Shown here: in pieces, positions 1 through 64,000 of the stretch
Position numbering within the stretch: the stretch's first letter is position 1
Layout of the letters: each line of letters starts with the position of its first letter
Assembly: GCF_030064675.1 (NCBI RefSeq)
Contig: NZ_CP116413.1
Coordinates: 8,213,501 to 8,277,500 of the forward strand
From: Crossiella sp. CA-258035
GTDB lineage: Bacteria > Actinomycetota > Actinomycetes > Mycobacteriales > Pseudonocardiaceae
DNA length: 64,000 nucleotides
Reading direction: 5' to 3'
Notes under the pieces: generated by a model
The model's database searches: none
What the model saw: only the letters and a program-made list of their open reading frames with translations
What the model was told of the DNA's origin: nothing
Made by a program: the position numbers and the translations under genes

Positions 1-108
1 ACCGTCGAGCAGCTCGACGACCTGCTGGCCTACGAGCAGGCCACCAGGGCCCGCGAGGAGTTCGTCCGGATGCTGACCCGGCGGATCGCCACCGTGCGCG
101 AGTCGTGA
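1..108 (+). CDS. C-terminal fragment of lipid-droplet-associated-like protein
   Basis: The window opens inside a gene. The last 35 codons are visible and read [19 protein letters not shown]..., ending in RIATVRES and TGA. This helical tail resembles the C-terminus of the actinobacterial lipid-droplet-associated family (Rv1109c-like), which sits immediately upstream of xseA in mycobacteria. Its TGA overlaps the GTG of xseA by GTGA, so the two genes are probably translationally coupled. The family assignment rests on the tail and gene order only. Confidence 0.55.
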
Positions 109-1370
109 CGGCGCCCAGCACCGCGGAGCAGCCGTGGCCGGTCCGGACGGTGGCGCGCAAGATCGCGGAGTGGATCGCGCGGCTGGGGTCGGTGTGGGTG
201 GAGGGCGAGGTCACCCAGATCTCCAACCGGCCGGGCACCGCGACCGCGTTCATCACCCTGCGCGACCCCTCCGCCAACGTCTCGGTCACCGTGACCTGCG
301 CGACCGCGCTGCTGCGGGGCCTGGAGACGCCGCTCACCGAGGGCGCGCGGGTGATCATGCACGGGCGGCCGGTGTTCTACGAGGGCCGCGGCACCATCAG
401 CCTGCGGGTGGACGAGATCCGCGCGGTGGGCATCGGCGAGCTGCTGGCCCGGATCGAGCGGCTGCGCAGGCTGCTGGCCGCCGAGGGCCTGTTCGAGCCG
501 GCCCGCAAGCGCCGCCCGCCGTTCCTGCCCAACCGCGTCGGGCTGATCACCGGCCGGGCCTCGGCGGCCGAGCGGGACGTGCTGACCAACGCCAAGCACC
601 GCTGGCCCGCGGTGCACTTCCGGGTGATCAACGTTGCGGTGCAAGGACATCTGGCCGTGCCGCAGGTGCTGGAGGCGCTCGCCGAGCTGGAGGCCGACCC
701 CGAGGTCGACGTGATCGTGATCGCCCGCGGCGGGGGCAGCGTGGAGGACCTGCTGCCCTTCTCCGACGAGGCGCTGTGCCGGGCGGTGGCTGCCTGCCGC
801 ACCCCGGTGCTCAGCGCGATCGGGCACGAGCCGGACACCCCGCTGCTGGACCACGTGGCCGACCTGCGCTGCTCGACTCCGACGGACGCGGGCAAACGGG
901 TGGTTCCGGACGTGGCCGAGGAGACGGCCAGGATCGGCCAGCTCCGCGACCGGGCCCGCCGGGCACTACACGGATGGGTGGATCGCGAACACCGGTTGCT
1001 GGCCCAGTTGTGTTCCCGCCCAGCGCTTTCCGACCCGTTCGGCCCATTGGAACGCCGGGCGGAGGACGTGCGGGCGTTGCGCGAGCGGGCCCGCCGGGCC
1101 ACCCTCTCCCGGCTCGGGCACGAGCAGAGCGGGTTGGACGGTGTCAAAGCGCGCTTGACGACCCTGGGACCGGCCGCCACTCTGGCCCGCGGGTACGCGG
1201 TTGTGCAGCGCGTCGTGGCCGGCGCCCCGGACGGGGTGCTCCGTTCGGTCGCGGACGCGCCGCCGGGAACGCTGCTGCGGGTCCGAGTCGTTGACGGAGC
1301 GGTGCACGCGATCGTGCCCGAAGACACCGGAGCGGTGAACGGAGGTAGCGGTGGCGTCGCTGGCCCATGA
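105..1370 (+). CDS. xseA: Exodeoxyribonuclease VII large subunit
   Basis: XseA is the catalytic subunit of exonuclease VII, which degrades single-stranded DNA from both ends into oligonucleotides in the cytoplasm. The 421-residue product has the N-terminal OB-like nucleic-acid-binding region (about residues 15-110). The conserved core follows, with [13 protein letters not shown], then [29 protein letters not shown] and [13 protein letters not shown], and then a helical coiled region. The GTG start overlaps the previous stop by 4 nt. The small subunit xseB lies downstream, separated from xseA by one extra gene. Length and motifs are normal for the family. Confidence 0.95.
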
Positions 1371-1785
1371 GCCGACCTTTCTCCCGCTGACCGTCGCCGC
1401 GGCCAGGACGGCGGCGCAGAGCCAGGTCGACCCGCCGGTGCGGGCGGCGGCCGGGGTGGTGCAGCGCAGGGCCGAGGAGGCCAACTCCGCCGCGGCCGAG
1501 TGCTGGGCCGCGCTGCTGGCCGGCTGCGACGCGCCGGGCAGGCGCGCCCTGCCGTCCCGGCTGCGCGCGCTGTCGGAGGCCACCTCGCACTACGTCGGCA
1601 GCCACTGGTGGTACGGCACGGGGTCCCCGCACCGCCGCCGGGTGAGCGAGGCGGAGAATCGCATCGACGAAGCCGCCATGGAGGGCGACGGCGCGGAGTT
1701 CGCCGAAGCGTTCATCGGCTACGACCAGGCGGTGGCCACCGCCGTGGTCCGGGTGCAGAGCACGATGGGGAGCCCCACAGCGTGA
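1351..1785 (+). CDS. Hypothetical helical protein inserted between xseA and xseB
   Basis: This is a 144-residue protein of unknown function. The GTG start at 1351 has a GGAGGT ribosome site 5-10 nt upstream and overlaps the end of xseA by 20 nt, so it is part of the xse operon. The sequence is alanine- and arginine-rich and predicted helical, with no signal peptide or membrane segment and a distinctive [27 protein letters not shown]-like centre (about residues 75-105). I do not recognise a family. Its position suggests a lineage-specific partner or passenger of exonuclease VII, but that is inference. Confidence 0.75.
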
Positions 1786-1805
1786 GCAAGGACAACACTG
1801 CGTGA
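1782..1805 (+). CDS. Seven-codon micro-ORF bridging to xseB
   Basis: GTG at 1782 overlaps the preceding stop as GTGA. It reads MSKDNTA and stops at a TGA (1803-1805) that itself overlaps the xseB GTG at 1802 as GTGA. The result is two back-to-back stop/start overlaps joining the upstream gene to xseB. It may be a re-initiation bridge with no functional peptide product. Confidence 0.35.
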
Positions 1806-2029
1806 GTGACGAAAATGCTGGCGCCGCTCTTGGTTACGAGGCGGCGCGGGACGAGCTGGTCGAGGTCGTCCGCAAGCTGGAGGCCGGTGGACTGTCCCTT
1901 GAGGACTCCCTCGCGCTGTGGGAGCGCGGCGAGGAGCTGGCGAAGGTCTGTGAGAAGCACCTCGCGGGTGCCCGAGCGCGGGTCGAGCAGGCGCTGGCCT
2001 CTGTGGAGCAAACTGAGCCGAACGGCTGA
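1802..2029 (+). CDS. xseB: Exodeoxyribonuclease VII small subunit
   Basis: XseB is the small helical subunit that assembles in several copies on XseA in exonuclease VII. The 75-residue product contains the family signature of a helical hairpin: [16 protein letters not shown], then [19 protein letters not shown] and a C-terminal helix [16 protein letters not shown]. The GTG start at 1802 overlaps the stop of a seven-codon micro-ORF. Length is typical (about 75-80 residues). Confidence 0.93.
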
Positions 2030-2168
2030 CCTGACTCGGTTCAGCAATCGGTTCAGTGAGTGCGAATAGTCACTGTCACCCCTGCTCAGCTCACCCTCCG
2101 TCGTCACGGTCTGCCAGGATCGGTAAGCAGTTTCAGCGTCGATCTGCGCAGACCTCTGGAGGCGGAAC

Positions 2169-3212
2169 ATGGCCGCGAACACTGCCCCGCGACGTCGTGA
2201 GGCACCCGATCGCAACCTCGCCCTGGAACTGGTCAGGGTCACCGAGGCGGCCGCGATCGCCGCGGGCCGCTGGGTCGGCCGGGGTGACAAGAACGGCGGT
2301 GACGGCGCGGCGGTGGACGCCATGCGCAAGCTGATCGGCACCGTGTCCATGCGCGGCGTGGTGGTCATCGGGGAGGGCGAGAAGGACGAGGCCCCGATGC
2401 TGTTCAACGGCGAGCAGGTGGGCAACGGCGACGGCCCGGACTGCGATGTCGCGGTCGACCCGATCGACGGCACCACGCTGATGGCCAAGGGCATGCCGAA
2501 CGCGCTGGCCGTGCTCGCGGTGGCCGAGCGGGGCGCGATGTACGACCCGTCCGCGGTGTTCTACATGCAGAAGCTCGCGGTCGGCCCGGACGCCGCCGAC
2601 GTGGTCGACCTGGACGCCCCGGTGGCGGAGAACATCCGCAGGGTGGCCAAGGCCAAGCACACCGACGTGGCCGACGTGACCGTGTGCATCCTGGACCGGC
2701 CCCGGCACGAGGCCCTGGTCAAGGAGGTGCGCGAGGCGGGCGCCCGGATCCACTTCATCAGCGACGGCGACGTGGCGGGCGCGATCTCCGCGGCCCGGCC
2801 GAGCACCGGCGTGGACCTGCTGCTGGGCATCGGCGGCACCCCGGAGGGCATCATCGCCGCGGCCGCGCTCAAGTGCATGGGCGGCGCGATCCAGGCCCGG
2901 CTGTGGCCCAAGGACGACGAGGAGCGCGAGCGCGCGCTGGCCGCCGGGCACGACCTGGACCGGGTGCTGACCACCGACGACCTGGTGCGCGGGGACAACG
3001 TGTTCTTCTGCGCCACCGGCATCACCGACGGCGACCTGCTGCGCGGCGTGCACTACCGCTCCGGCGGCTGCACCACCCAGTCCATCGTGATGCGGTCCAA
3101 GTCCGGCACGCTGCGGATGATCGACGGCTACCACCGGCTGACCAAGCTGCGCGAGTACTCCTCGGTGGACTTCGGCGGCGACGCCGTGGAAGACGTCCCG
3201 CCGCTGCCCTGA
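2169..3212 (+). CDS. glpX: Class II fructose-1,6-bisphosphatase
   Basis: GlpX hydrolyses fructose 1,6-bisphosphate to fructose 6-phosphate, the committed step of gluconeogenesis, in the cytoplasm. The 347-residue protein has the class II metal/phosphate motifs [11 protein letters not shown] and [15 protein letters not shown], then [22 protein letters not shown] at 2158-2162 sits 6 nt before the ATG. Actinobacteria generally use this class as their main FBPase. The gene is monocistronic: 139 nt separate it from xseB and a strong hairpin follows its stop. Confidence 0.95.
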
Positions 3213-3222
3213 ACCCCGTGCC

Positions 3223-3259
3223 GAACCGGCCGTCCGCCCACCCGGCGGGCGGCCGGTTC
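3223..3259. terminator. Hairpin terminator after glpX
   Basis: A 16-bp stem (3223-3238 with 3244-3259, one G-U wobble) with a 5-nt loop lies 10 nt after the glpX stop and 8 nt before the end of the convergent small gene. It probably works in both directions. No long T-tract follows. Confidence 0.75.
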
Positions 3260-3266
3260 GTCGTGT

Positions 3267-3464
3267 TCAGTCCGCGGGCTGCGGCGCGGGTCCCGCGTCC
3301 ACGGCCTCGATGCCCTCGGCCGCGGCCAGACCGGGCGCGGCGCCCGCGTCCTGGTCCTCGCCCGAGACCTGGACCGAGGCCTGCCGCTCGGTCCGCTCCT
3401 GGCCGATCCGGATCACCAGTCCGGCCGCGAGCTCGGCGCTGTCCAGCTCGATCTCGATTCGCAC
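3267..3464 (-). CDS. Small acidic protein, third gene of the glutaminase operon
   Basis: This is a 65-residue protein of unknown function. I chose the GTG at 3464 because GGGGAGGA lies 5 nt upstream. An alternative GTG at 3482 overlaps the preceding stop as GTGA and adds six residues. The N-terminus MRIEIELDSAELAAGLVIRI is strand/helix-like; the C-terminal half is acidic, Ala/Pro/Gly-rich and probably disordered. It is the last gene of a tight three-gene minus-strand unit with a protein-glutaminase-like enzyme. An accessory, immunity or substrate role is possible but unproven. Confidence 0.6.
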   Translation of the reverse strand: MRIEIELDSAELAAGLVIRIGQERTERQASVQVSGEDQDAGAAPGLAAAEGIEAVDAGPAPQPAD

Positions 3465-3478
3465 GGCTTCCTCCCCGT

Positions 3479-3736
3479 TCACGCGTTCAGGACCGCGTAG
3501 CGGCCCTCGAAGGTGACCGGGATCCCGGTCAGGTTCCGGACGGTGATCCAGTAGGTGCACAGCGCCGCGCTGGTCCGCTCGACCGCGACGTCCCAGTCGA
3601 TCGCGGGTCCGCCGGAGACCGGCGTGACCGGCATCAGGTACCAGACCACGTGCTGACTGGCGTTCCAGCTGTGGTTGAAGTAGCGCACGGTCGCACCGGC
3701 GCCGATCGTGACGGTGAATGCTGTTCCGGTCCACAT
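3479..3736 (-). CDS. Stand-alone copy of the glutaminase C-terminal domain
   Basis: The 85-residue protein is clearly paralogous to the last 80 or so residues of its upstream neighbour. Shared positions include W/Y-F-x-HSW-x-AS-x-HV, a central SGGP, a V/A-x-x-RT segment, and the block LCTYWITVxNLTGxxVxFExRY. No signal peptide or catalytic motif is visible. It starts 13 nt after the neighbour's stop and is followed by a third small gene, so all three are probably one transcript. The pattern suggests a beta-rich binding domain duplicated out of the enzyme; it could be a regulator, inhibitor or oligomer partner. Function unknown. Confidence 0.8.
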   Translation of the reverse strand: MWTGTAFTVTIGAGATVRYFNHSWNASQHVVWYLMPVTPVSGGPAIDWDVAVERTSAALCTYWITVRNLTGIPVTFEGRYAVLNA

Positions 3737-3749
3737 GGACGGCTCCCGG

Positions 3750-5063
3750 TCAGATCTTGAGGTAGTGGTAGCGGGCCTCGAACTTGACGGTGCGCCCGGT
3801 GAGGTTCTGCACGGTGATCCAGTACGTGCACAGGTTCCCGTCGGTGCGCTGCATGGCCACCTCGTGCCGGATCTGCGGGCCGCCCGAGCAGATCGAGGTG
3901 GGCATGACCGTCCAGTACACGTGCCGACTGGCCTGCCAGCTGTGGGTGAACCAGCGGGCGGTCTGCCCGGGGGCCAGGCTGGCGCGGAACTGCACGCCCG
4001 GGGTGGCCGGCTGGCAGTTCGCGTACGGCGGCGGGCCCGCCGGCAGGTTGGACCGCAGCTGGAGCGCGGCGCGGAAGCGGGCCAGCACCCCGTTGGTCTT
4101 GCTGTAGTCCGGGTCGAACCGGTCCGGTGTGTAGTGGTTGTGGAAGATCTCCGCGCCGGTGGGCACCAGCCGCGCGGCCGGATCGCCCTGCACGCCCTTC
4201 CAGGTGTCCTGGGTGACCGGTCCGTCGAACAGCGCGGGGTCGATCACGTAGGTGACCCCGCCCGCCACCAGTGTCGGGGCCACGTGCCAGTCCCACCCCA
4301 CCAGGCAGTCCGGCTTGTTCGCGCTGTTCACCCGCAGGTTGCCGTAGATCCAGACCTTGTCCGGCGTGATCCCGTTGGCGATCATCAGCCGGGCCATCTC
4401 GTGCGCCCGGCCCCAGCAGCCGTCGTCGGGGTAGGTGAACGGGATGCCCGGCGCGGTCGGGTTGGCCGAGCAGGCGGTCTGGCCGGCCACCAGGCGGTAC
4501 ATCTGCACGACCTGGGCGTAGCTCACCGGCGTGCCGAGCGCCTCCGCGCCGCTGTCGGTGAGCTGCTCAGCTACCGCTGCTTCTTTTGGGGCAGGGCGCA
4601 CATCGATGATCGCGCGCTCGTCGAGGGCCTCGGTGACCAGCACGGTCCGCCGGCTGTCCCTGGCCTGTTCGAGCAGGGCCAGCAGCTCGTCGAAGTCCGG
4701 GTTGTCCCGGCGCAGGTGGTGGTGGGCGTGCGAGGGCTCGAGATCGACCTCGACCAGGTCCTCGCCGGGGGTCAGCTCCCGCACGGTGACCTGGTGTGGC
4801 ACCAGCACCTCGGTGACCAGGCCGGTGTCCGGGTCGACCTCGACGTAGGCGTCCAGGTTCGCCGCGTGCAGCTCGGCCAGCGCGCCGAGCCAGCCGCCGG
4901 CGCGGGGTTCGCGCAGGTCGACGCGGGCGGTGCGGCCGCTGGTGAAGGTGATGGACTCGTAGGTCTCCGCTGCCGCGGCCTGAGCCGGAGCCCGTGCCGC
5001 CAGCGGACTGGACAATGTGTCGACTATTGCATTTCTTCGGGGCACAAAATCAAGTTCCCCCAC
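3750..5063 (-). CDS. Protein-glutaminase-like deamidase with C-terminal beta domain
   Basis: The 437-residue protein has a central protein-glutaminase-type fold signature. C216 lies in DDGCWGRAHEMARLM, H260 in the segment GWDWHV after KVWIYGNLR, and D275 in TYVIDPALFDGP. This matches the Cys-His-Asp triad and spacing of bacterial protein glutaminases, which convert side-chain Gln to Glu in proteins. Residues 1-180 are an extra N-terminal region; residues 355-437 form a domain repeated in the next gene. No classical signal peptide is visible. The GTG at 5063 has a weak ribosome site; an alternative GTG at 5045 has GGGGGAA upstream. Catalytic assignment is from motifs, not proof of activity. 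Confidence 0.75.
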   Translation of the reverse strand: MGELDFVPRRNAIVDTLSSPLAARAPAQAAAAETYESITFTSGRTARVDLREPRAGGWLGALAELHAANLDAYVEVDPDTGLVTEVLVPHQVTVRELTPGEDLVEVDLEPSHAHHHLRRDNPDFDELLALLEQARDSRRTVLVTEALDERAIIDVRPAPKEAAVAEQLTDSGAEALGTPVSYAQVVQMYRLVAGQTACSANPTAPGIPFTYPDDGCWGRAHEMARLMIANGITPDKVWIYGNLRVNSANKPDCLVGWDWHVAPTLVAGGVTYVIDPALFDGPVTQDTWKGVQGDPAARLVPTGAEIFHNHYTPDRFDPDYSKTNGVLARFRAALQLRSNLPAGPPPYANCQPATPGVQFRASLAPGQTARWFTHSWQASRHVYWTVMPTSICSGGPQIRHEVAMQRTDGNLCTYWITVQNLTGRTVKFEARYHYLKI

Positions 5064-5228
5064 CTGAAAAGATCAGTTCAACCATTGGCCACAGGACTGA
5101 CCGCCAGTGTGCCTTTTCGCGCTATTCACCTAACATAGGGCCTTTGCCCGGACGCCTGCCCCAAGAGGCACGCAGGTGGGTCCATCAGGCGGTACCACGC
5201 TCCGATTACGGTCAATTACTGTCCGTGT

Positions 5229-5255
5229 CAACCCCGGCAGAGGGCGCCGGGGTTG
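5229..5255 (+). promoter_or_regulatory. Leader hairpin before first S1 protease
   Basis: A 10-bp perfect stem (5229-5238 with 5246-5255) sits directly before the GAGAGGAG ribosome site of the protease at 5271. A similar imperfect hairpin followed by the same TTGAGAGGAG block precedes the second protease (6187-6206). It may control translation or mRNA stability. Confidence 0.45.
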
Positions 5256-5270
5256 AGAGGAGAAATCCCT

Positions 5271-6035
5271 GTGCGAGCGAAAAGAATGGTCGTCGGATTA
5301 CTCGCGGCCGTGGCCACCGCGTTTGCCGGGCTGACCGGTTCCGCCACCGCGGCCCCGGACCACACCGATGTCGATCCGCTCATCGTCGGCGGCGTCAACG
5401 CCACCCAGGTCTACAGTTTCATGGTTTCCCTGCAGAACACCTCGGGTGGGCATTTCTGCGGCGGTTCCCTGATCAAGTCGAACTGGGTGGTCACCGCCAA
5501 GCACTGCGTCCAGGGCAAGACCCCGGCCTCGGTGCGCGCCCGGATCGGCACCACCAACCGCACCTCCGGCGGCAGCTACGTGGCCGCCGCGGCCATCCAC
5601 CTCAACCCGACCAGGGACATCGCGCTGGTCCGGCTGGCCGCCGCGGTGCCGCAGGCGCCGATCAAGGTCGCCGCGGCCTCCGGCCCAGTGGGCACCGCGA
5701 CCCGGCTGCTCGGCTGGGGCCAGACCTGTCCGTCGCCCGGCGGCTGCGGCGCGCCGGTGATCCTGCAGCAGCTGGACACCTCGATCGTGGCCGACGGCCT
5801 GTGCAGCGGGATCTTCGGCGCGCAGGAAATCTGCACCAACAACCCCGGCGGCACCAGGGGCGCCTGCTACGGCGACTCCGGCGGGCCGGAGATCAAGATG
5901 GTCGCGGGCGCATGGCAGCTGATCGGCGCGACCAGCCGTTCTGGCGGCGGTTCGATCTGCGCGGTGAAGCCGTCGATCTACGTCGACGTGCCGGTCTTCC
6001 GCCCGTGGATCAGCGGAATCGCCGGGCCCGTATAA
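5271..6035 (+). CDS. Secreted S1-family serine protease (first of tandem pair)
   Basis: This is an exported chymotrypsin-fold endopeptidase. I start it at the GTG 5271, behind GAGAGGAG, giving 254 residues; the upstream TTG at 5253 lies inside the leader hairpin. A Sec signal peptide ([20 protein letters not shown], cleaved near ATA-A) is followed by a short propeptide ending at IVGG, the usual mature N-terminus. The triad is visible as H in VVTAKHC, D in TRDIALVRL and S in [10 protein letters not shown]. The residue six before the catalytic Ser (position 189) is Gly, not the Asp of trypsin, so Arg/Lys specificity is not expected. A close paralog follows. Confidence 0.9.
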
Positions 6036-6048
6036 CGGGTCGATAGCT

Positions 6049-6080
6049 AACGGGCCCGCGGTGTTCGCCGCGGGTCCGTT
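6049..6080 (+). terminator. Hairpin terminator after first protease
   Basis: A 13-bp stem (6049-6061 with 6068-6080, one wobble) with a 6-nt loop lies 13 nt after the protease stop. It separates the tandem paralogs, so the second is probably transcribed on its own. Confidence 0.7.
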
Positions 6081-6221
6081 CGGTTAACGGTCATAAACCG
6101 TTATGTGCGGACACAAAGCCGGTCACCGGCCCTACTTATGCAGGGTTCACCATGTGGAACGGATGTCCTTACGGTGCACCTCACCTCCGGCGAACGCGCC
6201 GGGAGTTGAGAGGAGAGAACC

Positions 6222-6992
6222 GTGAGGGCACGTTCTCTGATCGTCGGAATCCTGGCCGCGGCCGCGACCGCGCTGGGCGGTCTCGCGATGCCGGCCGCCG
6301 CGGCGCCGGCGACCACCGCCGGTGACGTCGATCCGTTGATCGTCGGCGGCACGAACGCGACCGAGACCTACAGCTTCATGGTGTCCCTGCAGAGCACCTC
6401 CGGTAGCCACTTCTGTGGTGGCTCACTGGTCAAGGCGAACTGGGTGGTGACCGCCAAGCACTGCGTGCAGGGCAGGCAGCCGTCCTCGATCCGGACCCGG
6501 ATCGGCACCACCAACCGCACCACCGGCGGGGTGACCGCGGGCGTGTCGCGGATCATCAACCACCCCAGCGCCGACCTGTCCGTGTTGCAGCTGTCGTCCT
6601 CGGTGAGCGTGGCGCCGATCTCGATCGCGCCGGAGTCCGGCCCGGTCGGCACCGCGAGCCGCATCATCGGCTGGGGCCAGACCTGCCCCACCCGCGGCTG
6701 TGGCTCCGCGCCGATCACCCTGCAGCAGCTGGACACCTCGATCGTGGCTGACAACCGGTGCTCCGGCATCAACGCCGCCTCCGAGATCTGCACCAACAAC
6801 ACCGGCGGCAACAAGGGCGCCTGCTACGGCGACTCCGGCGGCCCGCAGGTGAAGGGCACGGCGGGCAACTGGACCCTGATCGGCGCGACCAGCCGTTCCG
6901 GCGGTGGCGCGACCTGCGCGACCGCGCCGTCCATCTACGTCGACGTGTCCTACTACCGCAACTGGATCAGCACGAACACGGGCGGTCTCTGA
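6222..6992 (+). CDS. Secreted S1-family serine protease (second of tandem pair)
   Basis: The 256-residue paralog has the same layout as the preceding gene: Sec signal peptide ([20 protein letters not shown], cleavage near AAA), propeptide ending before IVGG, and the motifs [16 protein letters not shown] and [10 protein letters not shown]. Position 189 is again Gly, so it is not trypsin-specific. The GTG at 6222 follows GAGAGGAG. Leader sequence, signal peptide and core are conserved between the two copies, so a tandem duplication is evident. Likely role is extracellular proteolysis; the substrate is unknown. Confidence 0.9.
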
Positions 6993-7014
6993 CCCCTCAC
7001 CTGATCGGCTGACG

Positions 7015-7048
7015 AACGGCCCGCCGCCTCCTGTAGCGGCGGGCCGTT
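7015..7048 (+). terminator. Rho-independent terminator after second protease
   Basis: A 13-bp stem (7015-7027 with 7035-7047) with a 7-nt loop is followed by a short T-run, 22 nt after the stop codon. Confidence 0.8.
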
Positions 7049-7166
7049 TGTCACAGTTCGAAACGGGTAAGCCAGAAAGAGCAACCTCGGGATCCCAAGG
7101 CACGTCATTGTCGTTGCTGGAGCGATGACTCGCCCGTGCAGTCGGGCGGAGAACTTGGGGTGAGCG

Positions 7167-7790
7167 ATGCGTGGCAAGAGGAACTCTGTGATGCTGGCGG
7201 TGACCGCTGCTTTCGGTCTGCTGCTGGCCGCCTGCGGCACGTCGGCGACGCCGCAACTGGCCGGGAACACCGGGCCGGTGGCGAGCAGTGCGGCCCCGTC
7301 ATCGTCCACTTCGGAGTCCACCAGCAAACAGCCGGCCACCACGCGGCCCAGCACGACGCAGCCGACCACCACCACGCCGCCGAAGCCGAAGCCCAAGCCG
7401 GAGCAGAAGGACACCGTCGAGCCCGCCTCGGCAGGCAACACCACCCCGTGCAAGGACACCGCGCGGGCCTGCATCGACCTCTCCGCCAACAAGGCGTGGA
7501 TCATGGCCGACGGCAAGGTCGTGGCGGGGCCGGTGCCGATCACGCACGGCCGCAAGGGCTGGCTGACCCCGCCCGGCACGTTCCGGGTGAGCGTCAAGCG
7601 CCCGATGCACTACAGCAGCATCTTCAACAACGCGAAGATGCCGTGGTCGGTGTTCTTCAACGGCGGCATCGCCTTCCACCAGGGCAGCCTGCGGGAGAAG
7701 TCGCACGGCTGCATCCACCTGTCGCCGTCGGCCGCCAAGCAGTTCTACAACCACCTGTCCAACGGCGACATCGTGCACGTCGTGCCGTGA
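7167..7790 (+). CDS. L,D-transpeptidase lipoprotein (YkuD domain)
   Basis: The enzyme crosslinks or modifies peptidoglycan stem peptides outside the cell membrane. The N-terminus is a lipoprotein signal with lipobox LLAAC (C23). A long Ser/Thr/Pro/Lys spacer (about residues 30-90) reaches through the wall. The YkuD catalytic domain follows, with PITHGRKGWLTPPGTF, IAFHQG and the active-site motif S179-H180-G181-C182, where C182 is the nucleophile. At 207 residues it is a short single-domain member. ATG 7167 follows a GGGGTGAG-like site. It is monocistronic with its own terminator. Confidence 0.9.
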   Translation: MRGKRNSVMLAVTAAFGLLLAACGTSATPQLAGNTGPVASSAAPSSSTSESTSKQPATTRPSTTQPTTTTPPKPKPKPEQKDTVEPASAGNTTPCKDTARACIDLSANKAWIMADGKVVAGPVPITHGRKGWLTPPGTFRVSVKRPMHYSSIFNNAKMPWSVFFNGGIAFHQGSLREKSHGCIHLSPSAAKQFYNHLSNGDIVHVVP

Positions 7791-7806
7791 TGGTCCACTG
7801 AGGACG

Positions 7807-7838
7807 AACGGCCCCGGTCGAGGTGACCGGGGCCGTTT
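7807..7838. terminator. Bidirectional terminator between convergent genes
   Basis: A 13-bp perfect stem (7807-7819 with 7825-7837) with a 5-nt loop and T-run on the plus strand lies between the transpeptidase stop and the convergent reductase end. AA pairs on the other flank suggest bidirectional use. Confidence 0.8.
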
Positions 7839-7849
7839 TCCGTTGTGGC

Positions 7850-8845
7850 TCAGGGCATGTTGCTGGAGTGGCCAGGGAACAGGTGCGCGTCCGGGTTGAG
7901 CGCGACCGCGATGTTGTTCACCGCGGTGGCCGCCTCGCCGAAGCCGGTGGCGATCAGCCGGACCTTGCCGGGGTAGGTGGCCACATCGCCTGCGGCATAG
8001 ACCAGATCGCGGTTGGTGCGGCCGGTGCTGTCCACCAGGACCGTGCGCTTCTCCAGTTCCAGGCCCCAGGTCTCCAGCGGGCCGAGGTCGGCGGTGAAGC
8101 CGAGCGCGGCCACCACCGCCTGCGCGGGCAGCACCTTGTGGTCGCCGTCCTTGAAGGACAGTTCGACCTCCTCGATGCCCGCGCCGCCGCGGATCGCGGC
8201 CACCTCGGCGTCGGTCAGGATCGGCACGCCCAGCTCGCGGACCTGCCGGACGGTGGCCTGGTGCGCGCGGAAGGCGGCCCGCCGGTGCACCAGGGTGACG
8301 CTGCGCGCGATCGGGTGCAGGGCCAGCCCCCAGTCGAAGGCGGAGTCGCCGCCGCCGACCACCACCACGTCCTGGTCCCGGTGCACCTCCAGCACGGGCA
8401 CGAAGTAGGACAGCCCGCGCCCGAACCAGTCCTCGCCCACCGGTAGTGGCCGGGGCCGGAACTCGCCCAGCCCCGCGGTGATCAGGACCGCCCCCGCGCG
8501 GATCACGCTGCCGTCGGCCAGGCCGACGTCGAACCCGCCACCGTCCACTGTGGACAGTGTGCGGGCCTTGCGGTTCAACAGGTAGTTCGGTTTGTACTGG
8601 GCCGCCTGCTCGACCAGCGCGCCGATCAGGTCGCGCCCGCGGACCGCGGGGAACCCGGCGACGTCGAAAATCATCTTCTCCGGGTACATCGCGGTGACCT
8701 GGCCGCCCGGTTCGGGCAGCGAGTCCACCAGTGCGGTGGACAGGTCCCGGAAGCCCGCGTAGTAAGCCGCGAACAGTCCGGTGGGCCCGGCCCCGACGAT
8801 CAACAGGTCGACCTCGGTTCGGCTGTGCTCGGACGGTGCGCTCAT
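7850..8845 (-). CDS. Ferredoxin/flavodoxin-NADP+ reductase (thioredoxin-reductase-like)
   Basis: The flavoprotein transfers electrons between NADPH and ferredoxin or flavodoxin. The protein (331 residues from ATG 8845; a GTG at 8851 adds two) has an FAD-binding IVGAGPTGLFAAYYAG near the N-terminus, an NADPH-binding VVVVGGGDSAFDWGLAL with VHRR after it, and the C-terminal YAAGDVATYPGK. There is no CxxC redox pair, which separates it from thioredoxin reductase and points to the YumC-type FNR family. It is divergent from fumC with a 95-nt gap. Confidence 0.88.
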   Translation of the reverse strand: MSAPSEHSRTEVDLLIVGAGPTGLFAAYYAGFRDLSTALVDSLPEPGGQVTAMYPEKMIFDVAGFPAVRGRDLIGALVEQAAQYKPNYLLNRKARTLSTVDGGGFDVGLADGSVIRAGAVLITAGLGEFRPRPLPVGEDWFGRGLSYFVPVLEVHRDQDVVVVGGGDSAFDWGLALHPIARSVTLVHRRAAFRAHQATVRQVRELGVPILTDAEVAAIRGGAGIEEVELSFKDGDHKVLPAQAVVAALGFTADLGPLETWGLELEKRTVLVDSTGRTNRDLVYAAGDVATYPGKVRLIATGFGEAATAVNNIAVALNPDAHLFPGHSSNMP

Positions 8846-8940
8846 TGACACCTGCTCTCTAGCCAGTCCTGGGAACCCGCTCGAGCCTAGGTGGTGCGGA
8901 CCACGGTGCCCAGTAACCGGAAGAGGCGCAGAATTCGGGT

Positions 8941-10338
8941 ATGAGCGACGAGGGATTCCGGATCGAGCACGACACGATGGGCGAGGTCAGGGTTCCGGCT
9001 GACGCGCTGTGGCGGGCGCAGACCCAGCGCGCGGTGGAGAACTTCCCGATCTCCGGCCGCGGCCTGGAGCGGGCCCAGATCCGGGCGCTTGGCCTGGTCA
9101 AGGCGGCCGCGGCCAGGGTGAACGGGCGGCTGGGCGTGCTCAGCCCGGAGATCGCCGAGGCGATCGCGACCGCCGCGGACGAGGTGGCCGCTGGCGGACA
9201 CGACGGGCACTTCCCGATCGATGTGTTCCAGACCGGTTCCGGCACCTCCTCCAACATGAACGCCAACGAGGTGATCGCCACCCTGGCCAGCCGGGCGCTC
9301 GGCCAGGACGTGCACCCCAACGACCACGTCAACGCCTCCCAGTCCTCCAACGACGTCTTCCCGACCACCATCCACCTGGCCGCCACCGAGGCCGTGCTGC
9401 GGGACACCATCCCCGGCCTCGCGCACCTGGCGCAGACCCTGGAGCGGCGGGCCGGTGAGTGGGCCGAGGTGGTCAAGGCCGGGCGCACGCACCTGATGGA
9501 CGCGGTGCCGGTCACCCTCGGCCAGCAGGTCGGCGGCTGGGCCCGGCAGGTGCGCCTGGGCGTGCAGCGGCTGGACGGCACGCTGCCCCGGCTGGCCGAG
9601 CTGCCCATCGGCGGCACCGCGGTGGGCACCGGCATCAACACCCCGGCCGGGTTCGGCGCGGCCGTGGTGGAGGAGCTGATCAAGTCCACCGCGCTGCCGG
9701 TGACCGAGGCGGCCGACCACTTCGAGGCCCAGGGCGCGCGGGACGGCCTGGTCGAGGTCTCCGGGCAGCTCAAGACGGTCGCGGTGAGCCTGTTCAAGAT
9801 CGCCAATGACCTGCGCTGGATGGGTTCCGGCCCGCGCACCGGCCTGGCCGAGCTGCACCTGCCGGACCTGCAGCCGGGCTCCTCGATCATGCCCGGCAAG
9901 GTCAACCCGGTGATCTGCGAGGCGGCCATGATGGTGGCCGCGCAGGTCATCGGCAACGACGGCACGGTGGCCTTCGCCGGCGCGGCGGGCAACTTCGAGC
10001 TGAACGTGATGATGCCGGTGATGGCCCGCAACGTGCTGGAGTCGGCCCGGCTGCTCGGCGCGGTGGCCCGGCTGCTCGCGGACAAGGTGGTCGCCGGGGC
10101 CGAACCGGACGTGGACCGGCTGCGCGAGTACGCCGAGTCCTCGCCCTCGGTGGTCACCCCGCTCAACCGCTACCTCGGCTACGAGGAGGCGGCCTCGATC
10201 GCCAAGCAGTCCCTCAAGGAGCGCAAGACCATCCGCGAGGTGGTGCTGGCGCGCGGGCACGTGGAGGCGGGCAAGCTCACGCTCGCACAGCTGGACGAGG
10301 CTCTGGACGTGCTGAAGATGGCGCACGGCGGCCGCTGA
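8941..10338 (+). CDS. fumC: Class II fumarate hydratase
   Basis: FumC hydrates fumarate to L-malate in the TCA cycle without an iron-sulfur cluster. The 465-residue protein has [13 protein letters not shown], then [28 protein letters not shown], and the fumarase/aspartase signature [12 protein letters not shown] (about residues 315-326), whose flexible loop carries the catalytic Ser. It starts with ATG 8941. Its 3' end overlaps the convergent transporter gene by 62 nt, so no terminator is present between them. Confidence 0.95.
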
Positions 10339-11203
10339 ACAGCTGGGCGCGCTGGCCGAGGGCACAACCCGCGGCCACGGTCAGCGCGCCCGCCGCCGAG
10401 GTCAGGGTGAGCGGCTGCGCGCCCAGCAGCACGGAGACCACGAGTCCGGACACCGGGATCAGCCCGGCCAGCACGCCCGAGCGCTCCGGCCCGACCACGG
10501 ACACGCAGCGGTAGTACAGCCCGAAGGCCACCGCGGTGACCAGCAGGCCGAGCACCACCAGCGCGGTCCACTCCACCGCGGTCGGCGCGGGCCACGGGTT
10601 GTCGCTGACCAGCATGCTCAGCAGCGCGCTGCCCACGGCCGCGATCACGCAGGCGTAGGCCGAGGTGGCGATGCCGCCGATCCGGCGCACCACCCCCACC
10701 GCGAACAGGGTGAACCCGGCCTCGCCGAGCATGGCCAGCAGCGCCAGGCCCAGTCCCGGCAGCGACCAGCGCCCGCCGCCGGAGATCACCAGCACCCCGG
10801 CGAAGACCAGCCCGGCGCCCAGCACCGCGGTCAGCCGCGGCCGCCTGCCAAGGGCCAGCGGCACCACAAGCGCGATGACCAGCGGCGATCCGCCGATGAT
10901 GGCGGCGACAAAACCGGGTTCGGCGTAGCGCTGGCCCTCGATGATGGCCACGTTGAACCCGACCATGCCGGTGACCGCGAGTGCGACCAGCGCCAGCACG
11001 TCCCGGCCGGTCACCCTGGGCAGGCCGCCGCGCCACAGCAGCCAGCCGAGCAGCGCGAGCGCGCCGATGGCGTACCGGATGGCCTGCGCGGACAGCACCG
11101 GGTACGCGCCGAGCAGCCCGTTGACCGGCACCGCGCCGCCGACCAGGCACAGCGCGGCCATCCCGCCTGCCAGGGCGAGACCAGTGGACTTCGAGGTGGT
11201 CAT
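10277..11203 (-). CDS. EamA-family (DMT) membrane transporter
   Basis: This is an integral membrane permease of the drug/metabolite superfamily, probably a small-metabolite exporter. The 308 residues form about ten hydrophobic segments in two EamA repeats, the first around [24 protein letters not shown] and the second around [32 protein letters not shown]. It is divergent from the MocR-type regulator at 11251 across 47 nt, a common arrangement in which the regulator controls the permease. The substrate is unknown. The C-terminus overlaps fumC antisense by 62 nt. Confidence 0.88.
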
Positions 11204-11222
11204 GGCGGAAGCCTGGCTCTGG

Positions 11223-11272
11223 AAGTGGTCTGGCCATAAGCTCCACTTCGATGGCGAAGGATTGGACCACTT
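11223..11272. promoter_or_regulatory. Candidate MocR operator between transporter and regulator
   Basis: The half-site AAGTGG (11223-11228) pairs with CCACTT (11243-11248), and a further GACCACTT occurs at 11265-11272, inverted relative to AAGTGGTC at 11223-11230. These lie in the 47-nt divergent gap and the first codons of the regulator, where MocR proteins often bind. CATAAG (11234-11239) could be a -10 element giving a leaderless transcript starting at ATG 11251. Confidence 0.45.
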
Positions 11273-12681
11273 TGCGGGAGCTGCTGCTCCCCGCCGTGTC
11301 CGGGCCGGGCGCCCGCGGCAAGTCCCTGGAACAGGCGATCCGGGAGATGGTGCGGGACGGGCGGCTGCGGCCGGGCGTGCGGCTGCCCTCCAGCCGGGAC
11401 CTGGCCGCCCAGCTCGGGCTGTCCAGGGGCACGGTCACCGCGAGCTACGAACAGCTGGTCGCCGAGGGCTACCTGGTGGCCAGGCACGGCTCCGGCACCC
11501 GGGTCGCCGAGGCGGTCGGCCCGGCCGAGTCCCCGGCGCCCGCACCGGCCGCCGCGCCGCAGTGGCGGTTCGACCTGCGGCCGGGACTGCCCGCGCTGGG
11601 CGCCTTCCCGCGCGCCGCCTGGCTGGCCGCGACCAGGGCCGCGCTCAACGAGATGCCTGACTCCGCGCTGGGCTACCCCGAGCCCAGCGGCCTGACCGAG
11701 CTGCGCGCGGAGCTGGCCGGGTACCTGGGCCGGGTCCGCTCGGTGGTCACCGACCCGGCCGGGATCACCGTCACGCACGGGGCCGCCGAGGCCCTCGCGC
11801 TGCTCGCCCAGGTGCTGCGGGACCGGGGGCTGACACAGATCGCGGTGGAGAACCCCAGCCACCACGGCCAGGCGGAACTCCTTGCCGCGCAAGGACTCCG
11901 GCCGGTCCCCGTGCCGGTGGACTGCGACGGGATCCAGGTGGACGAGCTGGCCCGAACCGGCGCCAGGGCGGTGCTGGTCACCGCCGCGCACCAGTTCCCG
12001 CTGGGCACCGCGTTGGCCCCGCGGCGGCGGCGCGCGCTGCTGGCCTGGGCGCGCGAACGGGACGCGGTGGTGATCGAGGACGACTACGACGCCGAGCACC
12101 GCTACGACCGGCCCACGGTGTGCGCGACCCAGTCGCTGGACCCGAGCCGGGTGGCCTACATCGGCAGCGTCAGCAAGATCCTCGCCCCCGCGCTGCGCCT
12201 GGGCTGGCTGGTGCTGCCCGCCGACCTGCGCACCGCGGTGGCCGACCGGAAACGCCTGCACGACCTGGGCTGCGGGCCGCTGCCGCAGGCCGCGCTGGCC
12301 CGGTTCCTGCGCGAGGGCGGCTACGACCGGCACCTGCGCCGCACCCGGCTGCTCTACCGCCGCCGCCGGGACGCGCTGCTGGCCGCGCTGGCCGAGCACC
12401 TGCCGGAGTGGCACCCCGTGGGCATCGCGGCCGGCCTGCACCTGGTGGTCCGGCTGCCCGAGGGCACCGACGACGCCGCGCTGTCCGCCCGGCTGGCCGC
12501 GGCCGGGATCAACGCGCCCGCGCTCTCCGGCTACGCGCACCCGCCGGTGCCCGCGCCCTACCCCGGCCTCGTGCTGGGCTACGCCGCGCTGTCGGCCGAC
12601 CGGCTGCGCGCGGCCGTGGCGCACATCGCGCGAAATGTCGGTGACCTGGTGAAGATGGAGGAATGCGCCTCGCCGAGCTAG
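11251..12681 (+). CDS. MocR-type PLP-dependent transcriptional regulator
   Basis: The protein is a fusion of a GntR-type winged helix and a fold-type I aminotransferase domain that uses pyridoxal phosphate as an effector cofactor. The wHTH covers about residues 20-90, with the recognition region LPSSRDLAAQLGLSRGTV. The aminotransferase-like part follows a Pro/Ala linker and includes VVIEDDYDAEHRYD and SVSKILAPALRLGW, where K309 should form the PLP Schiff base. The 476-residue length is typical. No ribosome site precedes ATG 11251, so a leaderless mRNA is likely. It overlaps ligB by 19 nt and probably regulates the divergent EamA transporter. Confidence 0.92.
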   Translation: MAKDWTTLRELLLPAVSGPGARGKSLEQAIREMVRDGRLRPGVRLPSSRDLAAQLGLSRGTVTASYEQLVAEGYLVARHGSGTRVAEAVGPAESPAPAPAAAPQWRFDLRPGLPALGAFPRAAWLAATRAALNEMPDSALGYPEPSGLTELRAELAGYLGRVRSVVTDPAGITVTHGAAEALALLAQVLRDRGLTQIAVENPSHHGQAELLAAQGLRPVPVPVDCDGIQVDELARTGARAVLVTAAHQFPLGTALAPRRRRALLAWARERDAVVIEDDYDAEHRYDRPTVCATQSLDPSRVAYIGSVSKILAPALRLGWLVLPADLRTAVADRKRLHDLGCGPLPQAALARFLREGGYDRHLRRTRLLYRRRRDALLAALAEHLPEWHPVGIAAGLHLVVRLPEGTDDAALSARLAAAGINAPALSGYAHPPVPAPYPGLVLGYAALSADRLRAAVAHIARNVGDLVKMEECASPS

Positions 12682-14165
12682 TGCACACCTCCGCCACGGT
12701 CGCGGGCACCCGCGCGCGCAAGGCGAAGATCGAGACCCTGGCCGCACTGCTGCGCGGCGCCACCGACGTCCGCGACGTCCGGCTGGCCACCGCCTACCTG
12801 ATCGGCGTGCCGCCGCAGGGCCGCACCGGCGTGGGCTGGCGCTCGCTGACCGCGCTGGACACCGTGCCGGCCACCGAACCCGGCCTCACCCTGCACGCGG
12901 TGGACGACACCCTGTCCGCGCTGGCCACCACCGCGGGCTCCGGTTCGGCGCAGCGGCGCAAGGACCTGCTCTCCGCGCTGTTCAGCCAGGCGACCAAGCC
13001 GGAGCAGGACTTCCTGGTCCGCCTGCTCACCGGCGAGCTGCGCCAGGGCGCGCTGGATGGCGTGATGGCCGACGCGGTGGCCGCCGCCTTCGAGGTGCCG
13101 GCGGCCGCGGTGCGCCGGGCGCACATGCTCAGCGGCGACCTGTCCGCGGTGGCGGATTCGGCCCGCGCGGGCGGCGAGGCGGCGCTGGCGGAGTTCCGGC
13201 TGGAGGTCGGCCGCCCGATCCGGCCGATGCTGGCCTCCCCTGCGGAGTCCCTGGACAGCGCGCTGGCCGAGCTGGGCGAGGTCAGCGTGGAGTACAAGCT
13301 GGACGGCGCCCGCATCCAGGTGCACCGCGACGGCGAGGCGGTGCGCGTGTTCACCCGCACCCTGCGCGAGATCACCGCCTCGGTGCCGGAGCTGATCGAG
13401 GTGGTGCTCGGCCTGCCCTGCACCTCGGTGGTGCTCGACGGCGAGACCCTGGCCCTGACCGACGACGGCCGCCCGCGCCCGTTCCAGGAGACGATGAGCC
13501 GCTTCGGCGCCACCTCGGCCAGGGAACTCCTGCTGCACCCGTACTTCTTCGACCTGCTGCACCTGGACGGCGTGGACTACCTCGACGCACCCCTGCGCGA
13601 CCGACTGTCCACTTTGGACGCTCTCGTCGGCGACCGCCGCATACCGTCCACAATGGACCCATCAGCGGCGGCCACCCTGCTGGACAACGCGTTGGCCGCG
13701 GGCCACGAGGGCGTGATGGTCAAGTCCCTCGACTCGCCCTATGCGGCGGGCCGCCGGGGCAAGTCCTGGCAGAAGGTCAAACCGGTGCACACCCTGGACC
13801 TGGTGGTGCTGGCCGCGGAATGGGGCCACGGCAGAAGAACCGGCACACTGTCCAACCTGCACCTGGGCGCCCGCGACCCGGACGGCGGCCCACCGGTGAT
13901 GGTGGGCAAGACCTTCAAGGGCCTCACCGACGAACTGCTGGCCTGGCAGACCACCGAGCTCCGGAAACTGGCCACCAGCACCGACGACTACACGGTGTAC
14001 GTGCGGCCGGAGCTGGTGGTGGAGATCGAGCTGGACGGGGTCCAGGTCAGCCCGCGCTACCCGGGCGGCGTGGCCCTGCGCTTCGCCCGCGTGCTGCGCT
14101 ACCGGCCGGACAAGGAGGCGGCGGACGCGGACACCATCGACGCGGTCCGCGCATTGCTGCCCTGA
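12663..14165 (+). CDS. ligB: ATP-dependent DNA ligase, LigB type
   Basis: The enzyme seals DNA nicks using ATP, in addition to the NAD-dependent housekeeping ligase expected elsewhere. The 500-residue protein has the helical DNA-binding N-domain (residues 1-195), the adenylation motif EYKLDGARIQVH with K212 as the AMP acceptor, then DGETLAL, FFDLLHLDG, EGVMVKSLDSPY and WQKVKPVHTLDLVVLAAEWGHGRRTG, and a C-terminal OB domain. This order matches mycobacterial LigB. ATG 12663 has GGAGGA directly upstream and overlaps the MocR gene by 19 nt, so the two may be co-transcribed. No terminator is visible after it. Confidence 0.93.
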   Translation: MRLAELVHTSATVAGTRARKAKIETLAALLRGATDVRDVRLATAYLIGVPPQGRTGVGWRSLTALDTVPATEPGLTLHAVDDTLSALATTAGSGSAQRRKDLLSALFSQATKPEQDFLVRLLTGELRQGALDGVMADAVAAAFEVPAAAVRRAHMLSGDLSAVADSARAGGEAALAEFRLEVGRPIRPMLASPAESLDSALAELGEVSVEYKLDGARIQVHRDGEAVRVFTRTLREITASVPELIEVVLGLPCTSVVLDGETLALTDDGRPRPFQETMSRFGATSARELLLHPYFFDLLHLDGVDYLDAPLRDRLSTLDALVGDRRIPSTMDPSAAATLLDNALAAGHEGVMVKSLDSPYAAGRRGKSWQKVKPVHTLDLVVLAAEWGHGRRTGTLSNLHLGARDPDGGPPVMVGKTFKGLTDELLAWQTTELRKLATSTDDYTVYVRPELVVEIELDGVQVSPRYPGGVALRFARVLRYRPDKEAADADTIDAVRALLP

Positions 14166-14355
14166 TGCGCTTTTCCGCAATGCGCGGGATTCCGGTGGTA
14201 TTCGCGGTGCTCATCGCGGCGCGGTGGGCAAAGCGCCCGCGACCGCCGTGGTCGAACTGCTCGGCGGACTGGCCCTGATGCTCGGCCTGGCCACCCTGCT
14301 GGCCTGCGCCGGAGCCGGAAGGGCGAGCCTGGACCACCTACTGTCGCGGACATGA
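14166..14355 (+). pseudogene. Frameshifted remnant of a DoxX-like membrane protein
   Basis: Two short overlapping reading frames together look like the middle of a DoxX-family membrane protein. One frame gives RGIPVVFAVLIAA. The adjacent frame, open from GTG 14224 to TGA 14353, gives TAVVELLGGLALMLGLATLLA, which resembles the DoxX core helix pattern VELLGGLALLLGL. A single-base shift near 14220 would join them. The 43-codon second frame overlaps the next gene as ATGA. It is most likely a decayed fragment; a real small membrane protein starting at 14224 is the alternative. Confidence 0.35.
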
Positions 14356-14672
14356 CACGGTTCTGCGCGGTGATCGTCCTGTGCTCGCTGGCCGAGGGCA
14401 AGGACCCGCTGTACCAGGAGAACATCGTGCTGCTCGACGCCGACTCGCTGGAGTCGGCGCGGGCACGCGCGGCGCAGCACGGCCGGGACGGCGAGACCGA
14501 GTACCGCAACGGCGACGGCGAGCTGGTGCGCTGGCGGCTGGCCGAGGTGGTGGACGTGGCCGAGGTGCCGGACCAGCAGCTCGGCGACGGCGCCGAGGTC
14601 TACACCCGCCATTTCCGCGACTACGCCGCCTACCGCCGGTTCGAGCCGCTGCTGGACGGCGAACCGCTCTGA
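14352..14672 (+). CDS. DUF4288 domain protein
   Basis: The 106-residue cytoplasmic protein matches the DUF4288 pattern: an N-terminal beta strand (FCAVIVLCSL), YQENIVLLDADSLESARARAAQHG, EYRNGDGELVRWRLAEVVDV, and DGAEVYTRHF. The domain's function is unknown. ATG 14352 overlaps the stop of the DoxX-like remnant frame as ATGA. It is followed by a 134-nt gap to the next gene. Confidence 0.8.
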   Translation: MTRFCAVIVLCSLAEGKDPLYQENIVLLDADSLESARARAAQHGRDGETEYRNGDGELVRWRLAEVVDVAEVPDQQLGDGAEVYTRHFRDYAAYRRFEPLLDGEPL

Positions 14673-14806
14673 TCATCGGCCGCAGACAGCAAAAATCGCG
14701 ATCCGTCAAATAGTTTCGCTGTATTTTCGTTAGCAAAGTCCTATGTGCGTGTAGGCGATTTTTCTGGCTAGGGTCGCCGAGGAAATCAAACGCACTGGAG
14801 GGACTT

Positions 14807-15646
14807 ATGACGATTCTGGTGACCGGCGCGACCGGCTCGGTCGGCAGGCACGTGGTGGACGGCCTGCTGGCCAGGGGTGAACAGGTGCGCGCCACCACCA
14901 GGGACCCCGGGCAGGCGAACCTGCCGGGGGCGGCCGACGTCCGGCAGGCCGACATCAACGACCCGGACACCTTCCTGCCCGCACTGGAGGGCGTGGACAA
15001 GCTGTACCTGTTTCCGCACTTCGCGCGGTTGGAATATTTCCTGGGCAAGGTCAAGGAGGCCGGGGTCCGGCGGATCGTGACGCTGTCCTCCTCCTCGACG
15101 GTGCAGCGGCTGCGCACCAACAAGGAGGCCGGGGACGAGCACCTGCGGGTCGAGCAGGCGGTGGAGGACACCGGGCTGGAATGGACCCACCTGCGGCCCG
15201 GAATGTTCGCCGGGAACACCGGCGAATGGGCCGAGACCATCAAACTGGAAGGGGTCGCCTATGGCGCCTATCCGCAGGCCGCGATGGCGCCCATCCACGA
15301 ACGGGATATCGCCGAGGTGGGCATCGCGGCATTGCTGGAGGACGGTCACCTTTATGCCAGGTACAGCCTGACCGGCCCGGAAACGCACACCAGGGTCGAA
15401 CTGGTGCGGATCATCGGCGAGGTGCTCGGGCGGGAGCTGAAGTTCCGTGAGCAGACCCCGGCGGAGGCGGTGGCGTTCTTCCGGGCGCAGGGCTGGCCGG
15501 ACGACGTGATCACCATGATCGAGGGCTACCGGGCCGAGGCCAGCAGGCGGCCGGACGAGGTGACCGACACGGTGGAGCGGGTGCTGGGCCGCCCCGCGCT
15601 GTCCTACCGGCAGTGGGTCCAGGACCACGCGGACTGGTTCCAGTGA
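14807..15646 (+). CDS. NmrA-like NAD(P)-binding oxidoreductase
   Basis: This is an atypical short-chain dehydrogenase of the NmrA/NAD(P)H-binding group. The 279-residue protein begins with the Rossmann motif TILVTGATGSVGRHVVDGLL, then VRATTRDP for NADP preference, VRRIVTLSSSSTV and WTHLRPGMFAGNT; the classical YxxxK is not evident. It could be a redox sensor or a quinone/aldehyde reductase. GGAGGGA lies 5-6 nt before ATG 14807. Substrate and pathway are unknown, and the neighbours give no clear clue. Confidence 0.85.
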   Translation: MTILVTGATGSVGRHVVDGLLARGEQVRATTRDPGQANLPGAADVRQADINDPDTFLPALEGVDKLYLFPHFARLEYFLGKVKEAGVRRIVTLSSSSTVQRLRTNKEAGDEHLRVEQAVEDTGLEWTHLRPGMFAGNTGEWAETIKLEGVAYGAYPQAAMAPIHERDIAEVGIAALLEDGHLYARYSLTGPETHTRVELVRIIGEVLGRELKFREQTPAEAVAFFRAQGWPDDVITMIEGYRAEASRRPDEVTDTVERVLGRPALSYRQWVQDHADWFQ

Positions 15647-15651
15647 TGTGA

Positions 15652-17133
<1,482 letters not shown>

Positions 17134-17143
17134 CGAAGGCAAA

Positions 17144-17184
17144 ACGGACCCCATGCCTCCCCCCGAAGGAGGCATGGGGTCCGT
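17144..17184 (+). terminator. Strong hairpin after guaB1
   Basis: A 17-bp perfect stem (17144-17160 with 17168-17184) with a 7-nt loop lies 11 nt after the stop. It is preceded by AAA, and on the opposite strand this would serve the convergent small membrane gene. Confidence 0.85.
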
Positions 17185-17229
17185 GGGCAACGGACCGCCC
17201 CGAGCGGTCCGGCTGGTTGTCTCCCCGCG

Positions 17230-17412
17230 TCAGGCGGCGATCGGTCCCGCGGCGCGAACCGCGGGTTGCACCCCGGCGTGCTCCGGCCCCCGAGCCGGCT
17301 TGGCACGCTTCGCCGCCCTGCCCGTGCCGTCCACCATGACCGGCAGCACCATCAGGACCAGGACGAGCACGCTCAGCACGGCTCCGGTCCAGGTCAGCAC
17401 CATCTCGATCAT
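17230..17412 (-). CDS. Small single-pass membrane protein
   Basis: The 60-residue protein starts at the ATG at 17412, preceded by GGAGACC, rather than the longer frame beginning at 17490. An N-terminal hydrophobic helix (MVLTWTGAVLSVLVLVLMVLP) is followed by a basic, flexible tail (GRAAKRAKPARGP). It has the shape of many actinobacterial one-helix membrane proteins. No family is recognised. It lies between the guaB1 terminator and phoH. Confidence 0.55.
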   Translation of the reverse strand: MIEMVLTWTGAVLSVLVLVLMVLPVMVDGTGRAAKRAKPARGPEHAGVQPAVRAAGPIAA

Positions 17413-17580
17413 GTGGTCTCCTCGGGCTCGCCGTGTTCTGGGACCACTATCGCCCGGCGCCGCCCACCAGCGGATCGGCAGTACGGCCACTGTCTACCTG
17501 GCCGATCGGCCACTCCCGGCCTGCCGATCGGCCGATGAGCGCGGGGCGGGCGGCACGAGCCCGTGCCGCCCGCCCTCGCC

Positions 17581-18948
17581 TCAGCTCATGTAGTCGCCCT
17601 CCAGCATCTCGGTGACCAGTGCCGCGATCGGCGAGCGCTCCGAGCGGGTGAGGGTGACATGCGCGAACAGCGGATGCCCCTTCAGCTTCTCGATCACCGC
17701 CGCGATGCCGTCGTGCCGGCCGACCCGCAGGTTGTCCCGCTGCGCCACGTCGTGGGTCAGCACCACCCTGGAGCCGGTGCCCAGCCGGGACAGCACGGTC
17801 AGCAGCACGTTGCGTTCCAGCGACTGGGCCTCGTCCACGATCACGAAGGAGTCGTGCAGCGACCGGCCCCTGATGTGGGTCAGCGGCAGCACCTCCAGCA
17901 TGCCGCGGTCGAGCACCTCGTCGATGATGTCCTTGCTGACCATCGCGCCCAGCGTGTCGAACACCGCCTGGGCCCAGGGCATCATCTTCTCGTTCTCGCT
18001 GCCCGGCAGGTAGCCCAGCTCCTGGCCGCCGACGGCGTAGACCGGCCGGAACACCACCACCTTGCGGTGCAGCCGCCGTTCCATCACCGCCTCAAGACCG
18101 GCGCACAGCGCCAGCGCGGACTTGCCGGTGCCGGCCCGCCCGCCGAGGGAGACGATGCCGACCTCGGGGTCCAGCAACAGGTCCAGCGCGATCCGTTGCT
18201 CGGCCGAGCGGCCGTGCAGCCCGAATGCCTCGCGGTCGCCGCGGACCAGCCGCACCCGCTTGTCCGGGGTGACCCGGCCCAGCGCGCTCGCGGTCCCGGC
18301 GAGCAGCCGCAACCCGGTGTGGCACGGCAGATCGCGCGCCTCGTCCAGGTCGACCACGCTCTCCTTGTACAGCGTGTCCACCACGTGCGAGCCGACCTCC
18401 AGGTCAGCCGTGCCGGTCCAGCCGGACGGCGTGACGTCCTGGGCCCGGTACTCGTCGGCGGCCAGCCCCACCGCACTGGCCTTGACCCGCAGCGGCATGT
18501 CCTTGGTGACCAGGGTGACCTGGTTGTTCTCCGCGGCCAGGTTCAACGCGCAGGCGAGGATGCGAGCGTCGTTGGAGTCGGTGCGGAAGCCGGAAGGCAG
18601 GACATCCGGATCCGAGTGGTTCAGTTCCACGTGGAGGGTGCCGCCCTCCTCGCCGATCGGGACCGGCGAGTCCAACCTTCCGTGCAGTACGCGGAGGTCG
18701 TCGAGCAAGCGCAGTGCCTCGCGAGCGAACCAGCCCAGCTCCGGGTGGTGTCGCTTCCCCTCGAGCTCGCTGATCACCACGAGCGGCAGCACCACCTGGT
18801 GCTCCGCGAACCGGGTGATCGCCCAGGGGTCGGACAGCAGCACCGAGGTGTCCAGCACGTACATACAGCCCTTGGAGGCTGTCGCACGGCGGGCACCGCT
18901 GCGGGCGGAACGGGTCGAGGACTGTGCTGGGGACCGTCGTGCGCTCAC
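17581..18948 (-). CDS. phoH2: PIN-PhoH fusion ATPase/ribonuclease (PhoH2)
   Basis: The protein fuses an N-terminal PIN nuclease with a C-terminal PhoH ATPase. Mycobacterial PhoH2 is an ATP-dependent, RNA-unwinding ribonuclease. I start at GTG 18948, which has GAGGGAG upstream, giving 455 residues. PIN acidic residues appear in [16 protein letters not shown] and DSNDARIL. Walker A is GRAGTGKS (about residues 270-277), and Walker B is [12 protein letters not shown]. In mycobacteria a small antitoxin-like gene often precedes phoH2; I see no convincing one here. The gene matches Rv1095 in the conserved neighbourhood. Confidence 0.92.
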
Positions 18949-19262
18949 GGCAACTCCCTCACGAACGCGGCACCCGCGTTCGGTGCTCGGTGGGCCAGGC
19001 ACTACCCTGCGGGTCGGTGTTCGTCGACGCTGATGGCTTCAGCGTCGGAACACACGGCCACAAGGGCCGGGTGCCGGCCCCCGCGTGCGCGTAGACGTCA
19101 CGACCAGGGCCTCCCTGGACGAGTCGATCGGGTCGACCCGTCACTGGCAAGCTACCTGCGGCCACCAACAATCGGCATGAAGCCACACAGGTGATTTGGT
19201 TAATTGTCACCGCAACGCTACGTACTGCACACATAGCGCGACCACAACCAGCCGAAATGTCC
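18949..19262. other. 314-nt intergenic region upstream of phoH2
   Basis: No convincing gene lies here. A minus-strand frame (18959-19234, 91 codons) lacks a good ribosome site and family resemblance. The region should hold the phoH2 promoter; an AT-richer patch at about 19190-19235 (GGTTAATTGTCACCG) stands out from the local GC content. No riboswitch or hairpin is recognisable. Confidence 0.5.
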
Positions 19263-20162
19263 CTATTGTCGCTTTTCGGTCACCCTGGGTACATGCCGCA
19301 GCCAGTCCCGAGGCCCCGGATACCGCACCCGCACCGAAGCCACCCCCGCCGCCCAAGCCAGGTGCTCCGCCAGCTCCGCGGCCACCCAGCCCCGCTCCGC
19401 CACCGAGCTCGCGAACGCCCCGTGCAAGGCGTCCCCCGCCCCCAGCGTGTCCCGCACCGGCACCCGCGGCACGGCCACTTCCCCGGTCCCCAGCCCCTGG
19501 TCCCAGTAGACGATCGGCTCCCCGCCCGCGGTCATCGCCCCGGTCCGCACGATCCCCCGCAACGCCGCCAGCGTGTCCGCCCGACCGTCCTGACCAGGGA
19601 GTCGGTAGTCCCCGGAGCAGATCACCACATCGGCGGCGGCGAGCAGTTCGTCATGGTGCGGCCGGTACCGCCCCGCGTCGAAGACCACTGGCGCACTGGC
19701 CCGGACGGCGGCCCCGGCCAGGTCCGGATGGTGGCCGTCGATGAGCACAACGTCGGCCGCGGCAAGCAGAGCGGACAGGTCCGCCGGCGGCCTCGCGGAC
19801 ACCCCGCCCGCGTCGGTGGACACGATGTTCCGGTCCCCGGTCCGCTCGTGCACGGTGATCGCGGAGACCGCGGGCGGCAGCTGCCGGTCGGGCGTGCAGT
19901 CACGCACGGTTATACCGAAACCAGCCAGTTCCTGGCGGATGAGACGTGCCAACGGGTGATCTCCGAGTGCGGTCAGGAGAGTGACGGCGGATCCGGTGGC
20001 GGCGGCGGTAACCGCGGCGTTACATGCGGGACCACCAGCGGCGACGTCCTGGCGGGTGGCGGTGACCTTGCGGTTGGGGGCAGGGAAGTCGGGGACGCGG
20101 TGCAGGACGTCGAGGGTGGCCAGTCCAACGCACAGCACCCGCCCTGGAATGTGACCGGTCAT
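19263..20162 (-). CDS. PfkB-family carbohydrate kinase
   Basis: This is a ribokinase-fold sugar or nucleoside kinase of unknown specificity. The 299-residue protein has the N-terminal VLCVGLATLDVLHRV, a GGPACNAAVTAAATG glycine-rich segment, LTALGDHPLARLIRQEL, and the C-terminal PfkB signature DTLGAGDALHGAF, whose second Asp is the catalytic base and whose GAGD forms the anion hole. The ATG at 20162 lies within a copy of the repeat that forms the 30-bp array upstream, so the first residues MTGHI come from that repeat. The array probably bears on its expression. Confidence 0.88.
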   Translation of the reverse strand: MTGHIPGRVLCVGLATLDVLHRVPDFPAPNRKVTATRQDVAAGGPACNAAVTAAATGSAVTLLTALGDHPLARLIRQELAGFGITVRDCTPDRQLPPAVSAITVHERTGDRNIVSTDAGGVSARPPADLSALLAAADVVLIDGHHPDLAGAAVRASAPVVFDAGRYRPHHDELLAAADVVICSGDYRLPGQDGRADTLAALRGIVRTGAMTAGGEPIVYWDQGLGTGEVAVPRVPVRDTLGAGDALHGAFASSVAERGWVAAELAEHLAWAAGVASVRVRYPGPRDWLRHVPRVTEKRQ

Positions 20163-20164
20163 CT
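20147..20164 (+). repeat. Isolated repeat copy spanning the pfkB start codon
   Basis: This is a single copy of the GAATGTGACCGGTC core, with ATCT in place of GTCT at its end. On the minus strand it supplies the ATG and first codons of the PfkB kinase. It lies 117 bp from the first tandem copy. Confidence 0.8.
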
Positions 20165-20263
20165 CACCGTGCTTTCTGGTTGGTGGGTGGCTGACACCCG
20201 GCAGTCTCGCTCACCTCGCCGATGGTCGGCACAGCACGCCTGGCACCTCGACCGCCCGGCTGG

Positions 20264-20462
20264 CAATGTGACCGGTCGTCTTGAGTTAGCTGCGAATATG
20301 ACCGGTCGTCTTCAACCCGTGGTGAATGTGACCGGTCGTCTCGTACAGCTCGCGAATGTGACCGGTCGTCTCGTGAAGCCCACGAATATGACCGGTCGTC
20401 TCATGCAGCCCGCGAATGTGACCGGTCGTCTCACGCAGCTGCTGAATGTGACCGGTCGTCTT
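20264..20462 (+). repeat. Seven-copy 30-bp tandem repeat array upstream of pfkB
   Basis: Seven units start at 20264, 20294, 20324, 20354, 20384, 20414 and 20444, exactly 30 bp apart. Each carries an 18-bp core, (G/C)AAT(G/A)TGACCGGTCGTCT, containing the palindrome GACCGGTC, followed by a variable 12-bp spacer. The 12 bases TGACCGGTCGTC are invariant. The period equals about three helical turns, which would place the palindromes on one DNA face. It is not CRISPR: the spacers are far too short and no cas genes are present. On the minus strand the period keeps a frame open that reads RRPVTF decapeptides. Confidence 0.9.
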
Positions 20463-20572
20463 AAATCTCCCACGCGCGACTCCGCCCGGATTCGCTCCCG
20501 CCCGCCCAGCCCCGCACCCCTAAGACGACCGGTCACATTGACTCCGGCCAGCGAACCGGCCGGAGCGCTCAC
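20312..20572 (-). CDS. Possible decapeptide-repeat ORF read from the 30-bp array
   Basis: The GTG at 20572 overlaps the DUF885 stop as GTGA. The frame runs 86 codons through the inverted copy (VNVTGRL) and five array units, giving RRPVTF followed by four variable residues each time. There is no ribosome site of note. Because the period is a multiple of three, the open frame may be a by-product of the array. I list it because of the stop/start overlap, with low confidence that it is translated. Confidence 0.2.
   Translation of the reverse strand: MSAPAGSLAGVNVTGRLRGAGLGGRERIRAESRVGDLRRPVTFSSCVRRPVTFAGCMRRPVIFVGFTRRPVTFASCTRRPVTFTTG
20522..20539 (-). repeat. Inverted copy of the array core
   Basis: An 18-bp copy of the array core (AATGTGACCGGTCGTCTT on the minus strand) lies 60 bp beyond the last tandem unit in inverse orientation, 30 nt from the stop of the DUF885 gene. 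Confidence 0.85.
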
Positions 20573-21804
20573 CCGACCCTCGGCACCGCCGGAATGTCCG
20601 CCGCGATCTCCGCCCGCACCCCAGCCGGAATCAACGGCTCATCCAGCAACCGCCGATACCGCTCCGCCACCGTCTCCCCCGAAGGCCGCGCGTTCAACCA
20701 CGTCCGCAACAGCCGGTACCCCTCCACATACGTCGTCGTATAGGCCCGCCACAGCGGGTCCGACAGGAACCGGATCATCTGCCGGGCGCGGGCGTCGGTG
20801 CACAGCAGCCAGCGGCGCAGGAACATGGCGACCTCGTCCACGTCGGCGCCCCGGTCGTGCAGCATGAGGGCGGCGTCCTGGCGGACGGTGGCGAGCTTGC
20901 CCAGGGCGCCTTCGAGGCGTTCCTGTTGTTCGCCTTCCATGCGCAGGCCCAGGTCACCAACGATCTCCTGGGTCCAGGTGCCCCAGCCGGAGCCGATGAC
21001 GGCGTGCAGGCCCAGGTCGGCGAGGCCTTCGGCCATCAGGCATTGCGGGGTGTTGACCAGGAAGATCGTTTGTTCGGTCTGGCCGAGGGTGCCGACCAGG
21101 CCCGCTTCCTTCCGGCAGTGCTCGGTGTGGTGGCCGGGGTAGGACTCGTGCGCGACCAGGTGCGGGAGGTTGGCCATGCGGTGGCCGAGGTCGGCGTTGA
21201 TGGCGACCCTGGAGTGGTAGTCGCCGAGGTAGTAGTTGAAGCCGCTCCACGGTTTGTCCGCGACGATCTCGTAGTCGACGACCTCCTGCTCCGGCAGGCC
21301 GAAGGTGCCGCGGACCTCGTCGCGCAGCGCGCTGGAGAGGGCGTGCACCGCGGGTTCCAGCTTGTCCGGGGGGACCAGGTCTCGGGCGCGGAAGGTGCTC
21401 AGGCGGGTTTCCAGCGAGCCCTCGCCGGGCAGCAGGTCCGACAGCTCGGCGTGCGCGGCGCGGTAGTCGTCCTGTTCGCCGGGGGTGATCCGGACCTGGA
21501 AGTAGGCCTCGACCTCCTCGACGAAGGAGACCGCTTCCCCGGCGAGCTTGCGGCCGGAGCACTCCAGCGCGACCAGGTGCGCGTCCAGGAAGGCGACGCG
21601 TTCCGGTTCGAGGTTGATGCCGACCAGCTCCGCGCGCAGCTCCCTGGCCCTGGCGGCCAGTGCCTCCGGATCGGGGCGGGCTTCGGCGAGCACCTGCCGC
21701 CGCAGCGCGGGATCGCCGGTGTAGGCGTCGACGAAACCGTCGACCAGGCGGTCGAACCGCAGGCCGAGCAACAGGTACTCGCGTACGAGCTGATGTCCCT
21801 CCAC
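20569..21804 (-). CDS. DUF885 family protein (metallopeptidase-like)
   Basis: The 411-residue protein belongs to the DUF885 family of putative zinc peptidases. The signature HESYPGHHTEHCRKE resembles the gluzincin HExxH arrangement of the family, followed by a helical C-terminal half. I start at GTG 21804, behind AGGGTCC. A longer open frame to 22377 is only antisense noise over the prenyl transferase gene. No signal peptide is visible, so it is likely cytoplasmic. It follows the prenyl transferase by 29 nt in the same direction. Confidence 0.82.
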   Translation of the reverse strand: MEGHQLVREYLLLGLRFDRLVDGFVDAYTGDPALRRQVLAEARPDPEALAARARELRAELVGINLEPERVAFLDAHLVALECSGRKLAGEAVSFVEEVEAYFQVRITPGEQDDYRAAHAELSDLLPGEGSLETRLSTFRARDLVPPDKLEPAVHALSSALRDEVRGTFGLPEQEVVDYEIVADKPWSGFNYYLGDYHSRVAINADLGHRMANLPHLVAHESYPGHHTEHCRKEAGLVGTLGQTEQTIFLVNTPQCLMAEGLADLGLHAVIGSGWGTWTQEIVGDLGLRMEGEQQERLEGALGKLATVRQDAALMLHDRGADVDEVAMFLRRWLLCTDARARQMIRFLSDPLWRAYTTTYVEGYRLLRTWLNARPSGETVAERYRRLLDEPLIPAGVRAEIAADIPAVPRVG

Positions 21805-21833
21805 CGCGCGGACCCTACGCCAGCGGTCTGGGA

Positions 21834-22613
21834 CTACGAGCCGAAACGCCGGTGCCGGGCGGCGTAGGCGCGCAGCGCGCGCAGGAAGTCGATGCGGCGG
21901 AACTCCGGCCAGTATGCCTCGCAGAACCAGAACTCCGAGTGCGCGGACTGCCAGAGCAGGAAGCCGGAGAGGCGCTGTTCGCCGGAGGTGCGGATGAGCA
22001 GGTCGGGGTCGGGCTGGCCGGAGGTGTAGAGGTGCTCGGCGATGTGGTCGACGTCGAGGACCTCGGCCAGTTCCTCGATGGTGGTGCCTGCCTCGGCGTG
22101 CTGGAGCAGCAGCTTGCGCACCGCGTCGGCGATCTCCCTGCGGCCGCCGTAGCCGACCGCGACGTTGACCTCCATGCCGTCGCGGTCCCTGGTGCGCAGC
22201 GCCGCCGCGGACAGCCGCGCCGCGGTCTCGGTGGGCAGCAGGTCCAGCGCGCCCACGATGCGCACCCGCAGGCCGGTGCCGGGCTCGGTGAGCTCGTCCA
22301 CCACGCCGGCGATGATGTCCAGCAGCGGGTTCAGCTCCTCCGGCGGCCGGTCCAGGTTGTCGGTGGAGAGCAGCCACAGGGTGACCACCTCGACGCCGAC
22401 CTCACGGCACCAGCCGAGCATCTGCTCGATCTTCTGCGCGCCGATCCGGTGCCCGTCGTTGACGTCGACGAGTCCCGCTTCCTTGGCCCACCTGCGGTTT
22501 CCGTCCAGGATCACGCCGACGTGGCGGGGATGTTCCACCCCGATCAGGCCACGGCGCAGCCGCCACTCGTAACCGATTTCGAGCAGATCGCGTACTCGCT
22601 GACGTACACCCAC
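21834..22613 (-). CDS. uppS: Z-isoprenyl diphosphate synthase (short-chain, Rv1086-like)
   Basis: The cis-prenyl transferase condenses isopentenyl diphosphate onto an allylic primer. The best match is the mycobacterial Z,E-farnesyl diphosphate synthase Rv1086, which makes the first intermediate of decaprenyl phosphate. Motifs are HVGVILDGNRRWA (catalytic Asp), LWLLSTDNLDRPPEE, VAVGYGGRREI and RTSGEQRLSGFLLWQ. GTG 22613 gives 259 residues, close to the 262 of Rv1086; the 292-codon frame is too long. It is divergent from the CoA-binding gene across 40 nt. Confidence 0.9.
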   Translation of the reverse strand: MGVRQRVRDLLEIGYEWRLRRGLIGVEHPRHVGVILDGNRRWAKEAGLVDVNDGHRIGAQKIEQMLGWCREVGVEVVTLWLLSTDNLDRPPEELNPLLDIIAGVVDELTEPGTGLRVRIVGALDLLPTETAARLSAAALRTRDRDGMEVNVAVGYGGRREIADAVRKLLLQHAEAGTTIEELAEVLDVDHIAEHLYTSGQPDPDLLIRTSGEQRLSGFLLWQSAHSEFWFCEAYWPEFRRIDFLRALRAYAARHRRFGS

Positions 22614-22653
22614 GTCCGCGCAGCGTACGCCGATACCCAGGCACACTGTTCGT

Positions 22654-23070
22654 GTGCACCCCCAGTGGCAGGACCCCGAGGTGATCGCACGGCTCGTGCG
22701 CACCGCCCGCACCGTGGCCGTGGTCGGCGTCAGCGCCCGGCCGGACCGGCCGAGCCATCAGATCGCGCAGTACCTGCACCAGCAGGGTTTCCGGGTGTTC
22801 CCGGTGAACCCGGCCCTGCGCGAGTTCCGCGGCATGCAGGTCTACCCGGACCTGGCCTCGGTGCCGGAGCACATCGACATCGTGGACGTCTTCCGCCGCC
22901 CCGAGTCGGTCCCGCCGGTGGCCGAGCAGGCCATCGAGGTCGGCGCGGGTGCGCTGTGGCTCCAGCTCGGCATCGTCGAGGAGGAGTCCTGCCGGAAGGC
23001 GGCCGCTGCCGGGCTGGACGTGGTGGCCGACCGCTGCATCCTGGTCGATCACCGCAACCTCACCGGCTGA
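22654..23070 (+). CDS. CoA-binding domain protein (YccU family)
   Basis: The 138-residue protein is a lone Rossmann-type CoA-binding domain like the N-terminus of succinyl-CoA synthetase alpha. It shows VAVVGVSARPDRPSHQIAQYL (dinucleotide/CoA loop), FRVFPVNP, VDIVDVFRRPESVPP-like strands, LWLQLGIVEEE and VVADRCILVDH. No catalytic His is expected in this family. The physiological role is unknown. GTG 22654 has no obvious ribosome site, so it may be leaderless. It is divergent from the prenyl transferase. Confidence 0.88.
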   Translation: MHPQWQDPEVIARLVRTARTVAVVGVSARPDRPSHQIAQYLHQQGFRVFPVNPALREFRGMQVYPDLASVPEHIDIVDVFRRPESVPPVAEQAIEVGAGALWLQLGIVEEESCRKAAAAGLDVVADRCILVDHRNLTG

Positions 23071-23131
23071 GTGATGTGCAGCTGACCACAACATAACCAG
23101 TGCGTAACCTACGGTGCCGTAACCTTGACAG

Positions 23132-23806
23132 GTGTCATCCGCGACCCTTCCCAATCCCCCGGCCCAGGTCAGCAAGCCGCGGATGCGCGGCTGGATCCAC
23201 TTGTGGTCCTTCTTCGTCTCGCTGGTCGCGGGCGGCACGCTGATCGCGGTGGCCAGCTCGGTCTCCGCCCGGGCGGCCCTGGCCACCTCGATCTACACGG
23301 TGACCATCCTCGGCCTGTTCGGCATCAGCGCGCTGTACCACCGGCGCACCTGGGTGACCGAGGGCGCGCTGCGCTGGATGCGCCGCCTGGACCACTCGAT
23401 GATCTTCCTGTTCATCGCGGGCACCTACACCCCGTTCTGCCTGCTGGCCATGGATCCCGGCCTGGGCAGCGTGATCCTGGCCGTGGTCTGGGGCGGCGCG
23501 CTGGCCGGGGTGACGCTGAAGCTGGCCTGGCCGGAGGCCCCCCGCTGGCTGGGCGTGCCGATCTACATCGCGCTGGGCTGGGTGGCCATCTTCGTGCTGC
23601 CGGAGCTGGGTTCCCGCGGCGGGATCACGGCACTGGTGCTGCTGCTGGTCGGCGGCCTGTTCTACACCGTCGGCGGCATCATGTACGGCATCCGCCGGCC
23701 CAACCCGTGGCCCGAGGTCTTCGGCTTCCACGAGTTCTTCCACGCGGCCACCGCGCTGGCCGCGGTCTGCCACTACATCGCGGTCTGGCTGGTGCTCTTC
23801 CCGTAG
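23132..23806 (+). CDS. Hemolysin III / TrhA family membrane protein
   Basis: This is a seven-helix membrane protein of the PAQR/hemolysin III family, linked in bacteria to membrane energetics and lipid homeostasis. The 224-residue protein has the conserved zinc-site pattern: SALYHRRTW after helix 2, RLDHSMIFLFIAGTYTPFC, and the C-terminal FHEFFHAATALAAVCHY. It corresponds to Rv1085c, next to the prenyl transferase, in mycobacterial gene order. The GTG at 23132 is chosen by N-terminal similarity. Confidence 0.9.
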   Translation: MSSATLPNPPAQVSKPRMRGWIHLWSFFVSLVAGGTLIAVASSVSARAALATSIYTVTILGLFGISALYHRRTWVTEGALRWMRRLDHSMIFLFIAGTYTPFCLLAMDPGLGSVILAVVWGGALAGVTLKLAWPEAPRWLGVPIYIALGWVAIFVLPELGSRGGITALVLLLVGGLFYTVGGIMYGIRRPNPWPEVFGFHEFFHAATALAAVCHYIAVWLVLFP

Positions 23807-23861
23807 CGACTTGCCGGGGTGCGGGCGCCCGCCGCCTGCCCGCACCCCGGCATCCCCTTCC

Positions 23862-24380
23862 TCAGAGCCCCGGCCCCTTGGCCCGCAGCTCGTCGACCTT
23901 GGTCATCGCCTCGCGCAGCTCGCCGAGCCACTCGTCGGCGTGCTCGCCCACCAGCCGCACCGCCCAGGCCAGCGCCTCCGAGCGGGAACGGGCCACGCCC
24001 GCGTCCACCAGGGTGTCCAGCACCAGGCGTTCGGGCTGGCGGAGGCGGGTCATCACCGGGACGGAGAGCCGGGTGAAGCGTTCCTCGGTGCCGCCGAGGC
24101 GGGCCGCCCAGGCGACCTTGCGGCCGTAGCGGTGCTCGGCCTGGCGGGCGATGTCGATGCGTTCCGCGCGGGTCTGCTCGCGCCAGCGGGCGATGCGGCC
24201 CGCCTCGGCCGCGGCGCGTTCGGCCTCGTCCGGGTAGTCGCCGTCCAGGGGCTGGAGCTCGCCGAGGATGGTGATCTCCTCGCGGTCCACGATGACCTCG
24301 GGCGGGCCGGTGAACCAGCCGTCCGGCAGTCTGCCCGCGAACCAGCCCGCCGCTTCCTTGCCGCTGTGTCGGTGCCCCAT
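23862..24380 (-). CDS. Conserved actinobacterial hypothetical protein
   Basis: The 172-residue protein starts at ATG 24380, with GAGGAGAA upstream. The N-terminus has a FAGRLPDGWFTGPPEVIVDREEITILG block that I associate with a widespread but unnamed actinobacterial family. The middle is charged and helical (RIARWREQTRAERIDIARQAEHRYGRKV). The C-terminus, DTLVDAGVARSRSEALAWAVRLV, looks like a ribbon-helix-helix type segment. Function unknown. It is convergent with TrhA. Confidence 0.7.
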   Translation of the reverse strand: MGHRHSGKEAAGWFAGRLPDGWFTGPPEVIVDREEITILGELQPLDGDYPDEAERAAAEAGRIARWREQTRAERIDIARQAEHRYGRKVAWAARLGGTEERFTRLSVPVMTRLRQPERLVLDTLVDAGVARSRSEALAWAVRLVGEHADEWLGELREAMTKVDELRAKGPGL

Positions 24381-24496
24381 GGCTTTCTCCTCTTGTCCTC
24401 GTTGCACTGATTACATGCTTACACCTCTACCAACTCGTTCGGCGAGTACTTCGTTTCGCGGTCGCGTTCGCCCGTGGAGAACAGTGAAGATGGGGC

Positions 24497-25114
24497 ATGG
24501 GGTCCGACTGGTCTTGGCAACTGCACTTCGCCACGCCGCTGACCGCCGCGCGGGCGGAGGAGCTGCTGGCCGAGCTGGCGGCCTGGGGCTGGCGGCTGGG
24601 GCCGCGGCTGGCCATCAGCCGCAAGGAGCTGCTGGACGGGCTGGCCATCGGTCGCTGGGACGTGCCGCTGTGGTCAGCCGAGGAGACCGACCTGCTGCTG
24701 AGCACCACCCCGGACTCGGTCTGCCTGACCCTGGACGCCGCGCACACCTGGCGCGAGCCACGACCGGAAGCCGACGGCTACCGGCTGCTGCACCGGGGGC
24801 TGACCGAGCTGTGGGTGCACCTGGCCGAGCGGTTCGACGCGGTGTTCGGGCGGGTGGAGGACGAGCTGTCCTGGGACCGGGTGTCCGGGCTGCTCACCGA
24901 GTCCCAGCCGGACGGCGTGCCCGCGCCGGGGCAGTGGCCGGACTGGCTGGGCTGGTGGACCTACTTCAACGCCGAGCGCGCCGACATGCTGCCCAACCCG
25001 CCTGCCGGGCTGCGGCTGACCCCGCGCGGCGCGGTGCTGGCACTGCTGGACGATCCGGCCGCGGTGGACCCGGCCGAGTTCGCGCGCATTCACCAGGGAA
25101 TGCTGGCCAGCTGA
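24497..25114 (+). CDS. Hypothetical protein preceding the ESX-like module
   Basis: This is a 205-residue protein I do not recognise. It is Trp-rich and acidic, with no signal peptide or membrane segment. Visible blocks include WSWQLHFATPLTAARAEELL, WDVPLWSAEETDLLLST and WLGWWTYFNAERADMLP, and the fold appears alpha/beta. ATG 24497 has only a weak GAAGATGGGG before it. It lies 67 nt upstream of the small PE-like gene; in size and style it resembles immunity-type proteins, but nothing proves that. Confidence 0.55.
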   Translation: MGSDWSWQLHFATPLTAARAEELLAELAAWGWRLGPRLAISRKELLDGLAIGRWDVPLWSAEETDLLLSTTPDSVCLTLDAAHTWREPRPEADGYRLLHRGLTELWVHLAERFDAVFGRVEDELSWDRVSGLLTESQPDGVPAPGQWPDWLGWWTYFNAERADMLPNPPAGLRLTPRGAVLALLDDPAAVDPAEFARIHQGMLAS

Positions 25115-25181
25115 CAACGCTTTTCCTGGCCGGTCCGGTGACGTAGTGTCTCCTTTCTCGACTGTCGGGAAAGGACACCGG

Positions 25182-25523
25182 ATGGCATCTCCCGATTCCG
25201 GGGCCACCGTGCGGATCAGCCCGGAAAGCGCGGCCGCGCTCAGCGCGCGGCTCCGCCGGCTGCTCGACCGGCTCGAGTCGCTGCGCAGCAGGGGGCTGCA
25301 CGCGGCCAGGCTGACGCCACCGGCGAAAGACCCGGTCAGCGGCCTGGCGATGGCCAGGTATCGCGACCTGGTGGACCGGGGACCCGGCTCCTTCCTGGCC
25401 GAGATGGACCAGGCGATCATCGAACTGCGGAGGCAACTGAGCGCCGCCGAGAACATGGCAACCGATTACCGATCAGTGGAGCGTGACAATTCGCACGCTC
25501 CGGGTTCACCGGGCGACAAATAA
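25182..25523 (+). CDS. Small helical PE/WXG100-like protein
   Basis: The 113-residue protein starts at ATG 25182, behind GGGAAAGGA. Two helices are evident (SPESAAALSARLRRLLDRLESL and MDQAIIELRRQLSAAENMATDYRSVE), separated by a Pro/Gly turn, as in PE or WXG100 secretion substrates. There is no signal peptide. Position directly upstream of a PPE-like gene and espG supports a type VII link. The classical WXG motif is absent, so the assignment is by shape and context. Confidence 0.6.
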   Translation: MASPDSGATVRISPESAAALSARLRRLLDRLESLRSRGLHAARLTPPAKDPVSGLAMARYRDLVDRGPGSFLAEMDQAIIELRRQLSAAENMATDYRSVERDNSHAPGSPGDK

Positions 25524-25549
25524 GCGGATCTTAGGGGCCGGGGGGAATC

Positions 25550-26323
25550 GTGAATACCTGGAACGAGGGGCTTTTCTGGTGGGCCGAGGCACCCATCGCG
25601 CGTGTCTGCGCCGATGTGCACACCGGCCCCGGCGCCGGTCCGCTGTACCAGGCCGCCGAGCACTGGCAGCGGATCTGGGCCGAGCTGGACGAGCTGCGCA
25701 CCGACTACCACCGGAGCTTCGCCGAGTTCGCCCGGCAGAACACCGACCGGGGCGCGGTGGTGGCCACCGAGGTCGCCCACGCGGCCAGCGCGCTGCTGGT
25801 CGACGCGCAGGCGCAGGCCGCCGCGGCCAGGGAGCTGCTCGCCACCGTGGCCGGTGAGTTCGGCCTGGTGCGGGCCAGCGTGCCTGCCCAGCTGCCACCA
25901 CCGCCCGCGCACAGCACCGGGTTCCTGGACACCACCGGCGCGGCCTGGCTGCACACGCCGGACCTGCACGGCGCGGAGACCCAGCTCCGGCAGGTCACCG
26001 ACCGGGCGCGGGACGTGCTGGGCGGGTACGAGCGGGCGGTGCTGTTCGGGCTGCCCAGCCAACCCGTCGGCCGACCACAGCCGCCCGCGGTCCGGCCTAC
26101 GGCGCCGGTGCGCGCGGCCGAGACAGAGACCGAACCGCTGCCGCTGCCGAACTTCGGGCCGATGGGCGCGCTGCCCGCCGCGCCCGCCCCGGTCCCGCCG
26201 CCCGCGCCGCCGCCACCGCCGTGGGACGAACCGGAGCAGGGCTACCTGCGGCACGTCGCGGCGGATCCGGACGACCCGTTCAGCTCCGACCTGACCGTGG
26301 CGCCCCCGGTGATCGGCGAGTAG
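25550..26323 (+). CDS. PPE-like protein, candidate type VII secretion substrate
   Basis: The 257-residue protein has a helical N-terminal domain (residues 1-165) with LYQAAEHWQRIWAELDELRTDYHRSFAEFARQNTD, resembling PPE/WXG hairpins. A Pro-rich tail follows, including PAPVPPPAPPPPPWDEP (about residues 208-230). The GTG at 25550 follows GGGGGGAATC. It is flanked by a PE-like gene and an EspG-type chaperone gene 6 nt downstream, the usual layout of ESX substrates with their chaperone. No ESX ATPase or channel gene is present in the window. Confidence 0.6.
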   Translation: MNTWNEGLFWWAEAPIARVCADVHTGPGAGPLYQAAEHWQRIWAELDELRTDYHRSFAEFARQNTDRGAVVATEVAHAASALLVDAQAQAAAARELLATVAGEFGLVRASVPAQLPPPPAHSTGFLDTTGAAWLHTPDLHGAETQLRQVTDRARDVLGGYERAVLFGLPSQPVGRPQPPAVRPTAPVRAAETETEPLPLPNFGPMGALPAAPAPVPPPAPPPPPWDEPEQGYLRHVAADPDDPFSSDLTVAPPVIGE

Positions 26324-26329
26324 GCGGCG

Positions 26330-27076
26330 ATGTCGTACCTGTGCCGAGAACCGTTGTCCCGCTTGGGTTTCAGCACGCTGTGGCAGGCCGTGCACGGGGA
26401 CCGGCCGCAGCCGGTGGTGCTGGACCTGGCGCCGGAGACCGGCGACTACCCCGACCGGGCCGCCTGCCTGCGGCGGGGGCTGGACGAGTTGTCCGCCAAG
26501 GGATACCGGGACCAGCGGCGGATCGCCGAGGACGTGCTGGCGCTCATCCGGCTGCTGGCCGAGCACAGCCGGTCGCTGGACCTGCGGCTCATCGGCCGGG
26601 GCGGCTGGGTGCGCGCGCTGGCCGCGGCCGGCGGGGCGGAGCAGGCCGGGCTGGCGGTGCTCTCCCCCGAGGGGCTGACCCTGCGGTCGGTGCGGGACAC
26701 CGGGCTGGCCGCGGCATTGGTGGCCGAGCTGCCGGAGCACCCGCGCGGCACGCTGCGCCAGCTGTCCGTGCCCACCGCGCAGCTGCGCGCGGCCACCGTG
26801 GGCGGCCCCGATCCCTGGGAGCGGCCGCTGTCCAAGGCGGACCGCGGTGTGCTGGCCCCGCTGGTGACCGATCCGGTGGTGCGCCGGGCGCAGATCGGCG
26901 GCACGGTGCGGGAGCGCTGGGGCACGCCGCGGCGCGTCGAACGGCAGCTGCTGGTCAACGACGGGCAGCGGCACGGCCGGCACCTGGTCTACGCCACCGG
27001 CACGCACACCACGCTGGTCAGGGCCGATGCCAGGCTGCTGGTGCGCAGCGCGGGGGAACTGCTGGACCGGCGATGA
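26330..27076 (+). CDS. EspG-family ESX secretion chaperone
   Basis: EspG proteins bind PPE-type substrates in the cytosol and keep them soluble for the type VII machine. The 248-residue protein has the family outline: an N-terminal LSRLGFSTLWQAVHGDRPQPVVL strand-helix, a middle built of strands and helices, and a C-terminal GRHLVYATGTHTTLVRADARLLVRSAGELL. ATG 26330 lies 6 nt after the PPE-like stop. Its own TGA overlaps the next ATG as ATGA. The assignment depends on pattern and neighbours. Confidence 0.7.
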   Translation: MSYLCREPLSRLGFSTLWQAVHGDRPQPVVLDLAPETGDYPDRAACLRRGLDELSAKGYRDQRRIAEDVLALIRLLAEHSRSLDLRLIGRGGWVRALAAAGGAEQAGLAVLSPEGLTLRSVRDTGLAAALVAELPEHPRGTLRQLSVPTAQLRAATVGGPDPWERPLSKADRGVLAPLVTDPVVRRAQIGGTVRERWGTPRRVERQLLVNDGQRHGRHLVYATGTHTTLVRADARLLVRSAGELLDRR

Positions 27077-28122
27077 GCGGGCGGCGCTGGCGCGGGGAGC
27101 GGTTGCCGCTGGCGGTGCTCGGCGTGGCCTTCCTGCCACTGGCCGGCACGGTGGCCTGGCTGCTGGCCAGCGGCCAGGAGATCGGCCAGAGCGCGATGCT
27201 GGCGGGCACGGCGCTGGTCAGCGCGGTGCTGGCCGGGTACACCGCGTGGCTGGCCGACCGGCGCAGGCGGGTGGAGGAGGAACGCGGGCAGCTGGAGCGG
27301 GAGAAGGCGGAGACCGAGCGACAGCGGCAGGCGCTGGAGCTCCAGCGGCACGAGCTGGACCAGCTCAAGCACGAGCGCGACCTGCAGCGGGTGGCCGACG
27401 AGGGCTTCGTGGGCACCGTGGAGCTGCTGGGTCACGCGGCCGCCCAGGTGCGGGTCGGCGCGCTGTACGCGCTGGCCGGGATCGCCGCGGCGCGACCGGC
27501 CATGGCGCAGCAGGTCGTCGACATCGTGTGCGTCTTCCTCCGGCAGGCGATCCCGGCGCAGGAGCCGGGGGCGCGGCACCTGCGCAGGGAGGCGCAGAAG
27601 GTGCTGGACCGGGTGTTGCGGGCGCACCAGGGCAGGCCGGTGCTGCTGGACCTGTCCGACACCACGCTGCACGGGCTGGCGCTGACCGAGGTGACCCTGG
27701 CCGGTCTGGACCTCAGCGGCGCGGTGCTGGAGGGGCCGTGCACCCTGCGCGGGGTGCGGGTGCTGGGCAAGCTCGTGCTCAGCGACGCGGTCTTCCACGG
27801 GCCCGCGCACTTCGAGCGGGCCGGCATGGGCGAGCTGACCGCGGACCGCACCCGGTTCCGGCAGACCGCGGGGTTCGCCGCGATCGTGGTGCGGGACAAG
27901 GTGAAGCTGGCCCAGGCCAGGTTCGAGCGGGCCGCCGAATTCGGCCAGGCGGCCTTCGGCGGGGCGGTGCACTGCATGGCCGTCTTCGCCGACCGGGCCG
28001 ACTTCGCCGGCTGCCGGTTCGGCGGGCTGGTCAGCCTGACCGGCTCGCGGTTCGCCAGCCCGCCGGACTTCGGCGGCGCCACCTTCGCGGCGCCGCCGAG
28101 GCTGGAGGAGGGGCCGGGCGGC

Positions 28123-30150
<2,028 letters not shown>

Positions 30151-30180
30151 GGGTGCGTCTCCCGAGCGTTGGTGGCGAGG

Positions 30181-31671
30181 TCAGTGCGGTTGGTGCAGGT
30201 GCAGGGCGAGCCAGAGCTCGGCGCGCACACCTGGCGAGTCCAGGTCCTTGTCCAGCAGGTCGGCCACCTTACGCATGCGGTTGCGCAGGGTGTGCCGGTG
30301 GACACCAAGCTGTTGCGCGGCCGGGTCCCACTGTCCATGGTGGCTCAGCCATACCCGCAGGGAGGTCAGCAAATCCCCGCGTCCGGTGGCATCGTGCGTG
30401 TTCAGCGGGCTGAGCAGGGCCGAGGCGAAGGCGACGCCCCGGCGGCCGTCCACCAGCGCGAGCAGGCCGGAGGCGGCCAGGTCGGCGAAATCCAGCACCA
30501 ACTGGTCCTGGCGGCGGGCCGCGTCCACCGCGGCCAGCGCCTGCCGGTGCCCCTCGGCGACCTCGGTCACCGGCCCGGACACGCCCAGCCGGACCCCGGC
30601 CAGGCGGCCGGGCAGCGCGCGGCACCAGGCCAGCGGCTCACCCTCGGCGGCCAGCACCACCACCCGGTCCTCGACCTCGGCGAAGAAGCAGGGCTCGGCC
30701 ACGCCCTGCGCGGACAGCAGGTCCACCGCGGCCGCGCGGGCCGGGGCCGGGCCGGTCAGCGCCAGCACCCGCAGCGGCGGCGCGGGCAGCGCGCCCCACA
30801 GCGGCCGGACCACCTCCGCGACGAGGTCCCGCTTTCCGGCCGCGAGCAGCGTGAACAGCCCGGCGCGCAACCGCCGGGCGGCCGCGTCCAGGCCGCCGGT
30901 CTGTTCCAGGGCCAGCGCGAGCAGCGAGGCGGCCGCGCCGAGCAGGTGCTGCTCGGCCGGGGTCCACACCCGCGTGCTGCCCAGCAGCAGGAAGGCCCTG
31001 GTGCGACGGCCCGCGCCGAGGGCCTGCGCGGTGATCCACTCGCCGGGCGCCTGCGCGGTGACCGCGGCCGGTGGCCGGGCCGCGCGCAGCCGGTCCAGCA
31101 GCCCGGCCGCCTCGGCGACCCGGCCCCTGGCACTGGCCGGGGCGGCCCGCAGCGGTTCGCCGGCCACGTCCAGCAGCACCACCCAGGCGTCCAGCTCGCG
31201 GGCCAGCCGGCGCAGCACCGCGCCCAGCCCGTCCACCCCGGTGGCGGCCCCGGCCAGGGCTTGCAGCGCCCCGCTCATCCGGGTGGCCTCGGCGTAGGAG
31301 TCGGCCGCGACCGCCCGGCTGACCGCCTTGGTGACCGCGATGAACGGGGTGTCCCGGGGCACCTCCAGCAGCGGGAAGTCCCTGGCCCGCGCGGCTTTCA
31401 CCAGCTCGGCAGGCACCCGCTGGTGGCTCAGCCCGGTGCCGAAGGCCAGCCCGGCCGCGCCCGCGGCGGCCAGCCGGTCCAGGTAGGCCCGCCAGGCAGG
31501 CCGGGCCAGCCCGGTGGTCAGCAGCAGCTCGCCACCCTCCAGGAACGGCGTCGGGTCGGCCAGCTCGCTGACGTGCGCCCAGGGCAGCGGCCGGTCCAGC
31601 CCCCGCGCACCGGCCAGCAACCGGAGACCCAGCTCGGGCAGCTCCAGCAGCGCGCGCACGGTCAGCGGCAC
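30181..31671 (-). CDS. PucR-family transcriptional regulator (GabR-like)
   Basis: The 496-residue protein has the PucR N-terminal domain (VPLTVRALLELPELGLRLLAGARGLDR and EGGELLLTTGLA), a GGDEF-like middle, and the C-terminal PucR-type HTH, WDPAAQQLGVHRHTLRNRMRKVADLL. I choose GTG 31671, with GAGG 5 nt upstream; the frame can extend to 31716. It is divergent from a permease-gabT operon. In Corynebacterium a PucR-type GabR activates the gab genes, so the same role is likely here. The effector is unknown but GABA or a metabolite is plausible. Confidence 0.88.
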   Translation of the reverse strand: MPLTVRALLELPELGLRLLAGARGLDRPLPWAHVSELADPTPFLEGGELLLTTGLARPAWRAYLDRLAAAGAAGLAFGTGLSHQRVPAELVKAARARDFPLLEVPRDTPFIAVTKAVSRAVAADSYAEATRMSGALQALAGAATGVDGLGAVLRRLARELDAWVVLLDVAGEPLRAAPASARGRVAEAAGLLDRLRAARPPAAVTAQAPGEWITAQALGAGRRTRAFLLLGSTRVWTPAEQHLLGAAASLLALALEQTGGLDAAARRLRAGLFTLLAAGKRDLVAEVVRPLWGALPAPPLRVLALTGPAPARAAAVDLLSAQGVAEPCFFAEVEDRVVVLAAEGEPLAWCRALPGRLAGVRLGVSGPVTEVAEGHRQALAAVDAARRQDQLVLDFADLAASGLLALVDGRRGVAFASALLSPLNTHDATGRGDLLTSLRVWLSHHGQWDPAAQQLGVHRHTLRNRMRKVADLLDKDLDSPGVRAELWLALHLHQPH

Positions 31672-31684
31672 CCGTACCTCGACA

Positions 31685-31718
31685 AAGTGGTGTGGTGAGA
31701 ACTCCAAAGTAGCCACTT
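31685..31718. promoter_or_regulatory. Candidate PucR operator upstream of the gab operon
   Basis: AAGTGG (31685-31690) and CCACTT (31713-31718) form an inverted pair in the divergent region between the PucR gene and the permease. The same half-site occurs near the MocR gene, so sequence alone does not assign it to PucR. Confidence 0.3.
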
Positions 31719-31760
31719 CGTCGACTTCCCGCCGGATGTGTCCGCGCCCACACTCGGCCC

Positions 31761-33071
31761 ATGGCCACCCTCGCGCGCACGCTCCAGCAGCGGCACCTGT
31801 CGATGATCGCGATCGCCGGGGTGATCGGCGCCGGGCTGTTCGTCGGCTCCGGCGCGGCCATCGCCAAGGCCGGTCCCGGCGTGCTGATCTCCTACGCGGT
31901 GGCCGGGCTGCTGGTCGTGCTGGTGATGCGGATGCTGGGCGAGCTGGCCGTGGCCAACCCGGAGACCGGCTCCTTCTCCAGCTACGCCGACCGCGCGATC
32001 GGCCGCTGGGCCGGGTTCTCCATCGGCTGGCTGTACTGGTGGTTCTGGGTGGTCACCGTCGGCATCGAGGCCACCGCCGGGGCCGCGATCGTGCACCGCT
32101 GGCTACCGGCGATCCCGCAGTGGACCTGGGCGCTGGCGCTGATGGTGCTGCTCACCGCGACCAACCTGTTCTCGGTGCGCTCCTACGGCGAGTTCGAGTT
32201 CTGGTTCGCCTCCATCAAGGTCGCCGCGATCACGGTGTTCCTGCTGCTGGGCATCGCCGCCATCGCGGGCACCCTGCCCGGAGTGACCGCGCCCGGCACG
32301 GACAACCTCCTCGGCCACGGCGGGTTCTTCCCCAACGGGGCCGCGCCGGTGTTCTCCGCGATGCTGGTGGTGGTGTTCTCCTTCTTCGGCGCGGAGATCG
32401 CCACCGTGGCGGCCGGTGAGTCGGCGGACCCGCAACGGGCGGTGCGGCTCGCGGTGCGCTCCACGGTGTGGCGGATCCTGGTGTTCTACCTGGGTTCCAT
32501 CGCGGTGGTGGTCACCCTGCTGCCCTACGACGACGCCAGCGTGGCCACCAGCCCGTACGTCGCGGTGCTGCAACGGATCGGGCTGCCCGCCGCGGCCACC
32601 GTGATGGACGTGGTGGTGCTGACCTCGGTGCTGTCCTGCCTCAACTCCGGCCTCTACACCGCCTCCAGGATGGCCTTCTCGCTGTCCGGCCGCGGCGACG
32701 CGCCGAAGTCCTGGCAGCGCCTGAGCGCCAGCGGCTCGCCGCGCACCGCGGTGCTGGTCTCCACCGTGTTCGGCTTCGGCACCGTGGTGCTCAACTACTT
32801 CGCGCCGCAGGACGTGTTCACCTTCCTGGTCAACTCCTCCGGCGCGATCGCGATCCTGGTCTGGCTGGTGATCGCGGTGTCGCACCTGCGGATCCGGCAG
32901 TCCCGCGCGGTGCTGACCTGGCTGAGCATCGTGGCCATGGTGGTGCTGCTGGCAGGCATGCTGTTCGACTCCGGCGCCCGCCCGCAGCTGCTGGTCAGCC
33001 TCGGCGTCGCCGCGATCGTCCTGGCCGTTTCCCTTCTGCGCCAACGAAACTCGAGGAGCGTCCCGTCATGA
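31761..33071 (+). CDS. Amino-acid/GABA permease (APC family)
   Basis: This is a membrane transporter of the amino acid-polyamine-organocation superfamily, likely for GABA given the adjacent transaminase. The 436-residue protein has twelve predicted helices. The helix-1 motif is IAGVIGAGLFVGSGAAIAKA, followed by GPGVLISYAVAG, then FSFFGAEIATVAAGESADPQRAVRLAVRS (helix 6 region). ATG 31761 has no close ribosome site. The stop overlaps the gabT ATG as ATGA, so the two are translationally coupled. Confidence 0.9.
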   Translation: MATLARTLQQRHLSMIAIAGVIGAGLFVGSGAAIAKAGPGVLISYAVAGLLVVLVMRMLGELAVANPETGSFSSYADRAIGRWAGFSIGWLYWWFWVVTVGIEATAGAAIVHRWLPAIPQWTWALALMVLLTATNLFSVRSYGEFEFWFASIKVAAITVFLLLGIAAIAGTLPGVTAPGTDNLLGHGGFFPNGAAPVFSAMLVVVFSFFGAEIATVAAGESADPQRAVRLAVRSTVWRILVFYLGSIAVVVTLLPYDDASVATSPYVAVLQRIGLPAAATVMDVVVLTSVLSCLNSGLYTASRMAFSLSGRGDAPKSWQRLSASGSPRTAVLVSTVFGFGTVVLNYFAPQDVFTFLVNSSGAIAILVWLVIAVSHLRIRQSRAVLTWLSIVAMVVLLAGMLFDSGARPQLLVSLGVAAIVLAVSLLRQRNSRSVPS

Positions 33072-34408
33072 CCCGACAGGCCGGACCACCCCAGCAGCGC
33101 ACGCTGGCCACCGCCCTGCCCGGACCGAGGTCCGCCGAACTGCTGGCGCGCAAGGAGAACGCGGTCGCCCCCGGCATCGGGGTGGCCGTGCCTGCCTTCG
33201 CCGCCGAGGCAGGCGGCGGGGTGCTGGTGGACGTGGACGGCAACTCGCTGATCGACCTGGCCTCCGGCATCGCGGTGACCGGGGTGGGCAACGCGGACCC
33301 GGTGGTGGTCGCGGCGGTGGCCGAGCAGGCCGCCCGGTTCACCCACACCTGCGCGATGATCAACCCGTACGAGAGCTACGTCGAGGTGTGCGAGCGGCTC
33401 AACGAGCTGACCCCCGGCGGGTTCGACAAGCGCTCGGCGCTGTTCAACTCCGGCGCGGAGGCGGTGGAGAACGCGGTCAAGATCGTCCGCTATGCCACCG
33501 GCCGGTCCGCGGTAGTGGTCTTCGACCACGCCTACCACGGCCGCACCAACCTGACCATGGCGCTGACCGCGAAGAACATGCCGTACAAGCAGGGTTTCGG
33601 CCCGTTCGCGCCCGAGGTGTACCGGGTGCCGATGTCGTATCCGTTCCGCGACGGCCTCAGCGGCCCGGCGGCCGCGGCCAGGGCGATCGAGACGATCGAG
33701 GCCCAGGTCGGCGGCCAGAACGTGGCCGCGGTGCTGATCGAACCGATTCAGGGCGAGGGCGGGTTCGTGGTCCCCGCACCGGGTTTCCTGCCCGCGCTCT
33801 CGGCCTGGTGCGCGGACTCCGGCGCGCTGTTCGTGGCCGATGAGATCCAGACCGGCTTCTGCCGCACCGGCGACTGGTTCGCCGTCGACCACGAGCAGGT
33901 GGTGCCCGACCTGGTCACCACCGCCAAGGGCATCGCGGGCGGCCTGCCACTGGCCGCGGTCACCGGCCGCGCCGAGGTGATGTCCGCGGTGCACCCCGGC
34001 GGCCTCGGCGGCACCTACGGCGGCAACCCCCTGGCCTGCGCCGCCGCCCTGGCCACCATGGACCGCATGCGCGAGCTGGACCTGGCCGCCGCAGCCCGCC
34101 GGATCGAGTCCCTGGCCGGCACCCGGCTGCGCGCGCTGGCCGCCACCACCCCCGCCATCGGCGAGGTCCGCGGCCGGGGCGCGATGCTGGCGATCGAGTT
34201 CGTGGGCGAGGGCAACGAGCCGGACGCGGCACTGACCAAGCGGGTCACCGCGGACTGCCACGCGGCCGGGGTGATCGTGCTCACCTGCGGCACCTACGGC
34301 AACGTCATCCGGCTGCTGCCGCCGTTGGTGATCGGCGAGGACCTGCTCGCCGAAGGGCTCGACGTGCTGGAGACCGCGATCCGGGACGCGGGTTCAGAAG
34401 GGGCTTAA
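33068..34408 (+). CDS. gabT: 4-aminobutyrate aminotransferase
   Basis: GabT transfers the amino group of GABA to 2-oxoglutarate, giving succinate semialdehyde and glutamate, with pyridoxal phosphate. The 446-residue protein has the class III aminotransferase motifs: LFNSGAEAVENAVKI, FDHAYHGRTNLTMALT, EPIQGEGGF, FVADEIQTGFCRTG and the PLP-lysine segment TTAKGIAGGLPLAAV, then GGTYGGNPLACAAAL. ATG 33068 follows GAGGAG with a 9-nt spacer and overlaps the permease stop. No succinate-semialdehyde dehydrogenase lies next to it. Confidence 0.93.
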   Translation: MTRQAGPPQQRTLATALPGPRSAELLARKENAVAPGIGVAVPAFAAEAGGGVLVDVDGNSLIDLASGIAVTGVGNADPVVVAAVAEQAARFTHTCAMINPYESYVEVCERLNELTPGGFDKRSALFNSGAEAVENAVKIVRYATGRSAVVVFDHAYHGRTNLTMALTAKNMPYKQGFGPFAPEVYRVPMSYPFRDGLSGPAAAARAIETIEAQVGGQNVAAVLIEPIQGEGGFVVPAPGFLPALSAWCADSGALFVADEIQTGFCRTGDWFAVDHEQVVPDLVTTAKGIAGGLPLAAVTGRAEVMSAVHPGGLGGTYGGNPLACAAALATMDRMRELDLAAAARRIESLAGTRLRALAATTPAIGEVRGRGAMLAIEFVGEGNEPDAALTKRVTADCHAAGVIVLTCGTYGNVIRLLPPLVIGEDLLAEGLDVLETAIRDAGSEGA

Positions 34409-34450
34409 AGCGGGAGCGGGGATCAGCGCGAGCGGGAATACTCCCCGTTC

Positions 34451-35839
34451 GTGCTGTTCACCCTGACCACGACCCACCGGCCAGCGACCGACCTCGGCTT
34501 CCTGCTGCACAAGCACCCAGGCAAGGTGCAGACCTTCGAGGTCGCCGCGGGGACCGCGCACGTGTTCTACCCACAGGCGGAAGAGCATCAGTGCACGGTC
34601 GGTCTGCTGCTGGAGCTCGACCCGATCGAGCTGGTGCGGCGGGGACGGGAGAACACCGCGTTCAGCCTTGGCCGCTACGTCAACGACCGGCCGTACGTGG
34701 CCTCCTCGATGCTCGCGGTGGCGCTGGGCAAGGTGTTCCGCACCGCGCTGGGCGGGCGTTGCGAGTCGCGCCCGGAGCTGGCCGCCACGCCGATCCCGCT
34801 GGCCATCCACCTGCCCGCGGTGCCCTGCCACGGTCCGGCGGACCTGGTGACGCGGCTGTTCGAGCCGCTGGGCTGGACGGTGGACGCGCGGCCGATCCCG
34901 ATGACCGGCTGGGGTGACTCGCCGTACCTGGACCTGCGGCTGACCGGCACGCTGCGGCTGGCCGAGGCGCTCAACCACCTCTACGTGCTGCTGCCGGTGC
35001 TGGACAACGCCAAGCACTACTGGGTCTCCGAGGACGAGGTGGAGAAGCTGCTGCGGGCCGGGGACACCTGGCTGGCCGAGCACCCGGAGCGGGACCTGGT
35101 CAGCCGCCGCTACCTGCGGCACCACCGGGGGCTGGTGACCGCCGCGCTGACCAGGCTGGCCGAGGCCGACGACACCGAGCCCGCGGAGCTGGACAACGCG
35201 TTGCAGGAGGCCGTGGTGCCCAGCGAGCCGCTCGCGGTGGCCCGCAGGCACACGATCCTGGCGCTGCTCAAGGAGATCGGCGCGCGGCAGGTGGTCGACC
35301 TGGGCTGCGGTGGTGGCGCGCTGCTGCGGGAGTTGTTGCGGGACTTGCACTTCACCCGGATCCTCGGGGTGGACGTCTCCGCGCGGGCGCTGGCCGGTGC
35401 CGAGCGGCGGCTCCAGCTGGACCGGATGTCCGAGCACGTCGCGGACCGGCTCACCCTGCGCCAGTCCGCGCTGACCTATGTGGACGGTGAGCTGCGCGGC
35501 TTCGACGCGGCGGTGCTGATGGAGGTCGTCGAGCACGTGGACCCGCCGCGGCTGCCCGCGCTGGCCCGCGCGGTCTTCGGCGGCGCCGCCCCCGGCGCGG
35601 TGCTGGTGACCACGCCGAACGCGGAGTACAACGTGCGCTTCCCCGGCTTGCCCGCCGGGCAGTTCCGGCACCCGGACCACCGCTTCGAGTGGACCCGCGC
35701 CGAGTTCCGGGCCTGGGCCCAGGAGGTCGCCCAGCGCTACGGCTACGCGGTGGAGTTCCGGCCGGTCGGACCGGATGACCCCGAAGTGGGACCGCCGACC
35801 CAGCTCGCTCTCTTCCGCCGCACGGAGGTTGCCCGATGA
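34451..35839 (+). CDS. hen1: 3'-terminal RNA ribose 2'-O-methyltransferase Hen1
   Basis: Bacterial Hen1 methylates the 2'-OH at the 3' end of broken RNA before Pnkp ligates it, protecting the repaired site from repeat cleavage by ribotoxins. The 462-residue protein has the Hen1 N-terminal activating region (LTTTHRPATDLGFLLHKHPGK) and a C-terminal methyltransferase with the SAM motif VVDLGCGGGALLREL (about residue 280). The Mn-binding motif is MEVVEHVDPPRLPALAR, with a later His in PAGQFRHPDHRFEW. GTG 34451 lacks a ribosome site, and AATACT (34437-34442) could be a -10 for a leaderless mRNA. It overlaps pnkp as ATGA. Confidence 0.94.
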   Translation: MLFTLTTTHRPATDLGFLLHKHPGKVQTFEVAAGTAHVFYPQAEEHQCTVGLLLELDPIELVRRGRENTAFSLGRYVNDRPYVASSMLAVALGKVFRTALGGRCESRPELAATPIPLAIHLPAVPCHGPADLVTRLFEPLGWTVDARPIPMTGWGDSPYLDLRLTGTLRLAEALNHLYVLLPVLDNAKHYWVSEDEVEKLLRAGDTWLAEHPERDLVSRRYLRHHRGLVTAALTRLAEADDTEPAELDNALQEAVVPSEPLAVARRHTILALLKEIGARQVVDLGCGGGALLRELLRDLHFTRILGVDVSARALAGAERRLQLDRMSEHVADRLTLRQSALTYVDGELRGFDAAVLMEVVEHVDPPRLPALARAVFGGAAPGAVLVTTPNAEYNVRFPGLPAGQFRHPDHRFEWTRAEFRAWAQEVAQRYGYAVEFRPVGPDDPEVGPPTQLALFRRTEVAR

Positions 35840-38373
35840 CCGCACTGTCCATTCCGGACAAGTCGCTGGTGCTGCTCGTCGGCGTCTCCGGCTCCGGCAA
35901 GTCCAGCTTCGCCGCCAAGCACTTCACGCCGACCCAGGTGCTCTCCAGCGACTTCTTCCGCGGCCTGGTCAGCGATGACGAGAACAACCAGGAGGCCACC
36001 GCGGCGGCCTTCGACGCGCTCCAGTACGTGGCGGGCAAACGGCTGGCCGCCGGACTGCTCACCGTGGTCGACGCGACCAACGTGCAGCAGACCTCGCGCG
36101 CCTCGCTGATCGCGCTGGCCAAGCAGCACCACGTGCTGCCGGTGGCGATCGTGCTGGACGTGCCGGAATCGGTGTGCGTGCAGCGCAACGCGGCCCGCCG
36201 GGACCGCCAGTTCGGCGCGGAGGTGATCGCCCGGCAGAAGTCGCAGCTGCGCCGCTCGCAGAAGCACCTGGTGCGCGAGGGCCTGCGCAAGGTGCACACC
36301 CTGCACGGTCAGGAGGAGATCGACGCGGCCACCATCGTGGTGGAGCCGCTGATCAACGACCGCACCGGGCTGACCGGGCCGTTCGACGTGATCGGCGATG
36401 TGCACGGCTGCCGGGGCGAGCTGGAGTCGCTGCTCGCCGAGCTGGGCTGGGACCTGGAGTGGGAGAACGGGAAGGCCGTCGGCGCCAGCCACCCGGAGGG
36501 CCGGACCGCGGTGTTCGTCGGCGACCTGGTCGACCGCGGCCCGGACACCCCCGGCGTGCTGCGGCTGGTGATGAACATGGTCGAGGCGGGCACCGCGATC
36601 TGCGTGTGCGGCAACCACGAGCAGAAGCTGCACCGGGCGCTGACCGGCCGCAAGGTCACCGTCTCGCACGGGCTCGCCGAGTCCCTGGACCAGCTGGCCG
36701 GGCAGCCCGAGGAGTTCCGGCAGCGGGTGGCGGAGTTCTGCTACGGCCTGGTCTCGCACTACCTGCTCGACGGCGGCAACCTGGTCGTCGCGCACGCCGG
36801 GCTGCCGGAACGCTTCCACGGCCGCGCCTCCGGCCGGGTGCGCAGCTTCGCGCTCTACGGCGACACCACCGGCGAGACCGACGAGTACGGGCTGCCGGTG
36901 CGCTACCCGTGGGCCAACGACTACCGCGGCCGGGCCATGGTGCTCTACGGGCACACGCCCACGCCCGAGGTGGAGTGGATCAACAACACGATGTGCCTGG
37001 ACACCGGCGCGGTGTTCGGCAACAAGCTCACCGCCCTGCGCTATCCGGAGCGCGAAGTGGTCTCGGTGCCCTCGAAGAAGGTCTGGTACGAGCCGACAAA
37101 ACCGCTCGTCCCGCCCGCGCCGCCGGAGCGCGAGGCCGGGCTGCTGGAGCTCGCCGACGTGGCCGGCAAGCGGGTGGTGGAGACCGGTGAGCTGCACGGG
37201 CGGGTCACGGTGACCGCCGAGCACGCCGCGGCCGCGCTGGAGGTGATGAGCCGGTTCGCGCTGGACCCGCGCTGGCTGCTGTACCTGCCGCCGACCATGG
37301 CCCCGGTGAACACCTCGGCCCTGCCGGAGCTGCTGGAGCACCCGGCCGAGGCCTTCGCCGCCTACCGGGCCGACGGGGTGCGCGAGCTGCTGTGCGAGGA
37401 GAAGCACATGGGCTCGCGCGCGGTGGTGCTGGTCTGCCGCGACGAGCAGACCGCGCTGAAACGCTTCGGCGTGGCCGGACCGGGTGTGATCCACACCCGC
37501 ACCGGGCGGGCGTTCTTCGCCGACGACCGCGGCGAGCAGCTGCTCGCCGGGGTCAGCGAGGCGGTCACCGCGGCCGGGCTGTGGGCCGAGCTGGACACCG
37601 ACTGGCTGCTGCTGGACGCCGAGCTGCTGCCGTGGAGCGCCAAGGCCGGCGGGCTGATCCGCGAGCAGTACGCCGCGGTCGGCGCGGCCGCCACCGCCGC
37701 GCTGCCAGCGGCCGCGGACGTGTTGCGGCAGGCCGCTGGACGCGGGCTGGAGGTGGCGGAGCTGTTGGCGCGCACCGAGTCCCGGCTGGCCAACGCCACC
37801 GCGTTCGAGGCCGTGCACCAGCGCTACTGCTGGCCCACCGAGGACCTCGACGGCATCCGGCTGGCCCCGTTCCAGCTGCTCGCCTCCGAAGGCCGCAACC
37901 ACGCGCGCACCGCGCGCGCCTGGCACCTGGCGCAGGCTGACAAGATGATCTCGGCGGCGCCCGGACTGTTCACCGCCACCCGCACCATCGCGGTGGATGC
38001 CGAGGACCCGGAGTCGGTCGCCAGGGCCGTCGCGTGGTGGGAGGAGCTCACCGCCGCCGGGGGCGAGGGCATGGTGGTCAAACCGGCGGCGAACCTGAGC
38101 CGGGGGAAGCGAGGACTGGTGCAGCCGGGTTTGAAGGTGCGTGGCCGGGAGTACCTGCGGCTGGTCTACGGACCGGACTACACCGAGCCGGCCAACCTGA
38201 AGCGGGTGCGCCAGCGCAAGATCGCCGGCAAGCGGTCGATGGCGCTGCGCGAGTACGCCGTCGGCATGGCAGGCCTGGACCGGCTGGCCGCGGGGGAACC
38301 GCTGTGGCGGGTGCACGAGTGCGTGTTCGCGGTGCTCGCGCTGGAGTCCGAGCCGGTGGACCCGCGGCTGTGA
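35836..38373 (+). CDS. pnkp: Polynucleotide kinase-phosphatase-adenylyltransferase
   Basis: Pnkp is the end-healing and sealing partner of Hen1 in bacterial RNA repair. The 845-residue protein has three modules. The 5' kinase carries Walker A GVSGSGKSSFA (about residues 15-25). The metallophosphatase runs from FDVIGDVHGCRGEL (about 183), with GDLVDRGPDTPGVL and CGNHEQKL. The C-terminal ligase-type adenylyltransferase has its nucleophilic Lys in EEKHMGSRAVV (about 519-525), followed by FFADDRGEQLL and GEGMVVKP. Length matches Clostridium-type Pnkp. It is coupled to hen1 by ATGA and to the next gene by GTGA. Confidence 0.95.
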   Translation: MTALSIPDKSLVLLVGVSGSGKSSFAAKHFTPTQVLSSDFFRGLVSDDENNQEATAAAFDALQYVAGKRLAAGLLTVVDATNVQQTSRASLIALAKQHHVLPVAIVLDVPESVCVQRNAARRDRQFGAEVIARQKSQLRRSQKHLVREGLRKVHTLHGQEEIDAATIVVEPLINDRTGLTGPFDVIGDVHGCRGELESLLAELGWDLEWENGKAVGASHPEGRTAVFVGDLVDRGPDTPGVLRLVMNMVEAGTAICVCGNHEQKLHRALTGRKVTVSHGLAESLDQLAGQPEEFRQRVAEFCYGLVSHYLLDGGNLVVAHAGLPERFHGRASGRVRSFALYGDTTGETDEYGLPVRYPWANDYRGRAMVLYGHTPTPEVEWINNTMCLDTGAVFGNKLTALRYPEREVVSVPSKKVWYEPTKPLVPPAPPEREAGLLELADVAGKRVVETGELHGRVTVTAEHAAAALEVMSRFALDPRWLLYLPPTMAPVNTSALPELLEHPAEAFAAYRADGVRELLCEEKHMGSRAVVLVCRDEQTALKRFGVAGPGVIHTRTGRAFFADDRGEQLLAGVSEAVTAAGLWAELDTDWLLLDAELLPWSAKAGGLIREQYAAVGAAATAALPAAADVLRQAAGRGLEVAELLARTESRLANATAFEAVHQRYCWPTEDLDGIRLAPFQLLASEGRNHARTARAWHLAQADKMISAAPGLFTATRTIAVDAEDPESVARAVAWWEELTAAGGEGMVVKPAANLSRGKRGLVQPGLKVRGREYLRLVYGPDYTEPANLKRVRQRKIAGKRSMALREYAVGMAGLDRLAAGEPLWRVHECVFAVLALESEPVDPRL

Positions 38374-39062
38374 TCGTCCTGGACCTGGTGCGAGAGCACA
38401 CGATCCTGTCCACGGTGGTCGGCTCGCGGGCCTACGGGCTGGCCGGGCCGGACTCCGACCTGGACCGGCGCGGGGTCTACGTCGCGCCGACCGAGCTGTT
38501 CTGGGGCCTGGTGAAGCCGCCGGACAGCGTGGAGGGCCCGGAGCCGGAGCGGCTGAGCTGGGAGGTCGAGCACTTCTGCCTGCTCGCGCTCAAGGCCAAC
38601 CCGAGCGTGCTGGACGTGCTGGCCTCCGGGCAGGTCGAGCAGTGCGGCACGGCGGGCGCGGAGCTGCGCGAGTTGCTGCCCGCGTTCCTGTCGCTGCGCG
38701 CGGTGAAGACCTTCCGCAAGGCCACCGAGCAGCAGTTCATCCGCGCCCAGGCCAGCATGGCCGAGGGCGGGGACCCCAAGTGGAAGCAGGTGATGCACGG
38801 CCTGCGGCTGCTGCTGGTCTGCGAGCACCTGGTGCGCACCGGCGAGCTGAGCATCGACGCCGCGCCGTTCCGGGACGAGTTGCTGGAGATCAAGTCCGGG
38901 GCCAGGGACTGGGAGTCGGTGCGCACCAGGGTGATCGGGGCGCAGGCCGACATCGAGCTGGCCGAGGCGGACAGCCCGCTGCCGCCGATGCCGGATCGGG
39001 CCGCGGTGGAACGCTGGCTGGTCTCGGTGCGTCGACGGTCCGTGGAAGGAGAGTTGACGTGA
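38370..39062 (+). CDS. RlaP-type nucleotidyltransferase (first of pair)
   Basis: This is a DNA polymerase beta-superfamily nucleotidyltransferase of the COG3541 type, called RlaP in genomic surveys of RNA repair because it co-occurs with RNA ligases. The 230-residue protein has the core GSRAYGLAGPDSDLDRRGVYV, with Gly-Ser and the Asp-x-Asp metal pair intact. A helical C-terminal region follows with EHFCLLALKANPSVLDVL and KTFRKATEQQFIRAQ. GTG 38370 overlaps the pnkp stop as GTGA; the next gene overlaps this one as GTGA. A role in RNA end processing is inferred from context. Confidence 0.85.
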   Translation: MIVLDLVREHTILSTVVGSRAYGLAGPDSDLDRRGVYVAPTELFWGLVKPPDSVEGPEPERLSWEVEHFCLLALKANPSVLDVLASGQVEQCGTAGAELRELLPAFLSLRAVKTFRKATEQQFIRAQASMAEGGDPKWKQVMHGLRLLLVCEHLVRTGELSIDAAPFRDELLEIKSGARDWESVRTRVIGAQADIELAEADSPLPPMPDRAAVERWLVSVRRRSVEGELT

Positions 39063-39826
39063 GCTTGCAAGACCTGGACACCACCGTGCTGGCAGGTGTC
39101 GTCGCGGAACAGGACCGGCCGCTGGTGTTCGCCGCCGTCTCCGGCGCGCACCTCTACGGCTTCCCGTCCCAGGACTCCGACGTCGACCTGCGCGGGGTGC
39201 ACCTGCTGGCCACCAGCGAGCTGGCCGGGCTGCGCTACGGGCCGGAGACGGTGGAGCGGATGTGGCAGCACGAGGGGACCGAGCTGGACCTGGTCACCCA
39301 CGACATCGCCAAGTTCGCCCGGCTGCTGCTGCGCCCCAACGGCTACGTGGCCGAGCAGCTGCTCTCCCCGCTGGTGGTGCACACCACGCAGGCGCACCAG
39401 GAGCTGATCGCGCTCGCGCCGGGCTTCCTGACCAGCAGGCACGCCCACCACTACCGCGGTTTCGCCAAGACCCAGTGGCGGCTGTTCGAGCGCAACGGCG
39501 AGCTGAAACCGCTGCTCTACACCTTCCGCGCGCTGCTGACCGGGGTGCACCTGATGCGCACCGGGGCGGTGCTGGCCCACCTGCCCACGCTGATCGAGGA
39601 GCAGGGCGGTCCTGGCTACCTGAAGGAGCTGATCGCGGCCAAGGTCGAGGGCGAGCACCGGCCGCTGGACTCGGTGCCGGGCGCGCCGGACGCGGAGACG
39701 CTGGCCGCGGACCTGCTCAGCTGGCTGGAGTGGCTGGACGTGGCGGAGAACGGCTCGGCGCTGCCCCAGGAACCCTCGGTGCACGAGGAGATGCACCAGC
39801 TGGTGCTGCGGCTGCGGCCGAACTAG
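39059..39826 (+). CDS. RlaP-type nucleotidyltransferase (second of pair)
   Basis: The 255-residue product is a second, divergent COG3541-type protein. The active-site region reads SGAHLYGFPSQDSDVDLRGVHLL: the Asp-x-Asp pair is kept but the Ser of the usual GS is replaced by Ala. The rest includes DIAKFARLLLRPNGYVAEQLLSP and TLFERNGELKPLLYTFRALLTGVHLMRTG-like helices. GTG 39059 overlaps the first paralog by 4 nt and has GAAGGAGAG upstream. Tandem, unequal copies suggest a heterodimer or split functions. It ends the Hen1-Pnkp operon. Confidence 0.85.
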   Translation: MSLQDLDTTVLAGVVAEQDRPLVFAAVSGAHLYGFPSQDSDVDLRGVHLLATSELAGLRYGPETVERMWQHEGTELDLVTHDIAKFARLLLRPNGYVAEQLLSPLVVHTTQAHQELIALAPGFLTSRHAHHYRGFAKTQWRLFERNGELKPLLYTFRALLTGVHLMRTGAVLAHLPTLIEEQGGPGYLKELIAAKVEGEHRPLDSVPGAPDAETLAADLLSWLEWLDVAENGSALPQEPSVHEEMHQLVLRLRPN

Positions 39827-39862
39827 CTTTCCAGCACCCGCACGCACCAGGTAGGAGACGTC

Positions 39863-40072
39863 ATGACCGCCGCCAAGGGCCCGGCCAGCTACTTCCCCTC
39901 GATCGAGGCCAAGTACGGCCGTCCGATCAGCGAGTGGCAGGAGCTCATCCGGGCCGCCGGGCCGACCAAGCACGGCGAGCTGGTCACCTGGCTCAAGCAG
40001 GAGCACGGCCTCGGGCACGGGCATGCCAACGCCCTGGTCGCGCACACCCTGGCCGAGGACCGCGGCAAGTGA
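39863..40072 (+). CDS. DUF4287 domain protein
   Basis: The 69-residue protein is a single DUF4287 domain: SYFPSIEAKYGRPISEWQELI, then HGELVTWLKQEHGLGHGHANALVAHTL. The helical domain is common in actinobacteria, sometimes fused to DUF5655; its role is unknown. ATG 39863 has GTAGGAG upstream and follows the second nucleotidyltransferase by 36 nt, so it may be co-transcribed with the RNA-repair genes. Confidence 0.88.
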   Translation: MTAAKGPASYFPSIEAKYGRPISEWQELIRAAGPTKHGELVTWLKQEHGLGHGHANALVAHTLAEDRGK

Positions 40073-40076
40073 GCCG

Positions 40077-40430
40077 CTAGGCCTCCGGCTGGGCCGCCTT
40101 GGCCACCGGCTTGCCGGCCGGCCCAGCCACCGCGGCGGCTTCCGGACCGGCCGCCGCCTCATCCTCGGGCTCGGCGGCGGGCTTTTCCCCTGCCGTCGTG
40201 CCCTCGGCCGGGGCGTCCTTGTCGAAGCTCTGCGGCAGCTTGCGCAGGTGCTTGTTCATCGAGCGCACCAGGAAGCCCACCGCGATGAAGAACAGGATCA
40301 GCAGGACCAGCCCCACCGGGCTGGACTTGCCGAAGTCCTCGCCGCGGCCGCCGGGCTCTTCCGGCTTCTTCGGCTGGGCCACCACGAGAGCGGTCGTCTC
40401 GTGGTGGCCAACCGTGTCGAGCAAAGTCAT
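40077..40430 (-). CDS. Single-pass membrane protein downstream of mca (Rv1081c-like)
   Basis: The 117-residue protein has one transmembrane helix ([19 protein letters not shown], about residues 36-55) followed by [11 protein letters not shown] and a Glu/Ala/Pro-rich tail. The ATG at 40430 overlaps the mca stop as ATGA, so it is translationally coupled. The same pairing occurs in mycobacteria (Rv1081c next to mca Rv1082). It could anchor or accompany mycothiol-related export, but no function is known. Confidence 0.8.
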
Positions 40431-41308
40431 GTACGCACCTGGGTCAGGACGCCGGCGAACAGGTCGTCCTCCGGCAACGTGGTGTCGACCAGCGAGCGGG
40501 CCAACTCGTACTCCTCGGTGGGCCACACCTCCCGCTGGAGGTCCAGGGGAACCGCGAACCACCTGCTGGTCGGGTCGATCTGGGTGGCGTGCGCCTTCAG
40601 CGCCTCGTCCCGGACCTCAAAGTACTCCCCGCACGCCACCTGGGTCGTCACCCGCTCCATCACATCGGGCTTGTCGTTGTCCCAGTGCTTGAGCCACTCC
40701 TCGTACGGCGACTCCAGCCCGCGCGCGAGCAGGGTGTCGTGGAAGGTCAGCAGCTTCTTCCTGGAGAACCCGTGCGAGTAGTACAGCTTCAGCGGCTGCC
40801 AGGGCTCGCCGGCCTCCGGGAAGCGGTCCGGGTCGCCCGCGGCCTCGAACGCGGCCACCGAGACCTCGTGGCAGCGGATGTGGTCCGGGTGCGGGTAGCC
40901 GCCGTTCTCGTCGTAGGTGATCATCACGTGCGGCCGGAACTCGCGCACGATCTTGACCAGCTCCGCGGTGGACTCCTCCAGCGGCACCAGGGCGAAGCAG
41001 CCCTCGGGCAGCGGCGGCAGCGGGTCGCCCTCCGGCAGGCCGGAGTCGACGTAGGGCAGCCAGCGGTGCTGGACCTTGAGGATCTCCGCCGCCCGTGCCA
41101 TCTCCTCGCGGCGCACTGCGGCGAGGTTGTTCACCACTTCCGGCCGGTCCATCGCCGGGTTCAGGATGCTGCCACGTTCGCCCCCGGTGCAGGTCACGAC
41201 CATGACCTCATGCCCGTCGGCCACCAGTTTCGCGGTGGTGGCGGCACCCTTGCTCGACTCGTCGTCGGGGTGGGCGTGCACCGTCATCAGGCGCAGCTTC
41301 TCTGCCAT
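40427..41308 (-). CDS. mca: Mycothiol S-conjugate amidase
   Basis: Mca cleaves mycothiol S-conjugates of toxins or drugs into a mercapturic acid, which is exported, and glucosaminyl-inositol. The 293-residue protein, from ATG 41308, has the LmbE/PIG-L zinc motif [15 protein letters not shown] near the N-terminus, [15 protein letters not shown], and [19 protein letters not shown] with the second zinc His. The C-terminal half ([19 protein letters not shown]) matches Mca rather than MshB. The gene marks the host as a mycothiol producer. It is divergent from the DUF4307 gene. Confidence 0.93.
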
Positions 41309-41435
41309 GGATGTTCCTGGTCCTCTCGTCAGCCCGGCGCGACCCCCAGTCGGCGCGGTCATGGATACTCAACGCGGGCGTTGCCGCCCATTGTTCCCTG
41401 CGGGTACGACAAAGACGGCCGGGAGGTCCGCGTCC

Positions 41436-41873
41436 ATGGGTGAGCGTCCGCTACCGGAGGGCCGCTACGGCCGGTCCTCCGATCGAAGGACACCCCAACG
41501 GGTGCGGATCGCACTGCTGGTGGCCGGTGTGCTGGTGGGCGGGGTGCTGGCTTTTGTCGGATACCGCAACCTCGGCACGACGCCGATCGAGGGCAAGCAG
41601 ACCGCCTACGAGATCCTCGGCAACGACGCGGTGAAGATCAGCTTCGAGGTGGCCCGCGACCAGCCGGAACGGCCAGCGGTGTGCATCGTGCGGGCCCGGT
41701 CCAAGGACGGCGACGAGGTCGGCAGGCGAGAGGTGCTGATCCCGCCCAGTGAGAGCACGGTGATCGAGTCCGCCGTGATCAAGACCTCACGTCCGGCGAT
41801 CACCGGAGTCGTGTTCGGGTGCTCCTACCAGGTGCCGGAGTACTTGTCGAGCACCACGCGGCCAAGCGGGTGA
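41436..41873 (+). CDS. DUF4307 membrane protein
   Basis: The 145-residue protein starts at ATG 41436, with GGGAGG 9 nt upstream. It has a short cytoplasmic N-terminus (ERPLPEGRYGR), one transmembrane helix (ALLVAGVLVGGVLAFVGYRNLG, about residues 26-46), and an extracytoplasmic beta-rich domain with VKISFEVARDQPERPAVCIVRARSKDGDEVGRREV. This is the DUF4307 outline. It is divergent from mca, as Rv1083 is in mycobacteria. Function unknown. Confidence 0.85.
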   Translation: MGERPLPEGRYGRSSDRRTPQRVRIALLVAGVLVGGVLAFVGYRNLGTTPIEGKQTAYEILGNDAVKISFEVARDQPERPAVCIVRARSKDGDEVGRREVLIPPSESTVIESAVIKTSRPAITGVVFGCSYQVPEYLSSTTRPSG

Positions 41874-41950
41874 ACTGCACCTGCCAGCGGTCCTCGCCAG
41901 CCGCAATTTCCACCCGTTGAACACGTAACCGTGTTACCCTCGCCTGACAG

Positions 41951-41977
41951 CACGGCCCCGGTGTGGGCCGTGTTTTT
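41951..41977 (+). terminator. Rho-independent terminator upstream of greA
   Basis: An 8-bp stem (41951-41958 with 41965-41972) is followed directly by a T-run (TTTTT at 41973-41977). It ends transcription from the DUF4307 gene 66 nt before greA. Confidence 0.8.
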
Positions 41978-42042
41978 CCGTTTCCTGGTGCAGCCTGCCA
42001 GGAGCGACCAGCCCACAGCCGTGGGCCTGGAGGAGACGAGGA

Positions 42043-42537
42043 GTGGTGACCGTGGCCGAGACCGTGACCTGGCTGACCCAGGATGCTTTCGACCGGCTCA
42101 AGCACGAGTTGGACGATCTCATTGCCAACCGCCCGGTCATCGCCGCGGAGATCAACGCCCGCCGTGAGGAGGGCGACCTCCGGGAGAACGGTGGCTACCA
42201 CGCCGCGCGCGAGGAGCAGGGCAAGCAGGAGGGGCGGATCCGTCAGCTCCAGGAGCTGTTGCGCCAGGCCAAGGTGGGTGAGGCGCCCACCGAGTCGGGC
42301 ATCGCCCAGCCGGGCATGGTGGTCACCATCCGCTACGACGGCGATGACGAGAAGGAGACCTTCCTGCTCGCCACCCGCGAGGAGGGCTCACACGGGGACC
42401 TCGAGGTCTACTCGCCGAGCTCCCCGCTGGGCGCGGCGCTGCTGGAGGCCAAGGTGGGCGAGACCCGCGAGTACGCCACGCCCAACGGCCGCACCATGAA
42501 GGTCACCCTGCTGGACGCGGTGCCGTACCAGAGCTGA
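42043..42537 (+). CDS. greA: Transcription elongation factor GreA
   Basis: GreA enters the RNA polymerase secondary channel and stimulates transcript cleavage to rescue backtracked complexes. The 164-residue protein has the N-terminal coiled-coil finger ([26 protein letters not shown]), [31 protein letters not shown] with the acidic tip residues, and a C-terminal FKBP-like domain ending in [21 protein letters not shown]. The GTG at 42043 follows GGAGGAGACGAGGAG; a second GTG at 42046 is possible. Confidence 0.93.
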
Positions 42538-42548
42538 GCGCACGCGAG

Positions 42549-42579
42549 AACGGGCCCGGGAGCGCTTCCCGGGCCCGTT
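42549..42579. terminator. Bidirectional terminator greA/CPBP
   Basis: A 13-bp perfect stem (42549-42561 with 42567-42579) with a 5-nt loop, 11 nt after greA and 9 nt before the end of the convergent protease gene. AA and TT flanks allow function in both directions. Confidence 0.8.
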
Positions 42580-42587
42580 CCGCTGTG

Positions 42588-43418
42588 TCAGAGCAGCCAG
42601 AGCAGGCTGAGGTGGTTCATCGCGGCGTGCAGCGCGATGACCGCCCACAGGTTCCGGAACCGGCTCCACAGGTAGCCCGCGACCAGCCCGAACGCGCCCT
42701 GGATGGCGATCACCGCGGCCAGCGCGTAGCCGGGGTCGCCGAGCACCGGCAGCCGGGTGGGCAGGTGCATCAGCGCGAACAGCAGCGCACTGGCCAGGAT
42801 GGCCGGCCAGCGGCCGAGCAGCAGCTCCAGCCGGGTCTGCAGGAGCCAGCGGTAGAAGACCTCCTCGCCGACGCTCGCGGTGAGGAAGACCAGCAGGACC
42901 CCGATCGCCAGCCGCAGCGGGTCGCCGCGCTCCAGGTCCTCCGGCACCCCGAAGGTGCCGTGGTAGAGCAGCAGGAAGCCGGCCATCGCGGGCAGCGGCC
43001 CCAGCCAGCGCCACCGCGCGGGCGGCCGGGACACCGGCACCCGGACGCCGCCGGTGAGCGCCAGCGCGGTCAGCGGCAGCGCGAAGAACAGCACCAGCTT
43101 GGCCACCCAGCCCAGGCTCTGCGCCTGGCCCAGCGCGACCAGCACGGCAAAAACCGCCGGGGTGATCAGCGACACACCCACCAGCAGCCAACTCTGGCGG
43201 GTCAGCCGGGCCCGGTCGGGCGGCTCGACGCGCTCCAGCGGGATCGGCGAGACCCGGCTGGCCACGATCATCGCCACCGCCGCGGTCAGCGCGGTGCCCA
43301 GCACGGACACCCCGATCGTGCCCTCGGCGGCCACCGGCACCACCGGGTGCCCGCTCAGGATCAGCCACAGGGCGCAGCCGGCGAAGACCGCCCAGCCCGC
43401 CACCACCACGAGGCGCAT
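42588..43418 (-). CDS. CPBP-family intramembrane metalloprotease
   Basis: This is a membrane-embedded glutamic/metalloprotease-like protein of the CAAX protease/bacteriocin-processing family. The 276-residue protein (ATG 43418; GTG 43433 also possible) has about seven helices. The family motifs are SVGEEVFYRWLLQTRLE (EExxxR), LASALLFALMHLP (FxxxH) and WAVIALHAAMNHLSLL (HxxxN). The start overlaps the preceding stop as TGATG. The substrate is unknown; the neighbour is a hypothetical protein. Confidence 0.88.
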   Translation of the reverse strand: MRLVVVAGWAVFAGCALWLILSGHPVVPVAAEGTIGVSVLGTALTAAVAMIVASRVSPIPLERVEPPDRARLTRQSWLLVGVSLITPAVFAVLVALGQAQSLGWVAKLVLFFALPLTALALTGGVRVPVSRPPARWRWLGPLPAMAGFLLLYHGTFGVPEDLERGDPLRLAIGVLLVFLTASVGEEVFYRWLLQTRLELLLGRWPAILASALLFALMHLPTRLPVLGDPGYALAAVIAIQGAFGLVAGYLWSRFRNLWAVIALHAAMNHLSLLWLL

Positions 43419-43765
43419 CAGTCGACCGGGCACAGCCAGCTGACCGGCACGGTCACCGACTCCATGGTCGGCCTGCTCACCAGCGCCCCGGTCGCGGCGT
43501 CCACCAGCACCCCCTGGACCAGGTACGCCACCCCCGGCGGCAGGCCCATCCGCTGGGCCTGCTCCGGCGGCAGCGGCAGGCTGACGTTGTGCCGGTCGGC
43601 CACCCGCACGCCGGTCACCGCGGGCTCCTCACCAAGCACCGCGCCGGTGCCGGTGACGGTCAGCTCGAACTCGTCAGGGCCGCTGAACAGCCAGGCCAGC
43701 GTGCCGTGGTTGTGCCGGGGCTGGACGCGGTAGGTCGCCCCCACCTCGACCTCGTGCGCATGCAT
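43418..43765 (-). CDS. Hypothetical protein coupled to the CPBP protease
   Basis: The 115-residue soluble protein is rich in beta-strand, beginning MHAHEVEVGATYRVQPRHNHGTLAWL and ending VTVPVSWLCPVD. No signal peptide or helix of membrane type is seen. Its TGA shares one base with the protease ATG, so they are co-translated. It lies just downstream of the Lrp regulator. I recognise no family. Confidence 0.65.
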   Translation of the reverse strand: MHAHEVEVGATYRVQPRHNHGTLAWLFSGPDEFELTVTGTGAVLGEEPAVTGVRVADRHNVSLPLPPEQAQRMGLPPGVAYLVQGVLVDAATGALVSRPTMESVTVPVSWLCPVD

Positions 43766-43780
43766 GGATCAAGGATCCCA

Positions 43781-45626
<1,846 letters not shown>

Positions 45627-45643
45627 CGGGCTGAACCAACGCG

Positions 45644-45691
45644 CCGGGCGGGCCGTTCACCGGGTAGTGATCCGGGGAACGGCCCGCCCGG
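45644..45691 (+). terminator. Hairpin terminator after hppD
   Basis: A 15-bp perfect stem (45644-45658 with 45677-45691) has an 18-nt loop and is followed by TTT. It lies 18 nt after the hppD stop. Confidence 0.8.
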
Positions 45692-45740
45692 TTTCGCGGG
45701 GTTCGGTAGGCTGGCACCAGTCTTGGCCTGGAGGTGGCGG

Positions 45741-45983
45741 ATGGCACGTGTGCGCAGCAGTGGCGCGTTGCCGCTGGCGGTCGCGCTCAGCACCGCCGCG
45801 CTGCTGACCGGGGCCGCGGTGTTCACCGTGGTGCGGGTCAGCTGCCACGACCCCGGCCAGTACGTCCAGCACAACGGCATCGTCGAGCTGATCGGCGGCT
45901 GTGTGGAGCGGGACGACCTGCCGGTGGGCCCGAAGCAGCCCGAACCGGCCAAGCCGGAGCAGCAGGCTCCCCCCGGCGTGTGA
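45741..45983 (+). CDS. Small membrane-anchored protein
   Basis: The 80-residue protein starts at ATG 45741, with GGAGGTGG 5 nt upstream. It has an N-terminal basic segment (MARVRSSG), a hydrophobic helix (LPLAVALSTAALLTGAAVF), then a conserved-looking extracytoplasmic part with two Cys (VRVSCHDPGQYVQHNGIVELIGGCVE), which may form a disulfide, and a Pro/Lys/Gln tail. I recognise no family. It ends exactly next to the convergent esterase-like gene. Confidence 0.65.
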   Translation: MARVRSSGALPLAVALSTAALLTGAAVFTVVRVSCHDPGQYVQHNGIVELIGGCVERDDLPVGPKQPEPAKPEQQAPPGV

Positions 45984-47291
45984 TCACCGCCGTGGTTCGG
46001 CCGCCCGCACCTGGTGCAGGTGGATGAGCACGTCGTAGGAGCGCGCCAGCGCGACCGCGTGGTTCTCCTGGGGGAAGACGGTGCCGATGCCGCGGGTGGG
46101 CCGGGCGCCGGCGAGCCAGGCACGGGCGGCGGGCGGCGCGGTCCGCAGGTCGAGGTAGAAGTCCCGGTGCCGGACCCGGTCCAGGGTGTGCTCGTTCATG
46201 CCGGGCTCGGCCGCGCCCACGCTGAACTTCCGCCAGGCAGCGCCGAGGCCGCCGTCGGTGGACAGGAACGAGCCCCGGTCGAAGGTGAAGCCGACCGGCA
46301 GGTAGCCCGCGCCGAGCTCATCGCGCAGGAAGGCCCCCTGCGACTTGGGGTAGGCCGCCGGGTTGTCCGCGATGTGGGCGACGTGGCTGTTGTGCGCCGA
46401 GACCAGCACCTTGTGCCCGGTCTGCCGCTGCCACCAGAGCACGTTCCGCGCCATCACCTCGTCCCGGAAGCGCTGGTACTGGGCCATCCCCGCCGGGTCG
46501 CCGAGGTCAAGGGTGAGGAAGTGCGCGGTCTCGGCGATGGAGCGGGCGTTCTGCACCGCCAGCTCGAACTCCGGGCCGCGGCGGGGCAGCCCGCTGATCC
46601 GGTCCAGCGCCTGCCGGGCCCGCTCGGCCTGCCGCCTGCGCTCCTCCACCGGCTTGCGCAGGTAGGCGAAGACGTCGTCCAGCGGGCGCAGGCCGGTGTA
46701 GTACTCGGCGAGCTCGGGCAGGTACCCGGTCACCCGGTCGAAGAACTCGTCGCCGACCCTGGGCGCGCCGAGGTCGTCGCCGACGAAGTGCACGGTGCGG
46801 CCGGGGTTGCGGCGGTTGTGCTCGCGCATCCACTCGATGAGGCTGACGAACTCCTCGCGGTCCCACGGTGACCCGCTCAGCGTCTCCTTGACGATGGCCC
46901 TGGCCTCGCCCCTGCCGGACTGCAGGAACTCGTTGATCCTGAGCCCGGCCGGCCAGCTCAGCTCCAGCGCGAAGGCCCGGAAACCCTTCTCCGCCACCAG
47001 GTAGCGGAAGACCCGCTCCTTCATGGCGAAGAACTCGTGCGAGCCGTGGGTGGCCTCGCCCAGGCCGACCACGGAGGCATCGCCGATCATCCGGCCCAGC
47101 GCGCGCAGGTCGGCGGTGCCGCGACCGGGTTCGGTGGCGCGCAACGGGTGCGCGGCCTGTTCCAGCGCCCGGACCGGGTCCCGCTGGGGCGGGCTCGCCT
47201 GGGCCGCGACGGGAGCGAGCAGGGCTCCCGTCGCGACCACGGCGGTGGCGAGCAGGGCCCGCCTGGTGAGGTGCATTCGCTGACTTGCCAT
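45984..47291 (-). CDS. Exported erythromycin esterase family protein
   Basis: The 435-residue protein has a twin-arginine-type signal (LTRRALLATAVVATGALLAP) and an Ere-family core: VVGLGEATHGSHEFFAMKERVFRYLVAEKGF, whose His is the catalytic base in Ere enzymes, then FALELSWPAGLRINEF and VLVSAHNSHVAHIADN. Known Ere proteins hydrolyse macrolide lactones, but most family members have unknown substrates; the export signal is unusual for resistance enzymes. ATG 47291 or 47276 may be the start. The end abuts the small membrane gene. Confidence 0.85.
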   Translation of the reverse strand: MASQRMHLTRRALLATAVVATGALLAPVAAQASPPQRDPVRALEQAAHPLRATEPGRGTADLRALGRMIGDASVVGLGEATHGSHEFFAMKERVFRYLVAEKGFRAFALELSWPAGLRINEFLQSGRGEARAIVKETLSGSPWDREEFVSLIEWMREHNRRNPGRTVHFVGDDLGAPRVGDEFFDRVTGYLPELAEYYTGLRPLDDVFAYLRKPVEERRRQAERARQALDRISGLPRRGPEFELAVQNARSIAETAHFLTLDLGDPAGMAQYQRFRDEVMARNVLWWQRQTGHKVLVSAHNSHVAHIADNPAAYPKSQGAFLRDELGAGYLPVGFTFDRGSFLSTDGGLGAAWRKFSVGAAEPGMNEHTLDRVRHRDFYLDLRTAPPAARAWLAGARPTRGIGTVFPQENHAVALARSYDVLIHLHQVRAAEPRR

Positions 47292-47378
47292 GGCTGTAGA
47301 TCCTGGTCAGCGCCCGGAAGCCGCACACTGGTGTGCGCTGCCGAGGTCATCCGGGGGCAGGCCCCACCTCCGGACGGC

Positions 47379-48518
47379 TCAGCCCAGCGCTTGCAGCAGG
47401 TCGGCGACCAGGTCCGCGCCGTCCTCGATGCCCACCGACACCCGCACCAGGTCCGAGGGGACCTGCAACAGCGAGCCCGCGGTGCTGGCGTGCGTCATCT
47501 TGCCGGGGTGCTCGATCAGCGACTCCACCCCGCCGAGGGACTCGGCCAGGGTGAACAGCCTGGTCCTGGCGCACACGTCCAGCGCGGCCTGCTCGCCACC
47601 GGTGACGGTGAAGGAGACCATGCCGCCGAAGCGGCGCATCTGCTTGGCCGCCACGTGGTGGCCGGGGTGGTCGCTCAGGCCCGGGTAGAGCACCGCGCCG
47701 ACCTTGGGGTGGTCGAGCAGGGCCTGGGTGACCAGCTCGGCGTTGTCGCTGTGCTTCTCCATCCGGACCGCGAGGGTCTTCAGCCCGCGCAGGGTCAGCC
47801 AGGCGTCGAACGGGCCGGGCACCGCGCCCGCGCCGTTCTGGATGAAGGCGAACTTCTCGGCCAGCTCGTCGTCGTCGGTGACCAGCGCGCCGCCGACCAC
47901 GTCGGAGTGGCCGCCGATGTACTTGGTGGTGGAGTGCAGCACCACGTCGGCGCCGAACTCCAGCGGGTTCTGCAGGTACGGCGAGGCGAAGGTGTTGTCC
48001 ACCACCAGCTTCGCGCCCGCGGTCTGCGCCAGGCTGGCCAGCGCGGCGATGTCGGCGATGTTGAGCAGCGGGTTGGTGGGCGTCTCCACCCAGATCACCT
48101 TGGTGCTGGGCCGGATCGCCGCGCGCACCGCGTCCACATCGGACAGCGGGACGGGGGTGTGCTCGATGCCCCACTGGGAGAGCACCTTGTCCACCAGGCG
48201 GAAGGTGCCGCCGTAGGCGTCGTCCGGGATGACCAGGTGGTCGCCGGGGCGCAGCACCGAGCGGAGCACCGCGTCGGTGGCGGACATGCCGGAGGCGAAC
48301 GCCCGCGCGTGCCTGCCGCCCTCCAGCGAGGCCAGGCAGGTCTCCAGCGCGGTCCGGGTGGGGTTCCCGGTGCGGGAGTACTCATAGCCGCCGCGCAGCC
48401 CGCCGACGCCGTCCTGGGCGTAGGTGGAGGTGGCGTGGATCGGCACGATGACCGACCCGGTGGTGGGGTCGGGTTCCTGGCCGGCGTGAATGGCCCTGGT
48501 CGCGAAGCCGTCGTTCAT
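47379..48518 (-). CDS. metB: Cystathionine gamma-synthase
   Basis: The PLP enzyme of methionine biosynthesis joins cysteine and an acylated homoserine to cystathionine; some actinobacterial homologs also have gamma-lyase activity. The 379-residue protein has YEYSRTGNPTRTALE, ASGMSATDAVLRSVLRPGDH, VDNTFASPYLQNPLEFGADVVLHSTTKYIGGHSD with K199 as the PLP lysine, and GGVESLIEHPGKMTHAS. It corresponds to Rv1079 near cbs. Together with cbs it can make the reverse transsulfuration route from homocysteine to cysteine. Confidence 0.93.
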   Translation of the reverse strand: MNDGFATRAIHAGQEPDPTTGSVIVPIHATSTYAQDGVGGLRGGYEYSRTGNPTRTALETCLASLEGGRHARAFASGMSATDAVLRSVLRPGDHLVIPDDAYGGTFRLVDKVLSQWGIEHTPVPLSDVDAVRAAIRPSTKVIWVETPTNPLLNIADIAALASLAQTAGAKLVVDNTFASPYLQNPLEFGADVVLHSTTKYIGGHSDVVGGALVTDDDELAEKFAFIQNGAGAVPGPFDAWLTLRGLKTLAVRMEKHSDNAELVTQALLDHPKVGAVLYPGLSDHPGHHVAAKQMRRFGGMVSFTVTGGEQAALDVCARTRLFTLAESLGGVESLIEHPGKMTHASTAGSLLQVPSDLVRVSVGIEDGADLVADLLQALG

Positions 48519-48547
48519 GGGGCCGAGCCTACGTGCTCGGTAAACGA

Positions 48548-48579
48548 TCAGCCCCCGGCCTTGTCGGGCCGGGGGCTGA
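48548..48579. terminator. Hairpin terminator between Pra-like gene and metB
   Basis: A 13-bp perfect stem (48548-48560 with 48567-48579) with a 6-nt loop follows the Pra-like stop by 27 nt on the minus strand, upstream of metB. The two genes are therefore probably separate transcripts. Confidence 0.75.
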
Positions 48580-48606
48580 AGTTTCGCTTACAGCTTGCGC
48601 GGTGGC

Positions 48607-49728
48607 TCAGTAGCCGGGGTAACCGCCGCCACCCTGGCCGTAGGGCTGCTGCGGGTAGCCGCCCTGCTGCGGGCGCTGCGCCTGCTTGAGCTTCATGCCC
48701 GCCGTGGTCGACGGCAGCCACCAGACCACCAGGATGGTGACCCAGAACAGCAGCGGCAGGATGCCCAGGATCCCGATCATGCCGATGCTGCCGAGCGAGA
48801 CGAGGCCACCGAGCACACCGATACCGGCCAGCACGGTGATGGTGATCCGGGCCCAGTTGGCGCCCTGCGAGCCGGCCAGGAAGCCCAGCACGCCAACACC
48901 GGCGGCGATCAGCATGCCGATGATGACGGGCACGTAGAGCCCGGCGGTGGCGTAGCGCGAGGGGATGCCCGCCAGGTTGATCAGGCTGATGATGTTCAGG
49001 ATCAGCACCAGACCGGTGATGCCGACCGTGACCCACATGGCCATCGGCAGCGTGTTGCTGCCGCCACCGGACTGGCCGTAGGGCTGCGCGCCGTAGCCCT
49101 GCTGCTGGCCACCCCAGCCCTGCTGCTGCTGGCCGTAGCCCTGCTGCGGCTGCTGGCCCCACTGCTGCTGGCCGGGCTGCTGCTGGGCCTGCTGGCCCCA
49201 CTGCTGCTGCGGCTGCGGGCCGGTGCCCGGCTGCTGACCCCACTGCTGCTGGGGCTGGCCGCCGGTCTGCGGGTAGCCGGGCTGTGCCTGCTGCTGCTGG
49301 CCCCACTGCTGCTGGCCCGGCTGCGGCTGCTGGGGCTGCTGACCCCACTGCTGCTGCGGCTGCGCCTGCGGCCCGGTGGGCTGCTGGCCGCCCTGCTGGG
49401 CGAAGGACGGCGGGGTGTACTGCGGTGTCACCGGCGGCTGCTGGCCGGGCGGCACCACCTGGGTGGCATCCGGCGCCGGCGCGGCCGGGGTGGCACCCGG
49501 CTGGACCACCTGGGTGGCCTCCGGGTTGGCGGGCGCCGCTTGCTGCCCCGCAGAGGAGCCCAGCGCCGAGGAGATCACCTGGGTGGTGTCGGCGTGCGGC
49601 GTGTGCGTGGTCGTCGGCAGACCCTGCGCCGGAGATGGCGTCGGGTCGGCCGCGCCACTCTGCGGATCAGCCTGCGGCTGCCCACCCTGGCCCTGGTATG
49701 GCTGCTGGGGCGGCTGCGGAGCGCTCAT
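48607..49728 (-). CDS. Q/P-rich membrane protein (Pra-like)
   Basis: The 373-residue protein, from ATG 49728 with AAGGAA upstream, has a long low-complexity cytoplasmic N-terminal half rich in Gln, Pro and Gly. Five copies of QQQWGQQ occur within about 90 residues. Four transmembrane helices follow (from MAMWVTVGITGLVLILNIISL to LLFWVTILVVWWLP) and then a short GGYPQQPYGQGGGGYPGY tail. Position between metB and cbs matches the mycobacterial proline-rich antigen Pra (Rv1078). The function of that protein is unknown; a scaffold or phase-separating role is speculative. Confidence 0.8.
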   Translation of the reverse strand: MSAPQPPQQPYQGQGGQPQADPQSGAADPTPSPAQGLPTTTHTPHADTTQVISSALGSSAGQQAAPANPEATQVVQPGATPAAPAPDATQVVPPGQQPPVTPQYTPPSFAQQGGQQPTGPQAQPQQQWGQQPQQPQPGQQQWGQQQQAQPGYPQTGGQPQQQWGQQPGTGPQPQQQWGQQAQQQPGQQQWGQQPQQGYGQQQQGWGGQQQGYGAQPYGQSGGGSNTLPMAMWVTVGITGLVLILNIISLINLAGIPSRYATAGLYVPVIIGMLIAAGVGVLGFLAGSQGANWARITITVLAGIGVLGGLVSLGSIGMIGILGILPLLFWVTILVVWWLPSTTAGMKLKQAQRPQQGGYPQQPYGQGGGGYPGY

Positions 49729-49819
49729 CGGGTTCCTTACCCCCTTCGGGGTGGCTGGCCGTCGTGTGGTTGCGGCAACGCTATCGGATGCTCCGAACGG
49801 GCGTAGTCCCAACGCGGCA

Positions 49820-51190
49820 TTATCTGCCGGCGAGAAAGCCCAACACGTCCTGCCGGGTGACGACACCGGCCGGTTTGCCGTCGATGAGCACCATCGCGCC
49901 GTCGGCGTCGGTGAGCGCCTTCATCGCGGTGCTGATCGTCTCACCAGCGCCGATGGTGGGCAGCGGCGGGGACATGTGCGTCTCCACCCGGTCGGCCAGC
50001 GCGGCCTTGCCCGCGAACAGCGCGTCCAGCAGGTCCTTCTCGTTGACCGCGCCGGCGACCTCGGCGGCCATCAGCGGCGGCTCGGCGTTGACCACCGGCA
50101 TCTGGGACACGCCGAACTCGCGCAGCACCGAGATGGCGTCCGCGACGGTCTCGTTCGGGTGCACGTGCACCAGCTCGGGCAGGGTGCCGTCCTTGCGCCG
50201 CAGCACATCGCCCACCGAGGCGCTGCTGTGGTCGGCGGTGAGGAAGCCGTAGGAGGCCATCCAGGAGTCGTTGAAGACCTTGGACAGGTAGCCGCGGCCG
50301 CTGTCCGGCAGCAGCACGACCACCACGTCGTCCTCGGTCAGGCCCTCGGCGATCTTGAGCGCGGCCGCCGCGGCCATCCCGCAGGAACCGCCGACCAGCA
50401 GGCCCTCCTCGCGGGCCAGGCGGCGGGTGATGTCGAAGGAGTCCGCGTCGGAGACCTCGACGATCTCATCGCACACCGTGCGGTCGTAGGTGGTCGGCCA
50501 GAAGTCCTCGCCGACGCCCTCGACCAGGTACGGCCGCCCGGTGCCGCCGGAGTACACCGAACCGTGCGGGTCGGCGCCGATGATCTTGACCTTGCCGTCG
50601 GAGACGTCCTTGAGGTACCGGCCGGTGCCGGAGATGGTGCCGCCGGTGCCCACGCCGGCCACGAAGTGGGTGATCCGGCCGTCGGTCTGCTGCCACAGCT
50701 CGGGGCCGGTGGAGTGGTAGTGCGAGAGCGGGTTGTTCGGGTTGGCGTACTGGTTGGGCTTCCAGGCGCCGGGGATCTCGCTGACCAGGCGGTCGGAGAC
50801 GTTGTAGTAGGAGTCCGGGTGCTCCGGCGCGACCGCGGTCGGGCAGACCACGACCTCGGCGCCGTAGGCCTTGAGCACGTTGCGCTTGTCCTCGCTGACC
50901 TTGTCCGGGCAGACGAACACGCAGCGGTAGCCCTTGCGCTGGGCGACCAGGGCCAGGCCGACGCCGGTGTTGCCCGAGGTCGGCTCCACGATGGTGCCGC
51001 CGGGCTTGAGCTCACCGGAGGCCTCGGCCGCCTCGATCATGCGCAGCGCGATGCGGTCCTTCACGCTGCCGCCGGGGTTCAGGTACTCGATCTTGGCCAG
51101 GACCAGCGGCTTCAGGCCGTCGGTCAGCGAGTTCAGCCTGACCAGCGGGGTGTTGCCGACCAGGTCCATCACGTGCTCGGCGTACTCCAC
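49820..51190 (-). CDS. cbs: Cystathionine beta-synthase
   Basis: Cbs condenses homocysteine with serine to cystathionine. The 456-residue protein has a fold-type II PLP domain with NPGGSVKDRIALRM (K44 binds PLP), PTSGNTGVGLALVAQRKGY, GVGTGGTISGTGRYLK and LLVGGSCGMAAAAALK. A C-terminal pair of CBS domains follows (about 330-456). No N-terminal haem domain is present. ATG 51190 begins MEYAEHVMDLVGNTPLVRL. With metB it forms a transsulfuration locus like mycobacterial Rv1077-Rv1079. Confidence 0.95.
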   Translation of the reverse strand: MEYAEHVMDLVGNTPLVRLNSLTDGLKPLVLAKIEYLNPGGSVKDRIALRMIEAAEASGELKPGGTIVEPTSGNTGVGLALVAQRKGYRCVFVCPDKVSEDKRNVLKAYGAEVVVCPTAVAPEHPDSYYNVSDRLVSEIPGAWKPNQYANPNNPLSHYHSTGPELWQQTDGRITHFVAGVGTGGTISGTGRYLKDVSDGKVKIIGADPHGSVYSGGTGRPYLVEGVGEDFWPTTYDRTVCDEIVEVSDADSFDITRRLAREEGLLVGGSCGMAAAAALKIAEGLTEDDVVVVLLPDSGRGYLSKVFNDSWMASYGFLTADHSSASVGDVLRRKDGTLPELVHVHPNETVADAISVLREFGVSQMPVVNAEPPLMAAEVAGAVNEKDLLDALFAGKAALADRVETHMSPPLPTIGAGETISTAMKALTDADGAMVLIDGKPAGVVTRQDVLGFLAGR

Positions 51191-51230
51191 CGCGCGGTCC
51201 TCCCAGTAGTTGAGACGTCCGGGTCAGCGT

Positions 51231-51348
51231 AGCCGCTCGGTCCGGGGCCTTTGCCTGGTACCGGCCGTCACACGGTGCGAGCGGCAAGGCGCCGCCGGTC
51301 GCGCCGTGGGGCGGTCGAGACCGGGTGAAGGCCCCGGACCGAGCGGCT
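51231..51348. repeat. Perfect 21-bp inverted repeat with 76-nt interior
   Basis: Bases 51231-51251 are the exact reverse complement of 51328-51348. The arms enclose 76 nt of GC-rich sequence that can form further stems. CGGCCGTCAC occurs just inside the left arm (51261-51270) and just outside the right arm. The element lies between the start of cbs and the gene at 51478. It could be a miniature inverted-repeat element, a structured RNA or a regulatory cruciform. Confidence 0.75.
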
Positions 51349-51477
51349 CACCCCGGCCGTCACCCGATCGCTGTTACTCCGTGGCGCGTGCCACTCTTGG
51401 CGGCGGTCGGCCACCGCCCGGTCACGTATTCTTGGCCTGTCGGAAAGATCCGTTCCGGGCTCGCGTCGGGGGTAACC

Positions 51478-51906
51478 ATGAAACTCACGGTGCACCTGTT
51501 CACCACCGACGCCCTCTCCTTCGGGGACGTGCTCGCGCTGCCCGGCCAGGACCAGGCCGCCGTGGTCTGCCTGCTCCCCCTCGCTGAGCTGGACTTCTCC
51601 TGCGTGCTCGCCACGCGCGACGAGCCGGGCGAGCCTGGTCCGGAGGAGCTGGCCGAGCACTTCGCGCTCTCCGGCACCGGGGCTGCCGACTCCGCCCTGC
51701 TGGCCGAGGTGGACGGCCGCCTGTTCGCGCTGACCTTCGGGCGCGGCGCCGACCTGCTGGAGTCCGCGCTACTGGAGCCGTCCTTCGAGGGCAAGGCCAT
51801 CCCGTTCCCGCTCACCGGGCTGGGCCACCAGCTCTCCGCGCTGCTCGGGCACTACGACGACCCGCTGCACCGGGCCGAGCTGCCCTTCTCCGCCGACCGC
51901 GCCTGA
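51478..51906 (+). CDS. Hypothetical protein
   Basis: The 142-residue soluble acidic protein starts at ATG 51478 behind GGGGGTAACC. It has strands and helices: MKLTVHLFTTDALSFGDVLAL, then ALLAEVDGRLFALTFGRGADLLESALL and GLGHQLSALLGHYDDPLHRAELPF. No membrane segment, signal or known motif is seen, and I do not recognise a family. It follows the inverted repeat by 129 nt and is divergent from cbs. Confidence 0.65.
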   Translation: MKLTVHLFTTDALSFGDVLALPGQDQAAVVCLLPLAELDFSCVLATRDEPGEPGPEELAEHFALSGTGAADSALLAEVDGRLFALTFGRGADLLESALLEPSFEGKAIPFPLTGLGHQLSALLGHYDDPLHRAELPFSADRA

Positions 51907-52087
51907 GGCGCGAATCACCCTTTGCGCAGTCCCGCTGGCCCAGGCGTTGAATCGTCGCCTCATCCGAAAGTGGGAAGTAAAAATGTCTGCCTGGCGTTAA
52001 CCCGTTCGGCCTTACTTACGGAACACTGGGTTAACAGCTGGTGAGTGGGGCCATTGGGGGAACCACCAGGCGGAGGGGAGACGGGCC

Positions 52088-53041
52088 ATGTTCGGATTGC
52101 GCGTTCTCCGCGCCGCGGTGTTCACCGCGGGTGCGATCGGCGGGCTCTCCGGCGCCGCGTACGGGTTGCTGACCGAGCAGTCCAAGCGAGCCCGGAAGAT
52201 CATCGGAGTGCCGGGCGCGCCGCTGCGCGCCGACGGCGTGTACCTGCCGGAGGGCGTCGGGCCGCTGGACCCGGCCGACCCCCGGATCACCGGCGACCCG
52301 CTCGTCTTCGCCGTGCTCGGCGACTCCTCCGCGGCCGGGGTCGGCTGCGACACCGACGAGGAACTGCCGGGAGTGCTGCTGGCCAGGGGGCTGGCCGAGG
52401 AGTCCGAGCGGCCGGTGCGGCTGCTCACCCACGCGATCAGCGGGGCCACCAGCCGCGAGCTGGCCGGCCAGACCGATGCCGCGCTGCGCACCCCGCCGGA
52501 CGTGGCGCTGGTGATCATCGGCGGCAACGACGTGACCGCGCGGCTGAGCCCTGGCGCCTGCGCGCTGCTGCTGGGCGCCGCGGTGCGCAGGCTGACCGAG
52601 ACCGGCACCGCCGTGGTCGTGGGCACCTGCCCCGACCTGGGCGCGATCCGGCCGATCGCGCAGCCGCTGCGCTCGCTGGTGCGGTCCTGGAGCCTCACCC
52701 TGGCCAGGGCCCAGCGCAGAGCGGTGCTGCTGGCCGGCGGACAGCCGGTGGCGCTGGCCGACCTGCTCTCGCCGGAGTTCCTGACCAGGCCGGCCGAGCT
52801 GTTCAGCAAGGACATGTTCCACCCGTCCGCGGCCGGGTACGCCGCGGCGACCCAGGTGCTGCTGCCCGAGCTGTGCGCGGCCGCGGGAGTCTGGGACGGC
52901 GGCCCGCTGCCCACCCAGCCCACCCGTTCGGCCGCGGCCGAGGCGCGGCGGCCGACCGCGAAGCTGGTGGCCAAGCTGAACCAGCGGCTCAAGCAGGTGC
53001 CCCCGGCAACGTCACACTCCGCCGCCGTTACCGGACAGTAG
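52088..53041 (+). CDS. SGNH/GDSL-family hydrolase, membrane-anchored
   Basis: The 317-residue protein has an N-terminal hydrophobic anchor or signal (LRAAVFTAGAIGGLSGAAYGLL) and the SGNH blocks: VLGDSSAAGVG (block I, catalytic S80), GATSRELAGQ (block II region), IIGGNDVTARL (block III Asn) and FSKDMFHPSAAGYA (block V Asp and His). It corresponds to mycobacterial Rv1075c, described as an exported GDSL hydrolase. The likely substrate is an ester in the envelope. ATG 52088 follows GGAGGGGAGACGG. It precedes the thiolase gene by 33 nt. Confidence 0.9.
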   Translation: MFGLRVLRAAVFTAGAIGGLSGAAYGLLTEQSKRARKIIGVPGAPLRADGVYLPEGVGPLDPADPRITGDPLVFAVLGDSSAAGVGCDTDEELPGVLLARGLAEESERPVRLLTHAISGATSRELAGQTDAALRTPPDVALVIIGGNDVTARLSPGACALLLGAAVRRLTETGTAVVVGTCPDLGAIRPIAQPLRSLVRSWSLTLARAQRRAVLLAGGQPVALADLLSPEFLTRPAELFSKDMFHPSAAGYAAATQVLLPELCAAAGVWDGGPLPTQPTRSAAAEARRPTAKLVAKLNQRLKQVPPATSHSAAVTGQ

Positions 53042-53074
53042 GCTGCGCTTCAGGCGAACAAAGGAGTTCTCGAC

Positions 53075-54295
53075 ATGCCTGAAGCCGTGATCGTGGCGAC
53101 GGCCCGCTCCCCCATCGGCCGCGCCAACAAGGGCTCCCTGAAGGACGTCCGCGCCGACGACCTGACCGCGATGATGGTCAAGGCGGCGCTGGCGAAGGTC
53201 CCGGAGCTGGACCCGCGCGAGATCGACGACCTGATGCTCGGCTGCGGCCTGCCCGGCGGTGAGCAGGGCTTCAACATGGGCCGCGCGGTCGCCGTGCTGG
53301 CCGGGTTCGACCACCTGCCCGGCACCACCATCACCCGCTACTGCGCCTCCAGCCTGCAGACCACCCGGATGGCGCTGCACGCGATCAAGGCAGGCGAGGG
53401 TGACGTGTTCATCAGCGCAGGCGTGGAGATGGTCTCCAGCTACGCGCGCGGCAACTCCGACGGCTGGCCGGACACCCAGAACCCGCGCTTCGCCGACGCG
53501 CAGGCGCGCACCCAGCACGCCGCCGAGCACGGCGCGGGCGAGTGGGTGGACCCGCGCGAGTCCGGGCTGCTGCCCGACGTCTACATCCCGATGGGCCAGA
53601 CCGCGGAGAACCTGGCCCTGGCCAAGGGCGTGACCCGCGAGGACATGGACCACTTCGGCGTCCGCTCGCAGAACCTGGCCGAGAAGGCGATCGCGAACGG
53701 CTTCTGGGCCCGCGAGATTACCCCGGTCGAGCTGCCCGACGGCACCGTGGTCAGCGCCGACGACGGCCCCCGCGCCGGCACCACGTACGAGAAGGTCTCC
53801 ACCCTGGACCCGGTGTTCCGGCCGGACGGGCGGGTCACCGCGGGCAACTGCTGCCCGCTCAACGACGGCGCGGCGGCCCTGGTGATCATGAGCGACACCA
53901 GGGCCAAGCAGCTCGGCATCACCCCGCTGGCACGGGTCGTCTCCACCGGCGTGTCCGCGCTGTCCCCGGAGATCATGGGCCTCGGCCCGGTGCAGGCCTC
54001 CCAGCAGGCGCTCAAGCGAGCGGGCATGAGCGTGGACGACGTGGACCTGGTGGAGATCAACGAGGCCTTCGCGGCCCAGGTGATCCCCTCCTACCGCGAC
54101 CTGGGCGTGCCGCTGGAGAAGGTCAACGTCAACGGCGGGGCGATCGCGGTCGGGCATCCGTTCGGGATGACCGGGGCGCGGATCACCACCACGCTGCTGA
54201 ACTCGCTGTCCTGGCACGACAAGAGCATCGGGCTGGAGACGATGTGCGTCGGTGGCGGTCAGGGCATGGCGATGGTCCTGGAGCGGCTCAGCTGA
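53075..54295 (+). CDS. Acetyl-CoA C-acyltransferase (FadA3-like thiolase)
   Basis: The thiolase cleaves 3-ketoacyl-CoA or condenses acyl-CoAs. The 406-residue protein has the acyl-enzyme nucleophile C90 in [33 protein letters not shown] with the catalytic His, and the second Cys in [17 protein letters not shown]. This is a degradative-type thiolase; it corresponds in position to Rv1074c fadA3 beside the SGNH gene. AAAGGAG precedes ATG 53075. The chain-length preference is not readable. Confidence 0.92.
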
Positions 54296-54320
54296 GCTGT
54301 CTGGCGGCATAGAAACGAGG

Positions 54321-54347
54321 AAGGCCCCCGGGAGCACCGGGGGCCTT
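54321..54347. terminator. Terminator between thiolase and BI-1 gene
   Basis: An 11-bp perfect stem (54321-54331 with 54337-54347) with a 5-nt loop, 25 nt after the thiolase stop and 23 nt before the end of the convergent gene. Confidence 0.8.
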
Positions 54348-54370
54348 CTCGTTTGTCTTGCGGTGGAGGG

Positions 54371-55168
54371 TCAGTCCTGCCGGAAGTAGCTGAGCAGGCG
54401 CAGGATCTCCAGGTACAGCATGACGATGGTGGCGGTGAGGCCGAAGGCCGCGTACCAGGCCCACTTCGCGTCCATGCCGGAGCGGATCATCTCGTCGGCC
54501 TGGTCGAAGTCGAGCAGCAGCGCGAAGGCCGCCACACCGATCACGATGATGCTGAAGATGATCGCGATGGCGCCGCCGTCGCGGAGGCCGAGGCCGCCGG
54601 GGACGAAGAAGCCGGCCACGATGTTGGCCAGGATCAGCACCAGCACGCCGACCAGCGCGCCGATCACCCAGCGGGTGAGCTTCGGGGTGACCCGGATCGC
54701 ACCCGTCTTGTAGACGACCAGCATGCCGGCGAACACACCGGCGGTGCCGATCAGCGCCTGCACCACGATGCCGGGGAAGCGCAGGTCCATCAGGGCGCTG
54801 ATCGCGCCCAGCGCGACACCCTGGGCCACCGCGTAGGTCAGCGTCAGCGGCGCGGACGGCCGCGGACGGAAGGACAGGAACAGGCCGACCCCGAACCCGA
54901 CCAGCACGGCCGGCAGGGCCAGGTAGTAGGCCTGGAAGAAGGCGGTCAGGAAGCCGGCGACCAGAGTGACACCGAACGACGTCGCGGTCTTGAGCACCAC
55001 GTCGTCCACGGTCATCGGACGCTCGGAAACCCCTGGCCGCGAGTCGTACGGCTGCTGCTGGTAGCCAGCCTGGTAGCCGGGGGCCGCCTGGCCACCGGTG
55101 TTGAACGTCGCGTAACCGGAGCCCTGGGTGGGCAAGTTACGGAACGCCGGGTTACTGCTAGTGCGCAC
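54371..55168 (-). CDS. Bax inhibitor-1/YccA family membrane protein
   Basis: The 265-residue protein starts at GTG 55168, with AGGAGG upstream. A cytoplasmic, Gln/Gly/Tyr-rich N-terminal segment (about 1-60) precedes seven transmembrane helices with the BI-1 features FGVTLVAGFLTAFFQ, LTYAVAQGVALGAISALMD and a C-terminal DFDQADEMIRSGMDAKWAWYAAFGLTATIVMLYLEILRLL. Bacterial members (YetJ type) act as pH-sensitive calcium leaks. The physiological role here is inferred only from the family. Confidence 0.9.
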   Translation of the reverse strand: MRTSSNPAFRNLPTQGSGYATFNTGGQAAPGYQAGYQQQPYDSRPGVSERPMTVDDVVLKTATSFGVTLVAGFLTAFFQAYYLALPAVLVGFGVGLFLSFRPRPSAPLTLTYAVAQGVALGAISALMDLRFPGIVVQALIGTAGVFAGMLVVYKTGAIRVTPKLTRWVIGALVGVLVLILANIVAGFFVPGGLGLRDGGAIAIIFSIIVIGVAAFALLLDFDQADEMIRSGMDAKWAWYAAFGLTATIVMLYLEILRLLSYFRQD

Positions 55169-55491
55169 CTGGTCCTCCTGGAGCGTGCTCGCGCCGTCAC
55201 CCGGTACAACGTCCAAAGGCGCGGACCGGTTCCATGACAGGTAAAGCTGACTTTACTCGCATCATCATCGTCTCACGCGCCCCCTGGTCTTCGCTCTGGG
55301 TTATGAGGACGAGTCCGTTAGGGATCGAAACGTAGTCCGACAAGATCAGCTGGTTGCGCCGAATGGTCTAGACGTCAAAGTGGGGGACACCACAGCGTCA
55401 CCTGCTTGCGTAGTTCTAAAGGCCGATTGCGGCTCGCCCGGCGACCCCGACAGCATGCGTGGTGACAGGCCGTAGCTACCAAGGAGCTTTC
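55169..55491. other. 323-nt intergenic region between BI-1 and surface-protein genes
   Basis: No gene is supported; the minus-strand frame covering 55375-56025 is antisense to the surface-protein gene. The region is lower in GC than its surroundings and must hold two divergent promoters. I see no strong hairpin. A GTG at 55459 is in frame with the downstream gene but is less likely than ATG 55492. Confidence 0.5.
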
Positions 55492-56916
55492 ATGCCTGGC
55501 CTTAGAAATCTGCTGGTCGGGGCGCTGAGTGTGACACTCGCCGCCGGCGGCCTCGGGCTGGCGATCCCCGGTTCGGCGCTGGCCGCCGGGGAGCGCATCG
55601 GCGAGCACACACCACCACAGGAGTACCAGGGCCGCCCCAAGGGAGACGACTGGATCGGCTCCTACACCTGGCGCGGCAGGCAGGTCTGGTGCGTCCGGTT
55701 CGCCCTCGACGAGCCCGGCGACGGGATCGAGTACACCCCCAGCAAGGACGGGCTGACCACCAAGTGGAACACCCCGCTGACCGCCGAGACCAAGGCCAAG
55801 ATCTCCTACCTGCTGCTGCGCTACCAGGACACCGCCTCGAAACCGGAGGCCGCCGCGCTGGCGCACCTGCTGCACAGCTGGACCTCGGGCACCAAGGACC
55901 CGAAGCTGCTGGCCAAGACGAACAACTCCGCCCGCATCGGCTACGACGTCGACTTCCACCTCAACGGCCTCTCGCCGGAGGCCCGGCAGGCGGTCACCAG
56001 GCTCCAGGCCGACGCGGACGCGCACTACGGCCCGTGGACGCTGACCGTGACCGCGCCCAAGGAGGGGCAGCTGATCGGCAAGCCGGGCAACTGGACCGTG
56101 GTGGTCAACTCGGCCAAGGGCCAGCCGGTCGCCGGGGTGCCGGTGAAGCTGAAGGCGGTGGACGCCGAGCTGGCCGGGGAAGCCGGTGACGGCGAGGTCA
56201 AGACCCCGGCCAACGGCAAGCCGCTGGTGCTCGCGGTCACCCCGAAGGGCCCCAACCCCAAGCTGGTGGCCACCGTGGAGAGCCCGAACGCCGACCCGGT
56301 GCTGCTGCTGCCGAACAAGCCCACCGCCCAGCGCGCGCTGACCACCGGCGGGCAGTCCCCGGTCTCGGCCGAGGCCACCGTGCCCGCGGTGACCCAGCCG
56401 GGCATCGTCAAGATCGGCAAGGTGGACGCGGCCAGTGGCGCGGCCATCCCCGGTGTGACGCTGCGGATCACCGCCGCGGACAAGGAAGCGCCCGCGGCGA
56501 AGCAGGACGGGTCGCCGCTGACCGGGGTGGACGGCAAGCCGCTGGTGGTCAAGACCGGCGACGACGGCCAGGTCTCGGTGGCCGACCTGCGCACCCCGCA
56601 GGAGATCTGCCTGGTCGAGCTGATCCCGGCCAAGGGCTACGAGGAGGGCTTCGACCCGAAGAAGCCGCCGACGGTCTGCGGCACGGTGGCGCCGGGCAAC
56701 ACCCTGGCGCTGTCGCTGACCAACAAGGCCAACGTGCCGAAGAAACCGGTGGTGCCCAGGGTGATCCCGGCCGGTGACCAGCCGGAGCGCCCGGTGGCCC
56801 AGGCCGCCACGGTCACCCAGGTGGAACCGGCGGGACTGGTCGGATTCGCCATTTTCACCCTGGTCATGGCTACGCTGGGCGTCATGGCTCTGCGTCGACG
56901 CCCGCAGCAGCGGTGA
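55492..56916 (+). CDS. Cell-surface protein with SpaA-like domain, probable sortase client
   Basis: The 474-residue protein starts at ATG 55492, behind AAGGAG. It has a Sec signal (LLVGALSVTLAAGGLGLAIPGSALA), an N-terminal domain with WRGRQVWCVRFALDEPG, a beta domain around WTVVVNSAKGQPVAGVPVKLKAVD, and a SpaA/prealbumin-like domain (GIVKIGKVDAASGAAIPGVTLRITA to ICLVELIPAKGYEEGF). It ends with a membrane helix and RRRPQQR. No LPxTG is present; the helix is preceded by VTQVEPAG. The sortase gene begins 3 nt after its stop, so the two form an operon. Confidence 0.8.
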   Translation: MPGLRNLLVGALSVTLAAGGLGLAIPGSALAAGERIGEHTPPQEYQGRPKGDDWIGSYTWRGRQVWCVRFALDEPGDGIEYTPSKDGLTTKWNTPLTAETKAKISYLLLRYQDTASKPEAAALAHLLHSWTSGTKDPKLLAKTNNSARIGYDVDFHLNGLSPEARQAVTRLQADADAHYGPWTLTVTAPKEGQLIGKPGNWTVVVNSAKGQPVAGVPVKLKAVDAELAGEAGDGEVKTPANGKPLVLAVTPKGPNPKLVATVESPNADPVLLLPNKPTAQRALTTGGQSPVSAEATVPAVTQPGIVKIGKVDAASGAAIPGVTLRITAADKEAPAAKQDGSPLTGVDGKPLVVKTGDDGQVSVADLRTPQEICLVELIPAKGYEEGFDPKKPPTVCGTVAPGNTLALSLTNKANVPKKPVVPRVIPAGDQPERPVAQAATVTQVEPAGLVGFAIFTLVMATLGVMALRRRPQQR

Positions 56917-56919
56917 CCC

Positions 56920-57681
56920 ATGGGAAGATCGCTGTATCCCGGTGAGACCAAACGCGACAACCGCGCGCGGGTGGCCGGCCTCGGCCTGCTCGGCGTGGCC
57001 CTCGCGTGCCTGGCCGCCGGGCTCAGCGCCTCCCAGCTGACTACCACGGTCGTCGGCGAGCCGGTGGCGGTGGAGAACCCTCCGCCGTCACCGCTGCGGG
57101 CCCGCCCGCTGACCGACCTGGGCGACGCGCCGCTGATCCGCTGGGGCCAGCCCGGCGGCGGCAACCCGGCGCAGCCCACCACCACGACCACCACCCCGCC
57201 CAAACCGGGCCAGCCCAACCAGATCACCCAGCCCGCGGGCGGTCAGCGCCCCGGCACCGTCCGCCTGCCCGAGGGCGGCACCGCCACCCTGGTCCGCCGC
57301 GAGGTGGCTCCGGACGGCGTGCTCCCGGTCCCCGACGGCGTCCGCGACGCCACCTGGTGGGGCGCGGGCCTGGACGCGGCCAAGGGCGCGACCGTGCTGG
57401 CCGGGCACGTGAACTGGAAGGGCGCCACCGGCCCCTTCGCCGAGCTGTGGCGCAGTGACAAGGGCCAGAAGGTCACCGTCAAGGACGCCACCGGCAAGAC
57501 CCACAACTACCGGATCACCGAGGTGCACACCGTGCACAAGGACCAGCTGCCGCAACGCGCGGAGTCGCTGTTCGCCCAGACCGGCAACCACCGCCTGGTG
57601 CTGGTGACCTGCGGCGGGGAGTGGGTCGGCGGGCAGCTGGGCTACGACGACAACCGGATCGTGGTGGCCGAGCGGGCCTGA
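56920..57681 (+). CDS. Class F sortase
   Basis: The transpeptidase is anchored in the membrane by one N-terminal helix (RVAGLGLLGVALACLAAGLSASQL). A Pro/Thr-rich spacer (about residues 48-110) and the sortase barrel follow. Catalytic residues are H163 in VLAGHVNW, C231 in LVLVTCGG and R246 in DDNRIVVAE. The compact actinobacterial form fits class F, which usually handles one or few substrates. The immediately upstream surface protein is the obvious candidate client. ATG 56920 is 3 nt after its stop. Confidence 0.9.
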   Translation: MGRSLYPGETKRDNRARVAGLGLLGVALACLAAGLSASQLTTTVVGEPVAVENPPPSPLRARPLTDLGDAPLIRWGQPGGGNPAQPTTTTTTPPKPGQPNQITQPAGGQRPGTVRLPEGGTATLVRREVAPDGVLPVPDGVRDATWWGAGLDAAKGATVLAGHVNWKGATGPFAELWRSDKGQKVTVKDATGKTHNYRITEVHTVHKDQLPQRAESLFAQTGNHRLVLVTCGGEWVGGQLGYDDNRIVVAERA

Positions 57682-57687
57682 GCCGGG

Positions 57688-58893
57688 TCACCGCGGTTCC
57701 GGCAGCCGCGCGCCGGTGAACAGCACGGCCGCGGCGAAGTGCGCCTCGGCGAACCCGGCCGCACCGTCGAAGCGGGTGCCGGTGAACGCGGCCGTGTCCT
57801 CGAACCTGGCCTGGTGGAACGAGGCGTCGCCGTGGAAGTGCACCTGCCGGATCCACGCGGGACCGGCGAAGCGCACCTCGGCGAACCGGCTGTCACCGCG
57901 GAAGCTCGCCCCGGTCAGCCGGGCGCAGCGGTCGAACCGGGCGCTGGTGAACCAGGCGTCATTGCGGAAGGCGGTGTTGGTGAACCAGGCGTCCTGCTCG
58001 AACCGCGCGCCGCGGAAACCGGTGTCGCCGTGGAACTCCGCGTTGCGGAAGGACGCCTCGCCGGCGAACCGCGCTGAGCGGAACACCGCCTTGTCCGCGA
58101 ACACCGCCCTGGCGAACCGCGCGTTGCCGTTGAACACGGCGTGGGTGAACAGGGCGCGGCCGGTGAAGCGGGTCGCGCTGAACCGGGCGTCGCCTTCGAA
58201 GGCGGTGCCGACGAACACGGCCGCGCCCACCTCACCGCCGGAGAGGTTGAACTCGACCAGGGTGGCCCCGGACAGGTCGAGCGCGATGCCGGGCCAGAAG
58301 TTGTCGTTGGTCATCTGGCCGTCGGCGTCCCGGTCCGGGCGCAGGTGCGCGGCCAGGATGTGCTGCGCGGTCAGCCGGACCTGGCGTTCCTGCCCGGGAT
58401 CGGGGTCCGCGACCGGCATCCGCAGGTAGGCGCACAGCACGTTGACGATGGTCTGCCGGTGCTCAGGGGTGCCCTGGGCCAGGCGTTCCAGCGCGTGCAG
58501 GCCGGCCAGCCGGACCGGGGCCTTGTCCGAGCCGAGTTGTTCGGCCGCCTTGGTGTACAGCTCGGTGACCCGGCGTTCGGTGGCATCGTGCCGGGTGTCG
58601 GTGGCGGCGAGGTCCTGCAGGTCCAGGGCCACCTCGGTGGTGCGCTGGCGGCGCACCGCGAGCAGCAGCGCCAGCGCGGCCGCCGTCCCGCCCGCCGCAG
58701 TCAGCGCGGTGCGGATCGCTTCCATCGCGGCCCGCTCCCGCTCGGCGTCGGTCAGGCTGGTCGCGCGCGGCCACAACGCGAAACCGGTGGCGACCCCGAG
58801 TCCGAGCACCAGCAGGACCGCTCCGCCGATCCACCACCAGCGCAGCGGGCGCAGGCGGACGGCATCCCGAGCGGACCGCCGCGTGTTGGGCAT
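57688..58893 (-). CDS. Membrane-anchored pentapeptide-repeat protein
   Basis: The 401-residue protein starts at ATG 58893. Two transmembrane helices occupy residues about 18-38 and 60-80. An armadillo-like segment follows (RRVTELYTKAAEQLGSDKAPVRLAGLHALERLAQG, TIVNVLCAYLRMP), and then about 170 residues of pentapeptide repeats with A-x-F spacing (ARFSATRFTGRALFTHAVFNGNARF) that should form a right-handed quadrilateral helix. It is a paralog in plan of the gene at 27073. Function unknown. It is convergent with the sortase gene, 6 nt apart. Confidence 0.82.
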   Translation of the reverse strand: MPNTRRSARDAVRLRPLRWWWIGGAVLLVLGLGVATGFALWPRATSLTDAERERAAMEAIRTALTAAGGTAAALALLLAVRRQRTTEVALDLQDLAATDTRHDATERRVTELYTKAAEQLGSDKAPVRLAGLHALERLAQGTPEHRQTIVNVLCAYLRMPVADPDPGQERQVRLTAQHILAAHLRPDRDADGQMTNDNFWPGIALDLSGATLVEFNLSGGEVGAAVFVGTAFEGDARFSATRFTGRALFTHAVFNGNARFARAVFADKAVFRSARFAGEASFRNAEFHGDTGFRGARFEQDAWFTNTAFRNDAWFTSARFDRCARLTGASFRGDSRFAEVRFAGPAWIRQVHFHGDASFHQARFEDTAAFTGTRFDGAAGFAEAHFAAAVLFTGARLPEPR

Positions 58894-58957
58894 GGCCCGA
58901 TCATGTCGCGGAGGGGCCCGGGTCCGGAAGACCACGGGCCCCGATCGCGGTGCGGAC

Positions 58958-59950
58958 TCAGTTGCCGTCGGAGGTGTAGATGCCGCCCGGCGTGATGATC
59001 CACAACGAACCGTCCGGCGCGGCCTGCGCGGCGCGGGTGCGGCCCAGGTTGGTGTAGATCTTGCCGCCGGAGCCGCTCAGGTTGGTCTTGTACGTGCCGC
59101 CCTTGAGCGAGGCGATGTAGAGGCTGCCCTTGTAGTGGGCCAGGCCGCTCGGGGTCGCCGAGGAGGTCGACCAGGTCTTGACCGGGTTGGTCATGCCGGG
59201 GTTGCCGCAGGGGCCCTCGCAGGTCGACCAGCCGTAGTTCTTGCCGGCGTCGATCTTGTTCAGCTCGTCGACCTTGCTGGCGCCGATGTCGGTGGCGTAG
59301 AGCTGGGCGCCGACCCAGGTCAGGCCCTGCACGTTGCGGTGCCCGTAGGAGTAGACCCGGCTGTTGAACGGGTTGCCCGGCGCGGCCGCGCCGTCCTTGG
59401 TGATGCGGAGGATCTTGCCGCCGAGGGAGTTCTTGTTCTGGCCGTTGGCGCTGTTCTGGCCGTCGCCGGTGCCCGCGTAGAGGAAGCCGTCCGGCCCGAA
59501 GGCGATCCGGCCGCCGTGGTGGAAGGAGGAACCGCGCGGGATGCCGGTCACGATCGGCTGCGGGGCCTGGCCCAGCTTGAGCTTGGCGATCCGGTTGTCG
59601 CTGCCGGTGGTGTAGTAGATGAAGACCAGCTGGTCCGCGGCGTAGGTCGGGGAGACCGCGATGCCGAGCAGCCCGGCCTCCTTGGTGACGCTGACCCCCG
59701 GGATGGTCTGCACGTCCGAGACCTTGCCGGCCTTGTCGATCTTGCGGATCTTCTTGCTGTCCTTCTCGGTGAACAGGGCGGTGCCATCGGGCAGCCAGTC
59801 CACGGCCCACGCCTGGTTGAGCCCGGAGGCGATCTGCTTGATCGCCATGGGCGAGGCCTCGGACGCGGTGGCCATCGGTGCGGCGAACGCGGCGGTGGCG
59901 GTCGCGGCGGCGACCACAGCTCCGATGACTGTTCTCCGTCGAGCGTGCAT
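58958..59950 (-). CDS. Secreted PQQ-dependent sugar dehydrogenase (soluble GDH-like)
   Basis: The 330-residue protein, from ATG 59950 with AGGAGGGG upstream, has a signal peptide (RRTVIGAVVAAATATAAFAAP) and a six-bladed propeller of the glucose/sorbosone dehydrogenase family. Motifs include NQAWAVDWLPDGTALFTEK, GLLGIAVSPTY, SSFHHGGRIAFGPDGFLYAGTGD with the catalytic His, and YSYGHRNVQGLTW. It would oxidise sugars outside the cell using PQQ. It is divergent from the PQQ synthesis genes across 271 nt, so enzyme and cofactor are probably co-regulated. Confidence 0.88.
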   Translation of the reverse strand: MHARRRTVIGAVVAAATATAAFAAPMATASEASPMAIKQIASGLNQAWAVDWLPDGTALFTEKDSKKIRKIDKAGKVSDVQTIPGVSVTKEAGLLGIAVSPTYAADQLVFIYYTTGSDNRIAKLKLGQAPQPIVTGIPRGSSFHHGGRIAFGPDGFLYAGTGDGQNSANGQNKNSLGGKILRITKDGAAAPGNPFNSRVYSYGHRNVQGLTWVGAQLYATDIGASKVDELNKIDAGKNYGWSTCEGPCGNPGMTNPVKTWSTSSATPSGLAHYKGSLYIASLKGGTYKTNLSGSGGKIYTNLGRTRAAQAAPDGSLWIITPGGIYTSDGN

Positions 59951-60052
59951 CGTGCCCCTCCTGATCATGCCGGTGGAGTGCGGGAACGGCGGCGGGATGG
60001 CGGCGGCACAGGGTCGGATGTAACCGTTTGCAGTTTGGCCGACCCTACCCAA

Positions 60053-60066
60053 GGCAAGCGCTTACC
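60053..60066. promoter_or_regulatory. LacI-family-like operator palindrome
   Basis: GGCAAGCGCTTACC is a near-perfect palindrome around AAGCGCTT, the core of many actinobacterial LacI-family sugar-regulator sites. It lies 103 nt upstream of the sugar dehydrogenase start and 156 nt upstream of pqqA. No LacI gene is in the window. Confidence 0.5.
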
Positions 60067-60078
60067 GCTAGGCCTGTC

Positions 60079-60122
60079 AACGCCGTCTGGAAAGTTCCCT
60101 GAAAAATACGAACGGCGTCTGG
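60079..60122. promoter_or_regulatory. Paired 12-bp direct repeats upstream of pqqA
   Basis: AACGCCGTCTGG (60079-60090) and AACGGCGTCTGG (60111-60122) differ at one base and are spaced 32 bp apart, start to start, about three helical turns. They lie just upstream of the likely pqq promoter, with TAGCGT at 60144-60149 a possible -10. They may bind an activator of the operon. Confidence 0.45.
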
Positions 60123-60221
60123 CGGCCGGGCGAAAAACGTGTCTAGCGTGGTGTCGCTCGCCATGAGCGATGGAGAGGGCGGTTCGGCGGCGGACCGCCC
60201 GTGATCCGAGGAGTGAGCGTT

Positions 60222-60311
60222 ATGGAAACTCGTGAAGTGTGGACCCGTCCGGAATTCACCGAGTACGACACGCCCATGGAGGTCACCGCGTACGCGGCCC
60301 GCATGGACTGA
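60222..60311 (+). CDS. pqqA: PQQ precursor peptide PqqA
   Basis: This 29-residue ribosomal peptide is the substrate for pyrroloquinoline quinone. The sequence ends EYDTPMEVTAYAARMD. The conserved E-x-x-x-Y pair that is crosslinked by PqqE is E20 and Y24 in MEVTAY. GAGGAG at 60208-60213 lies 8 nt before ATG. It is the first gene of pqqACDEB and is followed by a hairpin. The N-terminal leader (METREVWTRPEFT) differs from proteobacterial PqqA. A small hairpin (60178-60200) also lies just before the ribosome site. Confidence 0.93.
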   Translation: METREVWTRPEFTEYDTPMEVTAYAARMD

Positions 60312-60321
60312 TGCTCATCCA

Positions 60322-60352
60322 GGGTGGGAGCCGCGGCCCTGTGGCTCCCACC
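60322..60352 (+). terminator. Hairpin attenuator between pqqA and pqqC
   Basis: An 11-bp perfect stem (60322-60332 with 60342-60352) with a 9-nt loop lies 10 nt after the pqqA stop, with no T-run. It probably acts as a partial terminator or 3' stabiliser, allowing excess pqqA mRNA over the enzymes. Confidence 0.65.
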
Positions 60353-60404
60353 CGCCTCCGCCGCCGCCAGCACTGTCGGAGCTCCCCCGAAAGGTAGTGC
60401 GGAG

Positions 60405-61106
60405 ATGGCTGCCAGCCAGGATGTGTTGTCGCGCGAGGACTTCCTCGCCGCGTTGCGGGGTCTGTCCCACCGCTACTGGGGAACCCACCCCTTCCACCAG
60501 CGGATGCACGCCGGTGAGCTGAGCGAGCACGAGCTGCGCACCTGGGCGGCCAACCGCTGGTACTACCAGTGCATGCTGCCGCAGAAGGACGCGGCGATCA
60601 TCAGCAACTGCCCGCTGCCCGAGGTCCGGCGGCACTGGCTGGACCGGATCGTCTACCACGACGGCAGGACCGAGGGCGAGGGCGGCGCGGAGAGTTGGCT
60701 GCGGCTGTGCCAGGCGGTCGGCCTCAGCCGCGAGGAAGTGCTGGACCAGCGGCACGTCGCGCCGGGCACCCGGTTCGCGGTGGACGCCTACGTCACCTTC
60801 GCCCGGCAGCAGCCCTGGATCATCGGGATCGCCTCCGGGCTGACCGAGATGTTCGCCGGACACCTGATGCGCCAACGGGTTGCCGATGTGCTGGCCAACT
60901 ACGCGTGGATCAGGCGGGAGGACCTCGCCTACTTCACCACCCGCATCGACAAGGTCGCAGGCGAAGGCAAGGAGACCGTGGACCTGGTGCTGGAGCACTG
61001 CGTCACCCGGGAGCTCCAGGACGCCGCGGTGGCCGCGCTGAGCTTCAAGTGCGACGTGCTGTGGTCCATGCTGGACTCGATCGAGCGTGCCGCGGCGAAG
61101 GGATAG
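60405..61106 (+). CDS. pqqC: Pyrroloquinoline-quinone synthase PqqC
   Basis: PqqC catalyses the final cofactor-free oxidation and ring closure to PQQ. The 233-residue all-helical protein has the family residues in HRYWGTHPFHQRMHAGELS, ANRWYYQCMLPQKDAAIISNCP, RIVYHDG, VDAYVTFARQQPWIIGIASGLTEMFAGHLM and DLVLEHCVTRELQ. Starts earlier in the frame (from 60324) run through the hairpin and are rejected; ATG 60405 has a weak AAAGG upstream. It lies 4 nt before pqqD. Confidence 0.95.
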   Translation: MAASQDVLSREDFLAALRGLSHRYWGTHPFHQRMHAGELSEHELRTWAANRWYYQCMLPQKDAAIISNCPLPEVRRHWLDRIVYHDGRTEGEGGAESWLRLCQAVGLSREEVLDQRHVAPGTRFAVDAYVTFARQQPWIIGIASGLTEMFAGHLMRQRVADVLANYAWIRREDLAYFTTRIDKVAGEGKETVDLVLEHCVTRELQDAAVAALSFKCDVLWSMLDSIERAAAKG

Positions 61107-61110
61107 CCGG

Positions 61111-61395
61111 ATGAGCGAGATCACCGGAACCACCCGGCCGCGGCTGCGCCGAGGGGTGCGGCTGAGCTACGACAAGGTCCGCGAGACGCACGTGCTGCTC
61201 TTCCCCGAGGGCGTGCTGGTGCCCAACCCGACCGCGGCCGCGGTGCTCTCGCACTGCGACGGGGTCAACGACGTCGACGCCGTGGTGAAGCTGCTTTCCG
61301 AGCGCTACCAAGGGGTTTCCGTCTCCGATGTGGCCGAGCTGCTGATCGCGCTGCGGGAGCGGCGGATCGTGGAGCTGGAGGTGCCGGATGCCTGA
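61111..61395 (+). CDS. pqqD: PQQ peptide chaperone PqqD
   Basis: PqqD binds PqqA and delivers it to the radical SAM enzyme PqqE. The 94-residue protein has the winged-helix PqqD fold: RPRLRRGVRLSYDKVRETHVLLFPEGVLVPNPTAAAVL, then VDAVVKLLSERYQGVSVSDVAELLIAL and a final strand. ATG 61111 follows pqqC by 4 nt. Its end overlaps pqqE by 8 nt, fitting the tight PqqD-PqqE partnership. Confidence 0.93.
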   Translation: MSEITGTTRPRLRRGVRLSYDKVRETHVLLFPEGVLVPNPTAAAVLSHCDGVNDVDAVVKLLSERYQGVSVSDVAELLIALRERRIVELEVPDA

Positions 61396-62497
61396 GGCCG
61401 AGCCGCCGCTGGGCATGCTCGCCGAGCTGACCCACCGCTGCCCGCTGCACTGCCCCTACTGCTCCAACCCGCTGGAGCTGATCGCCAAGAACAACGAGCT
61501 GAGCACCGAGCAGTGGCGTTCGGTGCTCACCCAGGCCCGCGAGCTCGGCGTGCTCCAGGTGCACATGTCCGGCGGCGAACCCCTTGCCCGCCACGACCTC
61601 CGCGAGTTGGTGGAGCACGCGAGCGAGCTCGGCTGCTACGTGAACCTGGTGACCAGCGGGCTCGGCCTGACCGAGCCGGTGCTGCGCGAGTTGGCCGACC
61701 GGGGACTGGCGCACGTGCAACTGTCCATTCAGGACTCGGACCCGGTGCGGGGCAACCAGGTCGCGGGCGCCCGCGCGCACGACCGGAAGCTGGCCGCGGC
61801 CGAGGTGGTGCGCAAAGTTGGCCTGCCGCTGACCGGGAACGTGGTGCTCACCCGGCTCAACCACGACCGGATCGGCGAGATCATCGCCATGGCCGAGGCC
61901 ATGGGCGTGGACCGGCTGGAGCTGGCCAACACCCAGTACTACGGCTGGGCGCTGAAGAACCGGGCGCAGCTGATGCCGACCAGGGCACAGCTGGCCACCG
62001 CGGAGCCGATCGTGCGCGCGGCGACCAAGCGGCTGGCCGGACGGATGCAGGTGGTCTACGTGGTGGCCGACTACTACGAGGACTACCCGAAACCGTGCAT
62101 GCACGGCTGGGGCGCGCGGCAGCTGACCGTGGCGCCCAACGGCGATGTGCTGCCCTGCCCCGCGGCCACCGCGATCAGCACGCTCGAGCTGGAGAACGTG
62201 AAGGACCGGCCGCTGGCCGAGATCTGGTACCAGGGCGAGTCCTTCAACGCCTACCGCGGCACCGACTGGATGAGCGAGACCTGCCGGGCCTGCCCGCGCA
62301 AGGAGACCGACTTCGGCGGCTGCCGCTGCCAGGCGTTCCTGCTCACCGGCGACGCCGCGGCCACCGACCCGGTGTGCTCCCGCTCGCCGGACCGGCCGAT
62401 CATCGACACCATCCTGGCCCGCCACCACGAGGCCGCCGAGCCGCTGGACGCGCCGCTGGCGATGCGCTGGCTCGCCACCGAACGAGGAGCGCGATGA
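61388..62497 (+). CDS. pqqE: PqqA peptide cyclase PqqE (radical SAM)
   Basis: PqqE forms the carbon-carbon bond between Glu and Tyr of PqqA. The 369-residue protein has the radical SAM cluster motif C18-x3-C22-x2-C25 (HRCPLHCPYC), the GGEP loop in VHMSGGEPLARHDL, and a C-terminal SPASM region with Cys in YPKPCMHGWGARQ, GDVLPCPAA and CRACPRKETDFGGCRCQAF for auxiliary clusters. It overlaps pqqD by 8 nt and pqqB by 4 nt (ATGA). It acts with PqqD in the cytoplasm. Confidence 0.95.
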   Translation: MPEAEPPLGMLAELTHRCPLHCPYCSNPLELIAKNNELSTEQWRSVLTQARELGVLQVHMSGGEPLARHDLRELVEHASELGCYVNLVTSGLGLTEPVLRELADRGLAHVQLSIQDSDPVRGNQVAGARAHDRKLAAAEVVRKVGLPLTGNVVLTRLNHDRIGEIIAMAEAMGVDRLELANTQYYGWALKNRAQLMPTRAQLATAEPIVRAATKRLAGRMQVVYVVADYYEDYPKPCMHGWGARQLTVAPNGDVLPCPAATAISTLELENVKDRPLAEIWYQGESFNAYRGTDWMSETCRACPRKETDFGGCRCQAFLLTGDAAATDPVCSRSPDRPIIDTILARHHEAAEPLDAPLAMRWLATERGAR

Positions 62498-63390
62498 GGG
62501 TTCTGCTGCTGGGCACGGCGGCAGGCGGCGGTTTCCCGCAGTGGAACTGCGCCTGCCGGATGTGCGCCGCCGGCCGGGACGGCCAGCTGGCCCACCGCAG
62601 CCAGGACGGCATCGCGGTCAGCGCCACCGGCGAGCGCTGGTTCCTGGTCAACGCCAGCCCGGACATCCGCGCACAACTGTTGGCGCACAACCAGTTCCGC
62701 CCCAAGCCACCGAGGGACACCCCGCTGCGCGGCGTGCTGCTCACCGACGCGGAGCTGGACCACTCGCTTGGCCTGATGCTGCTGCGCGAGGGCGACGACC
62801 TGGACGTCTGGGCCCCTGCGGCGGTGCTGCACGGGCTGACCGAGGACTTCGGGCTGCGCGGGGTGCTGGCGCACTACCGGAGCTGGTCCTGGCACACCGT
62901 CGAGCCCGGCACCGCCTTCACCCTCGGCGGCGAGCTGGCGGTGACCGCGTTCCCGGTCAGTGGCAAGCGACCCCGGTACGCCACAGAGTCCACAATGGAC
63001 GGTCCGTGGGTGGTGGCCTACCGGATCACCGACCCGGCCACCGGCGGCGCGCTGGTCTACGCGCCCTGCCTGCGCGAGTGGCCCGAGGGCTTCGACGAGT
63101 TCGTCGGCGACGCCGACTGCGTGATCATCGACGGCACCTTCCACTCCGCCGCGGAGATGTCCGGGGCCACCGGGAAGAAGGCGGACGCGGACCAGAAGTC
63201 CATGGGGCACATCCCGATCGCCGGTCCGGGCGGCGGCCTGGACGTGTTGTCCCGCTTCCCCAGCAAGCGCCGGATCCTGACCCACCTGAACAACACCAAC
63301 CCGGTGCTGGACCCGGACTCACCGGAACACGCCGAGGTGCTGGCCGCCGGGGTGTCCGCACCACCGGACGGCACCGAGCTCGAGCTCTAG
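62494..63390 (+). CDS. pqqB: PQQ biosynthesis protein PqqB
   Basis: PqqB is a metallo-beta-lactamase-fold iron hydroxylase acting on the tyrosine part of the excised Glu-Tyr precursor. The 298-residue protein has VLLLGTAAGGGFPQWNCACRMC with the structural Cys, FLVNASPDIRAQLL, LLTDAELDHSLGLMLLREG, DCVIIDGTFHSAAEM, MGHIPIAGPGG and LTHLNNTNPVLD with the metal His residues. ATG 62494 overlaps the pqqE stop. Its TAG overlaps the stop of the convergent regulator on the other strand (CTAG). No pqqF peptidase lies in the operon. Confidence 0.95.
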   Translation: MRVLLLGTAAGGGFPQWNCACRMCAAGRDGQLAHRSQDGIAVSATGERWFLVNASPDIRAQLLAHNQFRPKPPRDTPLRGVLLTDAELDHSLGLMLLREGDDLDVWAPAAVLHGLTEDFGLRGVLAHYRSWSWHTVEPGTAFTLGGELAVTAFPVSGKRPRYATESTMDGPWVVAYRITDPATGGALVYAPCLREWPEGFDEFVGDADCVIIDGTFHSAAEMSGATGKKADADQKSMGHIPIAGPGGGLDVLSRFPSKRRILTHLNNTNPVLDPDSPEHAEVLAAGVSAPPDGTELEL

Positions 63391-64000
63391 GACGCGGCCA
63401 GCAGGGCATCAGCCTGCGCGCTGCGCTGGTAGAGCACGAACCGGCCGTCCCGGCGCGCGGTGACCAGGCCGGTCCGGCGCAGCGCGCCCAGGTGGTAGGA
63501 CACCGTGGCCGCGGCCAGCTCGTGCCGGTGGGCCAGCTCCGCGGTGGAGCGGGGCGCGTCCAGGTCGGCCAGCAGCGCGGCCCTGGTCGCGCCGACCACC
63601 CTGGCCAGCTCGGCCGGGTCCCGCCTGCCGCGCAGGCCGATCCTGGCGGCCGGGTAGTAGAGGGCGACCTGCCGCTTGTCGTCGCACTGGAGCATGAACT
63701 TCGGCCAGCTGAGCACCGAGGGGACCAGCACGATCGCCTGCCCGGACAGGTCGAGGTCCACCGAGTAGGGCTTGTCCACGGTCACCGCCGAGCCGGTCCA
63801 GTGGCACTTCGGGTCCAGCGTGCTCAGCAGGGTGCCGACCCCTCGGGTGGCCAGCGTCCTGGCCCGGTCGTTGAGATCGGCCTCGGCCAGCGCCTCGATC
63901 CGGTCCCAGCCCTCGGCCAGCGCCAGCCGCCAGAAGGTCTCGATCCCCTCGGCCAGCCGCCCGGCCAGCGTGCCAGCCTCGGCCAGCCGCCGCACCCTGG
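63387..64000 (-). CDS. ArsR-like HTH regulator, 5' end beyond the window
   Basis: The visible part is more than 200 residues. The C-terminal quarter is a winged HTH of ArsR type (STAELAHRHELAAATVSYHLGALRRTGLVTARRDGRFVLYQRS). The rest is a larger ligand- or dimerisation-type domain (GSAVTVDKPYSVDLDLSGQAIVLVPSVLSWP) seen in actinobacterial regulators of 300-350 residues. The frame is open to the window edge, so the true start lies outside; an internal start at 63995 is unlikely. It is convergent with pqqB and need not control it. Confidence 0.75.
   Translation of the reverse strand, partial: RVRRLAEAGTLAGRLAEGIETFWRLALAEGWDRIEALAEADLNDRARTLATRGVGTLLSTLDPKCHWTGSAVTVDKPYSVDLDLSGQAIVLVPSVLSWPKFMLQCDDKRQVALYYPAARIGLRGRRDPAELARVVGATRAALLADLDAPRSTAELAHRHELAAATVSYHLGALRRTGLVTARRDGRFVLYQRSAQADALLAAS

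Follow-up and report, generated by a model that had tools for sequence, protein, structure and literature searches.

Repressors of the TetR family are usually thought of as acting through one operator or a few. SlmA and RefZ are TetR-family proteins with dispersed chromosomal sites, the tetO and lacO arrays of FROS are engineered operator arrays, and the REP and MITE-like elements are dispersed palindromic repeats of bacteria. The Pfam domain TetR_C_13 is presumably the C-terminal domain of repressors of the NemR/AltR type. Both NemR and AltR are described, in an excerpt of PMC13178969, as repressing their own promoters via inverted repeats. The AcuR operator of Rhodobacter sphaeroides (acuR-acuI-dddL) is given in an excerpt of PMC3017554 as TAATAGAC-N6-GTCTATTA and overlaps the leaderless promoter before acuR. 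DitR of Stenotrophomonas maltophilia is a TetR repressor with three DitR boxes in one promoter (PMC9342713, excerpt), and synthetic tetO DNA sponges have been built from tandem operators separated by random spacers of 10-30 bp (PMC7686491, excerpt).

The 64,000-nt stretch analysed here (the window) carries, upstream of a pfkB-family gene, an array of an 18-bp imperfect palindrome that recurs elsewhere in the same genome. The reading that we favour, and consider fairly probable, is that these repeats are multiplied operators of one probably autoregulated AcuR/NemR-type TetR repressor, that their multiplication is recent, and that they probably titrate this repressor and perhaps also control some neighbouring genes, including pfkB. 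As in the AcuR system, so far as the excerpt describes it, a TetR repressor gene lies beside a reductase gene, an inverted-repeat operator lies across the promoter immediately upstream of the regulator's start codon, and the layout is of the leaderless type; unlike that system, the core here is AAGACGACCGGTCATATT, about 50 copies occur in clusters and the repressor falls below the cut-off of the AcuR model. The core does not match the AcuR operator sequence. With NemR and AltR the repressor shares the TetR_C_13 domain, and NemR (4yze) is among its structure matches, but the excerpt of PMC13178969 mentions no dispersed arrays for either protein. Several boxes per promoter are a feature in common with DitR, whose boxes have another sequence and lie in one promoter, with no dispersal mentioned in the excerpt of PMC9342713. 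Engineered arrays likewise consist of tandem TetR-type operators with variable spacers, but they are man-made, whereas the present ones occur naturally, dispersed over a chromosome. Points of likeness with SlmA and RefZ are the TetR fold, dispersed palindromic sites and a possible bias to the origin half; here, in contrast, the sites are clustered, numerous in one species only, apparently derived from a local operator and without an evident link to division. REP and MITE-like elements are also multi-copy palindromes in extragenic inserts, but the unit here is a bare 18-bp operator. The parts of this arrangement, which resembles the arrays used by engineers for chromosome tagging or for soaking up a repressor, are known; among the entries listed by searches of the open-licence literature, none reported a natural array or multiplication of this operator, and the arrangement is very unusual.

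The array upstream of pfkB

The conserved unit is 18 bp long (AATRTGACCGGTCRTCTY) and, where intact, forms an imperfect palindrome of two half-sites around GACCGGTC. Seven exact plus-strand copies of the 12-mer TGACCGGTCGTC start at 20269, 20299, 20329, 20359, 20389, 20419 and 20449, a step of exactly 30 bp, and belong to operator copies 1 to 7 at 20265..20282, 20295..20312, 20325..20342, 20355..20372, 20385..20402, 20415..20432 and 20445..20462 (all +). Tandem Repeats Finder delimits the array as 20265-20462 with period 30, and the seven copies at 30-bp steps that an initial annotation had described were confirmed in place by pattern search, shuffles and this program. The same annotation had put an eighth copy on the pfkB ATG; the operator copy AATGTGACCGGTCATCTC at 20148..20165 (+) does overlap the predicted start codon, which is on the minus strand, but its 12-mer at 20152 (TGACCGGTCATC) has one mismatch to the sequence that had been called invariant. 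The distal ninth copy is inverted, as described, and lies at 20522..20539 (-), close to the end of the upstream gene, with its 12-mer at 20524-20535, 63 bp from the last 12-mer of the array. With up to one mismatch allowed, nine matches to the 12-mer occur in the window, against a mean of 0.89 and a maximum of 3 in 100 shuffles.

Array and inverted copy occupy a 406-bp separator (20163..20568, no strand assigned) between two genes of the minus strand. The downstream gene (19263..20162, -) encodes a pfkB-family (ribokinase-like) carbohydrate kinase with a Pfam PfkB match of 1.6e-28 and no NCBIfam model above cut-off; its start codon is uncertain, and its predicted N-terminus, MTGHIPGR, is partly operator-derived. 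Upstream of it lies a gene whose longest open frame (20569..22377, -) contains HESYPGHH, the true start being further in. The long frame has no Pfam family and the shorter form yielded one below-cut-off match only; a provisional DUF885 label for this gene was dropped, as Pfam gave no such match. Directly 3' of the upstream stop codon lies a GC-rich hairpin with an 11-bp stem (20541..20566, -), terminator-like but without a T run (-25.6 kcal/mol over 51 nt, z -2.34; 2 of 200 shuffles equally good). In what follows, G000 is the genome of the window, G004 a second genome of the same species, and G001, G002 and G003 are congeners; L-numbers denote the regions compared. In G001 and G003 the upstream gene ends in a stop codon that overlaps the probable start of pfkB, and in G002 the two genes nearly abut, versus 406 bp between them in G000, and the unaligned gap upstream of pfkB measures 431 bp in G000 versus 18 bp in G001. 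A gene pair that adjoins in relatives has been pulled apart by operator insertion.

On the minus strand, CGGGTGAG is found after the upstream stop region (window 20568-20575) and CGGTGAG before the predicted pfkB ATG (20163-20168); in the G004 counterpart (L061, L076), CGGGTGAG stands before the predicted pfkB ATG. The CGGGTGAG/CGGTGAG pair is perhaps a target duplication around the window insert.

That the array is not a CRISPR, parS or iteron locus, as the initial annotation held, agrees with the domain content of 20 neighbouring proteins scanned, among which no cas, replication or par domain was detected. All three were rejected also on the occurrence of the same core in a TetR operator-like site, and CRISPR in addition on its 12-bp spacers, which are weakly related to one another (57% difference versus 71% at random).

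Distribution of the unit in the genome and in relatives

The G000 genome, a single contig of 9.17 Mb with dnaA at position 34, contains 45 exact copies of the 18-mer (32 forward and 13 reverse; 0 for the reversed control pattern). The 16-mer AATRTGACCGGTCRTC has 46 exact matches, distributed over 12 loci at 0.19, 0.74, 1.43, 1.72, 1.89, 2.42, 2.70, 3.07, 3.17, 3.26, 7.02 and 8.23 Mb, the last being that of the window. All 12 loci lie no more than 3.27 Mb from dnaA and 10 of them on one arm, a pattern noticed after the fact; by a hand estimate made after seeing the data, the chance that 12 random loci would all miss the distal 29% is ~0.017. A census of units matching at least 13 of 18 positions, taken over regions of 11 loci with the L009 array excluded, gave 52 units in G000, 42 of them perfect at all 18 consensus positions, and a similar result in G004 (52 units, 37 perfect). 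Three G000 units score 13-14: the two in L010 and L012 are probably chance matches, and the third, at L013:4967, is possibly a decayed one; the single matches at L016, L019, L021 and L009:6857 fall within open frames of coding-type GC3 and were counted as chance. Variation falls mostly at positions 4 (A/G), 14 (G/A) and 18 (T/C), almost all of it transitions, and then at positions 1 and 3, and information content drops outside 18-20 bp. Duplication of a whole promoter was rejected because the array copies lack a conserved -35 hexamer next to them.

The 18-mer has 40 exact copies in G004 versus one in each of the three congeners. Counting exact matches only, as throughout for genus, family and phylum, copies occur in 12 of 150 family genomes, with a maximum of two outside the species, and the only match in a sample of 396 genomes of the phylum is G000 itself. 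Within this one species, the site of a single regulator has apparently risen from one or two copies to about fifty. The genes flanking the clusters include carbohydrate enzymes (PfkB, a 1-phosphofructokinase-type kinase, GH95, GH36 and GH109) along with cytochrome oxidase subunit IV, CutA, an aldehyde dehydrogenase, a mycothiol-dependent nitroreductase and an MFS transporter; judged from this list, the mixture of carbohydrate enzymes with unrelated functions led us to set aside a sugar-gene regulon.

Centre spacings of up to 100 bp number 35 in G000, of which 16 are 30 bp and the remainder 18, 34/35, 40/41, 45, 59 and 75-82 bp; the L009 array has a period of 42 bp. The 30-bp step occurs at six of the ten G000 regions with at least two units, also between inverted neighbours. 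The initial annotation took this step for three helical turns, but with 10.5 bp per turn a 30-bp step amounts to 2.86 turns, and spacings of 18, 34/35, 40/41 and 42 bp occur in other clusters. Taken at 10.5 bp, the 35 pooled spacings of G000 give R 0.46 with a nominal p of 0.0005, and those of G004 likewise 0.46, a coherence that arises because 30-bp steps dominate; the distinct spacings, again at 10.5 bp, give R 0.02 in G000 (12 values) and 0.24 in G004 (14 values). A helically phased array was rejected, as the spacings share no common phase. The 30-bp step may reflect the packing of dimers or a unit of duplication.

Comparison with G001 covered the window and 11 further regions, eight of which, besides the window, could be aligned across the cluster. 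At all nine loci the extra copies lie in DNA that is absent from G001, by insertion at eight and by replacement at the ninth. The added lengths relative to G001 are 768 bp at L009, 655 bp at L010 (upstream of tetR), 481 bp at L011, 518 bp at L012, 297 bp at L013, 1751 bp at L014 and 277 bp at L015; at L017, 440 bp replace 1414 bp of G001. L018 and L020 lack a counterpart in the G001 stretches and L073 has a partial one, and for these the absence of extra copies follows from the single exact copy in G001. The orientation of the outermost copies varies between loci, a possible direct repeat is present at the window locus only, and no terminal sequence shared by the inserts inspected was seen by eye.

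Two of the insertions lie in unexpected surroundings for an operator. The 768-bp insert at L009 (L009:5009-5774; G000:C1:189008-189773) is an array of 42-bp period with 17-18 in-register units, 11 of them with intact GACCGGTC; the first few and the last are intact, and many in the middle are decayed. One frame is open through the insert and also through the empty site in G001, with 0 stops versus 8 and 20 in the other frames. In G001 this frame matches Nitroreductase at 29.1 bits (cut-off 23.5), with SagB below cut-off; in G000 it reaches no more than 19 bits, with SagB, and has no Pfam match. The frame is likely a gene, an assignment that these scores support weakly. At L013 the cluster is flanked by the 3' ends of two convergent genes, one for cytochrome oxidase subunit IV and the other acetyltransferase-like.

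In the window, three stretches exceed their G001 counterparts by over 100 bp, and two of the three have no operators. One stretch, window 39820-40206, is 296 bp longer, has no operator and appears to contain a small gene. The 2.3-kb stretch L014:4867-7174, which measures 557 bp in G001, contains a YCII-domain gene and one for a sigma factor next to its operators. By eye, L010:4823-5483, L011:5390-5700, L063:5330-5810 and L065 contain low-complexity tracts with short degenerate GC-rich repeats; operator-bearing inserts often have such tracts, as if they came from slippage-prone copying.

The TetR repressor gene and its operator-like site

A TetR-family repressor gene of the AcuR/NemR-like kind lies at G000:C1:738535-739116, corresponding to L010:5536-6117, 0.74 Mb from dnaA. 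The core AAGACGACCGGTCATATT is found 6 nt before its ATG, a second copy stands at the same distance from the ATG of the adjacent alcohol dehydrogenase (ADH) gene, and the two promoters can be read as TTGACA-N17-CATATT (tetR) and TTGACA-N18-CATATT (ADH), with the site spanning the spacer and the -10 element. In all three congeners the sole exact copy lies at this ADH/tetR locus, at the start of the zinc alcohol dehydrogenase gene, which has the TetR gene as its neighbour. The repressor has the domains TetR_N and TetR_C_13. Its best NCBIfam model is AcuR (NF051457), at 120.3 bits where the cut-off is 247, and all 20 NCBIfam models listed fall short of their cut-offs; because the AcuR score is below cut-off, the protein is best described as AcuR-like only. 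Its sequence matches among solved structures include NemR (4yze), and G000 holds a single close copy of the gene, the next best having 33% identity.

Relatives of the repressor were scanned in one genome per species, the best 80 being kept, and the site was sought from 500 bp before to 1.7 kb after each gene start. A site that agrees with the 18-mer at no fewer than 16 of its 18 positions is present for 26 of the 80, in Actinobacteria, Proteobacteria and others alike. For 12 of the 26 it begins 24-26 bp upstream of the ATG, and a score of 16 did not occur in any of 1200 letter-shuffled stretches. At a threshold of at least 15 of 18, the site is present in 33 of the 80, including every one of the first 17 (41-61% identity), although shuffles of three loci also reach this score. 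Many others among the best 80 have TAGACGACCGGTCTA-like variants. Two other family genomes (L058, L059) have the exact site before a hydrolase-like gene beside a TetR gene. In a further two (L060, L074), the exact site precedes an ADH gene and no TetR relative is present in the stretch examined. These associations of site and gene give good support, though by association only, to the view that the repeats are operators for this TetR repressor. The initial annotation had regarded the repeats as sites of a DNA-binding protein; that part is upheld by the 18-mer beside the TetR gene and by the variants beside TetR relatives in other phyla, and its proposal of an assembly centred on pfkB is not.

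Turnover between strains and candidate explanations

At least one core is kept at 11 of the 12 G000 loci in the G004 stretches examined; L020 has no such counterpart, and the L067 site occurs in G004 only. The numbers of copies differ: 9 in G000 versus 12 in G004 in the window, 9 versus 4 at L017, and 1-2 versus 7 at L012/L063, where they lie on opposite sides of a 67-aa open frame. In the G000 window array, the seven cores compared pairwise show no difference at 15 positions and 35% at the three free positions, and the spacers differ by 57% on average versus a random expectation of 71%; the corresponding values in the G004 array are 6%, 42% and 52%. The 15 fixed positions were taken from the consensus itself, so that their constancy is partly built in. 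Some G004 window cores are decayed, as the 6% difference at these positions indicates. The window insert outside the array has 84-85% identity between the strains and other inserts 68 to 90%, the L012 insert aligning no better than shuffled sequence, and seven ordinary intergenic stretches nearby have 92-97% (40-bp flanks included, with slightly different scoring). At fourfold sites in the two flanking genes, the strains diverge by 5-8% from each other and by 26-32% from G001. Most cores are thus retained within insert DNA that apparently evolves faster than the sequence around it.

Under the favoured reading, the ancestor would have had the operator at the alcohol dehydrogenase/tetR locus only, and in this species it would have been multiplied to about 50 copies at 12 places, mostly as clusters in DNA absent from one congener. 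Each copy would bind one repressor dimer, as follows from membership in the TetR family, and would be freed by a ligand, perhaps aldehyde- or electrophile-like; the clusters would jointly hold much of the repressor pool, and bound repressor would also block transcription of the neighbours at some loci, pfkB included. Uncoupling of pfkB from its upstream gene, together with the operator copy covering its predicted start, makes repressor control of pfkB plausible, if unproven. Several observations count against the favoured reading: the flanking genes form no clear regulon, copy number and position shift between strains, promoter control makes no obvious sense at the L009 frame and the convergent locus, some G004 cores are decayed, no -35 box is conserved and no NCBIfam model reaches cut-off. 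The L009 and L013 sites in particular advise caution against a purely regulatory design.

The main rival, which we regard as possible though on balance improbable, is a dispersed and mostly functionless repeat derived from the operator that spreads and expands in tandem with no benefit to its neighbours. Such a repeat would fit the species-specific insertion or replacement at the nine aligned loci, the array inside an open frame with 11 of 17-18 units retaining GACCGGTC, the cluster between convergent genes, the copy numbers and sides (L012/L063) that differ between the two genomes and the decayed G004 cores; it does not predict that variation outside L009 would be confined mostly to positions 4, 14 and 18, as transitions, and then 1 and 3, that most cores would be kept while the surrounding insert is rewritten, or that 11 of 12 loci would keep a core in both genomes. 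The initial annotation had named a dispersed repeat or sequestration array as its alternative, and this comes nearer to the findings than an assembly at pfkB. Rather doubtful is a pure titration sponge, with arrays that act in trans only, lower free repressor and set the response threshold of ADH/tetR. About 50 sites versus two at the natural locus, and bare operators lacking a conserved -35 box, speak for a sponge, and engineered tetO sponges shift the leak and half-response point of TetR circuits (PMC7686491, excerpt); an autoregulated repressor may, however, compensate with more protein, and a trans effect needs no conservation of 11 of 12 positions between two genomes. We consider it unlikely, if worth stating, that the operator is a self-multiplying element: bound clusters would be unstable, for instance through stalled replication and error-prone copying repair, so that they expand locally, are rewritten faster between cores and seed new clusters, with binding keeping the cores intact.

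The remaining readings carry far less weight. A chromosome-organising role like that of SlmA or RefZ, with dispersed sites as positional marks, is very improbable; it draws on the position of all 12 loci within 3.27 Mb of dnaA (the post hoc ~0.017) and on the description of SlmA sites as commoner near the origin (PMC4117426, excerpt), but 10 of the loci lie on one arm, many copies are found in one species only, the protein resembles an ordinary TetR that regulates its neighbour in relatives, and conserved genes may likewise crowd near the origin. Assembly on one helix face at the pfkB promoter, the initial proposal, is largely refuted and slightly more improbable still. The seven units at exactly 30 bp, the copy on the predicted start codon, the 30-bp step at 6 of 10 multi-unit regions and the pooled R of 0.46 had spoken for it, but the array is not unique: such sites at 12 loci, and three congeners with neither array nor intergenic gap upstream of pfkB, tell in part against it, as do the 2.86 turns and the R of 0.02 for distinct spacings. 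Scarcely credible is selection of the repeat as protein code, for N[V/M]TGRL or ETTGHL peptide repeats; frames are open through the window array and the L009 insert (0 stops versus 8 and 20), but spacings of 34, 35, 40, 41 and 59 bp break a single frame at other loci, and a protein-coding origin was rejected everywhere except at L009.

The clusters offer a natural test of the tolerance of operator arrays by cells, of possible regulon growth by insertion and of a possible self-driven expansion of protein-bound repeats. Two other repetitive features were noted in passing. Window 49083-49525 consists of dense overlapping tandem repeats of the GCTGCTG type and is possibly a repetitive coding region, and an identical 16-mer, AATGGGACCGGGCGTT, occurs at G000:C1:96925, 1830703, 2595865 and 7090963, perhaps as part of another repeat or mobile element.
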